From positions 62,001-126,000 of the forward strand of contig NZ_JARKMZ010000007.1 in assembly GCF_029360775.1 (NCBI RefSeq): a stretch of DNA of 64,000 nucleotides, in the 5' to 3' direction. Source of the DNA: Daejeonella sp. H1SJ63 (lineage in GTDB: Bacteria > Bacteroidota > Bacteroidia > Sphingobacteriales > Sphingobacteriaceae). The position numbers and the translations under genes are program-made. The notes beneath the pieces are model-generated. The model made no database searches, had not been told where the DNA came from, and saw only the letters and a program-made list of their open reading frames with translations. Shown here in pieces: positions 1 through 64,000 of the stretch (its first letter is position 1; each line of letters starts with the position of its first letter).

Positions 1-597
1 CTCTGTACCCAGAACCTTAATCGCAACTTCATTGGTCTTAACTATAAAAGGGCGCTTCTTATCATGAGCCACCTTAAAGAATGCCTCACCGGTCAGCACA
101 ACATTTCGCTGCTCCTGGCTTTGCATATCAAGGTCGTATGAAAGTTTACTGTCACTGTTAAGGCGAACCAGAGTTCCATCAGGTAATTTTACTTCCTTGC
201 GAATACCCTTTCCTGCAATGATGTCTACTCTTACGTCTTTTTGTTTAAACTGGCGAAAATTAAAGAAGTAAAGCGATGCAGATATCAATATGCAGATTAG
301 CATAGCATAAGCTATAATGGGTTTTTTAAGGATAGAAAATAAAGACCGCTCCTCCCTTACCTCAACAAACTCAAGCTCCGTTTTATATTTCAGCTTATGC
401 TTCTCAAAAGCTTGCTGCACATCTTCACTTTCATCTCTTTTTCCCAAATCCCATACCTGATCAAGCAAAGCCTCATAGTAAACCGCATCGGGATATTTAG
501 ACAATAAATAAGAAAGTTCCCCCAGTTCTTCCGGAGTAGCTTCCCCGGCAATTTTGCGGGTTAACAATTCAACTATGCGCTTTTCGTGCATGACCAT
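1..597 (-). CDS. FecR-family anti-sigma factor, C-terminal part outside window
   Basis: Open frame with no stop from a start at 597 (Met-Val-Met; a second Met start lies at 591) to the window edge, 199 codons. The N-terminal ~80 residues form the cytoplasmic sigma-binding part, a single membrane segment lies at about residues 93-113, and a FecR domain begins near residue 120 with the typical sequence LPDGTLVRLNSDSKLSYD followed by an LTGEAFFKV motif. In this family the protein spans the inner membrane, holds the ECF sigma factor, and relays a signal from an STN-bearing SusC/FecA receptor. It lies 86 nt downstream of the ECF sigma gene on the same strand, so the two probably form one unit; the expected SusC partner would be beyond position 1. 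Confidence 0.9.
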   Translation of the reverse strand, partial: MVMHEKRIVELLTRKIAGEATPEELGELSYLLSKYPDAVYYEALLDQVWDLGKRDESEDVQQAFEKHKLKYKTELEFVEVREERSLFSILKKPIIAYAMLICILISASLYFFNFRQFKQKDVRVDIIAGKGIRKEVKLPDGTLVRLNSDSKLSYDLDMQSQEQRNVVLTGEAFFKVAHDKKRPFIVKTNEVAIKVLGTE

Positions 598-683
598 TCA
601 GACTCTTTATTGTGGTTTTATTTGAAGGACAACGAAAAAAGAAAAACTCCCTAGTCTGATTGAAAATATTTTCCGGAAGGGAA

Positions 684-1256
684 TTATTTAATTTGAAACT
701 CTGCCTTAAAAATGAGTGCAAGTTTCTGCGTGGCTGCTACCAGATGGGCATCAACAGTTTTAACTGATATGGAAAGTACTTCTGCTATTTCTTTATAACT
801 CAGATTATTTTCCTTGGCAAGCTTGAACACCAGCTGGCACTTAGGAGGCAAGCTCTGAATTGCACGTTCAAGTCTCTGTTTTAACTCGTTGTCAATAATG
901 ATTTGCTCAGGACTCGAGCTGTCGAAGAAAAAATTTATATCCACATCGTCAATAGATGCAGTTTTATTCTTTGAATTTTTACGAAGTATGTTTAAAGATA
1001 AGTTCTTGGCAATAACAAGTGCATAGACATGTATGTTATTGATCTGCGGCAATGAATCCCTTTGCTTCCAGAGTGTGATCATGACATCTTCAGCCACCTC
1101 TTCTGCCTCTTCATTAGATTTAAGTATGCAAAATGAAAACTTTTTAGAAGGAAGGTACAGTAAATTAAACAGCTCACGATAAGCCTGTTCACAGCCTGAC
1201 AATGCCAAACGGCTTACTATTTCAGGAAGCTGATTAAACTGATTTTTCACAAGCAT
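684..1256 (-). CDS. ECF RNA polymerase sigma factor (FecI-like, Bacteroidetes type)
   Basis: 190 aa. A sigma region 2 is visible at about residues 35-95 (NEEAEEVAEDVMITLWK, the -10 recognition helix), and a region 4 helix-turn-helix at about 135-180 (SYKEIAEVLSISVKTVDAHL). No other domain is present, as expected for an ECF factor. In this family the sigma is kept inactive by FecR and activates transcription of a neighbouring TonB-dependent SusC/SusD pair. It directly precedes the FecR gene at 597-1 on the same strand. A second sigma/FecR pair lies at 19341-21194, so the window has two independent trans-envelope signalling modules. Confidence 0.92.
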   Translation of the reverse strand: MLVKNQFNQLPEIVSRLALSGCEQAYRELFNLLYLPSKKFSFCILKSNEEAEEVAEDVMITLWKQRDSLPQINNIHVYALVIAKNLSLNILRKNSKNKTASIDDVDINFFFDSSSPEQIIIDNELKQRLERAIQSLPPKCQLVFKLAKENNLSYKEIAEVLSISVKTVDAHLVAATQKLALIFKAEFQIK

Positions 1257-1332
1257 TAAAGTTCTCCTAACCTAAGGTAACAGAAATTTAACAAATGCAA
1301 AAAATAATTCACTACAGGATAATTTCTGAAAA

Positions 1333-2685
1333 TTATCCCCTGAGTGCAGACATGATCACATCATAAACCTTTGTTGCAGGGATTGAATCTACCGTATGTT
1401 TATAATCAGAAATCAATACAGGCTGATATTCGGGAAGGGCCCCGGTTCTGCCATGCGAACCTTTAATCAGAGATGCATCCAAAGGAATAACATCCATCAC
1501 ATATCTGAACCCTGCCTTTTTCTTAAGGAGCTTATACCCTGCACGAAGTTTGGAACTCATAAACATCTCAACCGGATCATAGCCTGGTTTTTTATGAATA
1601 TCCACACACCGTGCATAATCAGGTGCTTTCTCATCGTCGAGCCAGAAATAATAAGTAAACCAGCTGTCTTCATCAGCCATAAGTACCAGATCTCCTGAAC
1701 GTTCATGATTTATATGATGCTCAGCCTGTTGCTCTTTATCCAGAATCAATTCTACCCCCTTCACCTCTTGCAGCAATGAAATTACCTGGTTTTTCACTGA
1801 TGGATCATTGATATATACATGAGCAACCTGATGGTCAGCTACCACAAAAGCTTTGGAAGCACCCGGATCCAACAGTTCGAGACCTCTTTCCTCGCGGATA
1901 CCCAACAATCCATGTTCTCTGAATAAACGGTTCAGATGCAATGGATGTTTAACCGGAGCTATCCCATATTCTGAAAGCAGAATAACTTTAGCTGATTTTT
2001 TCTCATAAAAATCAACAAGTTTTCTGAGCACTTCGTCAATCTCTGTCAGCTCCTTACTGATTTTCGTAAAATCCGGGCCGAATTTCTGAAGACAATAATC
2101 CAGATGGGGAAGATAGATCAGTGTTAATGTCGGATTATACAAATCATCCGTAATCATACTTGCGTCTGCAATCCACTCTGTAGATTTAATATTAGCTCCG
2201 GGCCCCCAGAATTGAAATAATGGGAACTGTCCAAGTTTTTCCTGTAATATATCTCTCAGTCCGGCCGGATGAGAATAACAATCCGGCATTTTTCGTCCGT
2301 CTGCCAGGTAATTCGGACGGGGAGTAACCGCGTAATCTGCAGATGAATACATATTATACCACCAGAACATTTTTGAACAGGTAAATGAAGGATCTTCCTT
2401 CCTTGCTGCCTCCCAAATTTTCTCGCCGTTTACAAGCTTATTCGATTGCTTCCAGAATTTGATCTCACAATCTATCCTGTCGTACCAGCCATTGCCAACA
2501 ATCCCTGTTTCTGCAGGCCATTTTCCGGTCAGATAGGTGGATTGAACTGAAGTGGTCACTGCAGGTAGCATAGGCTTAAGCCTTATCAGGTTTTTGCGCT
2601 TCACATAGTCGCTCAAAAAAGGCATATACTCTCCAATGACAGAAGTTGAGAGCCCGACAATATCGATAACGACGGTTTTATTCAT
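1333..2685 (-). CDS. eboF: EboF: alkaline phosphatase/nucleotide pyrophosphatase-fold protein, last gene of ebo operon
   Basis: 450 aa, no signal peptide. The alkaline phosphatase superfamily fold is recognisable: a metal-site Asp near residue 8 (VVIDIVG), the nucleophile strand with Thr at 44-45 (LPAVTTSVQSTYLTG), and a late KGSHGR motif supplying a His ligand. Two motifs differ from ordinary phosphodiesterases: the usual SDHG block reads LSEYGI, and the Asp-His block reads LPHLDYCLQKFGPD, so metal binding may be altered. Substrate is unknown. It is the sixth and last gene of the collinear eboA-F cluster, 8 nt after eboE. The assignment as EboF rests on this context plus family resemblance. 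Confidence 0.85.
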   Translation of the reverse strand: MNKTVVIDIVGLSTSVIGEYMPFLSDYVKRKNLIRLKPMLPAVTTSVQSTYLTGKWPAETGIVGNGWYDRIDCEIKFWKQSNKLVNGEKIWEAARKEDPSFTCSKMFWWYNMYSSADYAVTPRPNYLADGRKMPDCYSHPAGLRDILQEKLGQFPLFQFWGPGANIKSTEWIADASMITDDLYNPTLTLIYLPHLDYCLQKFGPDFTKISKELTEIDEVLRKLVDFYEKKSAKVILLSEYGIAPVKHPLHLNRLFREHGLLGIREERGLELLDPGASKAFVVADHQVAHVYINDPSVKNQVISLLQEVKGVELILDKEQQAEHHINHERSGDLVLMADEDSWFTYYFWLDDEKAPDYARCVDIHKKPGYDPVEMFMSSKLRAGYKLLKKKAGFRYVMDVIPLDASLIKGSHGRTGALPEYQPVLISDYKHTVDSIPATKVYDVIMSALRG

Positions 2686-2693
2686 GTGGTTGA

Positions 2694-3902
2694 TTATTTC
2701 AATTCAGCCTTAACCCAGTTGAGTTCCCTGATAATGCTTTGATCGATTGGTAACTTTAATGTCTCCGGTAATACTTCCCATGTATACGTTTCTACTTCCA
2801 GATGATCTGTAAAAGGATTGCTTTTGTACCTGTGTAAAATTTCAACGATATCAGAACGGGTAGAGCGAAGCAGACCAAGATTCTCTGCAAATACGGGAAC
2901 ATGAAAATGAGCTCTCCATTCTTCCACATCCAAATTTTCAGCATCCTTCAGAGCATCGGGAAGATCACGGTAACGGATCAGTGAACGATCTGATTTACGG
3001 GCAATTACCTGATGCAAATAGGTAGGTTCCATATATTTTGAAAAAGCTTCCGCCGTATCTTTTCTCAGATCAGCATCAGCAGACATCCCGGCTTTCAAGG
3101 CTGCACTGATCTGAATTTTTCCGACACGGATCCCTCTGGCCGACAGATCTGCAAGGATATCGTTCATAGGCTCATATCCGATTGCAAAGTGGCAAACATC
3201 ATAACATAAACAGATGTGTTCTTTGATACAGGATATTGCTTCTGCTTCAGTAATCTGTAACCGGGACGGAAGCACAGCCTTTGCCACAGGGAGCATGTAA
3301 TTTTCAAACCAGTGAATAAACTCTGGTCCGGTTTCAAGCAACCCATCTGGTTCAGGTTCAATATCCAGATGTAAACCGATACCTTTTTTTTCTTTTATCC
3401 GGTAAAGATGTTCAGCTACTGAAACAATATGATGAGTGGCATTCAGCATGGCTTTCTCTGCCAGCTGCCTGGTTGGAAACCAATATTTATAACTTAGCGG
3501 GGATGTGGAAATACCGCCTTCAAGACCTTCAGGTAGCAATTCAGCAAGTATATCAAACAGGCGAAGGGTATACTCCAGTCTTTCGTTACTGGTCCAGTCT
3601 GGAGCATGTACCTGGTCTTTCACAAGGGCATGATGAAAATCACCATACGGAAATCCATTCATGGTGAAAACATAGGCATCATTTTCTGAAAGCCATTTCT
3701 TGAAAATCTGCAACTGATCAGCCTTCAAAATATCCCGGCTTGCAGAATTTGAAAGTCTTAGACCTATACCCATAGCCTGATCAGGGGAAACTCCCTTTTT
3801 AATAACGGGAATGTGCTTTTTTAAAGCAGCAAAATGCTCAGCCCAGCTCTCCCCGGCATGTATATTTGTACAATAGCTTAAATGTCCGTGTACAAGTTTC
3901 AT
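2694..3902 (-). CDS. eboE: EboE: sugar phosphate isomerase/epimerase-like TIM-barrel metabolite traffic protein
   Basis: 402 aa, starting MKLVHGHLSYCTNIHAGESW, typical of EboE. It has an AP-endonuclease-2/xylose-isomerase-type TIM barrel with acidic and His metal-ligand candidates in HLDIEPEPDGLLE (about 178-190) and CYDVCHFAIGYEP (about 233-245). The reaction is not known. Work in Nostoc implies that the ebo set is needed for scytonemin monomer export to the periplasm, hence the 'metabolite traffic' label. Its start codon overlaps the eboD stop codon by 4 nt, which implies translational coupling. The xylose-isomerase-like fold alone would not fix the function; the operon does. Confidence 0.9.
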   Translation of the reverse strand: MKLVHGHLSYCTNIHAGESWAEHFAALKKHIPVIKKGVSPDQAMGIGLRLSNSASRDILKADQLQIFKKWLSENDAYVFTMNGFPYGDFHHALVKDQVHAPDWTSNERLEYTLRLFDILAELLPEGLEGGISTSPLSYKYWFPTRQLAEKAMLNATHHIVSVAEHLYRIKEKKGIGLHLDIEPEPDGLLETGPEFIHWFENYMLPVAKAVLPSRLQITEAEAISCIKEHICLCYDVCHFAIGYEPMNDILADLSARGIRVGKIQISAALKAGMSADADLRKDTAEAFSKYMEPTYLHQVIARKSDRSLIRYRDLPDALKDAENLDVEEWRAHFHVPVFAENLGLLRSTRSDIVEILHRYKSNPFTDHLEVETYTWEVLPETLKLPIDQSIIRELNWVKAELK

Positions 3903-5029
3903 TGCTTTCCTATTAAAACCAATTCAGCCTTTTTCAGTATCTCCGCATCCATCTTATGCACTTCTATTCCTGAGCCTATCTTTTCAAGCAGCATAATGGT
4001 CAATTCGCCACCAAGGTGCTCACGAAACTCTTCCAGGCCAAGCAAAATCTTAGAATTATCGCTTCCCGTTTCCATCAACGGGTGGGTAAGCTCAAATCCT
4101 AATTGCTGCAACAGGCTTAATATTCTTGAGCAATCATGATCTGATAAATAACCCGAAAGATTAGAATATACCGTATCCAAAGCCATTCCCATAGCTACAG
4201 CTTCACCATGAAGCACCTTAAAATCAGTAAGCTGCTCCAGTTTATGGGCGCTCCAGTGACCAAAGTCCAGCGGACGGGAAGATCCCGATTCAAACGGATC
4301 TTTGCCGGCAATATGCTGCATATGAAGCTCAGCACATCTGATGATCAGATAATTCATCGTTTCCCTGTCGCGGGCAGCAAGCAAACCTGCATTAGTCTCA
4401 ATCCACTCAAAAAATACAGGGTCTTTAATCAAAGCAACTTTTACTGCCTCAGAAATACCCGACCTCCAGTCGCGTTCTCCAAGAGTATTTAAAAAAAGTT
4501 CATCATTAAATACTGCAAACGGCGGAGCAAAGGTTCCAAGGAAATTTTTCTTACCGAAATAATTAATACCATTCTTTACTCCGATCCCCGAGTCGTTCTG
4601 CGAAAGAACCGTTGTTGGTATACGGATATGCCTGATCCCTCTGTGCGATACTGCCGCAGCATAACCCACAAGGTCGAGCACTGAACCTCCGCCAATAGCT
4701 GCAATATAAGAATGCCTGTCGATCTTATGTGTATTTACAGCCTCCAGAATTTGATCGAAATATTTAGTATCATTCTTAACCTGCTCTCCTCCCGGAACAA
4801 ACAAGATCTCAGGAACAAGATTTAAAGCCTTATATAAATTGAAATAAGCATTTATCTGATCAGAAACCACCCTGCCAACACCCTCATCCACAACAAAGAA
4901 AATTTTCTTTGAACTGTCATCTGATTTGAAAAAATCATTGAAGAGCGGATTTGAAAGATCAAAGAGTCCGGATGTAAAATATACTTTGTATTCAAACTTA
5001 ACAGAAAAGGATTGTTGCAGATATTTCAT
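3899..5029 (-). CDS. eboD: EboD: 3-dehydroquinate synthase-like protein
   Basis: 376 aa. The sugar-phosphate cyclase/dehydroquinate synthase fold is clear: NAD-binding AAIGGGSVLDLVGYAA (about 111-126), the PTTVLSQNDSGIGVKN block, and zinc-ligand segments GISEAVKVALIKD, DFGHWSAHKLEQL and LHGEAVAMGMALD. The set of ligands appears intact, so a cyclase reaction on a sugar phosphate is plausible. The position between eboC and eboE argues that it is not the housekeeping AroB of the shikimate pathway but the ebo paralogue. It overlaps eboE by 4 nt, and 57 nt containing a small hairpin separate it from eboC. Confidence 0.92.
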   Translation of the reverse strand: MKYLQQSFSVKFEYKVYFTSGLFDLSNPLFNDFFKSDDSSKKIFFVVDEGVGRVVSDQINAYFNLYKALNLVPEILFVPGGEQVKNDTKYFDQILEAVNTHKIDRHSYIAAIGGGSVLDLVGYAAAVSHRGIRHIRIPTTVLSQNDSGIGVKNGINYFGKKNFLGTFAPPFAVFNDELFLNTLGERDWRSGISEAVKVALIKDPVFFEWIETNAGLLAARDRETMNYLIIRCAELHMQHIAGKDPFESGSSRPLDFGHWSAHKLEQLTDFKVLHGEAVAMGMALDTVYSNLSGYLSDHDCSRILSLLQQLGFELTHPLMETGSDNSKILLGLEEFREHLGGELTIMLLEKIGSGIEVHKMDAEILKKAELVLIGKQ

Positions 5030-5038
5030 AGAATAAGA

Positions 5039-5058
5039 CTCATTCCGAAGCGAATGAG
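5039..5058 (-). other. intercistronic hairpin ahead of eboD
   Basis: Read on the minus strand, CTCATTC and GAATGAG form a 7-bp stem around GCTTCG, ending 9 nt before the eboD start. No U-run follows in the sense direction, so it is not a normal terminator of the ebo mRNA. It may tune eboD translation or mRNA ends. Seen in sequence; the role is inferred. Confidence 0.35.
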
Positions 5059-5086
5059 ATAGTTTTTTAAGTAAATATAGTTTTCT

Positions 5087-5968
5087 TTAAGTAACGGCAA
5101 AACGTTTCGCAAGCAGTAATGACAAGGGGAGCAGAGCTGCTATGAAACATGCACCAACCAGAAACCCCGAGGCTGCTGCCCATGCCGCATCCATCAGGAT
5201 CAGAGAAATAACCCCGGCTTTGACTGCTTTGCCAATATTTTTCCCAAGCGGCTCCCGAATTGCTGCAAATAATGGTTTGTAAATCATATACGCGAACAAA
5301 ATAATAAACAAACCTGATAGTATTAACTCTCCCTGCACCCATGAATGATACAAAACAGCACTGATTACAAGCAAATACAGAAAAGCGCCCAGATAGAGTT
5401 TATTCCTGTTTGATCCGTGTACCTCGCCCTGACTGATCATGGTTATTGAGAAGATATAGATCAGAGGTATCAGGCCTAAAAAGTAAAAACTCTGAAGAGA
5501 CAGGCTAATGATGCTGATTCCAAGCAAAAGATTCAAACCTCTGCAGATACCCATGTTCAGCGGACCTAAAAAGGCATGATGCTTTCCGAATTTATCATAA
5601 ATAAGGGCAAATACGGCAATCAAAAATGCAATAACTCCAGACAGTACAGATAATGCAAAGGCAGCAAAAACCCCAATCATCAATAAAACAATTCCAAATA
5701 CTATTGCTTCTGATAAACTTACTTCACCTCGCGGAATTGCCCGTTCGGGCCTTTCTATCCTATCGAGGTCTGCATCAAAAACATCGTTGAAAACAATCCC
5801 TCCCCCATACAATCCAATAGTTGACAGGCAAAGTAAAAGTACCGGGATTATTTGAGGATTTTCAGTCAAAAAATATCCTGAAACAGAAATACCCGCCAAT
5901 ACATCTGCAACTGAAGTCACAATATTTGCAGGGCGCATCAGTCGCAGATATACTCCGGCCTTGGTCAT
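5087..5968 (-). CDS. eboC: EboC: UbiA-family prenyltransferase
   Basis: 293 aa integral membrane protein with about eight hydrophobic segments. The first aspartate-rich motif NDVFDADLDRIERPERAIPRG (about residues 61-81) is the UbiA signature that binds a polyprenyl diphosphate through Mg2+; the second site is weaker, around YDKFGKHH. The family attaches prenyl chains to aromatic or polar acceptors in the membrane; the acceptor here is unknown. It lies third in the collinear ebo operon, 4 nt after eboB. With EboD as a candidate cyclase, it suggests that a prenylated cyclic product is made by the pathway, which is inference. Confidence 0.92.
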   Translation of the reverse strand: MTKAGVYLRLMRPANIVTSVADVLAGISVSGYFLTENPQIIPVLLLCLSTIGLYGGGIVFNDVFDADLDRIERPERAIPRGEVSLSEAIVFGIVLLMIGVFAAFALSVLSGVIAFLIAVFALIYDKFGKHHAFLGPLNMGICRGLNLLLGISIISLSLQSFYFLGLIPLIYIFSITMISQGEVHGSNRNKLYLGAFLYLLVISAVLYHSWVQGELILSGLFIILFAYMIYKPLFAAIREPLGKNIGKAVKAGVISLILMDAAWAAASGFLVGACFIAALLPLSLLLAKRFAVT

Positions 5969-5972
5969 TCAA

Positions 5973-6956
5973 TTAAGAAATTATGATTGATGACTTATCG
6001 GTACGCGGTACTTGTCCGCCTCTAAGAACAGTATTGCCTTCAAATCTTTCGGTCTGATCGATCTGCTGAGGGCCGATAAAATCATTTTCATCAATCTGCC
6101 CGCTTTGTGCAAAAGCAGTGATTGCATTTGAATATGTGATCTTACGGATATCCTCATCACTGATGCCTCTTAACTTCATTAGGGCAGCAGTTTTAGGCAC
6201 TGCCAAAGGATCGCTTATCCCCCAATCGGCAGCCGAGTTGATCATGATCCGCTCTGAGCCATATTGCCTGGTCAGCTCTACCATCCTTTCATTCCCCATT
6301 TTGGTAAACGGGTATATCGTAAATGCAGCCCAAAATCCGCGATCAAGCACTTCCTTAACTGTTTCTTCATTATTATGATCAACAATGACCATATATGGGT
6401 CAAGACCATGCTCTATGGCAATATCCATACTACGTTGTGTTCCGCGCTTTTTATCACGGTGAGGAGTATGTATCTGAACCGGAAGGCCTGCCTCTTTGGC
6501 AAGCTCCAGCTGTAATCTGTAATATTTTTCTTCAGCAGCAGTCTGATCATCAAATCCTATCTCGCCTACTCCCACCACACCTTCTTTATAAACAAAGAGC
6601 GGTAGAATTTCCATTACTTCTTCAGCCAGCCCTTCATTGTTCGCTTCGCGCGAGTTCAGACCTATCGTGCAATAATGTTTAATTCCAAACTGAGAGGAAC
6701 GGAATCTTTCCCAACCTACAAGACTACTGTAATAATCACGAAAACTGTCAATTCCGGTACGTGGCTGTCCCAACCAGAATGCCGGTTCAATCAATGCAAC
6801 AACTCCTGCATCGGCCATTGCCTGGTAATCATCAGTGGTACGCGAGCTCATATGAACATGGGGATCAAAAAATTTCATCCCTTTAATGATCTCAAGATCC
6901 ATCTTTTCTATCGGGGCCAAAGGCCGCTTGTCTTCAAATGAATGGCTACAACACAT
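5973..6956 (-). CDS. eboB: EboB: TatD-like metal-dependent hydrolase
   Basis: 327 aa. An amidohydrolase-superfamily TIM barrel of the TatD type: metal motif FFDPHVHM (about 29-36), a central Glu in GVVGVGEIGFD, His in PVQIHTPHRDKKRGTQ and in MVIVDHNNEET, and a late Asp in NSAADWGISDP. All expected ligand positions appear present, so a metal-dependent hydrolase is likely; the substrate is unknown. The start is uncertain: the first ~18 residues (Cys-Cys-rich) are unusual, and an internal Met at about 6902 (MDLEIIKGMKFFDPH) would give a more typical N-terminus. Second gene of the ebo operon, 20 nt after eboA and 4 nt before eboC. Confidence 0.9.
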   Translation of the reverse strand: MCCSHSFEDKRPLAPIEKMDLEIIKGMKFFDPHVHMSSRTTDDYQAMADAGVVALIEPAFWLGQPRTGIDSFRDYYSSLVGWERFRSSQFGIKHYCTIGLNSREANNEGLAEEVMEILPLFVYKEGVVGVGEIGFDDQTAAEEKYYRLQLELAKEAGLPVQIHTPHRDKKRGTQRSMDIAIEHGLDPYMVIVDHNNEETVKEVLDRGFWAAFTIYPFTKMGNERMVELTRQYGSERIMINSAADWGISDPLAVPKTAALMKLRGISDEDIRKITYSNAITAFAQSGQIDENDFIGPQQIDQTERFEGNTVLRGGQVPRTDKSSIIIS

Positions 6957-6976
6957 TTCTTCTCAGTTTATATAGT

Positions 6977-7846
6977 TCAATCTTCAGGATTCAGTGTATC
7001 CCAGTTAAGCTCTTTATTTTTAATTGCTGCCAAAAACTCAGGATGTTCATCCAGCAGATCCGCTGCAGGTTGAAAATCTGAATAATACAGGGTAAGGGCA
7101 GCCGCCTGCTTTTCTCTTTTACTTCCATGCTTAATTAGCTCTCCAAGATCATTCAGCAATTCTGCATCCATAAATTTAGCAGTAAGTCGCCAAAGGAAGG
7201 GGTTAATCTTCCTGCCCGCAGCTTTCCGCTCAGCTGTATAGTCAGAAATAGTAGCCTTCAGATCGGCATTGGCGCGTTCATCCAGACCGATAATCCTGTT
7301 AACATCCTTATCCGTAAAGAAAGCCTTCATCACCAGTTGATTCCAGGCATTTTCATCCAGATAATCAGAAGGATAAGGATTATCATACATAATTGCTTCA
7401 AGAACAGAACCAATATTACTGCGAATACCTTCGGCACATCTCAACTTCCATGCATCTGCCCAGGCTAATACCGGAAGTGATGAGTACAGAGCTACCAGCT
7501 CAGAAACTTCGGCTGTGAGAAAAAGATTTTCAACTGTCTTTACGTATACTGCATGATCGGTAGCATCCAGGTTAAAGATCAGATAAATACGTCCAAGACG
7601 ATCAGCAGTCCAATTTTTAAAGGTTAAGCCCGGCTTGATGCTATTAATCTCCTCTGAGAGTTCATCACTAACATGTACTACTGATTTTCCGGTCTTACGC
7701 GGCATCAGGACAAATGCGGTATTAAAATCTGCAATTTTTCCGGAATTGATTTTTTCATTTAACCAAATCCAGGCATCAGAGTTCAGGGTTGAACGGGTAA
7801 GTTCAGTAAGGATTAGTCTTAATCTTTCTGCATCGTAGTCAAACAT
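6977..7846 (-). CDS. eboA: EboA domain-containing protein, first gene of ebo operon
   Basis: 289 aa, soluble, no signal peptide. The middle segment (WADAWKLRCAEGIRSN, then EAIMYDNPYPSDYLDENAWN, about residues 129-168) is the recognisable EboA hallmark. It is largely helical with Asp/Glu-rich repeats and has no known catalytic motif. Function is unknown; in cyanobacterial and pseudomonad clusters EboA always travels with the other ebo genes. It heads the operon here: 112 nt of AT-rich DNA separate it from the next upstream gene, and the five genes behind it follow with gaps of 20 nt or less apart from the 57 nt before eboD. The operon promoter should lie in 7847-7958; I could not identify a convincing -7 box. 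Confidence 0.9.
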   Translation of the reverse strand: MFDYDAERLRLILTELTRSTLNSDAWIWLNEKINSGKIADFNTAFVLMPRKTGKSVVHVSDELSEEINSIKPGLTFKNWTADRLGRIYLIFNLDATDHAVYVKTVENLFLTAEVSELVALYSSLPVLAWADAWKLRCAEGIRSNIGSVLEAIMYDNPYPSDYLDENAWNQLVMKAFFTDKDVNRIIGLDERANADLKATISDYTAERKAAGRKINPFLWRLTAKFMDAELLNDLGELIKHGSKREKQAAALTLYYSDFQPAADLLDEHPEFLAAIKNKELNWDTLNPED

Positions 7847-7958
7847 AGCCCAAAATTGATTTATAAATTACTCAAATAGCAATTATTTGCAGCGAAATTT
7901 AAAAAAAATCAGACAGATTCTGCATTTGCCTTATTTAATAATTACGCTGAATAGCTGC

Positions 7959-8333
7959 TTAAATTCCCCCCGACACAAAATAATTCAAAGCCAATGCTGC
8001 TGCAATAATTAACAGACCGAAAAATTCGCGGGTATTCTCAATATAAGGCTTTGTAGCCTGCATACTTTCAGTAATACTTGGTTGTTTATATTTCAGAATC
8101 CAGTCGCGAACTCCGTCTTTCGTAAAAAACAGAATAATGGCATAAATCAGATAAAATGCAATCAGAAACAAATAGGTCATTGGATAATACATTCCGAATC
8201 CGGCCAGTCCGCAAAGTATGGAAGCAGCCATATAGATAGGTACCCAAAGCCAAAAATCGCTGTCATTCAGATTAAACCATGCAAAAACAAGGAATGACAG
8301 GCAAAAGATAATATTCAGGATGAGCAGTAACAT
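7959..8333 (-). CDS. TMEM220-like small membrane protein
   Basis: 124 aa with four hydrophobic segments (about 1-20, 27-50, 52-68 and 103-122). The FAWFNLNDSDFWLWVPIY segment (about 17-34) matches the Asn-Asp-Pro-Asp-containing motif of the TMEM220 family, here with Ser in place of Pro. The family is of unknown function in both bacteria and animals. It is on the same strand as eboA, 112 nt upstream, and could be transcribed into the ebo operon, but nothing links it functionally. Confidence 0.7.
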   Translation of the reverse strand: MLLLILNIIFCLSFLVFAWFNLNDSDFWLWVPIYMAASILCGLAGFGMYYPMTYLFLIAFYLIYAIILFFTKDGVRDWILKYKQPSITESMQATKPYIENTREFFGLLIIAAALALNYFVSGGI

Positions 8334-8400
8334 AATTTATATTGATTTGGAGCTAATGTATTCCATAAAATGGATATGTAAAATGATCTGGATCATGAAT

Positions 8401-9222
8401 CTAATCAAAAAGCGAATATTGTACCGGCCTCATCATTCCAGACATAAGCTTTTTATCATTTTTCCCTATATGATAAACTTTAGATTCACAATACCGGGAT
8501 GCCACTACAATTTCTGTATTGCCTGCAATTTCCCCGAACAAATCCAGCACAAGTTCAGGTTTATTATTATCCCTGCTTAAATGCGAAAGCAGCAAATGAC
8601 TCATTTGAGTCCCCATTTCCTGAAAGATCTCAAATGCCTGTCTGTTTGACAAATGTCCGTTGCCTCCCCTGATTCTTGCTTTCAGATGGTAGGGATAGGT
8701 ACCTTTATCCAGCATATCCTCATCATAATTTGCTTCCAGAAATGCAGCATGGCACCCTGAAAGATGATGTATCAAATGATCGCAGGGAGTTCCGATATCT
8801 GTAAAAACACCAACTCTTACGCCTCTGCAGCTGACAGTAAAACTATGCGGATCAGCGGCATCATGAAATTTGGGAAATCCAAGAACAGAGAGCTCTCCGA
8901 TTAAAATTTCTTCATTTGCATTAAAGTGCCTGACCAGCTGCTCATCAAGTTCAAATCCGGTGCTTTTTAACGTTCTTTGAGTGATATAAACAGGCAATCT
9001 GTATTTTTTTGACAAAACCGGAATCCCCCGGATATGATCAGAATGCTCATGAGAGACAAATATAGCCCTTACTTTTTCCATTGAAAGACCCATACGTGCC
9101 ATACGCCTCTCCGTTTCTTTGCAACTCAGGCCTGCATCAACAAAAATAGCATCTTTCTCATTGGCAAGATAATAGCAATTGCCATTACTGCCCGAATTCA
9201 ATGATGCAAAGGATAAAGCCAT
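8401..9222 (-). CDS. MBL-fold metallo-hydrolase, YycJ/WalJ-like
   Basis: 273 aa. Starts MALSFASLNSGSNGNCYYL, the characteristic N-terminus of the WalJ/YycJ group, and carries the zinc motif SHEHSDH at about 56-62 plus further ligands in GVFTDIGTPCD and LLLSHLSRDNN. The family is a metallo-beta-lactamase-fold hydrolase, probably a nuclease linked to cell-wall and DNA homeostasis; the exact substrate is not settled. Monocistronic-looking, 67 nt upstream of the TMEM220-like gene. Not a beta-lactamase in the resistance sense. Confidence 0.88.
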   Translation of the reverse strand: MALSFASLNSGSNGNCYYLANEKDAIFVDAGLSCKETERRMARMGLSMEKVRAIFVSHEHSDHIRGIPVLSKKYRLPVYITQRTLKSTGFELDEQLVRHFNANEEILIGELSVLGFPKFHDAADPHSFTVSCRGVRVGVFTDIGTPCDHLIHHLSGCHAAFLEANYDEDMLDKGTYPYHLKARIRGGNGHLSNRQAFEIFQEMGTQMSHLLLSHLSRDNNKPELVLDLFGEIAGNTEIVVASRYCESKVYHIGKNDKKLMSGMMRPVQYSLFD

Positions 9223-9320
9223 GAAGAATGAACTATTTTCTGTAGCTCTAAAATTACAGAAAAAGATTAAAGAGTATTCATAATGGTCTATATTCGTTTA
9301 ATTCATCAATTAACTAAACA

Positions 9321-9863
9321 ATGAAACTAAAAGGCTACATATTTTTATCTGCCATATTATGCTTAGGCTTTACAGATGTAATTGCCCAAAGAAAAAAAGT
9401 GATCAACTATACTGAAATAAGTGCCTTAATCCATGGCAGCACATCGTTAACAGACAATTCTGAACTTAACGGATTCAGAACAAGAACCGGAGTATCAAGA
9501 TTGATCGGTGAAAATTTCGGATTTGGCTTTGCCCTTGGAACAGATAATTTCAAAAATGCAGGTGGCAAAACCTATAATACCCTGCCACTAACCCTGAATG
9601 CATCCTATTTTTTCAATCCTGAATTAAGCGGACTTAAGGCAGATTTATACGGCGGTTATGCTGTAAAACTGTTTAATAATCTGAGTAAGGGACTAACAGC
9701 CGGTGCAGGATTGTCTTATTCATTCCCGGTAAATTCCGGACTCAATCTCGGAATTCAAACCGGCTATAATTATCAGAAGATAGACTATCCCATGGGTTTT
9801 GTGCTCGGCAGCAGTTTTGACATCAGTTCTATTCGCCTTGGTCTGGGGATAACTTTTAAATAA
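9321..9863 (+). CDS. small outer-membrane beta-barrel protein
   Basis: 180 aa. A cleavable Sec signal peptide is visible (hydrophobic 5-18, cleavage probably after the Ala-Gln near residue 22-23). The mature part alternates polar and aromatic/hydrophobic residues in strands such as GFGFALGTDNFKN and GLTAGAGLSYSF and ends in a strand with C-terminal Phe-Lys, as expected for an 8-stranded outer-membrane barrel. No specific family recognised; function unknown. It stands divergent from the WalJ-like gene and 43 nt ahead of aguB. Confidence 0.65.
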   Translation: MKLKGYIFLSAILCLGFTDVIAQRKKVINYTEISALIHGSTSLTDNSELNGFRTRTGVSRLIGENFGFGFALGTDNFKNAGGKTYNTLPLTLNASYFFNPELSGLKADLYGGYAVKLFNNLSKGLTAGAGLSYSFPVNSGLNLGIQTGYNYQKIDYPMGFVLGSSFDISSIRLGLGITFK

Positions 9864-9906
9864 ATTCAGTAATTTTGCGGCCTTTACGGGACCAATCTTA
9901 TTGAAC

Positions 9907-10794
9907 ATGTCAAAAAGCAAGTATTCCATCGCTGTTCTGCAGCTGAATCTGAACGATAAACCTGAAAACAATTTAAAAAAATGTATCAGCTGGGTTCGTG
10001 ACGCTGCGGCAAAAGGAGCAGAAGTAATTTCACTTCCCGAGCTTTACAGCAGTCACTACTTCTGCCAGTCAGAGGATACGGCAAACTTTTCACTTGCAGA
10101 ACCCCTGTACAGCACATCATTTACCGCTTTCAGTGCTCTTGCAAAAGAATTGGGTGTAGTAATCATTGTCCCTTTCTTCGAAAGAAGGATGGCTGGTATT
10201 TATCATAACAGTGCGTATATTATTGATACCGATGGTACTGAAGCAGGATTATACCGTAAGATGCATATTCCGGATGATCCTCATTTTTACGAAAAATTTT
10301 ATTTCACTCCCGGAGATATAGGCTTCAAAACCTTCCCTACAAAAATAGGGAAAATCGGAACGCTGATCTGCTGGGATCAATGGTATCCGGAAGCTGCAAG
10401 ATTAACAGCAATGCAGGGTGCAGAAGTACTTTTCTACCCAACTGCCATAGGCTGGCATCCGCTGGAGAAAGCCCGGTACGGAGAGAAGCAGCATAATGCC
10501 TGGATGACAGTTATGAAAGGCCACGCAGTAGCTAATGGTGTTTATGTGGCTGCAGCAAACCGCATCGGCCTGGAGCAGTATATTCCGGGGACTGCCGGCA
10601 TTCAGTTCTGGGGTTCTTCCTTTATTGCCGGACCGCAGGGAGAGATCCTGGCCCAGGCTTCGCATGACCGGGAGGAAATACTGATTGCAGAAGTTGACCT
10701 GCAATTACAGGAAGATGTACGTCAGAACTGGCCTTTCTTCAGAGACCGCAGAATAGATGCTTTTGGAGATATCACAAAAAGAGCAATCCTTTAA
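9907..10794 (+). CDS. aguB: N-carbamoylputrescine amidohydrolase
   Basis: 295 aa nitrilase-superfamily enzyme that hydrolyses N-carbamoylputrescine to putrescine, CO2 and ammonia. The catalytic Glu-Lys-Cys triad is visible: E45 (SLPELYSSHY), K118 (YRKMHIPDDPHFYEKFYF) and C155 (GTLICWDQWYPEAARL); the HIPDDP and YPTAIGWHP segments are typical of AguB rather than of other nitrilases. ATG at 9907 is preferred to the in-frame TTG at 9901. It is followed by aguA after a single base, so the two are clearly an operon performing the agmatine-to-putrescine route. Confidence 0.95.
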   Translation: MSKSKYSIAVLQLNLNDKPENNLKKCISWVRDAAAKGAEVISLPELYSSHYFCQSEDTANFSLAEPLYSTSFTAFSALAKELGVVIIVPFFERRMAGIYHNSAYIIDTDGTEAGLYRKMHIPDDPHFYEKFYFTPGDIGFKTFPTKIGKIGTLICWDQWYPEAARLTAMQGAEVLFYPTAIGWHPLEKARYGEKQHNAWMTVMKGHAVANGVYVAAANRIGLEQYIPGTAGIQFWGSSFIAGPQGEILAQASHDREEILIAEVDLQLQEDVRQNWPFFRDRRIDAFGDITKRAIL

Positions 10795-10795
10795 G

Positions 10796-11833
10796 ATGAG
10801 TACAACAAGAAGATTTCCTGCAGAGTGGGAGAATCAACAGGGTATTTTACTTTGTTTCCCTCATAATGGTAAGGACTGGCCGGGTAAATTCGGAGCCATA
10901 CAATGGGCTTTTACCGAGTTTATTAAAAAGGTAAGTATTTTTGAAGAGGTATTTTTGCTGGTCAGGGATGAAAAGCAGAAACTCAGCGTCAGGGAAATGC
11001 TTGAAATGGCTCATGTTAAGCTCGAAAAAGTTTCCTTTATCATTCAAAAAACCAACCGCAGCTGGATGCGCGACTCCGGTCCGATCATCGTTAGGAATGG
11101 TTCGAAAAGAGAGGCTCTGAACTTCAACTTTAACGGATGGGCAAAATATAAGAATTATAAACTTGACAGGAATGTTCCTGCTAAGGTCGCATCATTCCTG
11201 AACGTACCTCTTAGTCAGGTAAGCTATAAAGGAAAACCGGTGATCCTTGAGGGTGGTGCAATAGATGTGAACGGTAAGGGAACCCTTCTTACATCCGAAG
11301 AATGTCTGATGGATCAGAAAACCCAGGTAAGAAACCCGGGACTCAGCAAAACTGACTATGAAGCAATCTTCAAAGAATATCTGGGAGTGAGCAATGTGAT
11401 CTGGCTTGGCGATGGAATTACAGGTGATGATACCCACGGACATATTGATGATCTTGCCCGTTTTGTCAATGAAGACACAATCATCACAGTTGTTGAATCT
11501 GACCCCGAGGACAGCAACTATAAAGCACTGCAGGAAAATCTGAAACGTTTACAGAGTTCCAGATTAGAGAACGGAAAAACTCCAAAGATTGTGTGCCTGC
11601 CAATGCCCGGGGCACTTGAATTTGAAGGATTACGATTGCCGGCAAGCTATGCCAATTTCCTGATTATGAACAAATCTGTACTTGTGCCTGTATTTAATGA
11701 TCCGCGTGACCGTGAAGCCCTGAATATTATCGCAGAATGTTTTCCTGACAGAACCATCATTCCAATCAGCGCAATCGACCTGATCTGGGGATTCGGAACA
11801 CTGCATTGCTTAAGTCAGCAAATACCTGAATAA
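10796..11833 (+). CDS. aguA: agmatine deiminase
   Basis: 345 aa from ATG 10796, one base after the aguB stop; an upstream in-frame Met inside aguB (10757) is less likely. It converts agmatine to N-carbamoylputrescine plus ammonia. Guanidino-group modifying fold with substrate-binding WMRDSGP (about 90-96), HGHID (214-218) and catalytic Cys338 in GFGTLHCLSQQ at the extreme C-terminus, all intact. Together with AguB it gives a cytoplasmic polyamine pathway starting from arginine decarboxylase product; no arginine decarboxylase gene is in the window. Confidence 0.95.
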   Translation: MSTTRRFPAEWENQQGILLCFPHNGKDWPGKFGAIQWAFTEFIKKVSIFEEVFLLVRDEKQKLSVREMLEMAHVKLEKVSFIIQKTNRSWMRDSGPIIVRNGSKREALNFNFNGWAKYKNYKLDRNVPAKVASFLNVPLSQVSYKGKPVILEGGAIDVNGKGTLLTSEECLMDQKTQVRNPGLSKTDYEAIFKEYLGVSNVIWLGDGITGDDTHGHIDDLARFVNEDTIITVVESDPEDSNYKALQENLKRLQSSRLENGKTPKIVCLPMPGALEFEGLRLPASYANFLIMNKSVLVPVFNDPRDREALNIIAECFPDRTIIPISAIDLIWGFGTLHCLSQQIPE

Positions 11834-11913
11834 ACGGTCATCAGAAAATTCTGAGCTTATTTGCAGTTCCTCATAACATTGGCCTCAGGTTAAATTTATA
11901 CGGTACCCTGTTC

Positions 11914-13089
11914 TTACAGCAGCAGACTATCAATCCTGTGTGCATGCACTATACTATCACATGGAGACCAGGTAAAAATTGTAAACCCTCCGTCCTGAGA
12001 TGCAACCAGAGCAATGGCATCTCTCTGATCATGAACAAATTGTGCAGCCGAAGTATGCCGTGTACCACCACTTCCGGCAGGATTAACCAATCGTCCTTCA
12101 CCGCCGATAATAGGCTCAGTGAGGAGAATCTGTTCAACCCGCGGATTACCATCTATATGGCCAATTTTAGCACCAAAAGCAAGGACTTCATGCTTCTCGC
12201 TGATTACAGTGGCCCCGTCTATTGCCGTTAATCCGGCTATGCTTTCAATTTCTCGATTAAGATCCCCAAGCCATACAGTTGAATTCCATTTACTCTGATC
12301 TTCTTTCATAAGATCCGTTAAACCAGTATATGGAGGAGAGACGGAGTATTTTACAGGCCGGAGTATAGATTTCCGCCAATGATCGGCTCCTGAAGGCACC
12401 ACAAGCAAAGTTCCCCCATGCTTGTGAGCACGCATGGAGGCAGCCAGCTGAATCAGAACATTCACAGAATTATCTTCAGATGCAGAAGCAAATCCGAGTA
12501 ATGAAGAGAGCAAGACCGGGCAATCCGGCAGGTTTCGACTGCTTTCATCCACAACCTTGATCTGATCTCCTATGAGAACGACAATATTGGTGAATTTACC
12601 GAATCCATTCATTCTGCGATGTTTAATCACAAGCAAGCCGGGTTCTGAAACGTCCAGCACAAAACAGTAGTTGGGTATCTTATGGGTTGTTCCCCAGACA
12701 TACATGCCATTATCATCAAACCACACACCAAGGTGAATGCCGGGGCGTTCTACTCCCGGACCAAGCTTTGTCAATACTCCTGCATTAAATGCAAGTCTGT
12801 TCTCAAAACAAAGAGGATATCCCGCCTGTTCAGGTGAAAGAAAGGCCAGAGATATCTTGGGTGAATTTCCCTCTTCCCTCCTTAAACTGGCCCAAAAAGC
12901 TGTGTCCAGCATCATTTCAATTTGCCCTGCAGTTGGTGCAGCCGCAAGATCCTTTTCACCGCTTTGCATGGCTTCTTCCAGATGGGAAGAAAAATGTCTT
13001 TCCGCAATAGAAGCCACTGCAGAGGCCGCCTTATATGTTGATTCGGTAAGCATGGTAGAATATCCGCTGTTTTTTTCTCTAATATACAT
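11914..13089 (-). CDS. DACNV sensor plus diadenylate-cyclase (DAC/DisA_N-like) domain protein
   Basis: 391 aa, soluble. The C-terminal half (about 210-375) looks like a DAC domain: a DGA motif at 291-293, FGAKI at 305-309, and GGTRHTSA at 341-348 in the place of the classical RHR(S/T)A ATP-binding motif, followed by the strand AIALVASQDGGFTIFTW. The N-terminal ~200 residues fit the DACNV sensor module that accompanies such domains in many Gram-negative genomes. c-di-AMP synthesis is possible, but the second Arg of RHR is Thr here. Start at 13089, 6 nt after the LLM gene's stop; an internal Met at residue 13 is an alternative. Co-transcribed with the upstream flavin oxidoreductase gene. Confidence 0.72.
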   Translation of the reverse strand: MYIREKNSGYSTMLTESTYKAASAVASIAERHFSSHLEEAMQSGEKDLAAAPTAGQIEMMLDTAFWASLRREEGNSPKISLAFLSPEQAGYPLCFENRLAFNAGVLTKLGPGVERPGIHLGVWFDDNGMYVWGTTHKIPNYCFVLDVSEPGLLVIKHRRMNGFGKFTNIVVLIGDQIKVVDESSRNLPDCPVLLSSLLGFASASEDNSVNVLIQLAASMRAHKHGGTLLVVPSGADHWRKSILRPVKYSVSPPYTGLTDLMKEDQSKWNSTVWLGDLNREIESIAGLTAIDGATVISEKHEVLAFGAKIGHIDGNPRVEQILLTEPIIGGEGRLVNPAGSGGTRHTSAAQFVHDQRDAIALVASQDGGFTIFTWSPCDSIVHAHRIDSLLL

Positions 13090-13095
13090 CCTATT

Positions 13096-14103
13096 CTACT
13101 CCAGGCATAATTCTGAAATTATTTCATAAGAACGCTTTCTTGCCTGATGATCATAAATATGTGTACTTATCATCACTTCGTTTACCCCTGTAGTTGTAAT
13201 AAACTGCTGAAGTTTAGCGCCCACATTTTCGCCTGAACCAATAAATGAACAAGTCAGCATTTGCAGAACTGCATACTTTTCGGCCTCAGACCATATTCCA
13301 TCCATGCTTTTCACCGGAGGCTGCATCTTTGTTCGCCTTCCATTAATTACACTTAGAAAGCTTAGATACAGAGATGTAGCCAGAAACTCTGCCTCCTCAT
13401 CGGTATCTGCAGCAATTGCGTTGACACAGGCCAAAACATAAGGTGCTTTTAAATGTCCGGAGGGCCTGAAACTATCACGGTAAACCTGCAATGCCTGATA
13501 AAGCATATTCGGAGCAAAATGGCTGGCAAAAGCAAAAGGCAGCCCCAGAATTCCGGCAAGCTGGGCACTGTATGTACTTGAGCCAAGAAGCCATATTGGG
13601 ATGTTAAGACCCTCACCGGGAATGGCCCTGACTGCTGAATCAGCGTTCTCTGCAGACAGGTAAGTCCTTAATTCATCCAAACTTTTTGCAAAATCCTCAC
13701 CTGCCGGATCCGTACTTCTGCGAAGCGCCATTGCCGTCAATGGATCTGTACCCGGAGCACGGCCAAGACCCAGATCAATACGTCCGGGGAAAAGTGACTC
13801 CAGTGTTCCAAATTGTTCGGCAATAACCAGGGGAGAATGATTTGGAAGCATAATTCCTCCCGAACCAACTCTGATCGATCTTGTGCCGGCAGCAATATGC
13901 GAAATCAGCACAGAAGTGGCTGAACTGGCTATTCCCTCCATATTATGATGTTCGGCCATCCAGTAGCGCGTATACCCTGTGCGCTCGGCCATAAGTGCCA
14001 GATCGAGGCTATTTTTGAATGAATCTGAAGGAGTTTTCCCCGAAAGTACAGGAACAAGATCCAGTATGGATAATGGAATATTTTTCCCCTTGAGTTTATT
14101 CAT
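13096..14103 (-). CDS. LLM-class flavin-dependent oxidoreductase (luciferase-like)
   Basis: 335 aa. A bacterial-luciferase-like TIM barrel of the MsnO8/YhbW type: [12 protein letters not shown] at the N-terminus, [13 protein letters not shown] (about 42-54), [15 protein letters not shown] (about 77-91) and [17 protein letters not shown]. Such enzymes use FMNH2/O2 or F420-like cofactors; the substrate cannot be told from sequence. A 12-bp inverted repeat overlaps its start codon (14103-14141), suggesting autogenous or local regulation. The DAC-like gene follows after 6 nt, so the pair is an operon. Confidence 0.9.
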
Positions 14104-14141
14104 AATTTTACCGGATATAATTAATAATACCGGTAAAATTA
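14103..14141. promoter_or_regulatory. inverted repeat at the start of the LLM oxidoreductase gene, candidate operator
   Basis: Perfect 12-bp arms TAATTTTACCGG (14103-14114) and CCGGTAAAATTA (14130-14141) around an AT-only 15-nt spacer. The inner arm touches the ATG of the gene at 14103. The two half-sites sit about 27 bp apart centre to centre, compatible with a dimeric repressor. No regulator gene is adjacent. Symmetry is seen directly; operator function is inferred. Confidence 0.45.
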
Positions 14142-14213
14142 AAATTTAAGCATTCAGAAAGTACAGGAAGTACAGAATTTGACTGTTCAATTAGATTATC
14201 AGGAAGAACTCAG

Positions 14214-14846
14214 TTAATACCAGCTGTTACTGGATTCATGATGGCTCTCTTCAATATCCGCGGGCTTGGTAACTTTTGGTTTCAATGAATTAACAAGATT
14301 ACGTTTCAGTGTTTCAGAAGGTCTGGACTGTTTAGTAATTGGAACTGCAGCCTTTTCATTTTCAGCAGGAATTTCCTCCTGAAGAATATAAGGAAGCTCA
14401 AAAGGCTCCTTTTGAGTACGCGGAGGCAATCTGTTCTCAATCTTTTCAATCAGATCCCGATCATCAATATCACCTTCAATACGAATCAATCCGTTAATAA
14501 CAGCGCCCGGTTGAATGCACATAGATTTTGCCCGGATATTTCCCTCAATAACCGCGGTATTTTTTACTTCAACATAATCGATAGCAATTATATCCCCAAT
14601 TACTTTCCCGCTGATGTTGCAAAGATGAGAGGTAATATTACCTGAAATTTCAGCACCCGGATCAACAATAACCTCATTAAGAGAATAGATATTTCCGATC
14701 AGTCTCTCATCAAGTTTTATGGAGCTGGAGGAAATAAAATTATTATCGACACGGATTATAGTAGTATGAAAATCAGCGACTTTCTCCTTCTGACCATTCT
14801 TTTTACTGAAAAAATTCTTTGCAAAATTTACAGCACCGGCAATCAT
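14214..14846 (-). CDS. bactofilin-like polymer-forming protein with long C-terminal tail
   Basis: 210 aa. Residues ~25-120 form a bactofilin (DUF583) right-handed beta-helix, with repeating short strands such as GNIYSLNEVIVDPGAEISGN and VEVKNTAVIEGNIRAKSM, followed by a ~90-residue polar, Pro/Lys/Glu-rich tail that is probably disordered. Bactofilins polymerise without nucleotide on the inner face of the membrane and scaffold cell-wall enzymes. Its start overlaps the stop of the actin-like gene by 4 nt, implying coupled synthesis. A second, shorter bactofilin lies at 16990. Confidence 0.85.
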   Translation of the reverse strand: MIAGAVNFAKNFFSKKNGQKEKVADFHTTIIRVDNNFISSSSIKLDERLIGNIYSLNEVIVDPGAEISGNITSHLCNISGKVIGDIIAIDYVEVKNTAVIEGNIRAKSMCIQPGAVINGLIRIEGDIDDRDLIEKIENRLPPRTQKEPFELPYILQEEIPAENEKAAVPITKQSRPSETLKRNLVNSLKPKVTKPADIEESHHESSNSWY

Positions 14847-15859
14847 TCTGACAATCTGCTTACAACTGATAATGCATTACCAATATCCAAACCAACCGAA
14901 GACTGCTTTTTACCACCGGATACACGCATCGAATTCAATGCATAGCCCTTACTTGCAAGGTTTGCAGGATCAGCAACAAATTCCAGCTGAGCAATATCGC
15001 CAAATTCATTTTTGAAGCAATCCACAAGATCCTGATAATACATACCACCACCGCACAGATATACTTTATTGGTCTTCATCAAATTTGCGTCAGTGATCAC
15101 ATTCCGAAGGTTTGGAGAAATTACTTCATTATAATATGCCCTCAAAACAGATCTTCTGAGATCCTTCAGATCTACATTCTTCCTGTTCAGAATAATGTGA
15201 CCTTTCTGGAATGCATCATCCATCAGATGTGCGTTTCTGAAACCCAGATAATGCGTTTTCTCCAATTCACTCATCATCATATTTACTGCATATTTCAGTC
15301 CGTGTGTACTTACCATGGTCTGCTCTACAATACCCGATTCCATACTAAGAACTGATTCAAAAGTGCCAAATCCGCAACTAAGCACAAAAAAATTGCCGTC
15401 AGCCTGCTGCTCGCCTTTTCTCAAAGCAATGGTACAACCAACAATCTCAGGAATTACCTCAACATTCTGCACGTCAAGAATGACTGTTTTTTTGCCTGCA
15501 TTACTGAATGTTGATGCATCATACTCAATGATATGGGTCTTCTTCAGGAAGTCTGTAGCCATATCCTTATAGATTCTGTAGGTCGAATAAGGAAATCCTG
15601 TGGTTAATGTTATTGGCTGCTCTACTGAATCTGCAACAAGAAGTAATGCCGCCTTGACAAGCAATTGATAATCCAGATCAGTTGGCGCTGAATTAATAAA
15701 CTTATGAGGAAGCTGACCCTCATTAAGAGCTAAATTACCACAGATATACCATTGATTTTCATGGAAAATTTTAAGACCATTTAAAAGATCTTTGGATGTG
15801 TTGCTTAGGTTAGCATTACTGTTTTCAATAAGACTGGAAAACGACTGGATTGCAAACAT
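14843..15859 (-). CDS. ParM/StbA-like actin homologue, apparently circularly permuted
   Basis: 338 aa. Actin-superfamily motifs appear in order: a GFPYSTY segment (88-94), phosphate-2 hairpin VLSCGFGTFES (159-169), adenosine motif YLCGGGMYYQDL (267-278) and the connect-2 stretch VADPANLASKGYALN (295-309). The N-terminus lacks the phosphate-1 motif; instead GLDIGNALSVV sits at 323-333, the extreme C-terminus. The Asp expected in phosphate-2 is Ser161 here, so nucleotide hydrolysis may be altered. It is translationally coupled to a bactofilin, which points to a cytoskeletal or cell-shape role rather than plasmid segregation. The start at 15859 follows stop-rich AT DNA, so no longer N-terminus is available. 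Confidence 0.7.
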   Translation of the reverse strand: MFAIQSFSSLIENSNANLSNTSKDLLNGLKIFHENQWYICGNLALNEGQLPHKFINSAPTDLDYQLLVKAALLLVADSVEQPITLTTGFPYSTYRIYKDMATDFLKKTHIIEYDASTFSNAGKKTVILDVQNVEVIPEIVGCTIALRKGEQQADGNFFVLSCGFGTFESVLSMESGIVEQTMVSTHGLKYAVNMMMSELEKTHYLGFRNAHLMDDAFQKGHIILNRKNVDLKDLRRSVLRAYYNEVISPNLRNVITDANLMKTNKVYLCGGGMYYQDLVDCFKNEFGDIAQLEFVADPANLASKGYALNSMRVSGGKKQSSVGLDIGNALSVVSRLSE

Positions 15860-16083
15860 GCTGTATTTATTTTGGGTTTATATATACATTAATTTAATTC
15901 TTTATTTTTGCCACCCGCTAAGTGCAGCAGAAGATATCAAGTTCTGAGTAATACCAGAACCCTAAATAAAACGCTTAAACATATAGATTCTAAGTTAGTT
16001 TTTTTTATCCATTTGAGTAAACATATCTAAACATAGCATTAAATTGAGAAATTGTTAAAAAAAACAATAAAAATAATGTATCA

Positions 16084-16091
16084 TAGCTTTG
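16084..16091 (+). promoter_or_regulatory. candidate -7 box (TAGCTTTG) for the M23/bactofilin operon
   Basis: TAGCTTTG fits the Bacteroidetes TAnnTTTG -7 consensus, 44 nt ahead of the peptidase start. No TTG at the ideal -33 distance, so the match is partial. Confidence 0.35.
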
Positions 16092-16134
16092 TTGTTCAGA
16101 TTCGGCCTAAACTGAGTTTAAACCATTATTTCGC

Positions 16135-16986
16135 ATGATAAAGAAGTCAAAGTCAGACGTAAGTACGGTTTTAATCGTTGGTTCTAATCAGGGAGATGCT
16201 AAATCTCTGCGCATTAAGACCAAACATCTTAACAGATTAAAACATTACGCCGCATTCTTAATCATTACGATTATTGGGCTTACCGGTGCCATCATTTTCC
16301 TTTCTATGGAAAACAATCGTATTGAACAGGAAAAAATGGCTTATAACCGGGAAATTGCCCGGCTAAAAAAGCAAATACCTGCACCGAAAGATACTCTGGA
16401 GGCTATAAACTACATACAGCGGATAGAGGATAAACTTAAAAAAATCAATCAATACCTTATAAAAAGGGGTATAAAGGGTTTTAACATTGATGGTATAGGA
16501 GGTAATGATCAGTCGGAAATCAGGTTTAGTCCGGAAGAAACCTATGCCATGTACGATGAAAGACTCAAAGAAATTCTGGTAGGTGTTGCATTTACCCCAA
16601 TGGGCTACCCTTCAAACTATATTGTAAATTCAACCTTTGGCTACCGGGGTGATCCTGTCAGAAAAGGAAGGGTTGAATTTCATGCCGGTCTTGATTTTAA
16701 AGGCAGAAGAGGTGATCTTGTAAAAAGCACTGCAGACGGCAAAGTAATCATGGCAGGCTGGTATCAGGGATATGGAAAATGCATCAGAATAAGACATAAA
16801 AACAATCTTGAAACCTTATACGGACATCTGTCAAAAATCAATGTAAAAGCTGGTCAGATCGTTAGTACCGGACAGGTTATCGGAAATGTCGGATCTACAG
16901 GATACTCGACTGGAAACCATCTGCATTATGAGGTTCGAAAAAACGGGAAGCCTGTTAACCCAAAAACATATCTGAACATCCATTAA
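16135..16986 (+). CDS. membrane-anchored M23 peptidoglycan metallopeptidase
   Basis: 283 aa. A short cytoplasmic N-terminus (1-37), one membrane segment (about 38-57), a coiled-coil stretch (about 60-110) and a C-terminal M23 LytM domain (about 165-283). Zinc ligands are intact: H183 and D187 (FHAGLDF), H231 (LYGHL) and HLHYE (262-266). It cuts peptide cross-links in periplasmic peptidoglycan. The bactofilin at 16990 follows after 3 nt, the same pairing as the LmdC/BacM and Csd1/CcmA systems, where bactofilin positions the peptidase to shape the cell. Divergent from the actin-like/bactofilin operon. Confidence 0.93.
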   Translation: MIKKSKSDVSTVLIVGSNQGDAKSLRIKTKHLNRLKHYAAFLIITIIGLTGAIIFLSMENNRIEQEKMAYNREIARLKKQIPAPKDTLEAINYIQRIEDKLKKINQYLIKRGIKGFNIDGIGGNDQSEIRFSPEETYAMYDERLKEILVGVAFTPMGYPSNYIVNSTFGYRGDPVRKGRVEFHAGLDFKGRRGDLVKSTADGKVIMAGWYQGYGKCIRIRHKNNLETLYGHLSKINVKAGQIVSTGQVIGNVGSTGYSTGNHLHYEVRKNGKPVNPKTYLNIH

Positions 16987-16989
16987 TAA

Positions 16990-17367
16990 ATGAAAAATCA
17001 GAAAAACGGACAAGGATCATCTACTCCAACCCTGATCAGCAAGGGATGCATGATCCAGGGAAAAATTGAGTCTGAAGTATTCGTCCGGATTGATGGTAAT
17101 ATCAAAGGTGATGTCACTATTGGCGAAGGCCTGATAGTTGGAGAAAACGGCCTTATTGAAGGTAATGTAAATACCCCTGAAATTGTTGTTTATGGTACAG
17201 TGAACGGCATAGTCAAAGCAGACTCAATAGATATTAAAAGTTCGGGAAAAATCACCGGAGAAATTCATACAGGAAGTCTTCAGGTTGAAAAAGGTGCTGT
17301 TTATATCGGCAAAGTGGTCATGGATACCAAACCGCTTATCTTATCAAAGTCCCCTCTGCAGGTATAA
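16990..17367 (+). CDS. bactofilin
   Basis: 125 aa, close to the minimal family length. The beta-helix core spans about residues 15-112 with regular short repeats (GKIESEVFVRIDGNIKGDV, then VVYGTVNGIVKADSI), flanked by brief polar ends; no transmembrane segment. It should polymerise on the cytoplasmic face of the membrane. Directly downstream of the M23 peptidase, with which it probably works. More canonical than the bactofilin at 14214. Confidence 0.92.
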   Translation: MKNQKNGQGSSTPTLISKGCMIQGKIESEVFVRIDGNIKGDVTIGEGLIVGENGLIEGNVNTPEIVVYGTVNGIVKADSIDIKSSGKITGEIHTGSLQVEKGAVYIGKVVMDTKPLILSKSPLQV

Positions 17368-17508
17368 AATCCTATCTGTACTGTTAAAAAAATCCGGCAA
17401 AAAATTTTAACTCATTCTTTTAACAGATATTTACAAAATTGGTTTATCTGCATTTCAATTGCCAATAATTCCTATTTTTAGGCAATTATTTAGATTATAA
17501 CCAAGCCA

Positions 17509-19170
17509 ATGAGAATTAAAACTCTATTTATCACACTTCTTTGCTGCTTCACTCTTTCACTGAATGCTCAGCAGACCAAAACACCGGTAAAAAGCACCGG
17601 CGTTCCTCGTCCCAAACTGGTTGTAGGGATAATGGTAGATCAGATGAGATGGGACTACCTTTACCGTTTTTTTGAACGTTACGGAAATGGCGGATTTAAA
17701 AGAATGCTTCAGGACGGTTTTTCCTGTGAGAACGCATATATTAACTATGTTCCAAGTGTAACCGGTATCGGGCACTCAACCGTTTATACCGGTTCAGTTC
17801 CGGCTATCCATGGTATTACGGGCAATGACTGGATTATTCAGGCTACGGGTAAAAACATGTATTGTACAGAAGATTCATCCGTAAAGACCGTAGGCAGCAG
17901 CACCGAAGATGCCGGAAAAATGTCGCCTAAAAATATGCTGGTAACCAGTATGACCGATGAGCTCAGACTGGCTACAAACTTCAGATCAAAAGTTATTGCA
18001 ATTGCCTCAAAAGACCGCGGAGCCATACTACCCGGCGGGCATACTGCAAATGCTGCATACTGGTACGACGGTAAATCAGGAAACTGGATTACAAGTACCT
18101 ATTATATGAATCAGCTTCCTGCATGGCTCACTAAGTTCAATGAGCAAAAACTGCCTGAAAAATACCTGAAACAAGACTGGAATACACTTTATCCTATAGA
18201 AACCTATATTCAAAGCAGCAAGGACAATGCACCTTATGAAGGAAAATTCCCGGGCACAGAAACACCAACATTCCCGGTTAAAACATCAGAAATGCTTGGT
18301 CGCGGTATGGGATTGTTAACCAGTACCCCATACGGAAGTTCCCTCACACTGGATCTGGCAAAAGCGGCAATAGACAATGAAGAACTTGGTGCAGATGCCA
18401 TTACTGATTTTCTGGCTATCAGCGTCTCTTCACCTGATTATGTTGGTCATCAGTTCGGACCAAATTCAATCGAGGTTGAAGATACCTATTTAAGACTTGA
18501 CCGCGATCTGGCTGCTTTGTTCAACCACCTTGATACCAAAGTTGGAAAAGGAAACTATACCGTATTCCTTACTGCAGATCATGCCGTTCAGCATAATGCA
18601 GGCTTTATGAATGACAATAAAATTCATGCCGGCGTATTCCCCACTTCTGCTGTTTTAAAGGAATTGAATGCAAAGCTTGAATCCGAATTTAAGGTTAAAG
18701 AAATCGCGCTTAGCTTCAGCAACTATGCTGTAAGCCTGAACAATACCGTTATTGCAGCAAACAAGCTGGATGAAAATTTAATTAAAAACAGTGCAATTGA
18801 GTTTCTGAAAAAACAGGAAGGTGTAGCTTTCGTTGTTGATATTGCAAATGCAGGAAGTGCTACAGTTCCTGATATTTACAAAGAAAAGATTATCAATGGA
18901 TATCACCCGGAACGAAGCGGAGTTATACAAATCATACTTGAACCGGCATGGTACTCAGGATCATCAGCCCGTTCAACCGGTGCCACACATGGAACCATGA
19001 ATCCTGCCGACACTCATATTCCAATGGTATTTATGGGCTGGGGTATCAAACAGGGGAAAACCAACAACTCATACAACATGACTGATATTGCTCCAACTAT
19101 CAGTGGTTTGCTGCGCATTCAGGAACCGAATGGCAATATCGGAAAAGCGGTGAATGAAGCATTGAAATAG
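17509..19170 (+). CDS. pafA: PafA-type alkaline phosphatase
   Basis: 553 aa with an N-terminal Sec signal (1-20, cleavage before Gln-Gln). The alkaline phosphatase superfamily residues match the phosphate-irrepressible PafA group: metal Asp44 (VDQMRWDYL), nucleophile Thr85 (VPSVTGIGHSTVYTG), Asn106 (HGITGNDW), and Lys168/Arg170 (ASKDRGAILPGG), equivalent to the K162/R164 pair that marks PafA monoesterases. Periplasmic hydrolysis of phosphate monoesters to give free phosphate. Monocistronic, with a strong terminator at 19208. Confidence 0.93.
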   Translation: MRIKTLFITLLCCFTLSLNAQQTKTPVKSTGVPRPKLVVGIMVDQMRWDYLYRFFERYGNGGFKRMLQDGFSCENAYINYVPSVTGIGHSTVYTGSVPAIHGITGNDWIIQATGKNMYCTEDSSVKTVGSSTEDAGKMSPKNMLVTSMTDELRLATNFRSKVIAIASKDRGAILPGGHTANAAYWYDGKSGNWITSTYYMNQLPAWLTKFNEQKLPEKYLKQDWNTLYPIETYIQSSKDNAPYEGKFPGTETPTFPVKTSEMLGRGMGLLTSTPYGSSLTLDLAKAAIDNEELGADAITDFLAISVSSPDYVGHQFGPNSIEVEDTYLRLDRDLAALFNHLDTKVGKGNYTVFLTADHAVQHNAGFMNDNKIHAGVFPTSAVLKELNAKLESEFKVKEIALSFSNYAVSLNNTVIAANKLDENLIKNSAIEFLKKQEGVAFVVDIANAGSATVPDIYKEKIINGYHPERSGVIQIILEPAWYSGSSARSTGATHGTMNPADTHIPMVFMGWGIKQGKTNNSYNMTDIAPTISGLLRIQEPNGNIGKAVNEALK

Positions 19171-19207
19171 AGACTCTTTTATTATATTCAATTCCGGTTT
19201 CCCGGGC

Positions 19208-19250
19208 AAAATACCCTCACCTTCTATAGGAAGATGAGGGTATTTTATTT
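19208..19250 (+). terminator. terminator after pafA
   Basis: A 17-bp stem with one mismatch (arms 19208-19224 and 19230-19246), a 5-nt loop and a following T-rich stretch. Confidence 0.8.
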
Positions 19251-19340
19251 ATCATAAATCAAATATCTGATTATCTAATAATCTGATGTTGTTTGTTTAT
19301 TAAATTCAGAGTTAATATATTCGATTAATGCCTGGCAAAA

Positions 19341-19928
19341 ATGAACAGCTACAAGTCCCTAAATGATTTTCAATTATTGGAACTTATAAAATCAGGAGAT
19401 GCTAATGCATTCGCTGAAATTTATGAGAGGTATTGGACATTAATCCTCCATCATGCCCTAAAAATGCTGAAGGACAATGATGAAGCAAAAGATCTTGTTC
19501 AGGATGTATTCGTTACACTTTGGATTAAAATTGATCAGATTGACCCCAATACTAATATTGCCGGCTTTCTTTATATATCAACAAGAAACAAAATATTGAA
19601 TCTGATAAGACATAACCAGATTAAGACAGATTATTTATCTTCTTTGGCAAATTTTGTATCTGAACCCAGAAACTCAGCCCTCGAAGAACTGAGTGCAAAA
19701 AATCTGAATTTTGTCATTGAGAAAGAAATCCAGAATCTCCCGGTAAAAATGAGAGAAATTTTTGAACTAAGCAGGAAAAAATTCCTTTCTCATAAAGAAA
19801 TCGCCGATGTACTGGATATATCTGACAAAACTGTTAAAAAACAGATAAACAATGCGATCAGGATTTTAAAATTACGCCTGAATATCTTACCAACATTAAT
19901 CCTGCTTAGCTCTGCGTTACCTTATTAA
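19341..19928 (+). CDS. ECF RNA polymerase sigma factor
   Basis: 195 aa. Sigma region 2 lies at about 20-95 (DNDEAKDLVQDVFVTLWIK), region 4 at about 128-180 (SHKEIADVLDISDKTVKKQ), and a hydrophobic tail (LPTLILLSSALPY) is common in Bacteroidetes ECF factors. It precedes FecR (20043), SusC with STN domain (21341) and SusD (24880), the standard gene order in which the receptor senses its ligand, FecR releases the sigma and the susCD genes are induced. Start chosen at ATG 19341; no better upstream start. Confidence 0.93.
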   Translation: MNSYKSLNDFQLLELIKSGDANAFAEIYERYWTLILHHALKMLKDNDEAKDLVQDVFVTLWIKIDQIDPNTNIAGFLYISTRNKILNLIRHNQIKTDYLSSLANFVSEPRNSALEELSAKNLNFVIEKEIQNLPVKMREIFELSRKKFLSHKEIADVLDISDKTVKKQINNAIRILKLRLNILPTLILLSSALPY

Positions 19929-20042
19929 TGCCTGATACCCCCCAATTAAGCTTATTAAGAATTTCCTTTCAAAAAATAATTTTCAATTCTCTACTACCTG
20001 TTCTGCTCTCAGTTGTTTTAAGTTAAATAACAATTTAATTTA

Positions 20043-21194
20043 ATGACAAAAGAAGAAGTTAAAGAGCTCTTACAACGATATGCTGATGGCAAGTGCAGCC
20101 CACAGGAGAAAGCGATGGTTGAGCATTGGTATCTTTCAGAGTCTTTTAAGCAGAGTTCAGACTTTGATACCAATGATATACAGGAATTAAAATTTGAAAT
20201 TTGGGACAAAATCACTCAGGATAGAAGTTTTAAATCAAATAGTAAAATTAAATCGATTCTGCTTTGGACTGCTTCTGTTGCGGCCGTTTTAATTTTTGTA
20301 TTCAGCCTGTCAGAACCATTTATCTTTAACTCTGCAGATAAGCTCCTTGCCAAAAAGGAGAAGCCCGCAGTTTTTGACAAATCACCCGCAAGAAACAAAG
20401 CTGTATTAACTCTCTCAGATGGCTCTAAAATCATCCTTGACGATGCCAGAAGCGGCTATATAGCTGATCAGCAAGGTATTAAAATCAGCAAATCGCCTGA
20501 CGGCTCGATTATCTATTCTATGCCTGAATCACTTCTTGGCAATAATAATGAGTCTGATGTTGTACCTTATAATTTTATAACAACCCCCAAAGGCGGTAAG
20601 TTCCAGATTATCCTGCCTGACAAATCAAAAATCTGGTTAAACTCTGAATCAACTTTACGATTTCCTGCCAGGTTCATAGGTCAGGAACGAAATGTTGAGC
20701 TTACCGGAGAAGCTTATTTTGAGGTAGCTAAAAACATTAACATGCCTTTTATTGTAAAAACCAAGGATATGAGTGTTTTTGTTACCGGTACAGAGTTCAA
20801 TATTATGGCTTACAGTGAAGACAAATTCACTTCCACAACATTAGTTCAGGGTTCTGTACAGGTTAGCAGTCCATCTCAAAAGATAATTTTAAAACCGGGA
20901 GAGCAGGTTGTTGGCAATCAAACAATCGGATTAAGCAAAAGGGATGCTGACATTGAAGAAACGATTGCCTGGAAAAATGGATTGTTCCAGTTTAATAATA
21001 CAGATATAGCAACTGTGATGAATCAAATCAGTCGCTGGTATGATGTTACTGTAGAATACGAAGGCGATTCTTCCGGAAAGCGTTTCGGGGGTTATATCTC
21101 GCGCGACTCGAAGCTGTCCCAGGTGTTAAAAATGCTTGAACTAAGCGGAGTTAAATGTCGTATAGAAGAAAAGAAAATTATTGTTCTACCTTAA
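20043..21194 (+). CDS. FecR-family anti-sigma factor
   Basis: 383 aa. A cytoplasmic DUF4880-like N-terminus (1-70), a membrane segment at about 76-97, a FecR domain (about 180-280; TPKGGKFQIILPDKSKIWLN, LTGEAYFEVAKN) and a C-terminal DUF4974 domain (FNNTDIATVMNQISRWYDV) that contacts the STN domain of the receptor. Lies between its sigma factor (19341) and SusC (21341), so it should transmit substrate binding at the outer membrane to transcription. Confidence 0.93.
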   Translation: MTKEEVKELLQRYADGKCSPQEKAMVEHWYLSESFKQSSDFDTNDIQELKFEIWDKITQDRSFKSNSKIKSILLWTASVAAVLIFVFSLSEPFIFNSADKLLAKKEKPAVFDKSPARNKAVLTLSDGSKIILDDARSGYIADQQGIKISKSPDGSIIYSMPESLLGNNNESDVVPYNFITTPKGGKFQIILPDKSKIWLNSESTLRFPARFIGQERNVELTGEAYFEVAKNINMPFIVKTKDMSVFVTGTEFNIMAYSEDKFTSTTLVQGSVQVSSPSQKIILKPGEQVVGNQTIGLSKRDADIEETIAWKNGLFQFNNTDIATVMNQISRWYDVTVEYEGDSSGKRFGGYISRDSKLSQVLKMLELSGVKCRIEEKKIIVLP

Positions 21195-21340
21195 AAACTG
21201 CCTATGGATCCATAAAGAATTTACATTCCTAAGGGCCTCAAAAAAAAATCCGGAAACGTTGCACCGTAACCGGACCAGAATATGGGGTCATAAAAACTAC
21301 TGCTAAGTATTATTTCATTAACCATAAACCATGTAAAGTT

Positions 21341-24300
21341 ATGCAAATTACTGCGTTTTGCAAAGCTCAACCTATTTCAAAGATGAACAGGTTATGCTTA
21401 TCACTGATAACGCAACTTAAAAAAGTTATCAGCAAGAGATCTGAATCAACAACAATATCTGAGGATTCAGTCTCAAAACAAGAATACTTATCCTTTGAAA
21501 AGCTAATACTAAATACCAAATACCCCAAAGGAATAGAGCAAATTATTCTCAAAATGAAATTGACTGTAATTATTTTATTTATCGCCTGCCTGCAGGTTAG
21601 TGCATCGGGTTATGCGCAAAAGATTTCAATGTCAAAGAAGAATGTACCAATTGAACAGGTATTTAAGGAAATAAAGAAGCAAACAGGATATTTGTTTTTT
21701 TATAACCAGAATTGGCTCGAAGAGATTAATACAATAAGCATTGATGTCAAAGATGCTTCAATAGAAACAGTACTTGAGATTTGTTTCCTTGACCAGCCTT
21801 TATCCTATTCTATTGTTGACCGAACAATTATTTTATCTAAAAGTAAAAAGCCCGGTCCGGTCACAAAAACTGAAGAATTAATAATAAAGGAGAACCCTCC
21901 CAAAGAAATAAGTGGTGTTGTAACCGATTCTAAAGGTGAAACATTGCCCGGGGTAAGTGTACGAATAAAGGGCACAACCACAGGTACTACAACCGGCATT
22001 AATGGAAGTTACACCATCAATGTCCCTGATGATAATACGGTTCTGGAGTTTTCTTACATAGGTTTCATTGCACAGGTTATTCCTCTAAACGGCAGACAAA
22101 CCCTCAATGTAACACTTACTGAGGCTAATACCGCATTAAATGAGATCGTTGTAACTGCTCTGGGTATTTCAAGAGAGTCGAAATCATTAACCTATGCAGT
22201 TCAAAATATCAAAGGAGATAAATTAAATGAAGCTAAAGAGACTAATTTAATTAATGCACTTCAGGGAAAGGTTGCCGGTGTCACTATTACAAAAGATGCA
22301 ACCGGTCCGGGTGGAGATTCTAAAGTTTTGATTCGTGGAAACCGTTCCATCACAAATAGCAATCAACCTTTATACGTTATAGATGGAGTACCGCTGAGCG
22401 GCAACGTAGGCATGTTAAATTCAGATGAAGTGGAAAGCATGACTATTCTGAAAGGAGCCTCCGCGGCTGCATTATATGGTAGTCAGGGACAGAACGGAGC
22501 AATCATCATTACAACAAAAAGAGGAAAAGCAAATCAAACAACAATTAACTTCATTAGCGGACTTGGTTTAGACCAGGCGGCAGTGCTACCTGAGTTACAG
22601 TACGAATATGGCCAGGGAGATGCCGGTATTTATAACGCAAATTCTGAACGCAGCTGGGGGCCTAAGGCCACAGGACAAGCGGTAACTTTATGGAATGGAA
22701 GTAACGTCCCTTTAGTCGGTCAGTCTGATAATTTAAAAAACTTTTTCAGGACAGCGCAAACACTAAACAATACATTGAGCATTAGCGGTGGTGGCGAAAA
22801 GATGCAAACCTATTTCTCTTATGGTAATACAATGGCTCAGGGTATTTTAACAAACAACGACCTGACCAGACATAATGTTGACCTCAAAACTGACAATACG
22901 ATATCTTCAAAGCTTTCGATATCTACCAAGATGAGCTATATATTTGAGGACGTCGATAATCGCCCTGTTCCCGGTGGCAGTGGTAACTATGTTCTGCCAT
23001 CAATATTTAGTTCACCAACATCGATACCCCTCGATGAAATGAAAAAATATTCATATCAGGACAATACAGGAACTGAAAGACAAAGCTATTGGTTACCCGG
23101 TTCCTCTGTACTTGTGAACCCATACTGGGCATTAAACAGAATTAACTATTACCAGAAACGGGACCGTATTCTTGGCTTAGTTTCTGCAAAGTATGAGTTT
23201 AACAAATGGCTCAACTTGCAGGTACGTGGAAGTATAGATAAAACAATCCAGAACAATACAAGAAAAGTATACGCCGATTCATATTTCAGTCAGGTAGGAT
23301 CAAATTATGATTATGGTACAAATAGAAATCAGGGAATTAATGTCGATGCATTATTATCATTTCAGCGAAACATTGGAAAGAAATTCGATATAACCGGAAA
23401 TCTGGGAGCTTCTTTACAGGAAAGCAAATATGAAAGCATTTCAGGAAGTGCAAATGGTTTGAATAAACCAAATTTCTTCTACATGCACAATGCTAAGTCT
23501 CCATTCTTTACAACTGCCAATGGCAGAACTCCCCGCGTTCAATCTCTTTACGGGACAGCAACTATCGCATATAATAAATACCTCTATTTGGATATAACGG
23601 CCAGAAATGATTGGTCATCAGCACTTCCTGAACAAAGTCAATCTTACTTTTATCCATCAGTAGGTTTATCAGCAATTGTTTCAGATATGATAAAACTGCC
23701 ATCCTGGATTTCATATGGAAAGGCAAGCCTGACAATGGCTAATTCAGGATATGGAGGAACTCAGTATCTGGATCGCAATTACTACTCTGTCGGTATTGGA
23801 GGTGCAATTATAACCCCGAATATTCAGTCGTTGGGTTCATATAAGCCAGAATTAACAACTTCTTATGAAGCCGGATTAGACTGGAAATTCCTGAAAAACC
23901 GCTTAGGTTTAAATTTCACTTACTATAATACACAGACCAAAAATCAGCTCTTATTAATCGGGTTACCTCCGGCTTCATTATTTGACCAGAAATACATTAA
24001 TGCCGGATTAATTCAAAATCATGGAATTGAGCTGGTAGCTAATGTTTCTCCTGTTGCAGGAAAAAATTTCAGATGGGATGCAGCTCTAAATTATTCTAAA
24101 AATATTAACAAGGTTAAGCGACTCACTGAAACAATTAAATCTATTGTAATTGGAGAAGGCGATAACGTCTACCTGATTAAAGTTGACGAAGGCAGCAGCT
24201 ATGGCGACATGTATGTAAGAGGCTGGAAAAAGGATGCACAGGGACGAAATTTGGTAGAGGATGACGGAACTCCAATTTTGACAGACGGCCTGGATCAGTT

Positions 24301-24835
24301 TGTTGGAAATTATAACCCTGATTACATGCTTGGTTTTTCGAATGAATTTTCATTTAAAAACTTCTCTATGAGCTTTTTAATTGACCACAGACAGGGAGGT
24401 GCAGTAATTGGTGGTACTCAGGCACTTATTGATGCTTATGGACATTCAAAGAACTCTCTTTGGGGCCGTGAAGGTGGAATAATTCTGGATGGTTACAGAC
24501 AAGACGGACAAAAAAATGCTCAATCTATTTCTTCGCAGAAATATTTTGGTTTGATTGGAGGCCGGTACCCTTCTGCAGGATTTTACAGTTATTCATCAAC
24601 TAATACCCGTTTACGTGAGTTTACATTAGGCTATGAACTTGGAGATAAATTATTAAGTAAATATCCACTTATAAAAAGTGCAAAATTGTCGCTGGTTGGA
24701 AGAAATCTTTTCTTCTTCAAAAAAGATGCACCAATAGATCCGGAAGTGACCAGAGGGATAAATGGCGGAGGATTAGAGTATGCAGCATTGCCTTCTACCC
24801 GAAATTTTGGCCTTAATCTGAAAGTATCATTTTGA
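21341..24835 (+). CDS. SusC/RagA-family TonB-linked outer-membrane receptor with STN domain
   Basis: 1164 aa from ATG 21341; an internal Met at 21554 (MKLTVIILFIACL) begins the actual signal peptide and may be the true start, giving 1093 aa. Order: signal peptide (72-93), STN/secretin N-domain (about 95-165) for signalling to FecR, CarboxypepD-like domain (about 190-265), a NEIVVTALG TonB-box-like segment, plug (about 285-395) and a 22-strand barrel ending in the C-terminal Phe. It imports a bulky ligand, usually an oligosaccharide, with SusD. The STN domain makes it both transporter and sensor. Ligand unknown; no glycoside hydrolase lies nearby. Confidence 0.93.
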   Translation: MQITAFCKAQPISKMNRLCLSLITQLKKVISKRSESTTISEDSVSKQEYLSFEKLILNTKYPKGIEQIILKMKLTVIILFIACLQVSASGYAQKISMSKKNVPIEQVFKEIKKQTGYLFFYNQNWLEEINTISIDVKDASIETVLEICFLDQPLSYSIVDRTIILSKSKKPGPVTKTEELIIKENPPKEISGVVTDSKGETLPGVSVRIKGTTTGTTTGINGSYTINVPDDNTVLEFSYIGFIAQVIPLNGRQTLNVTLTEANTALNEIVVTALGISRESKSLTYAVQNIKGDKLNEAKETNLINALQGKVAGVTITKDATGPGGDSKVLIRGNRSITNSNQPLYVIDGVPLSGNVGMLNSDEVESMTILKGASAAALYGSQGQNGAIIITTKRGKANQTTINFISGLGLDQAAVLPELQYEYGQGDAGIYNANSERSWGPKATGQAVTLWNGSNVPLVGQSDNLKNFFRTAQTLNNTLSISGGGEKMQTYFSYGNTMAQGILTNNDLTRHNVDLKTDNTISSKLSISTKMSYIFEDVDNRPVPGGSGNYVLPSIFSSPTSIPLDEMKKYSYQDNTGTERQSYWLPGSSVLVNPYWALNRINYYQKRDRILGLVSAKYEFNKWLNLQVRGSIDKTIQNNTRKVYADSYFSQVGSNYDYGTNRNQGINVDALLSFQRNIGKKFDITGNLGASLQESKYESISGSANGLNKPNFFYMHNAKSPFFTTANGRTPRVQSLYGTATIAYNKYLYLDITARNDWSSALPEQSQSYFYPSVGLSAIVSDMIKLPSWISYGKASLTMANSGYGGTQYLDRNYYSVGIGGAIITPNIQSLGSYKPELTTSYEAGLDWKFLKNRLGLNFTYYNTQTKNQLLLIGLPPASLFDQKYINAGLIQNHGIELVANVSPVAGKNFRWDAALNYSKNINKVKRLTETIKSIVIGEGDNVYLIKVDEGSSYGDMYVRGWKKDAQGRNLVEDDGTPILTDGLDQFVGNYNPDYMLGFSNEFSFKNFSMSFLIDHRQGGAVIGGTQALIDAYGHSKNSLWGREGGIILDGYRQDGQKNAQSISSQKYFGLIGGRYPSAGFYSYSSTNTRLREFTLGYELGDKLLSKYPLIKSAKLSLVGRNLFFFKKDAPIDPEVTRGINGGGLEYAALPSTRNFGLNLKVSF

Positions 24836-24879
24836 TATCAGACTCTTTTTTTGATAAAAAATTATTAAAAACGCACGAA

Positions 24880-26439
24880 ATGAAACATCAAATATTAAAT
24901 AATATTAGAGTATACCTTTATTTGGGTATAGCAATTCTGGCTATTAGCTCAGGATGCACAAAAAACTACTCGGAATTAAATACTGACCCAACCCGATTAA
25001 CAACGTTAAACTCGGGAGACGTAAAGGGTCTATTTACTAATGCAGAATATATGGCTATGTATTCCGGAAGGTCATCTGCAGAATATCAATATGCACAGGG
25101 CTTCTTTGCTGATTTATTTGCTCAATATTCAGCAATTACTGCAACATTTGACCCCACCGACAGATACAATATTGCCCAGGAGTGGATTCAGGAGCAATGG
25201 ATTGCAACTTATACTAAATCCTTACCTCCGCTTATGTCTATTTTAAAGGAAACAAAAACTCCTGAGACCAAAGCGCTCAATTCCATTGCAAGAATCTGGA
25301 AAGTATTCGTAATGCACCGTGCAACAGATTATTATGGCCCGATCCCTTACTCAAAAATCGGATCAGACAGTACTGCAATATCTTATGATTCCCAGAAAAG
25401 TATTTATATGGATCTTTTTAAGGAGCTAAAGGAAGCTACTGATGTACTTAATGCTAATATTTCACAGCCTTCTTATGGAGATAAGGATGTTATTTTCAAT
25501 GGAGATAACAGAAAATGGGTAAAATTTGCTAATACACTGCGCTTAAGATTAGCATTAAGAATTTCTGACGTAGAACCGGCAATGGCAAAGGTGGAAGCTG
25601 AAGCTGCTGTAGCAGGTGGAACCATGACTGAATTAAGCGATGATGCATATCTGAAAGTTGGCGGTGTAAACTATAACGGATATAACAGACAGTCAGGATG
25701 GAACGAGTTCAGAATGAGTTCAACGATGGAGAGTATTTTAGGAGGCTACGATGATCCCAGACTTAGTAAATTTTGGGCTCCGTCTGTTAATACAGGTAAA
25801 TATGCAGGAGTAAGAAATGGAATGAATGTCGCAGAAATTGTAGCCCCTGCTAATGATCCGGATAATACATCAGGTCCAAGCGCCGCGCTGCTTCCGTCGA
25901 GCATGTTCAAAACACCTTCAACTGTAATGTATACTGCAGAAGCATATTTTCTTCGTGCTGAAGGTGCATTAAACGGATGGAATATGGGAGGAACTGCCAA
26001 AACATTTTATGAAAAAGGAATAGAAATGTCTCTTAAGACATGGGGGATTTCTGATGATGCGCTTATCAATGATTACATAAACAGAACAGCCTTACCTAAG
26101 GCTCCGGGTGGATATTTTAATACTCCGGCCTTAACTGACATCCCGGTTAAATTTGCCTCCGATACTGAAAAACAGCGTGAGCAGATTCTTACTCAGAAAT
26201 GGATCGCATTATTTCCGGAAGGTCATGAGGCCTGGGCTTCTATCCGGCGCTCCGGCTATCCAAAGCTATATCCACTAATCCATTCAGATAACCCTGATGT
26301 ACCTGCTACCATGGTTATTCGCAGAATACCATTCTTAAACTATGACAGAGACAGAAATGGTGCTGCAGTAAAAGCTGCTGAGGCTTTATTAGGCGGCCCT
26401 GACAATGCCAGCACAAGACTTTGGTGGGATGTGAAATAA
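24880..26439 (+). CDS. SusD/RagB-like outer-membrane lipoprotein (SusD-like 2)
   Basis: 519 aa from ATG 24880; an in-frame ATG at 24832 overlapping the SusC stop is less likely because it would put 16 polar residues ahead of the signal. Lipobox LAISSGC places lipid on Cys26, followed by CTKNYSELNTDPTRL, the typical N-terminus of the SusD-like 2 group; TPR-like helices follow (WKVFVMHRATDYYGPIPYS). It is the surface lid that captures ligand for SusC. A perfect 17-bp hairpin after the gene (26486) closes the sus transcription unit. Confidence 0.93.
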   Translation: MKHQILNNIRVYLYLGIAILAISSGCTKNYSELNTDPTRLTTLNSGDVKGLFTNAEYMAMYSGRSSAEYQYAQGFFADLFAQYSAITATFDPTDRYNIAQEWIQEQWIATYTKSLPPLMSILKETKTPETKALNSIARIWKVFVMHRATDYYGPIPYSKIGSDSTAISYDSQKSIYMDLFKELKEATDVLNANISQPSYGDKDVIFNGDNRKWVKFANTLRLRLALRISDVEPAMAKVEAEAAVAGGTMTELSDDAYLKVGGVNYNGYNRQSGWNEFRMSSTMESILGGYDDPRLSKFWAPSVNTGKYAGVRNGMNVAEIVAPANDPDNTSGPSAALLPSSMFKTPSTVMYTAEAYFLRAEGALNGWNMGGTAKTFYEKGIEMSLKTWGISDDALINDYINRTALPKAPGGYFNTPALTDIPVKFASDTEKQREQILTQKWIALFPEGHEAWASIRRSGYPKLYPLIHSDNPDVPATMVIRRIPFLNYDRDRNGAAVKAAEALLGGPDNASTRLWWDVK

Positions 26440-26485
26440 TTTCAAAGTCAGAAATTTATTACAGAAAGAGCCTAAACAAACAATC

Positions 26486-26535
26486 AATATTTCTATCCTG
26501 AGCAACTATAGATAATTACTCAGGATAGAAATATT
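26486..26535 (+). terminator. hairpin closing the susCD unit
   Basis: Perfect 17-bp arms (26486-26502 and 26519-26535) with a 16-nt loop, starting 47 nt after the SusD stop. There is no strong T-run, so it may act as an mRNA 3' stabiliser as well. Confidence 0.55.
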
Positions 26536-26704
26536 CAATTGCTATAAACATATCCGGCAATTGAACAACTGGTTCCGGATAATAGTATTGAATAAAACGA
26601 TTTTTTCGGTACTTATAAAATGTGTTATAGTGTATTTCAGTTAATCTATTGATACTTAATCTGGCAAAATATACTCCCAGAATTAATTATTTTTAAAATA
26701 AAAA

Positions 26705-26814
26705 ATGAACCCAACATGATTAAAATAATCATTAAGCACACAGGGCAATGATTATTTTAATCATCAAAGGCTCCATCCCGCACGTGCGGGATTAAAACCA
26801 AGAAAAATAATCTG
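26705..26814 (+). repeat. leader repeat, copy 1 (degenerate)
   Basis: Begins ATGAACCCAACATGATT and ends with an A-rich flank (AAAACCAAGAAAAATAA) running into the ATG at 26815. Both ends match copies 2 and 3 at 36915 and 60444. The interior differs: an 18-bp AT-rich inverted repeat and a CCCGCACGTGCGGG palindrome replace the GC-rich CCTGCC palindromes of the other copies. Confidence 0.5.
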
Positions 26815-28608
26815 ATGAAATTATCAAAATATCCATTCAGGAGAATTGAATTCCCCACTGCTCTTTTAATAGGTAGCTTTATTACTTTGAGCATTATTAT
26901 ATTTTATGGATGTAAAGTCTCCAACAAGCTCCCTCATTCAGATACTGATAATGGAGGTCTATTTTTGCCGGGTGATTTTGAAGCAGTAACTGTGGTTGAT
27001 AGCATTGGCAGAGCCCGGCATCTGGTAGTTAATGATAACGGAGACATTTACGTTAAATTAACTTTTAACCCAAAAATGAACAGGTATGGTGGAACAGTCG
27101 GACTTCGTGATACCAACAATGATGGCAAAGCTGATTCAATTATCTATTTCGGTGATTATCAGGACGTAGGCGGATCTGCCGTTGGTGTAACTATACATAA
27201 TGGCTACCTGTACACAAGCACGGTAAATCAAGTACTCAGAAATAAATTAACCCCCGGCGAATTAGTTCCGAAGAGCAAGACAGAAGTGATTCTTACCGAT
27301 CTGGATCAAAATGTGGCAAAGAACTGGCATACTACCAAACCTCTGGCATTTGACAAAAAAGGATATATGTATGTCCCATTCGGATCCCCGTCTGATGCAG
27401 GCCAGGATATCACAAAATACGGGCCTATCGGCATACCCGGTGGAAAGGGGTTAGATCCATCTCCGGAGCGTGTAAATCATGCCGGTATATGGCGTTTTGA
27501 TGCAAACAAACTAAATCAGACACAAAAGGATGGCTATAAATTTGCTACCGGTATCAGGAGTGTTGTAGGCATGACCTGGAGTCCGCTTGACGATAACCTG
27601 TATGCTGTAATGAATGGTATTGATAATTTCCATACCATCTACCCCGAACTTTATACTGCCTGGCAGGGTGCTGTTCTTCCCTCAGAGCCGCTTTTGAAAG
27701 TAACTGAAGGATCTGATTTTGGATGGCCATACGCCTATTATGACCATATACAAAAAAAGAACATTTTACAGCCGGGCTATGGGGGCGACGGTAAAATAAT
27801 TGGCCGGGCTGCTGAATTTGATCTCCCGGTTATCGGTTTTCCTGGTCATTGGGCACCAATGGATATCCTGTTTTACCAGGGTAATCAATTTCCTGACAGG
27901 TATAAACAGGGAGCCTTCGTTGCTCTTCATGGCTCAACAGATCGCTCGCCTTATCCTCAGGCTGGATACATTGTTTGCTTTGTTCCATTTGAAAATGGAA
28001 AAGCAAAAGGGGATATAGAAATTTTCGCAGATGGCTTTACCGGAGTGGATACAGTTGTTAATACCAGCGATGCTGTATACAGACCAATGGGCTTATCTAC
28101 CGGCCCGGATGGATCTTTATACATTTCAGAATCAAACAAAGGAAAAATCTGGCGCATTATGTACAAAGGCGACAAGAAAAAGTTTGGGGAGGCTCAATTA
28201 GCAGAAATGGAAAAGCGTAAGACCAGATCTTATATTAAAGAACCTGACGTAATCAAAGATAATCTCCACAGAGGTGATATGCTGGCAGGTGGCATATTGT
28301 ATAATACGTATTGTGCAAGCTGCCATCAGCAAAATGGAAAAGGTGATAACAATCGCTTCCCTCCTCTGGCCGGTTCAGATTGGGTAACCGGAGATAAAAA
28401 GAGACTTCTTGGAGCAATATTAAACGGACTGCAGGGAGAAATTAAGGTAAACGGGCAAACATGGGATGGATTAATGCCTGCTCATGGTGGTTTTTTGGAT
28501 GACCATGCAATTGCGTCAATCGCAACATATATCCGCCAGAACTTTGGGAACAAAGCTGATGCTGTGACCAGTATGGAAGTAAACAAGGTTAGAAACACCT
28601 CAAAATAA
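26815..28608 (+). CDS. lipoprotein sugar-dehydrogenase-like propeller fused to cytochrome c
   Basis: 597 aa. A lipobox at Cys33 (IIFYGC) anchors the protein. Residues ~48-465 form a six-bladed PQQ-dependent sugar (sorbosone-like) dehydrogenase propeller (GGLFLPGDFEAVTVVDSIG, then YRPMGLSTGPDGSLYISE). A cytochrome c domain follows at about 485-590 with heme motif CASCH (about 500) and axial Met in LMPAHGG. Likely periplasmic oxidation of a sugar or polyol with electrons handed to the attached heme. A paralogue of the 58397 gene, which carries a ~46-residue insertion near residue 62. PQQ dependence is family knowledge; it could be cofactor-free. Confidence 0.85.
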   Translation: MKLSKYPFRRIEFPTALLIGSFITLSIIIFYGCKVSNKLPHSDTDNGGLFLPGDFEAVTVVDSIGRARHLVVNDNGDIYVKLTFNPKMNRYGGTVGLRDTNNDGKADSIIYFGDYQDVGGSAVGVTIHNGYLYTSTVNQVLRNKLTPGELVPKSKTEVILTDLDQNVAKNWHTTKPLAFDKKGYMYVPFGSPSDAGQDITKYGPIGIPGGKGLDPSPERVNHAGIWRFDANKLNQTQKDGYKFATGIRSVVGMTWSPLDDNLYAVMNGIDNFHTIYPELYTAWQGAVLPSEPLLKVTEGSDFGWPYAYYDHIQKKNILQPGYGGDGKIIGRAAEFDLPVIGFPGHWAPMDILFYQGNQFPDRYKQGAFVALHGSTDRSPYPQAGYIVCFVPFENGKAKGDIEIFADGFTGVDTVVNTSDAVYRPMGLSTGPDGSLYISESNKGKIWRIMYKGDKKKFGEAQLAEMEKRKTRSYIKEPDVIKDNLHRGDMLAGGILYNTYCASCHQQNGKGDNNRFPPLAGSDWVTGDKKRLLGAILNGLQGEIKVNGQTWDGLMPAHGGFLDDHAIASIATYIRQNFGNKADAVTSMEVNKVRNTSK

Positions 28609-28684
28609 TTTAACAGAACTACCGCAATCAGTTAAATAATAAGAAAGCTTAAGATGAGCAATATATTATCGGTTTAGTATGAGT

Positions 28685-28730
28685 TGGTTTATAGATTCCT
28701 GTGAATTACTCCGGTAAAATCTATAAACCA
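28685..28730 (+). terminator. hairpin after the dehydrogenase/cytochrome gene
   Basis: Perfect 13-bp arms TGGTTTATAGATT (28685-28697) and AATCTATAAACCA (28718-28730), 77 nt after the stop at 28608. No clear T-run; may be a stabiliser or terminator. Confidence 0.5.
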
Positions 28731-28821
28731 TTATCAATATATAACCCCGATATAAAAAGTAAAGAAATGGCCCCTTGATTATGAGGAAAGAATTAAAATA
28801 TCAAAAACAGAACCCGGATTT

Positions 28822-29943
28822 ATGAGAACTGCAATTTTATTCATCTTTCTTGTACACTTTAATTATACGGCAAGTGCGCAATCAAATACAGAAAGAACGT
28901 ACAATCTTGTAGTCGGCACCTATACTAATAAAGAAAACACCAATGGTATCCACGTTTATCGTTTTGATACTCAAACTGGCCAATCCAGTTTTCGTTCAAA
29001 AATAGTTGGCATAAAAAATCCGTCCTATCTGGCCATCAGTAAGGATGCAAAAAATGTGTATTCAGTTAGTGAAGTTGACAAGGGAACTATCCAGGCATTT
29101 TCATTTAATGCTCATACCGGAGAACTTAAATTCATAAATAGTGCAGATGCAGGTGGTGATGGCCCCTGCTATGTATCAGTTAATAACAATAAAAATCTGG
29201 TATTTGCTGCCAATTATGATTCAGGAAGCCTGGCAGCAATACGAGTCGAAGGCAACGGATCTTTAAATCCGGATATACAAAAAATACAACATGAGGGTAG
29301 CACTGATAACAAAGTGCTACCCCATGTTCATTCAGTAGTATTAACACCTGATGAACGCTATCTTCTTGCATCAGATCTGGGCACTGACAGGGTGAATATT
29401 TACAAAGTAAATTCACAATCTTCACCAATATTATCGCCTGCTAAGACACCTTTTATCAATGTGAGTAAGGGTGGCGGACCAAGACACCTGACATTTCACC
29501 CAAACGGAAAATTTGCTTATCTGATCTTAGAGATGGGCGCAGCAATCGTTGGATTTGATTATAAAGATGGCAAATTGAAGACTAAACAGACTATATCAAT
29601 GCTTGCCCCCGATTTTAAAGGGAAGGTTGAGGCTGCTGATATTCATATTTCTGCTGATGGAAAATTTTTGTACGGTTCAAACCGTGCTGATGCAAACGAA
29701 ATCGTAATCTACTCCATAGCCAAAAATGGAATTTTAAAATATGCAGGCCGCCAGACCGCCCTTATTAATACTCCCCGGAATTTTGCAATTGATCCCAGTG
29801 GAAAATATCTCTTAGTTGCCAACAGTGGCAGTAATGAGATAATTGTTTTTAATCGGAATAAGAAGTCCGGGTTGATTAATCCAAGCGGTCAAAAAATACC
29901 GGTAGAGAAACCGGTTTGCCTGAAATTTGTTAAGATGGATTAA
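28822..29943 (+). CDS. secreted lactonase-family beta-propeller (6-phosphogluconolactonase/YbhE-like)
   Basis: 373 aa with a Sec signal (1-20, cleavage after ASA). Seven-bladed propeller of the Pgl/YbhE type: YNLVVGTYTNKENTNGIHVY at the start, VLPHVHSVVLTPDERYLLASDLG in the middle and GGGPRHLTFHPNGKFAYL, the family's conserved block. Cytoplasmic homologues hydrolyse 6-phosphogluconolactone; an exported version more likely acts on aldonolactones made by the neighbouring dehydrogenases. Separated from the upstream gene by a hairpin, so it may have its own promoter. Confidence 0.88.
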   Translation: MRTAILFIFLVHFNYTASAQSNTERTYNLVVGTYTNKENTNGIHVYRFDTQTGQSSFRSKIVGIKNPSYLAISKDAKNVYSVSEVDKGTIQAFSFNAHTGELKFINSADAGGDGPCYVSVNNNKNLVFAANYDSGSLAAIRVEGNGSLNPDIQKIQHEGSTDNKVLPHVHSVVLTPDERYLLASDLGTDRVNIYKVNSQSSPILSPAKTPFINVSKGGGPRHLTFHPNGKFAYLILEMGAAIVGFDYKDGKLKTKQTISMLAPDFKGKVEAADIHISADGKFLYGSNRADANEIVIYSIAKNGILKYAGRQTALINTPRNFAIDPSGKYLLVANSGSNEIIVFNRNKKSGLINPSGQKIPVEKPVCLKFVKMD

Positions 29944-30351
29944 AATAGTTTCAAATCAAGTATAAAGAGTCATAGCATCTCCATAGTCTTCTCCCGGGAT
30001 GCTGATATGGTTTAAAGTATGAAACATAAACAATTTAACAGCCCCTATATTCATCAAAAATTGCAGATTGACCATAATAGCATAATTAATAGCACATTAT
30101 AATTACCGGCACTTCTAAAAATCACTAAATCATGTACTCATGAACATCTCTTCCCATTACACTCATTGACATACAACAGTGTATTAGGAGAATATTTGTA
30201 AATTAAAGTTTCAATTTGTGATGGAACTAAGAGCTTAACGGAAATTTCCGAAGCTAACAATCGCACTTAGAAATACACAGGATTTGCTTATACAAACAGT
30301 TTTGCGATACATCTCCTGCAATTGCATTAATGACCTTTATCATTAAAAACA
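29944..30351. other. 408-nt intergenic region
   Basis: No gene, remnant or strong hairpin seen. TTG at 30166-30168 and AATATTTG at 30191-30198 are 22 nt apart, a weak match to the Bacteroidetes -33/-7 promoter, about 150 nt ahead of the amidohydrolase gene. Confidence 0.4.
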
Positions 30352-31317
30352 ATGAATAGAAAAAAATTCATAGCTGCAGCCTCTGTAATTGCGATAGCAT
30401 CGATTAAGAAAAACTCATTAATGAGTGCTGTGATGCCTGAATCTGCCAAACTTCTGCCCATCGTTGACACCCATCAACACCTGGCTGATATCGTTCGCTT
30501 TGGCAAAGACTGGACATCCCCCCCGGTTCCAGGTAATTATGACATGAAGGCTTATATGAATGCAACGCACAATATCAATATGGTGAAGGCTGTTTACATG
30601 GAAGTAGCCGTACCTGTGGCCAGAAGACATGAAGAGGCACTTTACGCTATTGAAATGTGCAAAGACAAATCTAATCCAACCGTTGGAGCTGTAATAAATT
30701 CTGATCTGCGAAGTCCTGATTTCGAATCTTATATGGTTCAATTCAAAGGTTCTCCATACATTAAAGGAATCAGACATGGTTTCCGCTCTACATCGGAAAT
30801 GCAGGATCATCAAGTGATCAAAAACACCAAAATACTTGGCGACCTCAACATGAGTCTGGATTTTACCATATCGCCGTCATGGCTGCCTTCCATCTCAAAT
30901 CTGATCAAAGAATGTCCAAATACCCGTTTTCTTGTCAATCATTGCGGAAATGCTGACCCCAGAGCTTTCATGGATCCTGTCGCTGCAGGCGGCAAACCCA
31001 ACCATGACGCCAGTGAATGGATAGCCACAATGAAAAATGTGGCTCAGAATAAAAATGTGGTTTGTAAAATTTCCGGAATCATCTCCATCAGCCCGGGATA
31101 TCCGAAATCTGCAGAAACACTCGGACCGGGTATCAATCATTGTCTGAATATTTTTGGTCCGGACCGTGTGATGTTCGCCAGCGACTGGCCATGGTGCTTA
31201 AAAGGCAGTGAACTTGAAAACTGGGTTAATATTTTGAAAGAGATTGTAAAAGACAGACCTTATAAAGAACAAAAAAAACTGTTCTATGATAATGCTGTTA
31301 AATTCTATAATATTTAA
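30352..31317 (+). CDS. secreted amidohydrolase (L-fuconolactonase-like)
   Basis: 321 aa. Hydrophobic N-terminus with a basic MNRKKF start and AAASVIAIAS core, a probable export signal. Amidohydrolase-2 TIM barrel with metal motif VDTHQHLAD (about 38-46), LVNHCGNADPRAF and the late Asp in FASDWPWCLKG. The pattern resembles L-fuconolactonase/2-pyrone-4,6-dicarboxylate lactonase enzymes, which open lactones. First gene of a run (31344, 33584, 34570) spaced by 26-54 nt, so it is probably co-transcribed with the two quinoprotein-like dehydrogenases. Substrate inferred only. Confidence 0.82.
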   Translation: MNRKKFIAAASVIAIASIKKNSLMSAVMPESAKLLPIVDTHQHLADIVRFGKDWTSPPVPGNYDMKAYMNATHNINMVKAVYMEVAVPVARRHEEALYAIEMCKDKSNPTVGAVINSDLRSPDFESYMVQFKGSPYIKGIRHGFRSTSEMQDHQVIKNTKILGDLNMSLDFTISPSWLPSISNLIKECPNTRFLVNHCGNADPRAFMDPVAAGGKPNHDASEWIATMKNVAQNKNVVCKISGIISISPGYPKSAETLGPGINHCLNIFGPDRVMFASDWPWCLKGSELENWVNILKEIVKDRPYKEQKKLFYDNAVKFYNI

Positions 31318-31343
31318 GAAGCTCGTATAACCTCATCTGTTTT

Positions 31344-33542
31344 ATGCTATTTTCACCCTCCCCGAAACAAAATATCCTATTGCTGACAGTCTGCTTATTG
31401 GCGTCCATTGCATTTAATTCCTGCCGGAATAACCTTGCAAACAAAGAATGGGAAGTTTATGCCGGAGGCAAGGAGCGACAGGCTTATTCCCCGCTTAGCC
31501 AGATTGATACCAACAATGTCAAAAATTTAAAGGTAGCATGGGTTTATCATACCAAAGACGCTGATAAATCAAGCCAGATCCAAACCAATCCATTAATCAT
31601 TGATGGTGTTTTATACGGCACCTCACCTCAATTGAAGCTATTTGCAGCTGATGCTGCAACAGGTAAAGAAAAATGGGTCTTTGATCCGGCGTCAAGCATG
31701 CTTATAGACAACGCCGGAAAGCAAAGTTATGGTCTTAATGTTTGCCGCGGAATTGCTATTCATAAAGGAAAAAACAATGAACACCGGATTTTTTATACCG
31801 CAGGATCATCCCTATACAGTATTAACAGTGCAACAGGAAAACCTGTTAGCAGCTTTGGAAAAGATGGACGGGTTTCTTTACATGACAATCTGGAAATGAA
31901 CAGGGATATCAGCAACCTGAGAGTCACCTCTACTTCAGCCGGCATGATTTACAAAGATCTGATCATCATGGGAAGCAGTCTTTCTGAAGAGGAAGAGGCA
32001 GCTCCCGGGCATATCAGGGCATATGATGTCTACACCGGAAAAATGAAATGGCTTTTCAGAACTATTCCCGCCCCGGGAGAAAAGGGTTATGAAACCTGGG
32101 AGGATCCCGAAGCTTACAAGTATGTAGGAAGTGCCAACGCATGGGGTGGTTTTAGTTTAGATGAAAAAAGAGGAATTTTATACGCTTCTACGGGTACTGC
32201 AAATGCAGATTACTATGGGGGTAAACGAAAGGGTAATAATCTTTTTGGCAATAGTATTCTGGCACTGAATGCGGAAACAGGGAAATATATCTGGCATTTT
32301 CAGGCAATCCATCACGATTTATGGGATTGGGACTTCCCAACAGCTCCAGCACTCCTAACTATAAAGAAGGATGGTCAGTCGATTGATGCCCTGGTACAAA
32401 CCAGTAAACAGGGGTATATTTATTTACTGGATCGTGTTACCGGAAAACCTGTCTACCCGATTGTAGAAACTCCGGTACCTGCTCATTCTGATCTGGATGG
32501 TGAGCAACCCTCACCTGTACAACCCATCCCGACAGTCATTCCGGCATTTGCGAGACAGGGCATTTCTGAGGCTGATCTTAATAAAAATATCCCCGATTCT
32601 TCTTATCAGGAACTTTTGAAACGATTTCGCAGCTATAAAAGTGGCCCCATGTTTACTCCGCCAAGTTTAGAAGGCACCCTGGTATTCCCCGGACTTACCG
32701 GCGGTGGGGAATGGGGTGGCCCGTCGGTAGATCCGGAAAGTGGAATTATGTATATCAATGCGAATGAATTACCCTGGATTGTAACAATGCAGGATACCCG
32801 TATAAAACAACCTGTAAAAAAGAAACAAACTAATCTGGAGGCTGGTATAGCATTGTATACCAAAAATTGCAGTGGCTGCCATGGTACCGATCTGAAAGGC
32901 TCGGGTAACTTCCCGGCTCTGACAGACCTGCACAAACGCTATAAAGAAACAGCCTTTAAAAATCTGATTACTTCAGGGAGAAGAATGATGCCTTCCTTTA
33001 AAAATCTCAGCGAAGCCGATAAAAATGCTGTTGCCTCCTATCTTCTGAAAATTGAACCCAAACAAAAGGATGAATACATCCCGGAGATTAAGAAAAAGCA
33101 TCCTTTCTATGAAGCACCATACCGGCTTGGTGGCATCAGGCAGTTTTTAACTTTAGAAGGATATCCGGCCGTAAGTCCGCCATGGGGTACCCTTCAGGCC
33201 ATTGATCTTAATAATGGTAAAGTTGTGTGGAAGGAGCCTCTCGGAGATCATCCCGACATGAAGGCCAAAGGCATACATTCAGGCACGGAGAACTGGGGAG
33301 GATCGGCAGTGACTGCAGGCGGACTTGTTTTTATTGCCGCCACCAGTGATGAAATGTTCAGAGCTTACCACAAAAAAACAGGAAAATTATTATTTGAAAC
33401 CAAACTTCCTGCAGGAGGTTATGCCACACCTGCGATTTATAGCATCAAAGGGAAACAATATGTGGTTATTGCATGCGGAGGTGGTAAAATGAGAACTAAA
33501 TCTTCAGATACTTATGTTGCATTTACTTTGCCTGATAAGTGA
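31344..33542 (+). CDS. PQQ-dependent dehydrogenase-like lipoprotein with internal cytochrome c domain
   Basis: 732 aa. Lipobox at Cys27 (SIAFNSC). PQQ-type eight-bladed propeller begins with WEVYAGGKERQAYSPLSQID; the metal/active-site block HHDLWDWDFPTAP (about 330) and tryptophan-docking GTENWGGSAVTAGGLVF are visible. A cytochrome c domain (about 490-575; CSGCH at about 509, axial Met in RMMPSF) is inserted between propeller blades rather than fused at the end, and the propeller resumes at the APYRLGGIRQF segment. Periplasmic oxidation of an alcohol or sugar with internal electron transfer is likely. Similar to the 34570 gene, two genes downstream. Confidence 0.88.
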   Translation: MLFSPSPKQNILLLTVCLLASIAFNSCRNNLANKEWEVYAGGKERQAYSPLSQIDTNNVKNLKVAWVYHTKDADKSSQIQTNPLIIDGVLYGTSPQLKLFAADAATGKEKWVFDPASSMLIDNAGKQSYGLNVCRGIAIHKGKNNEHRIFYTAGSSLYSINSATGKPVSSFGKDGRVSLHDNLEMNRDISNLRVTSTSAGMIYKDLIIMGSSLSEEEEAAPGHIRAYDVYTGKMKWLFRTIPAPGEKGYETWEDPEAYKYVGSANAWGGFSLDEKRGILYASTGTANADYYGGKRKGNNLFGNSILALNAETGKYIWHFQAIHHDLWDWDFPTAPALLTIKKDGQSIDALVQTSKQGYIYLLDRVTGKPVYPIVETPVPAHSDLDGEQPSPVQPIPTVIPAFARQGISEADLNKNIPDSSYQELLKRFRSYKSGPMFTPPSLEGTLVFPGLTGGGEWGGPSVDPESGIMYINANELPWIVTMQDTRIKQPVKKKQTNLEAGIALYTKNCSGCHGTDLKGSGNFPALTDLHKRYKETAFKNLITSGRRMMPSFKNLSEADKNAVASYLLKIEPKQKDEYIPEIKKKHPFYEAPYRLGGIRQFLTLEGYPAVSPPWGTLQAIDLNNGKVVWKEPLGDHPDMKAKGIHSGTENWGGSAVTAGGLVFIAATSDEMFRAYHKKTGKLLFETKLPAGGYATPAIYSIKGKQYVVIACGGGKMRTKSSDTYVAFTLPDK

Positions 33543-33583
33543 TTAAAATTACTGGCTTAAATATATACGATTAATATTTTTTC

Positions 33584-34516
33584 ATGAAAGTTAAATCAAT
33601 TAAGCACATATTTATATCGGCGTTTATCCTGTCGGGATGCGATACGATGAATAAAATAAATAAGCCCCTGCCTAAGCTTGAACATGGCTTATACAACATC
33701 AGTTTAAACAAGCAGATAATGGAAGTTGACCCATATTCAGGCGGCCGTATCAAATCATTAAAACTCGATGGAAAGGATTTTCTGACAGACAGCACTGTAA
33801 ATAATTTCAATTGGGGATCTACTTTCTGGCTAAGTCCGCAAAGCGATTGGAGCTGGCCCCCCTCCGCAGAAATTGACAACAAGGCTTATACAGCGAAGGT
33901 AAATAAGGATCAGCTGATTATGATAAGTCCGAAGGATCCCAAAACAGGTATTGTGGTTAAAAAGATATTTTCAGCAAATAAAAAAACAGATTCATACAAA
34001 TTACAATATATTCTGAGCAACCTATCTGATCGATCTCAAAAAATTGCACCCTGGGAAGTAACCCGTGTACATATTAACGGACTCGCTTTTTTCCCGTTTG
34101 GTAAAGGAGAGCGCAGAGGAGGATTGATCCCATATACTACCGAAAAAGACGGGATCAGCTGGTATCAATATCGGGCGCATCAGGTACCCGCAAAAGGTGA
34201 CCGGCAATTATATTCAGATGGTGCAGAAGGCTGGCTGGCAGAGGTAAATGGAGATATGATCCTGATTAAAAAATTTCAGGATATCCCCTTTGAGAAAAAT
34301 GCACCAAATGAAGGCGAAATTGAATGGTATGCAAGTCCGGTGGTTCAGGGGAAAAGCTATGTAGAAATTGAACACCAAGGAGCTTATGAAGAACTAAAGC
34401 CAGGAGAATCTGTTAACTGGCAGGTTGAATGGTTTCTTCGGAAACTACCATCAAATATAAAGCAGGAGGAAGGCAATTCGATTTTAGTTAATTATGTTCG
34501 AACAATTGTAAAGTAA
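33584..34516 (+). CDS. DUF4380 lipoprotein
   Basis: 310 aa. Lipobox at Cys19 (FILSGC). The rest matches the DUF4380 layout: a beta-rich galactose-mutarotase-like sandwich with GGRIKSLKLDGKDFL (about 47-61), GSTFWLSPQSDWSWPP (about 78-93) and EWYASPVVQGKSYVEIEHQG near the C-terminus. Function is unknown; related folds bind carbohydrates. It sits between the two quinoprotein-like dehydrogenases, which suggests a role in sugar handling in the periplasm. Confidence 0.8.
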   Translation: MKVKSIKHIFISAFILSGCDTMNKINKPLPKLEHGLYNISLNKQIMEVDPYSGGRIKSLKLDGKDFLTDSTVNNFNWGSTFWLSPQSDWSWPPSAEIDNKAYTAKVNKDQLIMISPKDPKTGIVVKKIFSANKKTDSYKLQYILSNLSDRSQKIAPWEVTRVHINGLAFFPFGKGERRGGLIPYTTEKDGISWYQYRAHQVPAKGDRQLYSDGAEGWLAEVNGDMILIKKFQDIPFEKNAPNEGEIEWYASPVVQGKSYVEIEHQGAYEELKPGESVNWQVEWFLRKLPSNIKQEEGNSILVNYVRTIVK

Positions 34517-34569
34517 ACACCTGCTTAATTGAATATTAATGTATTTTAAACTTTTAATTACATCATCAC

Positions 34570-36780
34570 ATGGTCAAATTTAGTGCGAAGAAAATATCAA
34601 TTCTACTCTCCTTCATTAGTATTCTGATCTATACCGGCTGCAAAGTATATCCTGCTTTTGAAAAGAATCTTAACCTGGAGCGTACCTGGTCTGTATATAA
34701 GGCAGATGCAGCAAGTACAGGATATTCTATACTTGATCAGATCAATACAAAAAATGTGATTGAGATTGAACCTGCCTGGACTCATAAATTCAATGATGCA
34801 CCGGAAGGTTCACGCGGCGCAAACAGCGAAAGCAATCCGATCATTATCGATGGAGTAATGTATACCATGTCGGGTAGGCACAGGGTTTATGCACTAAATG
34901 CAAGCACCGGCGAGGAAATCTGGGCATTCGACCCTTTCAATGGTGCTGCAGGTGGAGGTATAGGCCGCGGAGTTACCTATTGGGAAGATGGCACCGATAA
35001 ACGTGTCCTGTTTACGGGTGGCGATAAATTATTTGCTCTGAATGCTGAAACAGGGAAATTAATTAAATCATTTGGTAACGATGGCTGGGTAAGCATGAAT
35101 ATTGGTATGCGCGGCGATCCGGATAAGATATCTGTAATTCCAACATCTCCCGGAATTGTATTTCAGGATTTATTGATTATCGGCAATGAGGTTTCTGAAT
35201 TATATGGTGCAGAACCAGGATATATACGTGCTTACAGTATTAAAAGCGGTAAACTTGAATGGACCTTCCATACTGTCCCCAAGCCCGGACAGTTCGGATA
35301 TGAAACCTGGCCAAAAGATGCCTGGAAATATGTTGGAGGTGCCAATAATTGGGGTGGTATGAGTCTGGACGAAAAGCGCGGCATGGTATTTTTCGCTACC
35401 GGCTCCCCTACCTACGATTATTATGGCAAAGACCGCATCGGTGAGAATTTATTTGGCAATTCAGTAGTAGCGCTTGATGCTAAAACAGGAAAGTACAAAT
35501 GGCATTTTCAGACCGTACATCATGATCTTTGGGATTATGATCTTCCTGCTCCGCCAAACCTGATCACCGTGGTTCATAATGGCAAAAAAATTGATGCTGT
35601 TGCCCAGACTTCCAAACTTGGATATATCTATACCTTTAACCGCGATACAGGTGAACCGCTCTTCCCGATCGAAGAACGTCCGGTTCCGGCTTCTGATATC
35701 CCCGGAGAGCAGGCCTGGCCAACACAGCCTTTCCCAACCAAACCTGCACCTTATGCAAGACAAATGGTAACAAAAAACGATATCATGAATTACTCAAAAG
35801 GCTCTTATGATACCCTGATGATGAGATTCAATGCATTTCGCTACGAGGGTCCATTCACTCCGCCTTCAGTGCAGGGTACCTTCATGCTTCCGGGTAGCCG
35901 CGGTGGATCAAGCTGGGGAGGTGGATCAGTAGATCCGAACAAAGGAATTATTTACGTAAAATCAAATGACTCTCCTGAGATAGCAACTATGAAAAAAGTT
36001 GTTGAGAATGAAACATCAAACCTTTCGGTTTATAATCAGGGAAAGGCTCTTTACAACACATTTTGCATAAGTTGTCACATGGCAGATAAAAATGGCGATG
36101 AGCAGGGAAATCCTTCACTTCTGGCAATAGAAACCCGGCTAAGCCGTGAAGATGCTCTGAATAAAGTCAAGCGTGGTGGTGGTAAAATGCCTTCTTTTGC
36201 CAGTGTTATTGCCGGCAAGGAAGAAGCAATTATTTCTTATCTCTTCGACAAGGAATCAAGTGCTGAACGACCTTCAAGAGAGCAGAGTTTCCTGAAAGAA
36301 ATTCAGGAGAATGAATCTGCAAATAAAGCCGGACTAAGTACTCCTAAGGAAGATAAATACCTGAACCTTACCGCTTACGGGCAATTTCTGGATAATCAAC
36401 GCAGGCCGGGTATTAAACCACCATGGGGCCAGCTGCATGCGATTAACCTGAATACCGGAGAATATGAATGGTCGATCACTTTGGGTAATCAGGCCGAAGG
36501 GCAATTACCGGGGGCTCCGGAAACAGGAGCAAGTGGTTCGGCAGGACCATTGATCACAAAGGGCGGCCTTGTATTTATTGGAAGTACCCGCGACAGGAAG
36601 TTCCGTGCATTCGACCAAAAAACAGGTAAGAAGCTATGGGAAACAACTCTTCCGGGTATTGCAAATGCAAACCCATCCACTTACTGGAGTAAAGGAAAAC
36701 AATATATTGCTGTTTCGGTAAGCGGCGATGCAGCTAATCCTGCCGGCTATATGATAGCTTTTGCTTTACCGGGGAAATAA
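34570..36780 (+). CDS. PQQ-dependent dehydrogenase-like lipoprotein with internal cytochrome c domain, second paralogue
   Basis: 736 aa. Lipobox at Cys24 (LIYTGC). PQQ-type propeller with WSVYKADAASTGYSILDQI at the start, HHDLWDYDLPAPP (about 316-328) and GASGSAGPLITKGGLVFIG near the end. The cytochrome c module (CISCH at about 499, axial Met in GGKMPSF) is again nested inside the propeller. Same architecture as the 31344 gene, so an old tandem duplication separated by the DUF4380 gene is likely. The two may oxidise different substrates. Confidence 0.88.
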   Translation: MVKFSAKKISILLSFISILIYTGCKVYPAFEKNLNLERTWSVYKADAASTGYSILDQINTKNVIEIEPAWTHKFNDAPEGSRGANSESNPIIIDGVMYTMSGRHRVYALNASTGEEIWAFDPFNGAAGGGIGRGVTYWEDGTDKRVLFTGGDKLFALNAETGKLIKSFGNDGWVSMNIGMRGDPDKISVIPTSPGIVFQDLLIIGNEVSELYGAEPGYIRAYSIKSGKLEWTFHTVPKPGQFGYETWPKDAWKYVGGANNWGGMSLDEKRGMVFFATGSPTYDYYGKDRIGENLFGNSVVALDAKTGKYKWHFQTVHHDLWDYDLPAPPNLITVVHNGKKIDAVAQTSKLGYIYTFNRDTGEPLFPIEERPVPASDIPGEQAWPTQPFPTKPAPYARQMVTKNDIMNYSKGSYDTLMMRFNAFRYEGPFTPPSVQGTFMLPGSRGGSSWGGGSVDPNKGIIYVKSNDSPEIATMKKVVENETSNLSVYNQGKALYNTFCISCHMADKNGDEQGNPSLLAIETRLSREDALNKVKRGGGKMPSFASVIAGKEEAIISYLFDKESSAERPSREQSFLKEIQENESANKAGLSTPKEDKYLNLTAYGQFLDNQRRPGIKPPWGQLHAINLNTGEYEWSITLGNQAEGQLPGAPETGASGSAGPLITKGGLVFIGSTRDRKFRAFDQKTGKKLWETTLPGIANANPSTYWSKGKQYIAVSVSGDAANPAGYMIAFALPGK

Positions 36781-36873
36781 ACTTTAATTGGAAAGTGAAT
36801 AATTAATTGGAAAATGAATACGCTCATCGGGATTTGTACTCCCGAGGCAGCGGATCATAAATGTGTAATAAGC

Positions 36874-36881
36874 TACCTTTG
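36874..36881 (+). promoter_or_regulatory. candidate -7 box (TACCTTTG) upstream of leader repeat copy 2
   Basis: TACCTTTG fits TAnnTTTG, 165 nt ahead of the 37046 start and 33 nt before the repeat, so the repeat would be transcribed as leader RNA. No TTG at the correct -33 spacing. Confidence 0.35.
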
Positions 36882-36914
36882 GATGGCAAATCCGAAAAAA
36901 CAAATTATATACTG

Positions 36915-37045
36915 ATGAACCCATCATGATTTTGCCAAAACCCGCAGGGGTATGATTATTAAATCATGATCGCCCTGCCTACCGCAGGCAGGCCTGCCTA
37001 CCGGCAGGTAGGTTCATCGCCTTTAAAAAACAAAAAAATAAACGG
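36915..37045 (+). repeat. leader repeat, copy 2
   Basis: A 103-bp palindrome-rich unit bounded by ATGAACC (36915-36921) and GGTTCAT (37011-37017), followed by a 28-nt A-rich flank up to ATG 37046. The interior has ATCATGAT inverted repeats and nested CCTGCC/GGCAGG palindromes. Nearly identical in length and sequence to copy 3 at 60444, including the 28-nt flank. Confidence 0.85.
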
Positions 37046-38176
37046 ATGAAAAAAACAGAAGAAATTGCTTTCAGCGCACCCGGCTCCCGCCTTTATTCAT
37101 TGGATGCCTTACGGGGTTTTGATATGTTCTGGATCATGGGAGCAGAAGAAATATTCCATAGTCTTGCAAAAATCACAGGCTTTCCGCTGTGGGTAAGCAT
37201 GGCACAACAACTTACTCACCCCGACTGGAATGGATTTCATTTTTACGATCTTATCTTTCCGCTTTTTCTTTTTTTAGCGGGAGTTGCAACGCCCTATTCT
37301 GTAGGGCGTGATCTGGAAAATGGCAAAACCCGTAAACAATTACTGTTTAGAGTAATCAGAAGAGGGCTGGTACTTGTATTGCTTGGAATAGTTTACAATA
37401 ATGGTTTGAGTATTCGCGGGAGTATTGATGATTACCGCTTTTGCAGTGTATTAGCCCGCATCGGACTTGCCTACATGTTTGCAAATATCATTTACCTGTA
37501 CAGCAGACAAACAGCACAGATTATCTGGTTTTCAGCTCTGCTGATTGCTTACTGGCTACTTTTGAAATTTAATTCCGCACCCGGATTCGCCCCCGGCGAT
37601 CTGAGCATGGAAGGTAATTTTGCTTCGTATATTGATCGTTCAGTTCTTCCAGGCAGACTTTACCTCAAAATACATGATCCTGAAGGACTGCTATCTCTTA
37701 TCCCATCCATCAGTACTGCCCTTCTGGGTATCCTGACAGGTAGCTTACTCAAAAAAAGTGCTAAACCCAAGAAAGAAAAAGTGCTTTACATGGCTGCTAC
37801 GGGTATAATCTTTATTATTTTTGCTCTGATATGGAATCAGGATTTCCCAATAAATAAAAATCTGTGGTCAAGTTCTTTTGTGATGCTTGTTGGCGGAATC
37901 AGTCTGATCCTGCTGTCCTTATTCTATTATATCATTGATGTTCTGGGTTATAAAAATTGGGCGTTCTTCTTTAAAGTAATTGGCATGAATTCAATCTTAA
38001 TCTATATTTCGGGACGATTTATTGATTGGGAGTACGCCAATAATGGCTTCTTCACCTGGCTGTTTCAACTTACCGGTGAACCGTATGATGCGGTGGTAAA
38101 GGCTGTATTTTTTGTACTTGTACAATGGGGCTTCTTATATTTTCTTTATAAGAAGAAAGTATTTCTAAGGGTTTAA
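37046..38176 (+). CDS. DUF5009/heparan-alpha-glucosaminide N-acetyltransferase-like membrane protein
   Basis: 376 aa with about ten hydrophobic segments. The RLYSLDALRGFDMFWIMG start (about 15-32) and FHFYDLIFPLFLFLAGVA (about 67-84) are the conserved blocks of the DUF5009/HGSNAT group, which in animals transfers acetyl groups from cytosolic acetyl-CoA to sugars across the membrane. The key His is not certain from sequence alone. The gene is preceded by the repeat at 36915, and the following PQQ-type dehydrogenase gene begins 74 nt after it. Confidence 0.8.
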   Translation: MKKTEEIAFSAPGSRLYSLDALRGFDMFWIMGAEEIFHSLAKITGFPLWVSMAQQLTHPDWNGFHFYDLIFPLFLFLAGVATPYSVGRDLENGKTRKQLLFRVIRRGLVLVLLGIVYNNGLSIRGSIDDYRFCSVLARIGLAYMFANIIYLYSRQTAQIIWFSALLIAYWLLLKFNSAPGFAPGDLSMEGNFASYIDRSVLPGRLYLKIHDPEGLLSLIPSISTALLGILTGSLLKKSAKPKKEKVLYMAATGIIFIIFALIWNQDFPINKNLWSSSFVMLVGGISLILLSLFYYIIDVLGYKNWAFFFKVIGMNSILIYISGRFIDWEYANNGFFTWLFQLTGEPYDAVVKAVFFVLVQWGFLYFLYKKKVFLRV

Positions 38177-38250
38177 ACTATAAAAGGGCAGAAAAATCCG
38201 CTTTGAGTAGTATTCCTTTTTTTTGGGTATATATTTTTAATTTTTTCAGT

Positions 38251-39666
38251 ATGATTAATCCTTCTTTTTCAGGCAAGATATGTCTCCTTGCCTTGTTATT
38301 GTCAGCTTCAGGTATGTATGCACAGAACACCCGGGCTCCTAAAGCGCTGGTTCCGCCAAAAGCTCTGAGGCCTGATATTAAAGTGGAGCATGTTATGGGC
38401 GTAGCACCTAAAAGTGTCCGGATATTATACGATGAATCAACAGGAAATGTATTTTTCACCTGTTATGACGGAGAGGTTTATCAGGTAAAAAACATTCAGG
38501 ATAAAAATCCTGTTGCAGTAAAAATCCTGTCTGTTGAAGACCATGCCATTCCACGTCTGCAGGGAGCGGCAATTTATAAGAATACACTTTTCCTGACAGG
38601 CAATACCAAGGTAAATAACGGACTGGGGAATAAAGGAAGAATGGTTCGCTATGATCTTAACCCAAATGAAAAACCCCGGATGTCTGTGGTATTCAATACG
38701 GTTGAATATGGCACTAACCGCACAGTATTTGATCATGGATGGAATGCACTGGAGATCAGCCCGGATGGAAAATATATTTATGTAAACAGCGGAGCACGTA
38801 CTGACCACGGAGAAGTACAGGACAATAACGGAGCATGGCCAAATGCCAGAAACGGAGCATTGACTTCACGGATTTTTCGTTTTCCATTCGACTCGAAAGA
38901 TCTTGTATTACCTGATGATGAAGCAAAGTTAAAAGCTGATGGCTACATTTATGCCGAAGGTATCCGCAATGCCTACGATCTTGCATTTGATGCCGCCGGG
39001 AATCTCTTTGCAGTATCTAATTCATCTGATTATGACCATAATGAGGATATGTTTTGGGTCAGAGAGGGTCATCATTATGGATTCCCATGGATAATTGGCG
39101 GGATTGAAAATCCTCAGCAATATCCAGACTGGCAGCCGGATCCTGATACTGATCCATTCATTCCAAGAAGTGCTCACGCATGGGCTGTAAGATACTTCAG
39201 AAACGATCCTGATTTCCCGAAAATTCCGACCGGAGTTAAATTTTCTCCCGGTATACAAAATTTAGGCCCCGATGCTAATGAGTACAGAGGGCATTCAGGA
39301 AAAGTACTGGATGGCGACCTTACCGGTGTAACTGTAAGCACCTTCACTCCGCATAGCTCTCCACTTGCTTTATTTTTTGACAGAAAAAAAGTTCTTTCAA
39401 AAGATTTCAGAGCCGATGGTTTTACGATCAGGTATTCATTGGGTGCCCGATCAGCATTGATGAAGCCATTTACAGATCAGGGAGCTGACCTTCTGCATCT
39501 GGATTTGTCGTACGATAAAACCACTGATAATTATTTTGTAAAAACAACCAGAATAGTGGAAGGATTTAATGCAGCAACCGATGCCGTGATGATAAAAAAT
39601 AACATATTAGTTATTGAATATGGAGTTACAGGCGGTAATATATGGAAGATTAGTCTGCCGAAATAA
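38251..39666 (+). CDS. secreted PQQ-dependent sugar dehydrogenase (soluble GDH-like)
   Basis: 471 aa from ATG 38251; an in-frame TTG at 38203 is rejected because it precedes the signal peptide (2-24, cleavage after Tyr-Ala). Six-bladed soluble-glucose-dehydrogenase-like propeller: FDHGWNALEISPDGKYIYVN (about 164-183), YAEGIRNAYDLAFDAAGNL and FWVREGHHYGFPW. Lacks a cytochrome module, unlike 26815 and 58397. Likely periplasmic; it may reduce a soluble carrier. Next gene 39724 is 57 nt downstream. Confidence 0.85.
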   Translation: MINPSFSGKICLLALLLSASGMYAQNTRAPKALVPPKALRPDIKVEHVMGVAPKSVRILYDESTGNVFFTCYDGEVYQVKNIQDKNPVAVKILSVEDHAIPRLQGAAIYKNTLFLTGNTKVNNGLGNKGRMVRYDLNPNEKPRMSVVFNTVEYGTNRTVFDHGWNALEISPDGKYIYVNSGARTDHGEVQDNNGAWPNARNGALTSRIFRFPFDSKDLVLPDDEAKLKADGYIYAEGIRNAYDLAFDAAGNLFAVSNSSDYDHNEDMFWVREGHHYGFPWIIGGIENPQQYPDWQPDPDTDPFIPRSAHAWAVRYFRNDPDFPKIPTGVKFSPGIQNLGPDANEYRGHSGKVLDGDLTGVTVSTFTPHSSPLALFFDRKKVLSKDFRADGFTIRYSLGARSALMKPFTDQGADLLHLDLSYDKTTDNYFVKTTRIVEGFNAATDAVMIKNNILVIEYGVTGGNIWKISLPK

Positions 39667-39723
39667 ATCCTTTACTGCATAGAATTAGATTTAACATATT
39701 ACATTTAAGCAAATACCTGAAAA

Positions 39724-40962
39724 ATGAAAAAAATATTCCTGTTATTCTTTTTAATCATTACAACTTTCTCAAGCCGGGCACAGAATTACACTATTCTGAT
39801 TAAGGGCGGTCATGTAATTGACCCTAAGAATAATATCAATGAGCCAATGGATATTGCCATTAATGGAGATAAGATTGTACAGGTTGCAAAGAACATCGAT
39901 CCCAAAACAGCGAAGCAGATAGTAAATGCATCAGGTTTATATGTAACACCCGGGTTAGTCGATATTCACTCTCACAATTTTCACAGCATGAGACCTGGAG
40001 ATCCTGTGGCTGACGGCTTTACATTTCGCAGCGGAATAACAACTACAGTTGATGCCGGAAGTTCGGGATGGAAATCATTTGAGACTTTCAAAGAAGAGGT
40101 TATCGACAAATCAGAAACCCGTGTACTTGCCTGGCTCAATATAGTAGGTGAAGGTTACAAAGGAGGTGCATACGAGCAAAATCTTGGCGATATGGATGCA
40201 AAACTAACTTCGATTGTAGCCCGCAGATATAAAGATCACATCATAGGAGTTAAGACTTCGCACTATAACGGACCTGAATGGACCCCGGTTGACCGGGCTG
40301 TTGAGGCAGGTAAACTGGCCGGTGATATTCCGGTCATGGTCGATTTCGGGGGCACAACGCCGGCACATTCCATAGAAGAACTCTTTTTTAAGCACCTCCG
40401 CCCGGGAGATATCTTCACTCATTGTTTTGCAGAACTTGGTGCGTCGAGGGAGTCTATTGTTGATCCAAAAACAAAGAAAGTAAGACCTTTTGTTTTTGAA
40501 GCTCAAAAAAGAGGGATTGTATTCGATGTAGGCTTTGGCGGCATAAGCTTTGCTTACTCTCAGGCTATTCCAGCCCTGCAACAGGGATTTTTTCCAAACT
40601 CTATCAGCACAGATATGAACAAGGGGGCTATTAACGGGGCGATGAAAGACTTATTAACAGTAATGTCGAGATTTATTGCGATGGGAATGGATTTGCCGGC
40701 CGTAATAAAGGCTACCACTTTAAATCCTGCTAAAGAGATAAATAGAGAGGATCTTGGAACACTTTCTGTAGGCTCTGTTGCCGACATTTCTGTCTTCAAC
40801 ATGAGAGAAGGTAAATTCGGCTTGTTTGATTATACCGGATATAAAATCAATGCCAGCAAAAAACTTGAATGTGAATTGACCATAAGAGCCGGTAAAATTG
40901 TTTACAATCTGAATGGAATTTCAGATCCTGTGGTACTTAACGGAGGCCGGCAGAATCATTAA
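39724..40962 (+). CDS. secreted amidohydrolase/deacetylase-family metallohydrolase (EF_0837/AHA_3915 type)
   Basis: 412 aa with a Sec signal (1-19, cleavage after SRA). Dihydroorotase-like barrel: YTILIKGGHVIDPKNNI (about 21-37), metal motif DIHSHNF (about 80-86), a Lys in IIGVKTSHYNGPEW that may be carbamylated, THCFAELG and TDMNKGAINGAMKDL. In other genomes this family is often adjacent to a SelA/DgaE-like PLP enzyme; here the likely partner lies at 55253, and both are exported. Substrate unknown. Followed by a strong bidirectional terminator. Confidence 0.85.
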   Translation: MKKIFLLFFLIITTFSSRAQNYTILIKGGHVIDPKNNINEPMDIAINGDKIVQVAKNIDPKTAKQIVNASGLYVTPGLVDIHSHNFHSMRPGDPVADGFTFRSGITTTVDAGSSGWKSFETFKEEVIDKSETRVLAWLNIVGEGYKGGAYEQNLGDMDAKLTSIVARRYKDHIIGVKTSHYNGPEWTPVDRAVEAGKLAGDIPVMVDFGGTTPAHSIEELFFKHLRPGDIFTHCFAELGASRESIVDPKTKKVRPFVFEAQKRGIVFDVGFGGISFAYSQAIPALQQGFFPNSISTDMNKGAINGAMKDLLTVMSRFIAMGMDLPAVIKATTLNPAKEINREDLGTLSVGSVADISVFNMREGKFGLFDYTGYKINASKKLECELTIRAGKIVYNLNGISDPVVLNGGRQNH

Positions 40963-40979
40963 TTTAACCCTGAATCCCA

Positions 40980-41031
40980 CTCTTAAAAATTCATTCTGCT
41001 TTGTTTGCCATTGCAGAATGAATTTTAAGAG
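40980..41031. terminator. bidirectional terminator between convergent genes
   Basis: Arms 40980-40999 and 41013-41031 pair almost perfectly (one bulged base) around a 13-nt loop and include the AAAATTCATTCTGC sequence. It lies between the stop codons of the 39724 (+) and 41800 (-) genes. Confidence 0.8.
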
Positions 41032-41035
41032 CGTG

Positions 41036-41800
41036 TTATTTAACAATCTTAACAATCAACTGGGAGGTGAAAGAACTATTATACCCGTATAGCATAATAT
41101 GGTACACCCCGGAGGCCGGATTTGTGAATGTACAAGCTTCGTCTGCCCTGTTCGATTCCACACTGCCGCAATCAGCTGTCCATGAGTAAGTTGGAGTGAG
41201 TACTACCACTGGGTCACTTCCTTTCCTGACAAACATATCTGCCATATTATAATAATAAGATCCTGCCAATTCTGTAGTTCTTATTTCCATCTGTTTTACT
41301 CCAGTAGGCACCGTAATCTTAAATATCTTCTTATCTCCTCTTTCACCGCTTACTTTCTGATCAAATAAAACCTCAGCATTACTTCCTACCCCCCCCCCGG
41401 TTCCAGTACTCCCTCCGGTATTTTTAACCCCTTTATTTATGGTATATGAAGCTGAACCGTCAGGCGTAATTTTAAGTTTATTATCAATAATTTCTGCATT
41501 CCCCCAAACCAAAAAACCGAATCCGTTATTATTACGCACATATCCCCTCCATTTATTATTGCCTGTAAGAGCCATTCCAATTGCAAATGGATCTCCTGAA
41601 TTTATTCCGGTTTTACTGCTTCCGGCAGTGACAAAAGTAGCCCGCTCTCCGCTTAGTTCAACCTGCCATCCATCACCCAGATCAAAAACTCCTGCCCAAT
41701 ACCCTTCCCATGCTTCTTCAATCGCATCAGACACTTTTTTACATCCCGAAAAAGTCGTAGTTAAAGCAATTGCCAACATCAAAGTTGCAAGCTTATTCAT
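41036..41800 (-). CDS. lipoprotein with C-terminal PPC-like domain and a G10 tract
   Basis: 254 aa from ATG 41800, chosen because MNKLATLMLAIALTTTFSGC is a clean lipoprotein signal (Cys20); ATGs at 41821 and 41836 would add basic residues. An N-terminal domain follows (about 30-125), then a Gly/Thr/Ser linker, then a bacterial pre-peptidase C-terminal (PPC)-like beta domain (about 150-254; FTNPASGVYHIMLYGY). No catalytic domain, so probably a surface binding lipoprotein. The linker is encoded by a run of 10 G (positions 41389-41398 on the plus strand read as C), a slippage-prone tract inside the gene. Confidence 0.65.
   Translation of the reverse strand: MNKLATLMLAIALTTTFSGCKKVSDAIEEAWEGYWAGVFDLGDGWQVELSGERATFVTAGSSKTGINSGDPFAIGMALTGNNKWRGYVRNNNGFGFLVWGNAEIIDNKLKITPDGSASYTINKGVKNTGGSTGTGGGVGSNAEVLFDQKVSGERGDKKIFKITVPTGVKQMEIRTTELAGSYYYNMADMFVRKGSDPVVVLTPTYSWTADCGSVESNRADEACTFTNPASGVYHIMLYGYNSSFTSQLIVKIVK
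41389..41398 (-). repeat. G10 homopolymer in coding strand
   Basis: Ten consecutive C on the plus strand (G on the coding strand) encode part of the Gly linker of the 41800 lipoprotein. The most obvious long G/C homopolymer I noticed in the window. Confidence 0.9.
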
Positions 41801-42186
41801 AAAGCAGAATCTATTTTTCATGTTTTTTTTACTCAAAACTATTACGGGAGTTCCTGAAATAAAATACTCAGATATTGGTATATTGAAAGTTTATATTGGG
41901 TACTCCAATAACTCTGCTGAGCCTGTTACAGTAAATATTAAGCTGCCTTGCCGGGAGGTTAAAAAGCAAGTATTTTGCAAATTCAGAATTATAGCCTCCA
42001 TAATATAACCTTGATCATCAGATAAATAGAAGAAACAAATCGCAAGAAATCTACAATTACCGCCTCAAAATCCGGGCTGCTACTAATCCATAAGTTAAAC
42101 TCAATCATTTGGTTCAACTCTCCAATAGCTCCCCGGTTAACTCATTAAATTGTTTAGTATCTTAGGTTAAACATAAGATACAGCCA
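41801..42186. other. 386-nt intergenic region between divergent genes
   Basis: No convincing gene. It should hold promoters for both divergent genes. A GTATCTTA/TAAGATAC inverted repeat lies at 42157-42181 just before the channel gene; no clear TAnnTTTG box was found. Confidence 0.5.
42157..42181. promoter_or_regulatory. 8-bp inverted repeat immediately upstream of the channel start
   Basis: GTATCTTA (42157-42164) and TAAGATAC (42174-42181) with a 9-nt loop, ending 5 nt before ATG 42187. It could be an operator or a translation-controlling hairpin. Confidence 0.35.
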
Positions 42187-43011
42187 ATGCCTCATAGAAC
42201 CAATAATGCATTCAGGAACAGGGTATATCGAATTGTCTTCGAATCAGATACCCGGGCCGGAAGGCTTTTTGACCTTATCCTTCTCTGGCTCATCCTATTC
42301 AGCATACTTTCTGTATTCATGGAAAGTGTGGCGGGCTTTCGCGAAAAATACATTAATCAAATACACCTTGCTGAATGGATATTTACCATATTATTTACCA
42401 TTGAATACATATTAAGAGTCTACAGCAGTTATAAGCCGTTAAAATACATTTTCAGTTTTTATGGCTTAATTGACCTGATATCCTTTATTCCGAATTATCT
42501 CAGTTTTTTCTTTGCCGGTGTACAATACCTGATGGTTATCCGGGCATTCCGATTGTTAAGAATATTCAGAATTTTAAAGCTGAGCCGCTATCTCGATCAG
42601 GGGAATATTTTAAAAAATGCACTGAAGGCAAGTTCTCACAAAATCATTGTTTTTATTGCCAGTGTAATAACCGTAGTAACAATTATTGGCACTCTGATGT
42701 ACATTATTGAAGGGGAAGAAAGCGGTTTCTCCAATATCCCTGTCAGTATCTACTGGGCAATTGTAACAATCACTACAGTTGGATATGGAGATATTTCTCC
42801 GCAAAGTCCACTCGGACAATTTCTCGCAAGCATTCTGATGATTATCGGATATGGCATCATTGCTGTTCCAACGGGAATTGTTACCGTGGAAATGGCCCGG
42901 GCCAATGATGAGGCGCGCAAAAAATGCCCTGCATGCCAATCGCCGGTCTACCCAAAGAACGCAAATTTCTGCGCTCATTGTGGCATGAAATTCTTGCATG
43001 ACCCCAATTAG
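42187..43011 (+). CDS. voltage-gated-like potassium channel with C-terminal zinc ribbon
   Basis: 274 aa, six membrane segments (about 25-45, 58-78, 85-108, S4 117-134, S5 about 150-175 and S6 about 208-235). S4 carries regularly spaced Arg (VIRAFRLLRIFRILK), and the pore has the K+ selectivity filter TTVGYGD at 196-202. After S6 a short cytoplasmic tail ends in a CxxC...CxxC zinc ribbon (about 248-267). The filter and S4 are intact, so a K+-selective channel is likely. Apparently monocistronic, with an inverted repeat directly before its start. Confidence 0.9.
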   Translation: MPHRTNNAFRNRVYRIVFESDTRAGRLFDLILLWLILFSILSVFMESVAGFREKYINQIHLAEWIFTILFTIEYILRVYSSYKPLKYIFSFYGLIDLISFIPNYLSFFFAGVQYLMVIRAFRLLRIFRILKLSRYLDQGNILKNALKASSHKIIVFIASVITVVTIIGTLMYIIEGEESGFSNIPVSIYWAIVTITTVGYGDISPQSPLGQFLASILMIIGYGIIAVPTGIVTVEMARANDEARKKCPACQSPVYPKNANFCAHCGMKFLHDPN

Positions 43012-43148
43012 CATCCATAAAAAACTTCTTCCTGCATGAACAGGTTTGGCTTTAAATTGGAATTGGCTAAAATCGACAATTTGTTTCTAATCAAACTCCT
43101 GATTCGAAATTATGACAGGATTATCCTATTTTCATAACAGAAATTAAA

Positions 43149-44258
43149 ATGATGAATATTTCAAACTTCAAACCCGTATATATTGCTGCACTGTTACTTT
43201 TCAGTCAGTGCAGTATGGCGCAAAATGATAAAGGCAGAATTGATTTCGAAACCTACAATCCACCTTCATCACTGGTTGTACCGGAGCATGTTTTAACAAG
43301 AGCCAAATTCCCATTCATTGATGTTCACAACCATCAGGGCAATATGCCTTCACAAAATCTTAAGGCCCTGTTATCAGAGATGGATAAGCTGAATATGAGG
43401 ACTATGGTCAACCTGAGCGGAAGAAGCGGTGATTTTCTGACCCTTGCTGTAAAAAATGCAAAACAAGCTGATCCAAACAGATTAATTGTATTTGCAAACC
43501 TGACTTTTTCAGGAATCGGAGAAACCGGCTGGGGACAAAAAGCAGCACAACAATTGGAAGAAGATGTAAAATCAGGTGCTCAGGGCTTAAAAATATTTAA
43601 GAATCTGGGCTTTTCTGTTAAAGACAATGCCGGAAATTTGATCAGGGTAGATGATCCTGCACTCGACCCGGTATGGGCAAAATGTGCCCAATTAAAAATC
43701 CCTGTACTGATCCATACTGCTGATCCAAAACAATTCTGGGATGAAGCAAATGAACAAAACGAGCGCTGGCTTGAACTTTTAACCCAGCCAGGAAGAAAAC
43801 GCAGCAAATCGGATGGATTTTCATGGGAGGAGCTTATTCAGCAGCAACATAATCTGATCAGAAAACATCCGGAGACAAACTTCATCATTGCCCACTTTGG
43901 CTGGTATGCCAATAATCTGGATCAGCTGGGAAAACTACTCAATACCTATCCGAATATGAATGTTGAATTCGGAGCCATTATAGCTGAGCTGGGAAGGCAG
44001 CCAAGAAGAGCGAAACTATTTTTCGAAAAATATCAGGACCGGATTCTGTTTGGAAAAGATAGCTGGGTACCTTCAGAATACAGCACTTACTTCAGGGTGC
44101 TGGAAACAGAAGATGAATATTTTCCATACCATAAAAAGTATCATGCTTACTGGAAAATGTATGGTATAGGCCTGAGTGATGATGTTCTGAAGAAAATATA
44201 TTATAAAAATGCAATCAGGCTGATTCCGGGAATTGATAAAACACAATTTCCAGATTAA
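43149..44258 (+). CDS. secreted amidohydrolase-2 family protein
   Basis: 369 aa with a Sec signal (1-24, cleavage after SMA). TIM-barrel metal-dependent hydrolase: metal motif FIDVHNHQG (about 56-64), AQGLKIFKNLGF with Lys, VLIHTADPKQFW, IIAHFGWYANNLDQL and the late Asp in LFGKDSWVPSEY. All ligand positions of the PF04909-type amidohydrolases appear present; a hydrolase or decarboxylase on a cyclic or aromatic acid, or a lactone, is possible. A terminator hairpin (44264) follows the gene. Confidence 0.85.
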   Translation: MMNISNFKPVYIAALLLFSQCSMAQNDKGRIDFETYNPPSSLVVPEHVLTRAKFPFIDVHNHQGNMPSQNLKALLSEMDKLNMRTMVNLSGRSGDFLTLAVKNAKQADPNRLIVFANLTFSGIGETGWGQKAAQQLEEDVKSGAQGLKIFKNLGFSVKDNAGNLIRVDDPALDPVWAKCAQLKIPVLIHTADPKQFWDEANEQNERWLELLTQPGRKRSKSDGFSWEELIQQQHNLIRKHPETNFIIAHFGWYANNLDQLGKLLNTYPNMNVEFGAIIAELGRQPRRAKLFFEKYQDRILFGKDSWVPSEYSTYFRVLETEDEYFPYHKKYHAYWKMYGIGLSDDVLKKIYYKNAIRLIPGIDKTQFPD

Positions 44259-44263
44259 TATTA

Positions 44264-44303
44264 AATCTATCCGGATCTTCTAAACGATCAGTCCGGATAG
44301 ATT
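44264..44303. terminator. terminator after the 43149 gene, possibly bidirectional
   Basis: Perfect 12-bp arms AATCTATCCGGA (44264-44275) and TCCGGATAGATT (44292-44303), followed on the plus strand by a short T-rich stretch. Confidence 0.7.
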
Positions 44304-44501
44304 ACCTTTTCTTTTAACAATTCGCTGCAGAGCGAGCATATTCCGCATCAGATAACGAGGCATATGATAATGTTCCAGCACTTTGGTAGCAGGAGGTGAA
44401 ACTTTTCTTCCTCCGCCGAAAGTCCGGAAGGCAAAATCAGGGCAGTGCATTTTTTGAGATAAGATTCCTTCTGGAAAAGCTGTTATCTGCCATCCTGCTT
44501 T
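44280..44501 (-). pseudogene. possible C-terminal extension or remnant in frame behind the beta-helix gene
   Basis: Directly after the TGA of the 44502 gene the same frame stays open for 73 codons to a TAG at 44280-44282. The translation looks protein-like (AGWQITAFPEGILSQK, then FGGGRKVSPPATKVLEHYH, then MPRYLMRNMLALQRIVKRKG) with an amphipathic helix. This could be a C-terminus cut off by a stop mutation, a separate short ORF (ATG inside, MHCPDFAF), or chance. The last codons run into the neighbouring terminator. Confidence 0.3.
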
Positions 44502-46865
44502 TCAGATATTCTCAGGCTCCAGTTCATGATGTCCTTTCAGCATCCCAACAAATTCCGGATTGATTTTTATCGATTTACTCTTGCAATACTGAATAATATC
44601 ATTACCCAGACGGGTATTTGAGTGATTGAAGCGAACCTGCTTATTGATCTGAATAAAACCGATTTTAGTCAGCCATTCAGGCATTCTATCCCCGGCCTTT
44701 TCCGGCATATAAACCGTACAGTCGCTAAAGCTAACACCCAGTTCTGCATCCAGGTCATAAATACGCTTCAGAGTTTCATCCACCTCAGGAACAAACTCCG
44801 TATTCATAAATCCAAAACGACCTGTAAATGGCGCTGCATCTTTTACAATTCTGCTTATAGAGCAATTATCAAATCGAAGATTTGCAGTTCCTCTTCCGGC
44901 ATAAATATCCAGGTTCCGGCAGCCTTCAAATCTGATATCAGGATACAATGCATCCGGGCGCTTACTGCCCGATGAGTCATTGATGTAGAAGTGAACATTA
45001 TCTTTTGCAGCGCTAAGCGGAATCGCATTCAATTTTTCCAAGTCCACATTGCGAACCAGAATGCGGCTATTGCTTTCCATTCTAACTCCATCATAAGAAC
45101 CTTCCTTCTGCATATAATATTTAGAACAGTCGTAAAGCTGGAATAAACGCAGCCCCTGCTTGCGCCCGCGGACACTGACATTGCTGATATCCATTTGCTG
45201 AGGGAAGAACAATTTTACCTTATCGGCATTATTAACCCATTCTGAAGTCTTCATAAGCCAGCAAACTGCCTTGCTTTGCTCCTGCCCGATAAAATCAACC
45301 ACCATATCCTGCACACTGAGTGTACGGCCGTAACCAATAGGATATTTAAAATCAAAATCTGCAGTAACAAACTGCAATACCGAAACCTGTGTTGCACCTG
45401 TACGTGGCACTAATCTGCAGTTCTTTATGCGAATGTCACCATCCCATTTAGCCCCATAATCTGCCCTGAATGAGATGAATGCATTGGTATTGACCAAAGT
45501 ATTCTCAACAAAAAGATCTCCTCCACCGGTCAGTGTTAGTCCGCGCTGCCCTACCTTACTGTCTTTGATATACAGATTCCAGCAATGGAAATGCACATCA
45601 ACACGGTTCAGCATACAATTCTCAATGCGGAAATTCTTGGTAAGATTGGTACCGAACACACCCCAGTGCACCGGACTACCCTCTGCTGTAATATTCCTGA
45701 AGGTCACGTTCATCCAGCGATTGCCTGAGATTCCATATGTTCCCTGGGGCACCATTGGTACACCCGGCCTGTCCTTTTCCCATGGGATCAGTCTGATATT
45801 TTCAACCACCAAATCATAAACCATTTTCAGGGAATAGAAGCCGCTGCGCTGAATTTTAGCCACATCCTGCTTACCGGGCTCCAGGCCAACCCACTGATTG
45901 GACAAGAGAGTACGGCTGCGCTCAATACGGATCCCGTTTTCCAGATAGTTCCCCTCATTATCTCCCGAGAGATAAAAAGTTCCGCCGGTAATATTTAAGT
46001 AACTATCACTGGCCGGATAAGCCATCAGACTGGTATAATCTTTAAAAGTCCAGGCCATTTCTCCAACAATACGCCCATGCTCCTCTACATAGAAAAGCTC
46101 TTCCCTGGCCCAACCCTTACTGATTCCCGTGCTCTGATTTCTTAGACCAATCATATCATTGGAATCGGCAACAATAACTAAACAATTTTTATAGGGTGCA
46201 AGCTCCGGAATTACCTGGGCACCGGGCTTCAGCTGACTGATCAAAGAACGCCGGGCTGACTCATTCAACTCTATCGGATAAGGAGCAACATCACTTAAAA
46301 CCTTAAACCGGGGTTCCTTACCATTAAATTTCTCATCGAAATGGAAAACACTTTGCCCCCAGTCAACATTCGTTTTGATTATAATTGCTGTTGTTTCCCT
46401 GAACCAGTATTCACCACTCAGGTTAATTACAGGAATACGCCGGGTATTGGCATAATTATGCGCTGCCTTAATCTGAACCCCATCGTCGTTTTTCTTATCG
46501 CCAACAGCACCAAAAAGTTTATAATTAACAACACTTATATTAATTAGTTCTGCAATAAGTCCCTTTTGCAAAGTAATTACACTACCTCCGTCTGCACTTA
46601 AATCAGCAGCAGCTGTTCTGATCAGATAGGTGCCCTGCCCACCGTCGCCGGATTGATAATATCCTCCGGTTTGAACCACATTGCCGGCTTTAAGCGAACT
46701 GCTTGACTTTAATTCAGTAAGACTTGAATAAAATTGTATGCTTTCGCCTTCCTTCAGCAGCGTCGCAGATTGTGTAAGACCTGCCTGCGCATTAGACGCA
46801 AGCAAACCAAGACCGGTCAGGCCAAAGCCGCTTATTATCTTACGCCTGCTTAATTTCTTTTCCAT
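44502..46865 (-). CDS. exported right-handed beta-helix (pectate-lyase-3-like) protein
   Basis: 787 aa. N-terminus with a twin-arginine-like signal (SRRKIISGFGLTGLGLLASN). The FGAVGDKKNDDGVQIKAAHN motif (about 117-136) is the hallmark of the Pectate_lyase_3/tailspike family, followed by a long right-handed beta-helix with repeated short strands to the end. No catalytic set is identified, so it may bind or cleave polysaccharide. The gene precedes the possible remnant at 44280-44501. The MHS transporter gene upstream ends 23 nt before it and reads the same way, so the two are probably co-transcribed. Confidence 0.78.
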   Translation of the reverse strand: MEKKLSRRKIISGFGLTGLGLLASNAQAGLTQSATLLKEGESIQFYSSLTELKSSSSLKAGNVVQTGGYYQSGDGGQGTYLIRTAAADLSADGGSVITLQKGLIAELINISVVNYKLFGAVGDKKNDDGVQIKAAHNYANTRRIPVINLSGEYWFRETTAIIIKTNVDWGQSVFHFDEKFNGKEPRFKVLSDVAPYPIELNESARRSLISQLKPGAQVIPELAPYKNCLVIVADSNDMIGLRNQSTGISKGWAREELFYVEEHGRIVGEMAWTFKDYTSLMAYPASDSYLNITGGTFYLSGDNEGNYLENGIRIERSRTLLSNQWVGLEPGKQDVAKIQRSGFYSLKMVYDLVVENIRLIPWEKDRPGVPMVPQGTYGISGNRWMNVTFRNITAEGSPVHWGVFGTNLTKNFRIENCMLNRVDVHFHCWNLYIKDSKVGQRGLTLTGGGDLFVENTLVNTNAFISFRADYGAKWDGDIRIKNCRLVPRTGATQVSVLQFVTADFDFKYPIGYGRTLSVQDMVVDFIGQEQSKAVCWLMKTSEWVNNADKVKLFFPQQMDISNVSVRGRKQGLRLFQLYDCSKYYMQKEGSYDGVRMESNSRILVRNVDLEKLNAIPLSAAKDNVHFYINDSSGSKRPDALYPDIRFEGCRNLDIYAGRGTANLRFDNCSISRIVKDAAPFTGRFGFMNTEFVPEVDETLKRIYDLDAELGVSFSDCTVYMPEKAGDRMPEWLTKIGFIQINKQVRFNHSNTRLGNDIIQYCKSKSIKINPEFVGMLKGHHELEPENI

Positions 46866-46888
46866 AAATATGTTTAATAGGTTTGATG

Positions 46889-48280
46889 TTAGTCGGAAAG
46901 ATTATTCTTATACGTCTCCGGCACAAAGAAAATGTTAACAACAATTCCGATAAGAATAAGAGCCAGCGGATAAGCCAGACCAACAAACGGAGAGGCAGCG
47001 AATCCAATAACTACACTTGCGCGAATGAGTTCAGTCATGACCGGTGTTGATCCCCCAATCGCCCCGTTACCAACATTGTACACAAAACCCATGCTGGTGT
47101 ATCTGATCTTCGTTGGGAACATTTCCATCAGGAAAGCACCCATCGGACCATAAACCATGGTTCCGGAAATGGTTAGTATAAATACCAATCCAATAAAAAT
47201 CAGGGTGGTAGGTGTATCGATATGCTGGATAGTATCCAAACGCTGCGGATTCCCCAATTCAAGGAATAAGTAGAACATAATCGGAATGATAATAAGTCCC
47301 AGAATCATTCCCGGAAGTATCACTTTTTTACGGCCTATTTTATCACTCAGTGCCCCGAATATCTGGAAAAATGGCCCGGCAAGAAGAATTCCTGTTGCCA
47401 TGATCAGAAGAGCTGTAGTATCAGGCAGCTTAACAGTCCGCTGAAGAAAGAACAGCGTAATAAACTGATTGGTTTGCATGATGGCACTTTGGGCAGCATT
47501 ACCTCCAAAGATAGCGCCCAGGATCAGGCCGATATTCTTTTTGGTTTTGAATGTTTCTTTCACGGGTGCCTTGCTCGTCTTACCTTCACTTTTCAGCTGG
47601 GCAAAAACCGGACTTTCATGAAGCCTGCGACGGATATAATAACTGGCGATTACCAAAATCGCACTGAAAAGGAAAGGAATCCTCCAACCGAAAGAGTTGA
47701 AACTTTCCTCGCTCATGATGCTTTTGGTTGAAAAAACAACAACCAGACCCAGAATCAAAGCAATTGAAGATGTTGTTTGTATGAATCCGGTATAAAAACC
47801 TCTCTTATTCTGAGGCGCATGTTCAGCAACGTAAATAACTGCTCCTGAATATTCGCCGCTGATTGCCAAACCCTGCATTAATCTGAGTATCAGAAATAAT
47901 ATTGGTGATACCCATCCAGCCTGTTCAAATGTTGGAATACAACCGATTAAAAATGTGGCTCCACCCATCAATAAGAGTGAAACAAGGAAGGTATATTTAC
48001 GACCGATCTTATCCCCGAAATTTCCAAACAAAAGTGATCCGAAAGGTCTGATCAGATAGGTTGTAGCAACTATTCCTAATGTTTCAATGAAATTATTACC
48101 CCCGGCAGGGAATAACTGCATGGATAGTATATTAGCCATGATCACAGCCAGCAAAAGATCATACCATTCGATGAGTGTACCTACAGAAGAGGCTATAATT
48201 ACTAACCGAATATTATTCTTTTTTCCCGGCGCAATACTTTCTGCAGCAGCCAGTTCATTTGGGGGAGTGTGAGAATCCAT
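46889..48280 (-). CDS. MFS transporter of the MHS (metabolite:H+ symporter) group
   Basis: 463 aa, 12 hydrophobic segments. Starts with a hydrophilic stretch, then SSVGTLIEWYDLLLAVIMAN; the MHS signature GNFGDKIGRKYTF (loop 2-3) and GLAISGEYSGAVIYVAEHAP are present, plus GALSDKIGRKKVILPGM between helices 8 and 9. The family imports organic acids, amino acids or betaines with protons. Precedes the beta-helix gene on the same strand, 23 nt apart. Compare the related transporter at 56747. Confidence 0.9.
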   Translation of the reverse strand: MDSHTPPNELAAAESIAPGKKNNIRLVIIASSVGTLIEWYDLLLAVIMANILSMQLFPAGGNNFIETLGIVATTYLIRPFGSLLFGNFGDKIGRKYTFLVSLLLMGGATFLIGCIPTFEQAGWVSPILFLILRLMQGLAISGEYSGAVIYVAEHAPQNKRGFYTGFIQTTSSIALILGLVVVFSTKSIMSEESFNSFGWRIPFLFSAILVIASYYIRRRLHESPVFAQLKSEGKTSKAPVKETFKTKKNIGLILGAIFGGNAAQSAIMQTNQFITLFFLQRTVKLPDTTALLIMATGILLAGPFFQIFGALSDKIGRKKVILPGMILGLIIIPIMFYLFLELGNPQRLDTIQHIDTPTTLIFIGLVFILTISGTMVYGPMGAFLMEMFPTKIRYTSMGFVYNVGNGAIGGSTPVMTELIRASVVIGFAASPFVGLAYPLALILIGIVVNIFFVPETYKNNLSD

Positions 48281-48510
48281 TTATATTTTTACAGTTCTTT
48301 TAATTTTAACTTAAATTATAAATTTTTTGGATACTATGCTTAAATCAGGCAAGTAATTTATCGGATACCTGAACATTCCTATACACTTATTGTGATGATT
48401 AATGCGGTAAAATAATCTTGCAGATTATAGCATTGAGACTAATGACTGCTATATTTGAAATCGGTCAAGGCTATTCAGGCATAGACAAACAGACAACAGT
48501 TAACTGACAA

Positions 48511-50007
48511 TCAGACCACTCTTCCTTGCTCCAGTTTCAGGGTATGCTTAACACAGGATGGCATTTCATGCTGATAATGGCTGACATAAATCAGACTCAT
48601 ATTACTCATTGAACAGATCTCATCAATAAGTCTTTTGAATTGCTCCTGCTGTGCAAAATCGAGTCCGAGGCAGGGCTCATCCAAAATCAGCAAGACCGGA
48701 TTTTTAACCATAGCCCTTGCGAGCATCACAATCCGCTGAACACTCACAGGTACATTGCGGAACATGGTTCCGGCATATTCTTCAATCTCAAGAAGCTTCA
48801 TCCAGCGCATGCATATCTCAGCATGCCTTTGGCCCGAAGCACGGAACAGCCCCAATGTATCATCAAAACCGGATTCGATAACCTGCATACAGGTATTTCC
48901 TGAAGGAAAATACTGAAACAATTCCGGCGATACATACCCGATCTTCTTTTTGATCTCCCAGATGCTCTCACCGCTTCCTTTACGCTGGTCGAAGAGAATG
49001 ATCTTATTGGCAAAAGCCTGAGGATTATCTCCATTGATCAGACTCAGAAGGGTAGACTTGCCGGCACCATTATGCCCTAAAAGCATCCAGCGTTCACCTC
49101 GCTTCAACTTCCAGTTTACCTGATCAAGAATCAGTTTATCGCCATATTTGATCCTGACATTTTCCATCCCCACAATAAGATCATAATCAGGCCTTTGGGT
49201 TACCGAAAGCAATTGTTTTAGCTCCTCCCTGTTCATTTCTTTAGAATCTGTTAAAAAAACACTGTCGGGGTCAAACTCCTGCGAGGGAATCTTTCTGAGC
49301 ATTTTGCCATTATCAAGAATAGCAATATGTGTAATTGCATCCGGAATTTCATTTGGCGGACTTGCCATGAGGATGCTGATGCCTGATCCGGCAATTTCAG
49401 TAAACAGATCATTAAAATCCCGACGCGAAGCTACATCCAGTCCGTTCAATGGATTATCGAGCAGAAGCAATACCGGGTTTTTGATCAATGCAGCGGCGAG
49501 CATCAGTCTTTTGGTTTCGCCATTAGACAATTTGATCAGCTCCTTATTAAGTAACGGCCTCAGATTGAGGCGATCAACTACCCTTTCAGAAGTCCATATT
49601 TCAGAAGGTCTGACAACTTTTACTGCCGACAGGTAATGTTCCACAGTTTCAGCATCTTCAGAATCACAGGAGTTAAAGCGCTGCTGATAATAGAAATCGG
49701 ATGTATTTGAAAGGTTCCTGAATTCGTGACGGGCTGACACCTGCGTCATCAGTTTATACCTGTTAAAAAAAGGATCATCCTGATGGTGTTCACGAATATG
49801 ATCATCAAAATAGGGATAACTGGCTTCTCCTCTGGCCATGGAGGCCTTACCCATGATAAAATCCAGAAAAGTACTCTTTCCGGAACCGCTTTTACCTACC
49901 AGAGCCCAGTTCTGACCTTTTTCGAGGCTGAAATTAAGCCCCTCGAAAACCAGGGTATTATACTGGCGAATACTTACGTTACTAAATGACAGGAGAAGAT
50001 TATTCAA
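48511..50007 (-). CDS. ModF-like protein with two ABC ATPase domains
   Basis: 498 aa. Two ATP-binding cassettes in one chain without membrane parts. Domain 1: Walker A GKSGSGKST (38-46), signature KLSNGETKR and Walker B LLLLDNPLNGLD, where the catalytic Glu is Asn. Domain 2: Walker A GHNGAGKST (about 313-321), a degenerate signature VPVSVQR and Walker B LLILDEPCLGLD. This crosswise pattern leaves one canonical and one degenerate composite ATP site. ModF/PhrA-type proteins were linked to molybdate, but no mod genes are near, so the role is unknown. It follows proA by 45 nt. Confidence 0.85.
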   Translation of the reverse strand: MNNLLLSFSNVSIRQYNTLVFEGLNFSLEKGQNWALVGKSGSGKSTFLDFIMGKASMARGEASYPYFDDHIREHHQDDPFFNRYKLMTQVSARHEFRNLSNTSDFYYQQRFNSCDSEDAETVEHYLSAVKVVRPSEIWTSERVVDRLNLRPLLNKELIKLSNGETKRLMLAAALIKNPVLLLLDNPLNGLDVASRRDFNDLFTEIAGSGISILMASPPNEIPDAITHIAILDNGKMLRKIPSQEFDPDSVFLTDSKEMNREELKQLLSVTQRPDYDLIVGMENVRIKYGDKLILDQVNWKLKRGERWMLLGHNGAGKSTLLSLINGDNPQAFANKIILFDQRKGSGESIWEIKKKIGYVSPELFQYFPSGNTCMQVIESGFDDTLGLFRASGQRHAEICMRWMKLLEIEEYAGTMFRNVPVSVQRIVMLARAMVKNPVLLILDEPCLGLDFAQQEQFKRLIDEICSMSNMSLIYVSHYQHEMPSCVKHTLKLEQGRVV

Positions 50008-50052
50008 AGATCTGGCAATTATCGGTTCACTAGCTTCATTCGCAGGCCTCAG

Positions 50053-51300
50053 TTATCTCGTCTGCCCCTGCCCCCTTACAATCCACTTCTCAGTAACCAG
50101 CTTCTCCAAAGCAAATGGCCCGCGGGCATGAAGCTTCTGGGTCGAAATACCGATCTCTGCTCCAAGCCCGAAGACTCCCCCATCCGTAAAGCGGGTGGAA
50201 GCATTGGTAAAGACCGCTGCAGCATCAACCTCATTTAAAAAGCGCTCACAGAGTTCATCATTTTGAGAAACAATTGCTTCTGAGTGTTTGGATGAAAATT
50301 TGCGGATATGTTTCAGGGCTTCATCAAGATTCTCAACGGTTTTTACCGAACATTTAAAATCCAAAAATTCCCGCCCAAAATCTGCTTCCACTGCCTGTTG
50401 CAGATAAGGATACTTCAGATCCTTCAAAATTTTATAGGCCTCGGGATCTGCAAAGATTTCAACATGATAGGCCTCCAGTTTTGGAGCAAGCAACTTCAGC
50501 AGAGGTGCAACAACTGCCCTGTCAGCCAGAACTGTATCCAGTGAATTGCATACCGAAGGACGTGAAACTTTGGCATTAGTTACAATATTTGCAGCACTGT
50601 CCAGATCAGCCGTCTGCTCCACATAAGTATGGCAAACTCCTGCGCCGGTTTCAATAACAGGCACAGAGGCATGTTCGCGCACATAATCGATCAGCTGCTG
50701 CGAACCACGTGGAATCAAAATGTCAACGTATTTTGTTGCTGTCAGCAATTCTGGCATGAACTTACGGTCTGCCGGAAGAAGCTGAACAATATTGATATCC
50801 AGATCAAACGAAGCAAGCACATCCTGTATCAATGACACTAAAACAGAATTGGTATAAAATGCATCTGTACCACCCCTCAGCAGGCAAACATTTCCTGAAC
50901 GAATGCACAATGCAGCCACATCAACAGTCACATTTGGACGCGATTCATAGATCACACCTACAACACCCAGAGGAACAGTAATTTTCCTGACCAGGAGTCC
51001 GTTTGCCAAAGTTTTCTCTGAAAGCAGCTGATTCGTCGGATCAGGAAGCGCAACAATATCCTCCACACTTTTAGCCAGGTCTTCAATACGTGCAGCATTA
51101 AGCAGGAGCCTGTCCTTCTTCGGATCTGTATCCGGCATCCGGTCGAGGTCTTTCTTATTTTCAATAATGATTGCTTCAGAGTTTGCTCTGAGCTTTGCAG
51201 CCAGGGCCTTTAACAGGGCCTGCTTTTCGCCATCGCTAAGCAGTTTAACTGCTGTTGTTGCCTGTGATGCCTGTTCAAGCAGGGTTTGTATCGATTCCAT
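50053..51300 (-). CDS. proA: glutamate-5-semialdehyde dehydrogenase (gamma-glutamyl phosphate reductase)
   Basis: 415 aa. Reduces gamma-glutamyl phosphate to glutamate-5-semialdehyde with NADPH, the second step of proline synthesis. Aldehyde-dehydrogenase-like fold with PLGVVGVIYESRPNVTVD (about 110-127), IPRGSQQLIDYVREHA (about 196-211) and catalytic Cys251 in SRPSVCNSLDT. Complete for the family (~415 aa). Nine nt after proB, so proBA is an operon. Confidence 0.96.
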   Translation of the reverse strand: MESIQTLLEQASQATTAVKLLSDGEKQALLKALAAKLRANSEAIIIENKKDLDRMPDTDPKKDRLLLNAARIEDLAKSVEDIVALPDPTNQLLSEKTLANGLLVRKITVPLGVVGVIYESRPNVTVDVAALCIRSGNVCLLRGGTDAFYTNSVLVSLIQDVLASFDLDINIVQLLPADRKFMPELLTATKYVDILIPRGSQQLIDYVREHASVPVIETGAGVCHTYVEQTADLDSAANIVTNAKVSRPSVCNSLDTVLADRAVVAPLLKLLAPKLEAYHVEIFADPEAYKILKDLKYPYLQQAVEADFGREFLDFKCSVKTVENLDEALKHIRKFSSKHSEAIVSQNDELCERFLNEVDAAAVFTNASTRFTDGGVFGLGAEIGISTQKLHARGPFALEKLVTEKWIVRGQGQTR

Positions 51301-51309
51301 GATAATAAA

Positions 51310-52344
51310 TTACAATAAAACTATATGATCAGCATGTGCTACTTCCAGATTCTTCAGACTTGCACCACTTTTTAATACAGAGGAATCGATTTTCGCTTCT
51401 GCAACTGCGATCACGTTATTTTCCTCATCAAGTATCTCTATAATTTCCCCGTTCTCAAAGGGAGACATCACATTGCTGATTCCTACGGCAAGCAAACTAT
51501 GCCGGTTAAGGAGTGCTTTGACGGCACCTGCATCAACATGAATACGTCCGCGTACCAAACTTCCGCTGGCAAGCCATTTCTTACGGGCTGGAAGATTACT
51601 TTCCTGGGGATGGCAAAGCGTTCCGGTCTTGCCGTCAAGTGCATTCATAATGCCATTTTCAGATCGAATACCAAAAATCACCACCCGGATACCCATCTGG
51701 TTCGCCAGTCGGGCAAAGTTAAGCTTGGATGTCATTCCCCCCAGGCCGGAAGCCGACTTCTCCTTATTTGCAAGCTGAAGTACTTTCTTATCAGTTGTAT
51801 CCAGCTCGGGAATTACTTTACCCTCACTGTCAAGAACTCCGGGGACTGAAGTACTGAACAATACCTGGGAAGCACCAAAACCTACAGCAATGAGTGTGGC
51901 AAGCTCATCATTATCTGAAAACTTAAGCTCCAGATTACTCACCACATCATTTTCATTTGCAATTGGAATAATATTACTTTTCCAGAGCTCTTCATAAGTA
52001 CGCTTCAGCTGCAGAAACTGATCACGATTTGAAAAATGATGACGCTCACACAGACTTTGCGCAATTGAAATTCCGTAAGCAGAAAAATATTTAGCGTATG
52101 TATTTAATAATAAAGGATTCCCAATAGATGCCGCAGCCTTCTTCTCATTCAGCGTAGCCCCATAATTTTTCAGAAATCTCTTTCCGGCAGCAACTGCTCC
52201 CGAAGAAACGATCACCAGATTATATGAATCATGGATCAATGCCACCTGACGGGCAATATCCTGAATTACAAGCTCATCAAGTTCACCTTTTGGTGTAGTG
52301 ATTGATGCTGTTCCAAATTTCAGTACAAGAATAGGTTTAGCCAC
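51310..52344 (-). CDS. proB: glutamate 5-kinase
   Basis: 344 aa. ATP-dependent phosphorylation of glutamate, the committing step of proline synthesis. Amino-acid-kinase domain (about 1-255) with LVLKFGTASI (6-15) and VIVSSGAVAAGKRFL (about 44-58), and a C-terminal PUA-like domain (about 265-344; GRIHVDAGAVKALLNRHSLL). The proline-feedback domain is thus present. First gene of the proBA unit; proC is not in the window. Confidence 0.95.
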   Translation of the reverse strand: MAKPILVLKFGTASITTPKGELDELVIQDIARQVALIHDSYNLVIVSSGAVAAGKRFLKNYGATLNEKKAAASIGNPLLLNTYAKYFSAYGISIAQSLCERHHFSNRDQFLQLKRTYEELWKSNIIPIANENDVVSNLELKFSDNDELATLIAVGFGASQVLFSTSVPGVLDSEGKVIPELDTTDKKVLQLANKEKSASGLGGMTSKLNFARLANQMGIRVVIFGIRSENGIMNALDGKTGTLCHPQESNLPARKKWLASGSLVRGRIHVDAGAVKALLNRHSLLAVGISNVMSPFENGEIIEILDEENNVIAVAEAKIDSSVLKSGASLKNLEVAHADHIVLL

Positions 52345-52582
52345 AGTAAATGTATATACGGCGAATTTAAGAAAAGTTTTTCCGGTGAGAATGACAGTGT
52401 GTAAGAATTACGATATACTTTGACCTGTTTATACTGACGGCAATCAAATTGGTTGCCGTTTCTACATTATCAGAAGGCTTAAGTTGTCAATTAGCTCTGA
52501 TTTCCTTTTTATTTACAGCTCCAAATTCTGTTCTCAAATTATACGAATTTCATATCTTTAACCTAAATCAACTGAAAAAAAC

Positions 52583-53446
52583 ATGAAACAGGCACTTTTT
52601 ATAGCTGCAATTTTTCTGGCAGCATGTAATTCATCAAGCGATAAAAAAACTACAGAACAGGCAGATACTGCAAAGGCCCCTGAACTGGTTCTTAAATGGG
52701 AAAGCGACAGCAGCCTAAAAGTCCCTGAATCGGTATTGTTCGACAAAGCCGGTCAGATTTTATATGTGAGTAATGTGGATGGTACTAATCCATGGGAAGC
52801 TGATGGGAAAGGCTCTATTGGCAAAGTCGGACTGGATGGAAAGGTGATCGCGGCTGAGTGGGTAAGCGGACTGAATGCGCCAAAAGGAATGGGCTTGTAC
52901 AATGGGAAATTGTATGCTGCTGACCTGGGCAATATTGCGGTAATTGATATCGCGGGCGGTAAAATTGAAAAGACTATTCCGATTGAGGGAGCAACAGGAC
53001 TCAATGATATCAGTATTGACCCGAACGGGGTTATTTATGTTACTGAGTATCTGGCAAAGAAATTATACAAGGTTGAGAACGAAAAGGCAGAACTGATTGC
53101 AGAGAACCTGACACAGCCAAACGGGGTTCTTTTCCATAATAATGAACTGTTTCTGCTTGACGGAACCGGAATGTTCAGGGTAAATGCCGATAAATCGCTG
53201 GCTAAAATTGCAGATGGAATGGAAGGCGGAATCGACGGAATTGAGAACATCGAAGGCAATAACTTCATTGTTTCCTGCTGGGAAGGCGCTTTATGGCATG
53301 TTAATACCGATGGTACCAAGCATTTGCTGATGGATACCCGCAAAGAAAAAAGAAGTACTGCAGATATTGGTTTTGATCCGGCTACAAAAACCGTTTACGT
53401 GCCTACGTTCTTTAAGAATACGGTTGTTGCTTATGAGGTAAAGTAG
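52583..53446 (+). CDS. SMP-30/gluconolactonase-like propeller lipoprotein
   Basis: 287 aa. Lipobox at Cys15 (FLAAC). Beta-propeller repeats with VPESVLFDKAGQILYVSN (about 48-65), LNDISIDPNGVIYVTEYLA and QPNGVLFHNNELFLLDG; these resemble SMP-30/gluconolactonase/LRE or strictosidine-synthase-like repeats. Divalent-metal ligands cannot be confirmed from sequence. Probably periplasmic or surface. Its 3' side holds one arm of the 22-nt inverted repeat (53455) and a terminator hairpin. Confidence 0.78.
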   Translation: MKQALFIAAIFLAACNSSSDKKTTEQADTAKAPELVLKWESDSSLKVPESVLFDKAGQILYVSNVDGTNPWEADGKGSIGKVGLDGKVIAAEWVSGLNAPKGMGLYNGKLYAADLGNIAVIDIAGGKIEKTIPIEGATGLNDISIDPNGVIYVTEYLAKKLYKVENEKAELIAENLTQPNGVLFHNNELFLLDGTGMFRVNADKSLAKIADGMEGGIDGIENIEGNNFIVSCWEGALWHVNTDGTKHLLMDTRKEKRSTADIGFDPATKTVYVPTFFKNTVVAYEVK

Positions 53447-53454
53447 TAAGAAAA

Positions 53455-53676
53455 TTGACAGTTGATAGTTGACAATGGACAATGATGAAAAATCGTTGTT
53501 CATTGTCATTTTTTTATCTTCTAAAGTGGTATTGATCTAAACCAATCCATATTCATGAACAACTAATCTGAAGAACAAATTTGTATATGAATATGTAAAT
53601 CACTGATAATCGGCAACAGATAACTCAAAAATTCCAAATGAACCACCCAACCCAATTGTCAACTATCAACTGTCAA
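53455..53676. repeat. 22-nt perfect inverted repeat pair
   Basis: Arms 53455-53476 and 53655-53676 are exact reverse complements, built from TTGACA/GTTGA-like heptads (for example GTTGATAGTTGAC). The left arm is 9 nt after the SMP-30 gene; the right arm ends 3 nt before the Nudix start. Such GTTGAC-type repeats occur in many bacterial genomes. The spacer has no gene. Confidence 0.85.
53478..53516 (+). terminator. terminator after the SMP-30-like gene
   Basis: GACAATGA (53478-53485) pairs with TCATTGTC (53500-53507), followed by an A and a run of seven T. Confidence 0.7.
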
Positions 53677-53679
53677 CTA

Positions 53680-54090
53680 ATGATAAATGTTACCTGCGCC
53701 ATCATCGTTAACGTTCGAAAGCAAGTCCTCGTTACCCAGCGCAGCGCCACCATGCCTCTTCCTTTAAAATGGGAGTTCCCTGGCGGCAAAATAGAAGATG
53801 GCGAAACAGCTGAAGAGTGTCTGATCCGGGAGATTAAGGAGGAGCTGAGTATTGCGATAGAAATTACCAGAAGCTTAAGTCCGAATGATCATCAATACCC
53901 GGATAAACTGATCCGTCTGATACCATTTATCTGCCGGCAGACTGGCGGAGAGCTGGCTTTAAAAGAACATGCTGAATATAAATGGCTGGATGCTAAGGAT
54001 TTGTTAGATTTGGATTGGGCGGAGGCGGATGTGGGGGTGGTGGAGGAGTATTTGAGGATAGCTTTCACAAATAAGAACTCCTGTTGTTAG
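53680..54090 (+). CDS. Nudix hydrolase, MutT-like (8-oxo-dGTP or NTP pyrophosphohydrolase)
   Basis: 136 aa from ATG 53680; an upstream in-frame ATG at 53638 would translate through the repeat arm and is unlikely. The Nudix box GGKIEDGETAEECLIREIKE (about 35-54) continues with ELSI, where Ser replaces the usual Gly. The C-terminus KWLDAKDLLDLDWAEAD is typical of MutT-type housecleaning enzymes. Likely removes oxidised nucleotides. Convergent with the HNH nuclease gene. Confidence 0.88.
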   Translation: MINVTCAIIVNVRKQVLVTQRSATMPLPLKWEFPGGKIEDGETAEECLIREIKEELSIAIEITRSLSPNDHQYPDKLIRLIPFICRQTGGELALKEHAEYKWLDAKDLLDLDWAEADVGVVEEYLRIAFTNKNSCC

Positions 54091-54103
54091 AGCTTTTTTA
54101 CGA

Positions 54104-54811
54104 TTACTGAATTTTAGCACTTTTTTGCAAATTATGTCTAGCACATAACAATTGAATATTCTCCGCACTTAGAGAAGTGCCACCCTTCGAAAATGGCAAT
54201 ATATGATCAAAATGAAGATTATCAGAACTTCCACATGTAACACACTTCCCATTATCTCTTTTCCAAACCTCTAATTTGATAGCTGTTGGAATCATTCGAT
54301 TATGATCTAGATCATTGGCTTCTTGTTGCCTTTGTTCCTTTTGGTCAATTGTCAAGTCTGTTATATGAAGTTTAAATTTAAAGACTTTTCTATTACCTAC
54401 AATCTCTTCCCAAGCATCAACGAGCTCAAAAACACCATTATATACCCATATGCCATCCTTTATCTTTTCATAAACCTTTACTAATTCTGGATAGGCTTCA
54501 CCATCTTTATATCTCTGAGCAGCATTAAAGAATTTTCCATTTTCTGTTAAAGTTCCCTTCGGTGATTTTAAAGGTTGATCAATCAGCTTTGGATATGTTG
54601 CCAGATTCTTAGGTACATCATGTCCCTCATAAACTAATATCTGCCCATCATTTTCGACCTTATCAACATATGGAGCACCCTTTCTTTGTGACATTAAAAT
54701 TATTGATTGTCCACCCTTAATTTTAAAATTCATACCCTTTTGTAGGCTAACTCCCTCAACAACTCCCATTGTTGAATGAGAAATGACATCGCCTGGATGA
54801 ATAGAAATCAT
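54104..54811 (-). CDS. SRA-like/HNH endonuclease (putative modification-dependent restriction enzyme)
   Basis: 235 aa. The N-terminal half (about 1-150) resembles the ScoMcrA-like SRA/YDG module (ILVYEGHDVPKN, then QPLKSPKGTLTENGKFFNAA, then KIKDGIWVYNGVFELVDAW), a modified-base reader. The C-terminus (about 185-235) is an HNH nuclease with CVTCGSSDNLHFDHILPF and a following Asn/His block (AENIQLLCARHN). Domain order and absence of a methyltransferase fit type IV McrA-like restriction. Overlaps the XRE gene by 4 nt. More AT-rich than neighbours, suggesting acquisition. Confidence 0.75.
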   Translation of the reverse strand: MISIHPGDVISHSTMGVVEGVSLQKGMNFKIKGGQSIILMSQRKGAPYVDKVENDGQILVYEGHDVPKNLATYPKLIDQPLKSPKGTLTENGKFFNAAQRYKDGEAYPELVKVYEKIKDGIWVYNGVFELVDAWEEIVGNRKVFKFKLHITDLTIDQKEQRQQEANDLDHNRMIPTAIKLEVWKRDNGKCVTCGSSDNLHFDHILPFSKGGTSLSAENIQLLCARHNLQKSAKIQ

Positions 54812-55032
54812 AAATCAAGAAAAGTTGAAGAATTAAAAAAATCAGAAATGCTAATATTTAAAGCGTGAATGAGCTTTTCTAAATTCACTATTGAAATATT
54901 CCTTCGACCATTCTCAACATCAGTGACATAAGTACGATCTAAATCCGCCTTATTAGCTAATGCTTCTTGAGTGAGTCCAAGTTCCGCACGAACCTGCTTT
55001 ATTCGATGACCTACTTTCGCCTTAATATTCAT
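54808..55032 (-). CDS. XRE-family HTH regulator (restriction controller-like)
   Basis: 74 aa, essentially a single helix-turn-helix: LGLTQEALANKADLDRTYVT (about 19-38) and DVENGRRNISIVNLEKLIHA. Size and position fit C proteins or autoregulators of restriction systems. It precedes the SRA-HNH nuclease and overlaps it by 4 nt, so the regulator and nuclease are made from one mRNA; delayed nuclease expression is the expected role. Upstream 220 nt before the divergent 55253 gene are AT-rich. Confidence 0.85.
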   Translation of the reverse strand: MNIKAKVGHRIKQVRAELGLTQEALANKADLDRTYVTDVENGRRNISIVNLEKLIHALNISISDFFNSSTFLDL

Positions 55033-55252
55033 TATGGCAAGATGTAATATTGTAGACTTTAAGTCAACGGACTTTACGTGTCATTTGAACTCTCAAAATG
55101 GACTTTAGATTTTACTGGCACTCAATTCAAATGAACTAAAATCAACAGAATAACACTCAAGAAAATATTCTAATATCTTCCTAAATCTCCAAATCAATTC
55201 CTAACTTTCCCCTATAAAAACATATTCATAATAGAATACTACAACTCCCCCC

Positions 55253-56500
55253 ATGAAACGCCGCCAACTCCTCAAATCCCTCAGCCTTCTGCCCCTTGCC
55301 GGAGGAATCAGTAACTTTTCAACACAGGCAGAACCTGCCCCGGCAGAAGATCTGTATAAGGAACTGGGTATCCGCACTTTTATTAATGCGGCTGGTACAT
55401 TAACCTATATGACCGGCAGTATTATGCAGGATCAGGTTTTGAAAGCGATCAACAGTTCGGTTGGTAAGTTTTGTATGCTGGATGAACTGCAGGATAAGGT
55501 GGGTGAACAAATCGCCAAAATGACTCATGCTGAAGCCGCTACGGTAACCAGTGGTGCGTTTTCGGCTATGACATTGGGGCTGGCAGGTGTCCTCACCGGA
55601 ACGGACATGAAAAAAATCGGGCAACTGCCAAATCTGGATGGCATGAAATCTGAAGTAATCTGCCAGAAAGCACATAAAGATGCCTATACGCAGGCTTTCT
55701 TACTGACCGGCTGCAAGATCATTACTGTAGAAACCCGTGAAGAACTGGAGAAGGCCATCAATGAAAAAACGGCCATGATGCACTTCTTAAACATTGCGGT
55801 TAATGGCGGTAAGATCAAACATGAAGAGTGGATTGAGGTGGGTAAGAAATACAATATCCCTACTTCAATTGATATTGCAGCGGATGTACCACCGGTAGAA
55901 AACCTCTGGAAATTTAACGATATGGGCTTTGACCTGGTCTTCCTTTCGGGAGGAAAAGCAGTCAGGGCGCCTCAGAGCACCGGTTATTTAATGGGCCGAA
56001 AGCATCTGATTGAAGCAGCACGACTGAGTGCACCTCCAAGGGCAGTAACTATTGGCCGCGGGCATAAAGTGAACAAAGAGGAGATCCTGGGAGCTTATGT
56101 AGCTATCAAAAACATGATCGCGATGGATCATAACAAAGAATGGAAAAAATGGGAAGCAGGTATTGCGCTGATCGAAAATGCAGTGAAATCAATTGATGGG
56201 ATCAGCACAACTATTACTGTTAACCCGCTGGGAAATCATACCCCATCCCTGCGCATCACCTGGGATGATACCAGGATCAAACTAACAGGCCATGAACTGC
56301 GCGAAAACCTGCGAAACGGCAACCCATCCATTGAAGCCGGATTTTCAGGATTACCTATATTCAAAGGTCAGGCAACACCACCCAAACCCGGTGCAAAAGG
56401 AGGCAATTCTGTTTCCATTACTGTATGGATGATGCAGCCGGGTGAAGATAAAATTGTTGCCAGGAGGTTGAAAGAGGAGTTTGGGAAAGCGCTTTCTTAA
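55253..56500 (+). CDS. exported SelA/DgaE-like PLP-dependent enzyme
   Basis: 415 aa. N-terminal signal with a twin-arginine-like KRRQLLKSLSLLPLAGG (2-18). Mature part is a fold-type-I PLP enzyme of the SelA/D-glucosaminate-6-phosphate ammonia-lyase (DgaE) group: TFINAAGTLTYMTGS (about 42-56), D207 (SIDIAADVPP) for the pyridine N, and K235 (LSGGKAVRAPQ) as Schiff-base Lys. Lyase or transaminase activity on an amino sugar or amino acid is possible. Export is unusual for PLP enzymes and would favour Tat transport of the folded protein. Confidence 0.82.
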   Translation: MKRRQLLKSLSLLPLAGGISNFSTQAEPAPAEDLYKELGIRTFINAAGTLTYMTGSIMQDQVLKAINSSVGKFCMLDELQDKVGEQIAKMTHAEAATVTSGAFSAMTLGLAGVLTGTDMKKIGQLPNLDGMKSEVICQKAHKDAYTQAFLLTGCKIITVETREELEKAINEKTAMMHFLNIAVNGGKIKHEEWIEVGKKYNIPTSIDIAADVPPVENLWKFNDMGFDLVFLSGGKAVRAPQSTGYLMGRKHLIEAARLSAPPRAVTIGRGHKVNKEEILGAYVAIKNMIAMDHNKEWKKWEAGIALIENAVKSIDGISTTITVNPLGNHTPSLRITWDDTRIKLTGHELRENLRNGNPSIEAGFSGLPIFKGQATPPKPGAKGGNSVSITVWMMQPGEDKIVARRLKEEFGKALS

Positions 56501-56746
56501 GCAGAAAGCTGAAAGGTTAAAGCTGAAATTTTAGTTCAGACGAAAGGGATACCCAATTTGCTAATTCTCTTCCCTCCTCTCCTTTGCAACAGGTCTCTCC
56601 TCGCGGAAATTCATCATAAATAACAATTATTTTGCTCGTCGAGATGATGGACTATTAATGGCCGGAGTCCCATTTGCTAAACCCGTATCGGGTTACTAAT
56701 TCTCCTCCCCATCGACAAATCGACAAATCGTCTCATAGCCAAATCC

Positions 56747-58051
56747 CTACCCATCCTTCTCCAGCAGCGAAGTCTCCTTCGTATCCCTCATCCCCGCATA
56801 CACCAGCAGCGATAAAAATATACATCCGCTGATATACCAGTAAAAATAAGACTCATGGCCAATATCTTTCAGGTATAGCGCCACATATTCCGCTGTTCCG
56901 CCAAAGATGGCAACGGTCAGGGCGTATGGCAGACCAACCCCAAGTGCGCGTACCTCTGCGGGGAAAAGTTCTGCCTTCACAATGGCATTGATACTGGTAT
57001 AGCCGCTCACAATGAACAATCCGGCAAGCAGCAGGAAAAAAGCAGTGTACTGTGAAGTGGTATGGCTCAGGATAGTCAGAAGAGGAACCGTACAGATAGT
57101 TCCCAGAACACCAAAACCAATTAACAAAGGCCTTCTGCCTATCCGGTCTGAAAGTGCCCCGAAAACGGGTTGTATCAAAGCAAATATGAGCATGCTGATA
57201 AATGAGATCAGGGTAGATTCAGCCTTGCTGAGGTTCACCGTATTAACCAGGAACTTTTGCATATAGGTGGTATAAGTATAAAAGGCAAGGGTTCCGCCAA
57301 GGGTTAAACCGACCACTGTCAGCAGTGCTTTGGGATGTTTTAGCAGTTCCCTGATCGTACCTTTACGCTCATCTGATATATTTTTATGTATTTCGAAAGC
57401 CCTGGTCTCATACAGCGTGCTGCGCAGGTATAGCGCAACTAAAGAAAGAATAGCACCTATGATAAAAGGGATACGCCAGCCCCATTCGTGCAGTTCAGCA
57501 TCAGTAAGTACCTTCTGAAGAACAAGCTGGATCCCGAGCGCGAATAATTGTCCGCCGATAAGTGTCACATACTGAAAACTGGAATAGAAACCCCGCCGGT
57601 TCTTACTGGCCATTTCGCTCAGATAAGTCGCCGATACCCCATATTCACCACCAACACTGAGTCCCTGGAGTAACCGCGCCAAAAGCAGCACCAAAGGAGC
57701 AATAATACCAATTGCCTGATAATTCGGAATAAATGCAATGAGCAGGGAACCGAACGACATAAGCAGTACCGAAAGGGTCATGCTCTGCTTACGGCCAACC
57801 TTATCTGCAATCCTTCCAAATATCCAGCCTCCAATGGGGCGCATCAGAAATCCAAGGGCAAAAATGCCTGCAGTATTAAGAAGCTGGGCCGTTTTATTAC
57901 CTTCCGGGAAGAAGGAGGCCGAAAAATAAAGTGCGAATGCCGAATATGCATACCAGTCGTACCACTCTACCAAATTACCTATAGAGCCTCCAAATATGGC
58001 TTTCAGCCTTCGGTGGGAGATCTTTTCTGAAGCTAATAAACTTGTTTGCAA
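56747..58051 (-). CDS. MFS transporter of the MHS group, second in window
   Basis: 434 aa, 12 hydrophobic segments. FGGSIGNLVEWYDWYAYSAF near the start, the MHS loop GRIADKVGRKQSMTL (loop 2-3), GLSVGGEYGVSATYLSEMA, and GALSDRIGRRPLL between helices 8 and 9 are all present. Probably imports an organic acid or related metabolite with protons. Convergent with the PLP-enzyme gene (55253) and divergent from the dehydrogenase/cytochrome gene (58397), so a metabolic link is possible but not shown. Confidence 0.9.
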   Translation of the reverse strand: MQTSLLASEKISHRRLKAIFGGSIGNLVEWYDWYAYSAFALYFSASFFPEGNKTAQLLNTAGIFALGFLMRPIGGWIFGRIADKVGRKQSMTLSVLLMSFGSLLIAFIPNYQAIGIIAPLVLLLARLLQGLSVGGEYGVSATYLSEMASKNRRGFYSSFQYVTLIGGQLFALGIQLVLQKVLTDAELHEWGWRIPFIIGAILSLVALYLRSTLYETRAFEIHKNISDERKGTIRELLKHPKALLTVVGLTLGGTLAFYTYTTYMQKFLVNTVNLSKAESTLISFISMLIFALIQPVFGALSDRIGRRPLLIGFGVLGTICTVPLLTILSHTTSQYTAFFLLLAGLFIVSGYTSINAIVKAELFPAEVRALGVGLPYALTVAIFGGTAEYVALYLKDIGHESYFYWYISGCIFLSLLVYAGMRDTKETSLLEKDG

Positions 58052-58396
58052 GCCGATTTATTTTTCATAATAATAGGAGTTTATTCGGGGAAAACGAATT
58101 CATAAATTAATAAGCTCAGACACAGACGATGCGCATGCACCAGCTTAGGATGATTCCTTCATTCGCCATAGATCTCTCATCATGCAATGATCACAATAAT
58201 TTCAAAACAGATTTTACCCGCCGACATAACTCAAAATGAAATGCAGAATTCTCATTTGCTCATTCTCGCAATCGAGCAGGCAAGGGCATTTGTAAATGTT
58301 TAATAATTAACAAATCACCTCATTGACAAATCCTTACCGCCTGTAATCTTTCTGTTTCCTGTTTAAAAAATCAAAATAATAGATTATTTTAATTCC
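58052..58396. other. 345-nt divergent intergenic region
   Basis: No gene seen. It should hold promoters for 58051 (-) and 58397 (+). AAAATAAT/ATTATTTT inverted repeat at 58373-58390, just ahead of the 58397 start, resembles the AT-rich palindrome before its paralogue at 26815. No convincing TAnnTTTG box. Confidence 0.5.
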
Positions 58397-60295
58397 ATGA
58401 AAAATCATCACCTATCGAAAACCTTAAAAATATCTTCATTCTGCTTTTTTTTGCTTGCCACATTTGCGGGAATCGGATGTAAAACAGGGAACAATGTACT
58501 ACCCCCGTCTGACAAAGATAATGGCGGACTGATCCTTCCCGGGGGATTTGAAGCTTTGGTTGTGACCGACAGCATTGGCGGAGGCAAGGTCGTTGCACTA
58601 AAGATCAGTCAGCTTCCTAAAACGGCTTACTATCAGCCACCACCGCCAGAGATCAAGGGCGCTCCAAAAAGCACCCAGCTGAGCCGCCCAAACAATGCTC
58701 CAAAAGGCAATTATGTAGGAGCCAGACATATTGCAGTAAACAGCAATGGCGACATTTATGTCAAACTCAGATCTCCGACAGTTGACGGTTATGGCAATGC
58801 CGCCCTGAGAGATTTAAACGGCGATGGCAAAGCGGATACGATGAAAATCTGGGGTAAATACGAAAACCGGAACAGGGGGACTGCTATGAAGATCCATAAT
58901 GGCTATCTCTACTACAGCTCTGAGATGATGGTTTATCGCAATAAGCTGAAAGATGGACAATTGGTGCCGGATAGTAAGATGGATACCGTTGTAATGGATA
59001 CCCCACCATATCATGAACATCAGGCAAAGGCTCTTGCTTTTGATGGCAGAGGAAATATGTTCGTTTCATGGGGTATCGGAACCAACTCATGCCAGACTGA
59101 AAACAGGCGTCCGGGTTCTCCCGGTAAAGTGCCATGCCCCGATATGGATGATCACGGAGGGATCTGGAAATTCGATGAAAATAAACTGAATCAAAAGCAA
59201 AGCGACGGTAAAAGGTATGCAACGGGGATGAGAAGTATTGTTGGCATGGAATGGGATAAGAAAACAAACGCTCTTTATGCTGTTCACCATGGCAGGGATG
59301 ATTTCCGTTTGCTATGGCCTGAATTTTACAGTCCGTGGAAAAGCGCCATGCTTCCGGCTGATGAACTTTTCAAAGTTACCGAAGGCATGGATGGCGGATT
59401 CCCGTACTATTATTACGACCAGATGCTTGAAAAGAAAATCCTCAGTCCTGAATATGGCGGCGATGGCATTAAAGAAGGTGATGGCGCCAAACTTCCGAAA
59501 CCTGTCATTGGTTTTCCGGGGCACTTCGCACCTAATGAAATATTATTCTACAAAGGCGATCAATTCCCTGAACGCTATAAAGATGGTGCATTTGTCGCCA
59601 TGCATGGATCTACCAACCGTATCCCATACCCTCAGGTGGGTTTTGTGGTGCTGTTTGTTCCGATGAAAAACGGTAAAGTTACTGGTCCATGGGAGGTATT
59701 TGCTGATGGCTTTGCCGGCGTAGATACCGTTGCAATAGCAAATGATGCAAAGTACAGACCAATGGGGCTTGCAGAAGGCCCGGATGGTTCCTTATATGTT
59801 GGCGATACCGAAAAGGGTAAAATCTGGCGTATTATGTATAAGGGTGATAAAAAATCATTCGGCAGCAAACAGCTTGCCGCGATGGAAAAACGTAAGAATA
59901 CTGTTTCTTACCTGAAAACACCGGATGAGATGAACGATAACCTCGACAGAAAGGGGAAACCGGTACATGCCGAACTTTTATACAATATTTATTGCCGCGG
60001 CTGTCACCAGACTGATGGTAATGGGGATGGAAACCGCTTCCCTCCACTTGCCGGATCTGAATGGGTGAACAGTGATAAAACGGTTCTGATCAATGTGGTG
60101 CTCAACGGACTGACGGGCAATATTCAGGTTAAAGGACAGAACTTTAACGATACCATGCCTGCACATGCCTCGTTCCTCAACAATAAAGAGGTATCTGAGA
60201 TACTGACGTATGTAAGGAAAAGTTTCGGGAATAATTCAGGGCCTGTTACTGAAAAAGAAGTAGCAGATGTTAGAAAACTAACAGTTAAGAAATAG
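58397..60295 (+). CDS. lipoprotein sugar-dehydrogenase-like propeller fused to cytochrome c, paralogue of 26815
   Basis: 632 aa. Lipobox at Cys28 (FAGIGC). Same layout as the 26815 protein: propeller (about 43-500; GGLILPGGFEALVVTDSIG, YRPMGLAEGPDGSLYVGD) and cytochrome c (about 515-625; CRGCH at about 532, axial Met in TMPAHAS). It has an extra ~46 residues at about 62-108, rich in Pro, Lys and Gln, with a PPPPEIKGAPKS run. Periplasmic sugar or polyol oxidation is likely. Terminator at 60322. Confidence 0.85.
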   Translation: MKNHHLSKTLKISSFCFFLLATFAGIGCKTGNNVLPPSDKDNGGLILPGGFEALVVTDSIGGGKVVALKISQLPKTAYYQPPPPEIKGAPKSTQLSRPNNAPKGNYVGARHIAVNSNGDIYVKLRSPTVDGYGNAALRDLNGDGKADTMKIWGKYENRNRGTAMKIHNGYLYYSSEMMVYRNKLKDGQLVPDSKMDTVVMDTPPYHEHQAKALAFDGRGNMFVSWGIGTNSCQTENRRPGSPGKVPCPDMDDHGGIWKFDENKLNQKQSDGKRYATGMRSIVGMEWDKKTNALYAVHHGRDDFRLLWPEFYSPWKSAMLPADELFKVTEGMDGGFPYYYYDQMLEKKILSPEYGGDGIKEGDGAKLPKPVIGFPGHFAPNEILFYKGDQFPERYKDGAFVAMHGSTNRIPYPQVGFVVLFVPMKNGKVTGPWEVFADGFAGVDTVAIANDAKYRPMGLAEGPDGSLYVGDTEKGKIWRIMYKGDKKSFGSKQLAAMEKRKNTVSYLKTPDEMNDNLDRKGKPVHAELLYNIYCRGCHQTDGNGDGNRFPPLAGSEWVNSDKTVLINVVLNGLTGNIQVKGQNFNDTMPAHASFLNNKEVSEILTYVRKSFGNNSGPVTEKEVADVRKLTVKK

Positions 60296-60321
60296 AAAGT
60301 ATTTTCTCAAAATTTATAAAC

Positions 60322-60360
60322 AAAGAAAAGCCGGTGCATCATGTACTGGCTTTTCTTTTT
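60322..60360 (+). terminator. terminator after the 58397 gene
   Basis: AAAGAAAAGCCGGT (60322-60335) pairs with ACTGGCTTTTCTTT (60345-60358) with one wobble, ending in a T-rich stretch. Confidence 0.85.
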
Positions 60361-60407
60361 GAATTTTTCTCTTATCGAAAAATAAAATAGTTTAAATTAA
60401 AAATTAG

Positions 60408-60415
60408 TATTTTTG
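60408..60415 (+). promoter_or_regulatory. candidate -7 box (TATTTTTG) upstream of leader repeat copy 3
   Basis: TATTTTTG fits TAnnTTTG, 28 nt before the repeat and 160 nt before the 60575 start, mirroring the layout at 36874. Confidence 0.35.
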
Positions 60416-60443
60416 ACAAATAAATACTCTCAAAGCTCCAATT

Positions 60444-60574
60444 ATGAACCCGTCATGATTTTGCTAAAACCCGCAGGGGGTATGATTATTAAACCATGGT
60501 CGCCCTGCCTGCGGCAGGCAGGCCTGCCTACCGCAGGTAGGTTCATCACCATTAAAAACCAAAAAAATAAACGG
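60444..60574 (+). repeat. leader repeat, copy 3
   Basis: A 103-bp palindrome-rich unit bounded by ATGAACC (60444-60450) and GGTTCAT (60540-60546), then a 28-nt A-rich flank up to ATG 60575. Very similar to copy 2 (36915), with compensating one-base indels inside; the 28-nt flank is also conserved. Confidence 0.85.
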
Positions 60575-61159
60575 ATGAAAAAAATTTTAATTATCGCGGC
60601 AGCGGTTGTGTTATTAGGTTCCTGCAAAAAGGAGATGATCTCAGAAACTGCAAATCAGAATGATCAAAAAAAATATGCTGAAATGGCGCAAGGTGCTTTA
60701 CTTTTAAAAGCGAAAGATGCAGCAAGCCTGCAGATGTCTGTACCTGATCAGACAAAGGGCAAAAAAGTAAGCCGTCCGCTTACAAGTACCGGGTCAGGCA
60801 GCATCAGCTACATTCCAAATGGTTGCGGAGATGGAACTCTTCAGTTCAGATCAGAGGGAACAGGAAATTCAACTGCACTCGGGCTTCAGAAACAGGTGAC
60901 TACATTTTGTATTAATCCGGCTACGGGACAAGTAATTGGTTCTATAGGCGGGGTAGGAACTGCCGCCAATGGAGATAAGCTTTACTATACTCTTGCTGGT
61001 GCAGGAATTGACGCTGCAAGCGGATTTATGTACCAGGAATATATCTTCACAGGTGGCACAGGAAGATTTACTGAAGCAACAGGGAATATGACCTTATTGT
61101 ACACAGTAAATACACCTGTTAATTATGAATACACAGGTAAAGGTACGATCATCTTTTAA
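60575..61159 (+). CDS. small secreted lipoprotein of unknown function
   Basis: 194 aa from ATG 60575; an in-frame TTG far upstream (60413) runs through the repeat and is an artefact. Lipobox at Cys17 (VVLLGSC). The mature protein is beta-rich and Gly/Thr-rich (GVGTAANGDKLYYTLAGAG, then FTGGTGRFTEATGNMTLLYT), resembling allene-oxide-cyclase-barrel-like small extracellular proteins, though the family is not certain. Preceded by the leader repeat; function unknown. Confidence 0.65.
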   Translation: MKKILIIAAAVVLLGSCKKEMISETANQNDQKKYAEMAQGALLLKAKDAASLQMSVPDQTKGKKVSRPLTSTGSGSISYIPNGCGDGTLQFRSEGTGNSTALGLQKQVTTFCINPATGQVIGSIGGVGTAANGDKLYYTLAGAGIDAASGFMYQEYIFTGGTGRFTEATGNMTLLYTVNTPVNYEYTGKGTIIF

Positions 61160-61280
61160 AGATTCAGGATAACTTCCTTAACATACAGCTTAAAATCTTT
61201 TAAAAACACCATTCAAAGCCGGTTTTTCTTTTCATGCATCTGAATTTATTGAATTTATACCATCGGGCCCTGTCATTTTA

Positions 61281-61288
61281 TATATTTG
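61281..61288 (+). promoter_or_regulatory. candidate -7 box (TATATTTG) for the Dabb gene
   Basis: TATATTTG fits TAnnTTTG, 15 nt before ATG 61304, implying a very short leader. The nearest upstream TTG is too far for -33. Confidence 0.35.
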
Positions 61289-61303
61289 AAAAAAAATAAA
61301 AAA

Positions 61304-61600
61304 ATGATAGCACACCACGTTTTATTCTGGCTGAAAGCCGACATGACCGAAGAACAGAAAACTGCATTCCGCAAAAGTTTGGATACTCTTCAATTTATAG
61401 ATGTTGTTAAGTTTTTTCATGTAGGTACACCTGCTCCGATTGAACGCGCAGTTGTTGACACCAGCTATACATTTAGTTTATTGCTGGTTTTCGAAGATCT
61501 GGCGGCTCATGATGTATATCAGGTTCACCCTCTGCACAAAGCTTTCCTGGATGAGTTCCGTGCTTTTTTTGATAAGGTAACCATTTACGATGCTCATTAA
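61304..61600 (+). CDS. Dabb-family (stress-responsive A/B barrel) protein
   Basis: 98 aa from ATG 61304 (an in-frame TTG at 61286 is rejected). Starts MIAHHVLFWLKADMTEEQK, the recognisable Dabb N-terminus, and has FSLLLVFEDLAAHDVYQVHP in the second half. These small dimeric alpha/beta barrels have no settled enzymatic role. Terminator at 61630. Confidence 0.88.
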   Translation: MIAHHVLFWLKADMTEEQKTAFRKSLDTLQFIDVVKFFHVGTPAPIERAVVDTSYTFSLLLVFEDLAAHDVYQVHPLHKAFLDEFRAFFDKVTIYDAH

Positions 61601-61629
61601 TATTTAAGAAGTATGCGGTTCATCCGCTG

Positions 61630-61667
61630 CAAAAGCCTGCAAGTAATTTTGCAGGCTTTTGTATTTT
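61630..61667 (+). terminator. terminator after the Dabb gene
   Basis: CAAAAGCCTGCAA (61630-61642) and TTGCAGGCTTTTG (61649-61661) pair perfectly around a 6-nt loop, with T-rich DNA after. Confidence 0.85.
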
Positions 61668-61733
61668 AAGACCGGTCTTCATAATAATGTCTCCATAAAT
61701 TCTCTTTACTTTTAGTCTTCATAAAATAGATTC

Positions 61734-62651
61734 ATGAGAATTATCAGCCTCTTTCTGCTTTTCTCAATACTGAGTATAAGCCTATCAGCACAAAATAAAA
61801 AATTTGAATTCATTGCCTTTGGGGATATGCCCTATCGTTTACCTGCTGATTATACCCGGTTTGAGACCCTGATCAAACAGGTAAACAAAGAAAAACCTGC
61901 GTTCAGCGTTCATGTTGGCGATTTCAAATCAGGCTCTACCCTGTGCAGCGACGAGTACTTCAACAAAATACATGGCTATTTTGAGACATTCTCACAACCT
62001 TTGATCTACACTCCTGGAGATAATGAATGGACCGACTGTAACCGGGAGGCCGCGGGAAGTTATAATCCCCTGGAACGCCTCAGCACCCTGCGTAAACTCT
62101 TTTTTTCAAACACAAAAAGCTTTGGTAAGAAAAAAATGGAATTGAATACGCAAGCTGAAGACCCTGCATTTTCAGAATACGTTGAAAATCTTTCCTGGGA
62201 ATATGGAGGTGTTCAGTTTGCAACTATTCATCTGGTAGGCAGCAATAATAACTTCAGGCCTGGAGGTGATAATACTGAGTTTCTGGGACGCGAGAAGGCC
62301 AATCTGGCCTGGATTGATGAGGTTTACCGTCGTGCTGCAGACAAAAAAGGTTTGGTATTCTTTACACAGGCAGATATGTTCAATGGGGGGAAAATTGCCC
62401 CTGTATTTCAGGAAATCTGTAATAAACTCTCAGAATTAAGCAGAAAATACGACAAGCCGGTGCTTTGGGTCAATGGCGATTCTCATCGTTTTATTGTCGA
62501 CAAGCCCTTGCTCAATCCTGATAAACGGTCAACAATTTTAAACTTTACCCGTCTTCAGGTATTCGGAGATGCAGATATGGCCTCGGTTCGGATTAGCGTT
62601 GACCCAAAATCAAAGGAACTGTTTACGGTCAGGCAATTATTGATGGATTAA
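61734..62651 (+). CDS. secreted calcineurin-like metallophosphoesterase-like protein
   Basis: 305 aa with a Sec signal (1-20, cleavage after LSA). Metallophosphoesterase-like blocks appear: FIAFGDMPYR (about 25-34), SVHVGDFKSGSTLC (about 59-72), YTPGDNEWTDC (about 92-102) and WVNGDSHRFI near the C-terminus. These are the D, GD, GDN and GDxH positions of the family, the last as GDSH. Substrate unknown; likely periplasmic. Confidence 0.8.
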   Translation: MRIISLFLLFSILSISLSAQNKKFEFIAFGDMPYRLPADYTRFETLIKQVNKEKPAFSVHVGDFKSGSTLCSDEYFNKIHGYFETFSQPLIYTPGDNEWTDCNREAAGSYNPLERLSTLRKLFFSNTKSFGKKKMELNTQAEDPAFSEYVENLSWEYGGVQFATIHLVGSNNNFRPGGDNTEFLGREKANLAWIDEVYRRAADKKGLVFFTQADMFNGGKIAPVFQEICNKLSELSRKYDKPVLWVNGDSHRFIVDKPLLNPDKRSTILNFTRLQVFGDADMASVRISVDPKSKELFTVRQLLMD

Positions 62652-62707
62652 TATTGGTAACAATAGCGACAAAATGAATCTGGCCGATGCCGATATAAGT
62701 GCTGAGT

Positions 62708-64000
62708 TTAAAACTCCTTCTCTCCAAACTCACTTCCCGGCAACTTAAGTTTTTTAGCCATCTTATTCAGGTTATAGCTTAGGTTCAGCATGAACACATC
62801 TACTTCATAAATATAATTCGTAGTGGTATAAAAATCAGGAGCCCAGGTAGAGATTCGCTGTTCATTACTTTTCAGTAATCCCAGATCCATATTCTGCCAT
62901 TGAAGCAATGCGGTCATTCTGCCTTTCATAAAAGTTTTTTTCACTGAACTGTTCGGAGATAAGAACCCTGAATCTTTACCCTGCACAGTAGGTCTGGCAG
63001 AAAGATAGTTCACATTTCCCTGGACACTAAATCCTGAACCCAGGTTAAAGTTTACATTAGCATTGATGGAATATACCCAATCAGAGTTTTTCAGGTAATT
63101 TGTATAATTCAGCACTGAACCACTGATTGTACTTCTGTAAATATTGGCTCCCAAATATAGTTGTGACCATTTCGCCGGGCTGTAGTTCGCACCAATCTCT
63201 ATCCCCAGTCTGCTGGCCTTATCAGCATTCGTATAAACCCGGTTTAAGATCGTATCGGCATAAACACTGTTTACCCGCTGAATAGGATTTTTGATATCCT
63301 GATAATACAAGGTTGAAAATAAAGAGCCCTGACTGAAACTCTTTGTAAATCCGGCTTCAGCCAGATAGATAAACTCAGGCAAAAGACTCGCATCTCCTCT
63401 TTCAAGAGTCTCAGAATGCTCACGCTCAGGAATAGGATTTAACTCAAAATTATTAGTACGCTGAACTCTCCTGCTCAGTCCGGCTTTGAATTTCCATTCC
63501 TTCTCAAAACTATAAAGCATATTGACCGAAGGGAACAAATTATTAAGCTCCAGAAGATAGTCATTACTGCTTACCGACTTCACATTCAGATCACGGTTGG
63601 CATACTCATACCTCAAACCTCCGGCATATTCGATTCGATCAGCTTTACCTGAATATTGAGTATAAAGTGAGTGAATCTGATTCTTTGCCTTCACATCACC
63701 TGAAAACTGCGGTGCAACAACAAGGCCGGTGTTGCCTTTTTCCTGAACCGAATAAATAAACTGTCCGTCCTGCTGATCCAACCGATACTGATAACCACTC
63801 TCCAGCTTGCCTTTACCCAAAGCTATACTATAATCAATTTTACTTCTAAATCCATTTAGGGGGTTTTTATAAGTACTCAGCGTATTCTGCACAAGCTGAT
63901 TCATCTCAATATTTCTGTTTTTTGTTGAGCCCTCAAGACCGGCATGTTCAAATAAAGCAGAAAAGTTCAAGGCAGATTTCTTCGAAAAAGTACGGGTATA
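62708..64000 (-). CDS. TonB-dependent receptor-like outer-membrane beta-barrel protein, C-terminal part
   Basis: The frame is open from the stop at 62708 to the window edge; it continues past a TTG at 63970 (upstream codons read ...TFSKKSALNFSALFEHAG), so the start lies outside. About 430 residues are seen, with alternating-strand sequence and a C-terminus LPGSEFGEKEF ending in Phe, typical of the OMP_b-brl_3-type barrels of Bacteroidetes. The plug and any CarboxypepD domain would be beyond 64000. Ligand unknown. Confidence 0.85.
   Translation of the reverse strand, partial: YTRTFSKKSALNFSALFEHAGLEGSTKNRNIEMNQLVQNTLSTYKNPLNGFRSKIDYSIALGKGKLESGYQYRLDQQDGQFIYSVQEKGNTGLVVAPQFSGDVKAKNQIHSLYTQYSGKADRIEYAGGLRYEYANRDLNVKSVSSNDYLLELNNLFPSVNMLYSFEKEWKFKAGLSRRVQRTNNFELNPIPEREHSETLERGDASLLPEFIYLAEAGFTKSFSQGSLFSTLYYQDIKNPIQRVNSVYADTILNRVYTNADKASRLGIEIGANYSPAKWSQLYLGANIYRSTISGSVLNYTNYLKNSDWVYSINANVNFNLGSGFSVQGNVNYLSARPTVQGKDSGFLSPNSSVKKTFMKGRMTALLQWQNMDLGLLKSNEQRISTWAPDFYTTTNYIYEVDVFMLNLSYNLNKMAKKLKLPGSEFGEKEF

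Follow-up and report, generated by a model that had tools for sequence, protein, structure and literature searches.

A TMEM220-family membrane protein gene associated with the ebo operon in Daejeonella and other Bacteroidota

As described by Yurchenko 2016 (PMC5133447), the ebo operon occurs in Bacteroidetes, cyanobacteria, Leptospira and eustigmatophyte plastids, and whilst the cluster was named in 2016, no paper naming its product was found. A 64,000-nucleotide stretch of a Daejeonella genome (Sphingobacteriaceae), hereafter the window, carries such an operon with a gene for a TMEM220-family membrane protein directly upstream of eboA, and so raises the question of whether this neighbour belongs to the Ebo system. 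The relevant features are as follows.

1333..2685, minus strand: eboF, PF01663 family with an altered metal site (PF01663, 7e-59)
2694..3902, minus strand: eboE, TIM-barrel-type protein (NF035939, 497 bits)
3899..5029, minus strand: eboD, probable sugar phosphate cyclase (NF004852, PF01761, PF24621)
4265..4267, minus strand: codon of EboD D255, Asn in DHQ synthases and Asp in cyclase 4p53
4322..4324, minus strand: codon of EboD H236, Lys in DHQ synthases (alignments)
5087..5968, minus strand: eboC, UbiA-type prenyltransferase (NF035940, 396 bits; PF01040)
5973..6956, minus strand: eboB, TatD-like metal hydrolase (PF01026, 1e-17)
6977..7846, minus strand: eboA, predicted all-alpha solenoid (NF035938, 161 bits; NF035937, 204 bits)
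7959..8333, minus strand: TMEM220-family gene (PF15071, 2e-24), directly upstream of eboA
8016..8039, minus strand: TMEM220 E99 xx R102 E103 xx G106, conserved in 89, 88, 89 and 89 of 89 distinct ORFs
8256..8267, minus strand: TMEM220 N23 D24 x D26, conserved in 89, 89 and 87 of 89 distinct ORFs

The six ebo genes were complete and collinear on the minus strand (six ORFs, 1333-7846), and family models agreed with the identities proposed in the initial annotation. Its description of the gaps as mostly under 25 nt held for A-B (20 nt), B-C (4 nt), D-E (-4 nt) and E-F (8 nt), and failed for C-D (57 nt). The same six genes recurred in the same order in most related loci, which argues that the cluster is not a chance assembly; some of these loci had inserts, truncation at a contig end or a c'b'a'DEF order. 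Among the hosts were named Pedobacter, Mucilaginibacter and Chitinophaga strains, and a tree of EboE, holding ebo loci only and no outside paralogues, placed the window among Daejeonella. It is virtually certain that the host is a Daejeonella species and that its ebo operon is complete and of the ABCDEF type. The operon is also ordinary, being of the kind already described in Bacteroidetes, with which it shares all six genes, their order and the phylum. The Bacteroidota host had been presented as noteworthy, an emphasis that was misplaced given that this phylum was the most represented in the 2016 survey and that the ABCDEF order was called ancestral there (PMC5133447). That study proposed a prenyl-cyclitol product, and the gene identities, together with a prenylated cyclic metabolite as a product not yet known, agree with PMC5133447 and PMC6282210. 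The ebo genes of Nostoc punctiforme are orthologous to those of the window, though they are linked to scytonemin and the cluster proper lacks eboD (PMC6282210).

Family searches gave EboE 497 bits against the NF035939 cut-off of 250, confirming its identity, whereas EboA passed the EboA domain model NF035938 (161 bits, cut-off 50) and fell short of the subfamily model NF035937 (204 bits, cut-off 320) (NCBIfam). The initial annotation had named failure of EboA in its family HMM as a ground for refutation, and this ground applies in part, at the subfamily level and not at that of the domain. Neither EboA nor EboE had a Pfam match at E<=0.01, and the EboE profile retrieved nothing from PDB sequences at E<=1. 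The AlphaFold2 model of EboA (pLDDT 96.7) contained 18 helices and had no Foldseek match in the PDB at E<=0.001; judged from this model, EboA is probably a scaffold. In EboB, whose start is uncertain owing to further in-frame ATGs at residues 19 and 27, residues H33, H35, E132, H163, H194 and D244 were intact and conserved in 102/102 distinct aligned ORFs; as in all residue counts here, rows were within length limits and a few ORFs were near-copies. We take these six residues to be metal ligands from their roles in the TatD family. EboB scored 39.7 bits against the TatD DNase model TIGR00010, for which 206 are needed. EboC exceeded the NF035940 cut-off of 250 (NCBIfam) and matched PF01040 (Pfam), and its motif N61 D62 xx D65 xxx D69 was found in 101/101 distinct aligned ORFs. 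On the basis of PF01040 and this NDxxDxxxD prenyl-diphosphate motif, EboC is assigned to the UbiA superfamily.

EboD matched PF01761 and PF24621 (Pfam) and scored 560 bits against NF004852 (cut-off 333), a model named 3-dehydroquinate synthase (NCBIfam), but only 228 bits against the AroB model TIGR01357, where 305 are needed. Residues E194, H258 and H274 were retained, whilst H236 and S/A251 replaced the Lys and Arg of DHQ synthases, a pair which we take to bind the substrate carboxylate. Of 114 distinct ORFs, 113 had His at position 236; the exception was the genome's own AroB, with Lys. Comparison with the cyclase 4p53 revealed a mixture: the two are alike at positions that are presumably Zn-ligand, NAD and phosphate-site residues, and at D255, and differ at H262 (as in DHQ synthase; Pro in 4p53), at the lysine place, where EboD has His, and at the arginine place, where it has Ser or Ala. 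Judged by its residues, EboD is probably not a DHQ synthase but a sugar phosphate cyclase without the Lys/Arg pair. A role as the cell's DHQ synthase was ruled out by this difference at position 236 and by a separate aroB in the same genome (G000:C21:12426-13376; TIGR01357, 349 bits).

EboF, a PF01663 family member by its sequence model, has an altered metal site. In alignment with 3szy, Q200, E239 and Y240 replaced His, Asp and His, and these substitutions were conserved in 112, 110 and 112 of 113 distinct ORFs. The full two-metal ligand set of type I phosphodiesterase/NPP was thus absent from EboF, with three ligands replaced; the ligand roles are assumed from phosphonoacetate hydrolase. The initial annotation had been silent on this loss of standard metal ligands and on the TMEM220 neighbour.

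The TMEM220 protein scored 86.6 bits against PF15071, over the curated cut-off of 27 (Pfam), and its model (pLDDT 87.6) has four long predicted helices. Foldseek found no fold match for this model at E<=0.001, and a profile search of PDB sequences gave 16 hits with a best E of 0.37, taken as chance. The spacing to eboA in the window (112 nt) was counted against assuming a single transcript. A glycoprotein secretion screen (PMC6979480) places human TMEM220 at the Golgi; the Pfam family is common to it and the window protein by name.

In a sample of Bacteroidota genomes, TMEM220 was present in 18/24 with ebo against 22/272 without (p 3e-13), 21 of the latter 22 copies being over the family cut-off, and counting by genus gave 13/16 against 14/123 (p 1e-8); owing to kinship among the genomes and to partial overlap between named and unnamed samples (L098 and G003, for instance, are one genome), such p values overstate independence. 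Within the window's own family the counts were 19/20 against 2/17, or 18/19 against 3/18 as searched, the 20 including one genome (G010) in which the contig ends within ebo, ahead of eboE. Restricting this family to genomes of at least 3.5 Mb gave 9/10 against 2/10 (p 0.005). Amongst named ebo-bearing genomes, the best 80 of 586 and biased to kin of the window, TMEM220 was found in 75 and missing from five; the 75 comprise 30 with TMEM220 beside ebo, which were left at that, and 45 from the remaining 50, in which TMEM220 was sought anywhere in the genome (47 without TMEM220 beside ebo, three with).

The two were also neighbours more often than control regions would suggest. TMEM220 lay within 3 kb of ebo in 41/107 distinct loci, against 0/40 control regions (p 2e-7; p 9e-7 leaving out five control regions from genomes lacking TMEM220). 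The locus set comprised 109 loci (the 80 named, 7 of 19 relatives' loci and L211-L232), two of them doubles, and the count of 41 misses L039, where TMEM220 stands beside eboA and block-finding had absorbed an eboF-like gene upstream; the controls, of 20 kb each, were chosen by hand at round coordinates in 17 ebo-bearing genomes. Four arrangements of TMEM220 next to ebo were seen, including an overlap of 4 nt with eboF in locus L211, with 13 changes of arrangement along the EboE tree (15/94 rows left uncounted). The TMEM220 copies formed several separate clades in a tree of 130 columns and 89 rows, in which 36/86 inner branches were open; all trees were quick or FastTree. A chance neighbour within one genus was ruled out, as TMEM220 occurred beside ebo in other families and on other sides of the operon. 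Adjacency held in 6/24 ebo-bearing genomes of the phylum sample and 33/80 named genomes (best 80 of 586), hence TMEM220 is not adjacent in most. An obligatory ebo gene was likewise ruled out: six of the 24 ebo-bearing Bacteroidota genomes lacked TMEM220, and so, unlike the window, did all 146 sampled cyanobacterial genomes, including the five with EboE, from which it follows that ebo can work without TMEM220.

Both neighbourhood and co-occurrence thus link TMEM220 to ebo, and these sequence comparisons make it a likely functional partner, which we propose as a seventh, of the operon in Bacteroidota. No paper joining TMEM220 and ebo was found, and the word TMEM220 is missing from the main text of Yurchenko 2016 (PMC5133447), which shows flanking genes in its figures and supplement. 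The pairing looks new and gives both puzzles a testable link: TMEM220, of a family common to humans, gains a first bacterial pathway for testing, and the translocation model gains an added candidate in a membrane protein encoded with ebo. That model comes from Klicki 2018 (PMC6282210), in which Nostoc ebo mutants showed a transport phenotype, translocation across the inner membrane was proposed, and a capsule ABC permease encoded elsewhere was invoked.

We infer the Ebo product, its substrate and the role of TMEM220. EboD would cyclise a carboxylate-free ketose phosphate, such as sedoheptulose 7-phosphate or a like compound, to give a cyclitol, which EboB, EboE and EboF may trim or isomerise, with the EboA solenoid keeping the enzymes at the membrane; EboC would attach a chain, farnesyl or similar. 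Being amphipathic, the product would remain in the inner membrane and aid the passage of a strain-specific small molecule, in keeping with the Klicki 2018 proposal for Nostoc, whilst TMEM220, with its conserved NDxD/ExxRE polar face, could move this lipid or alter its head group. As a whole, a membrane prenyl-cyclitol aiding small-molecule passage, with TMEM220 handling the lipid, is the most likely reading, though a tentative one. Its extension, whereby TMEM220 flips the prenyl-cyclitol carrier lipid or modifies its head group and the human relative has a related lipid role in the Golgi, is very unlikely; if true, a bacterial operon would show what a so far uncharacterised membrane protein of humans does biochemically.

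Alternatively, this could be a plain ebo operon with TMEM220 a mere frequent companion, both kept by free-living Bacteroidota with large genomes. Both are patchy accessory genes, TMEM220 does occur in the 22 genomes without ebo, and 12/18 copies in the sampled ebo-bearing genomes lay away from it; against this stand the repeated adjacency in four arrangements and the contrast that persisted at 3.5 Mb and above, which leave the explanation a minority possibility. A similarly doubtful proposal concerns the product, which could be a released prenylated aromatic (e.g. a farnesylated quinoline) with its ring from EboD, in place of a membrane lipid. EboC of Maribacter, Zobellia and Algoriphagus (Ubi-297), which shares the aspartate motif of the window EboC, farnesylates 8-hydroxyquinoline-2-carboxylic acid (8-HQA) in vitro and favoured quinolines among 14 aromatic acceptors; homologues accept 8-HQA and quinaldic acid but neither phenols nor catechols (PMC9235831), and a Pseudomonas cluster with ebo genes was required against nematode grazing (reported in PMC6282210). 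These substrates, however, were aromatics offered in the assay; the conserved Arg145 was removable without loss (PMC9235831), and Nostoc mutants accumulated scytonemin monomer in the cytoplasm, with no lipid-conjugated monomer seen (PMC6282210). Cofactor synthesis, named as an option by Klicki 2018 (PMC6282210), would make the transport defects secondary to a small cofactor for other enzymes. None of the six ebo genes matched a transporter family (NCBIfam, Pfam), but a prenyltransferase with a membrane partner would suit a lipid better, and we regard a cofactor as improbable.

The surroundings of the locus added little. An upstream MBL gene, sought in eight relatives without ebo, gave four hits, and as no other ORF of the window or of L022 matched in these four regions by BLAST (one being cut by a contig end), the empty-site comparison says nothing. 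Sigma-70-like promoter sites numbered 23 against 22.3 expected, which is uninformative, and Rfam had no match over window positions 1-12000. At distances of up to 6 kb from ebo, ThuA genes were present in 9/107 loci (0/40 controls), GSDH genes in 10/107 (1/40) and cytochrome c genes in 9/107 (1/40), a weak lead to other recurrent neighbours that we do not claim.

The six ebo genes were found complete and in order on the minus strand of the window (1333-7846), as the initial annotation had described, and its statement that the intergenic distances are mostly under 25 nt was borne out by spacings of 20 (A-B), 4 (B-C), 57 (C-D), -4 (D-E) and 8 nt (E-F). EboC and EboE scored far above the NCBIfam equivalog cut-offs, EboD exceeded that of NF004852, and Pfam searches assigned EboB to PF01026 and EboF to PF01663. 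The family-HMM check proposed for EboA and EboE held for EboE, which passed its own model, and only partly for EboA, which passed the EboA domain model but scored 204 bits where the subfamily model requires 320. The identity of the operon is near certain. The window lies within contig C54 of a 3.65 Mb genome, and EboE trees placed it among Daejeonella, inside the Sphingobacteriaceae. EboE was present in 19 of 60 relatives, the window's own genome counted, and in 15 of 20 genomes of the genus, or 16 of 20 if G010 is included, a genome counted separately because its eboABCD runs off a contig end.

Yurchenko 2016 surveyed 148 taxa, named the operon, considered the ABCDEF order to be the ancestral one in both Bacteroidetes and Cyanobacteria, and put forward an isoprenoid-cyclitol as its product (PMC5133447). 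Klicki 2018 found that the scytonemin monomer stays cytoplasmic in Nostoc ebo mutants, and suggested that a capsule permease uses a prenyl-sugar carrier (PMC6282210). EboC of three Bacteroidota is reported to farnesylate 8-HQA (PMC9235831). Given these three papers, the operon as first noted was already known in kind; among the open-access matches listed, no later paper naming an ebo product was found. Pathway and transport roles for ebo may be proposed from its protein families and by analogy with the Nostoc work. The new part of the finding is a link with the membrane-protein family TMEM220, one member of which is encoded beside the operon:

7959-8333, minus strand, TMEM220-family gene directly upstream of eboA (PF15071, 2e-24)

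The gene was immediately upstream of eboA in 16 of 19 relatives' loci and missing from that position in L026, L032 and L037. In three other genera it lay 2, 9 and 13 nt from eboA (L040, L039 and L038, respectively), with different genes further out. Among 296 Bacteroidota genomes drawn, EboE was found in 24 and TMEM220 in 40 (39 over the cut-off), and the two occurred together in 18 where approximately three were expected (p 3e-13). Counted by genus in the same draw, TMEM220 was present in 13 of 16 ebo-positive and 14 of 123 ebo-negative genera; within the window's family the corresponding figures were 19 of 20 and 2 of 17 genomes, and none of four ebo-negative Daejeonella encoded it. In 80 named ebo-positive genomes, being the best 80 of 586 loci and leaning towards kin of the window, TMEM220 adjoined ebo in 30, counted by adjacency alone, and a whole-genome count of the remaining 50 located it somewhere in 45. 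It lay within 3 kb of ebo in 41 of 107 distinct loci versus none of 40 control regions, picked at round coordinates in ebo-positive genomes. In cyanobacteria, EboE was detected in 5 of 146 genomes and TMEM220 in none, the TMEM220 model having matched nothing in that search, controls included, whilst matching in Bacteroidota. The association is well supported in Bacteroidota, though the link is not obligatory. A second TMEM220 gene lies away from ebo in the window's genome (L192:7116; G000:C21:568666-568983), and several Daejeonella carry two copies.

The arrangement varied. TMEM220 was 5' of ebo on the same strand in most Sphingobacteriaceae listed, Ferruginibacter, Segetibacter, Salegentibacter and Flagellimonas, and 5' and divergent in four Chitinophaga, L119 and L121. 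In family f26 (L211, L212, L232) it followed ebo on the same strand, overlapping it by 4 nt or separated from it by 12 to 20 nt, and in L146, L154 (2.2 kb away) and the second copy of L110 it was 3' and opposed. On the EboE tree 13 changes of arrangement were needed, gains and losses together, and in the TMEM220 tree the ebo-linked copies were spread over several separate clades, partly starred. Among 36 TMEM220 loci fetched as ebo-distant, one of which is the ebo-linked L204, the most frequent common neighbour cluster occurred in five.

The TMEM220 model comprised four long helices (pLDDT 87.6) and gave no match in the PDB. Across 89 distinct ORFs, residues N23, D24, D26, W30, Y34, E99, R102, E103 and G106 were almost invariant. 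Going by the number of helices, the NDxD loop and the ExxRE motif that opens the last helix would lie on the same face, which basic residues at 72-84 suggest to be cytoplasmic. Human TMEM220 is described as Golgi-resident and affecting glycoprotein secretion (PMC6979480). Among the literature matches listed, no paper joining TMEM220 with ebo, eboA or a UbiA prenyltransferase was found, and the word is absent from the main text of Yurchenko 2016 (PMC5133447).

EboD was aligned to solved dehydroquinate (DHQ) synthases and the cyclase structure 4p53; D119, R130, D146, K152, N162, E194, K197, H258, H262 and H274 were kept in all rows (114 distinct ORFs). In place of the Lys and Arg with which DHQ synthases bind the substrate carboxylate, EboD has H236 and S/A251, and D255 stands where DHQ synthases have Asn. 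The sole row with K, R and N was the genome's own AroB (L002), which passed the aroB model with 349 bits, whereas EboD failed it with 228. Lacking the Lys/Arg pair and failing this model, EboD is unlikely to use DAHP; its substrate is better guessed to be a ketose phosphate that lacks a carboxylate, in line with what Yurchenko 2016 had proposed from phylogeny (PMC5133447).

EboA gave an almost entirely helical AlphaFold2 model (pLDDT 96.7) with no Foldseek match in the PDB at E<=0.001, helical-repeat proteins being only loosely alike; the model fits the scaffold idea of Klicki 2018 (PMC6282210). Of 113 distinct EboF ORFs, 112 have Q200, 110 have E239 and 112 have Y240; H, D and H stand in the row of L039_3250, a gene caught by the eboF profile upstream of TMEM220 in L039. 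In a weak match (E 0.0006) to the phosphonoacetate hydrolase 3szy, these residues replace His, Asp and His, which we take to be zinc ligands, so EboF may hold one metal or act unlike its PF01663 family.

Directly 3' of eboF is an ECF sigma factor gene (684-1256, TIGR02985), beyond which FecR-, SusC-, SusD- and Gfo/Idh/MocA-like genes were recognized by eye on the same strand (L022:210-8257); this stretch resembles a polysaccharide utilisation locus and is probably distinct from the ebo operon. Nitrilase-like and agmatine-deiminase-like genes, also identified by eye from translations, adjoin at 9901-11833 and are likely a putrescine pathway pair. Sugar-oxidation genes (ThuA, GSDH, cytochrome c) occurred near ebo (L138:1139-4546, L172:12727-16077, L149:12613-13791), being within 6 kb in 9-10 of 107 loci versus 0-1 of 40 control regions, a weak recurrence; they were also near some ebo-unlinked TMEM220 copies.

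Several records were unusual. L174, filed as Thalassovita (Pseudomonadota), carries eboDEF in a genome with TMEM220 and grouped among Bacteroidota in the EboE tree, which points to mis-binning or transfer. L097, a MAG filed as Sphingobacterium thalpophilum, grouped with Daejeonella in that tree and is probably misnamed. L214 (G231) had an eboE match split in two pieces and a 707-aa eboF frame with an odd N-terminus, a frameshift or over-long frame. In the archaeal control genome of Haloferax volcanii, EboE model matches fell below the cut-off and perhaps represent a distant relative.
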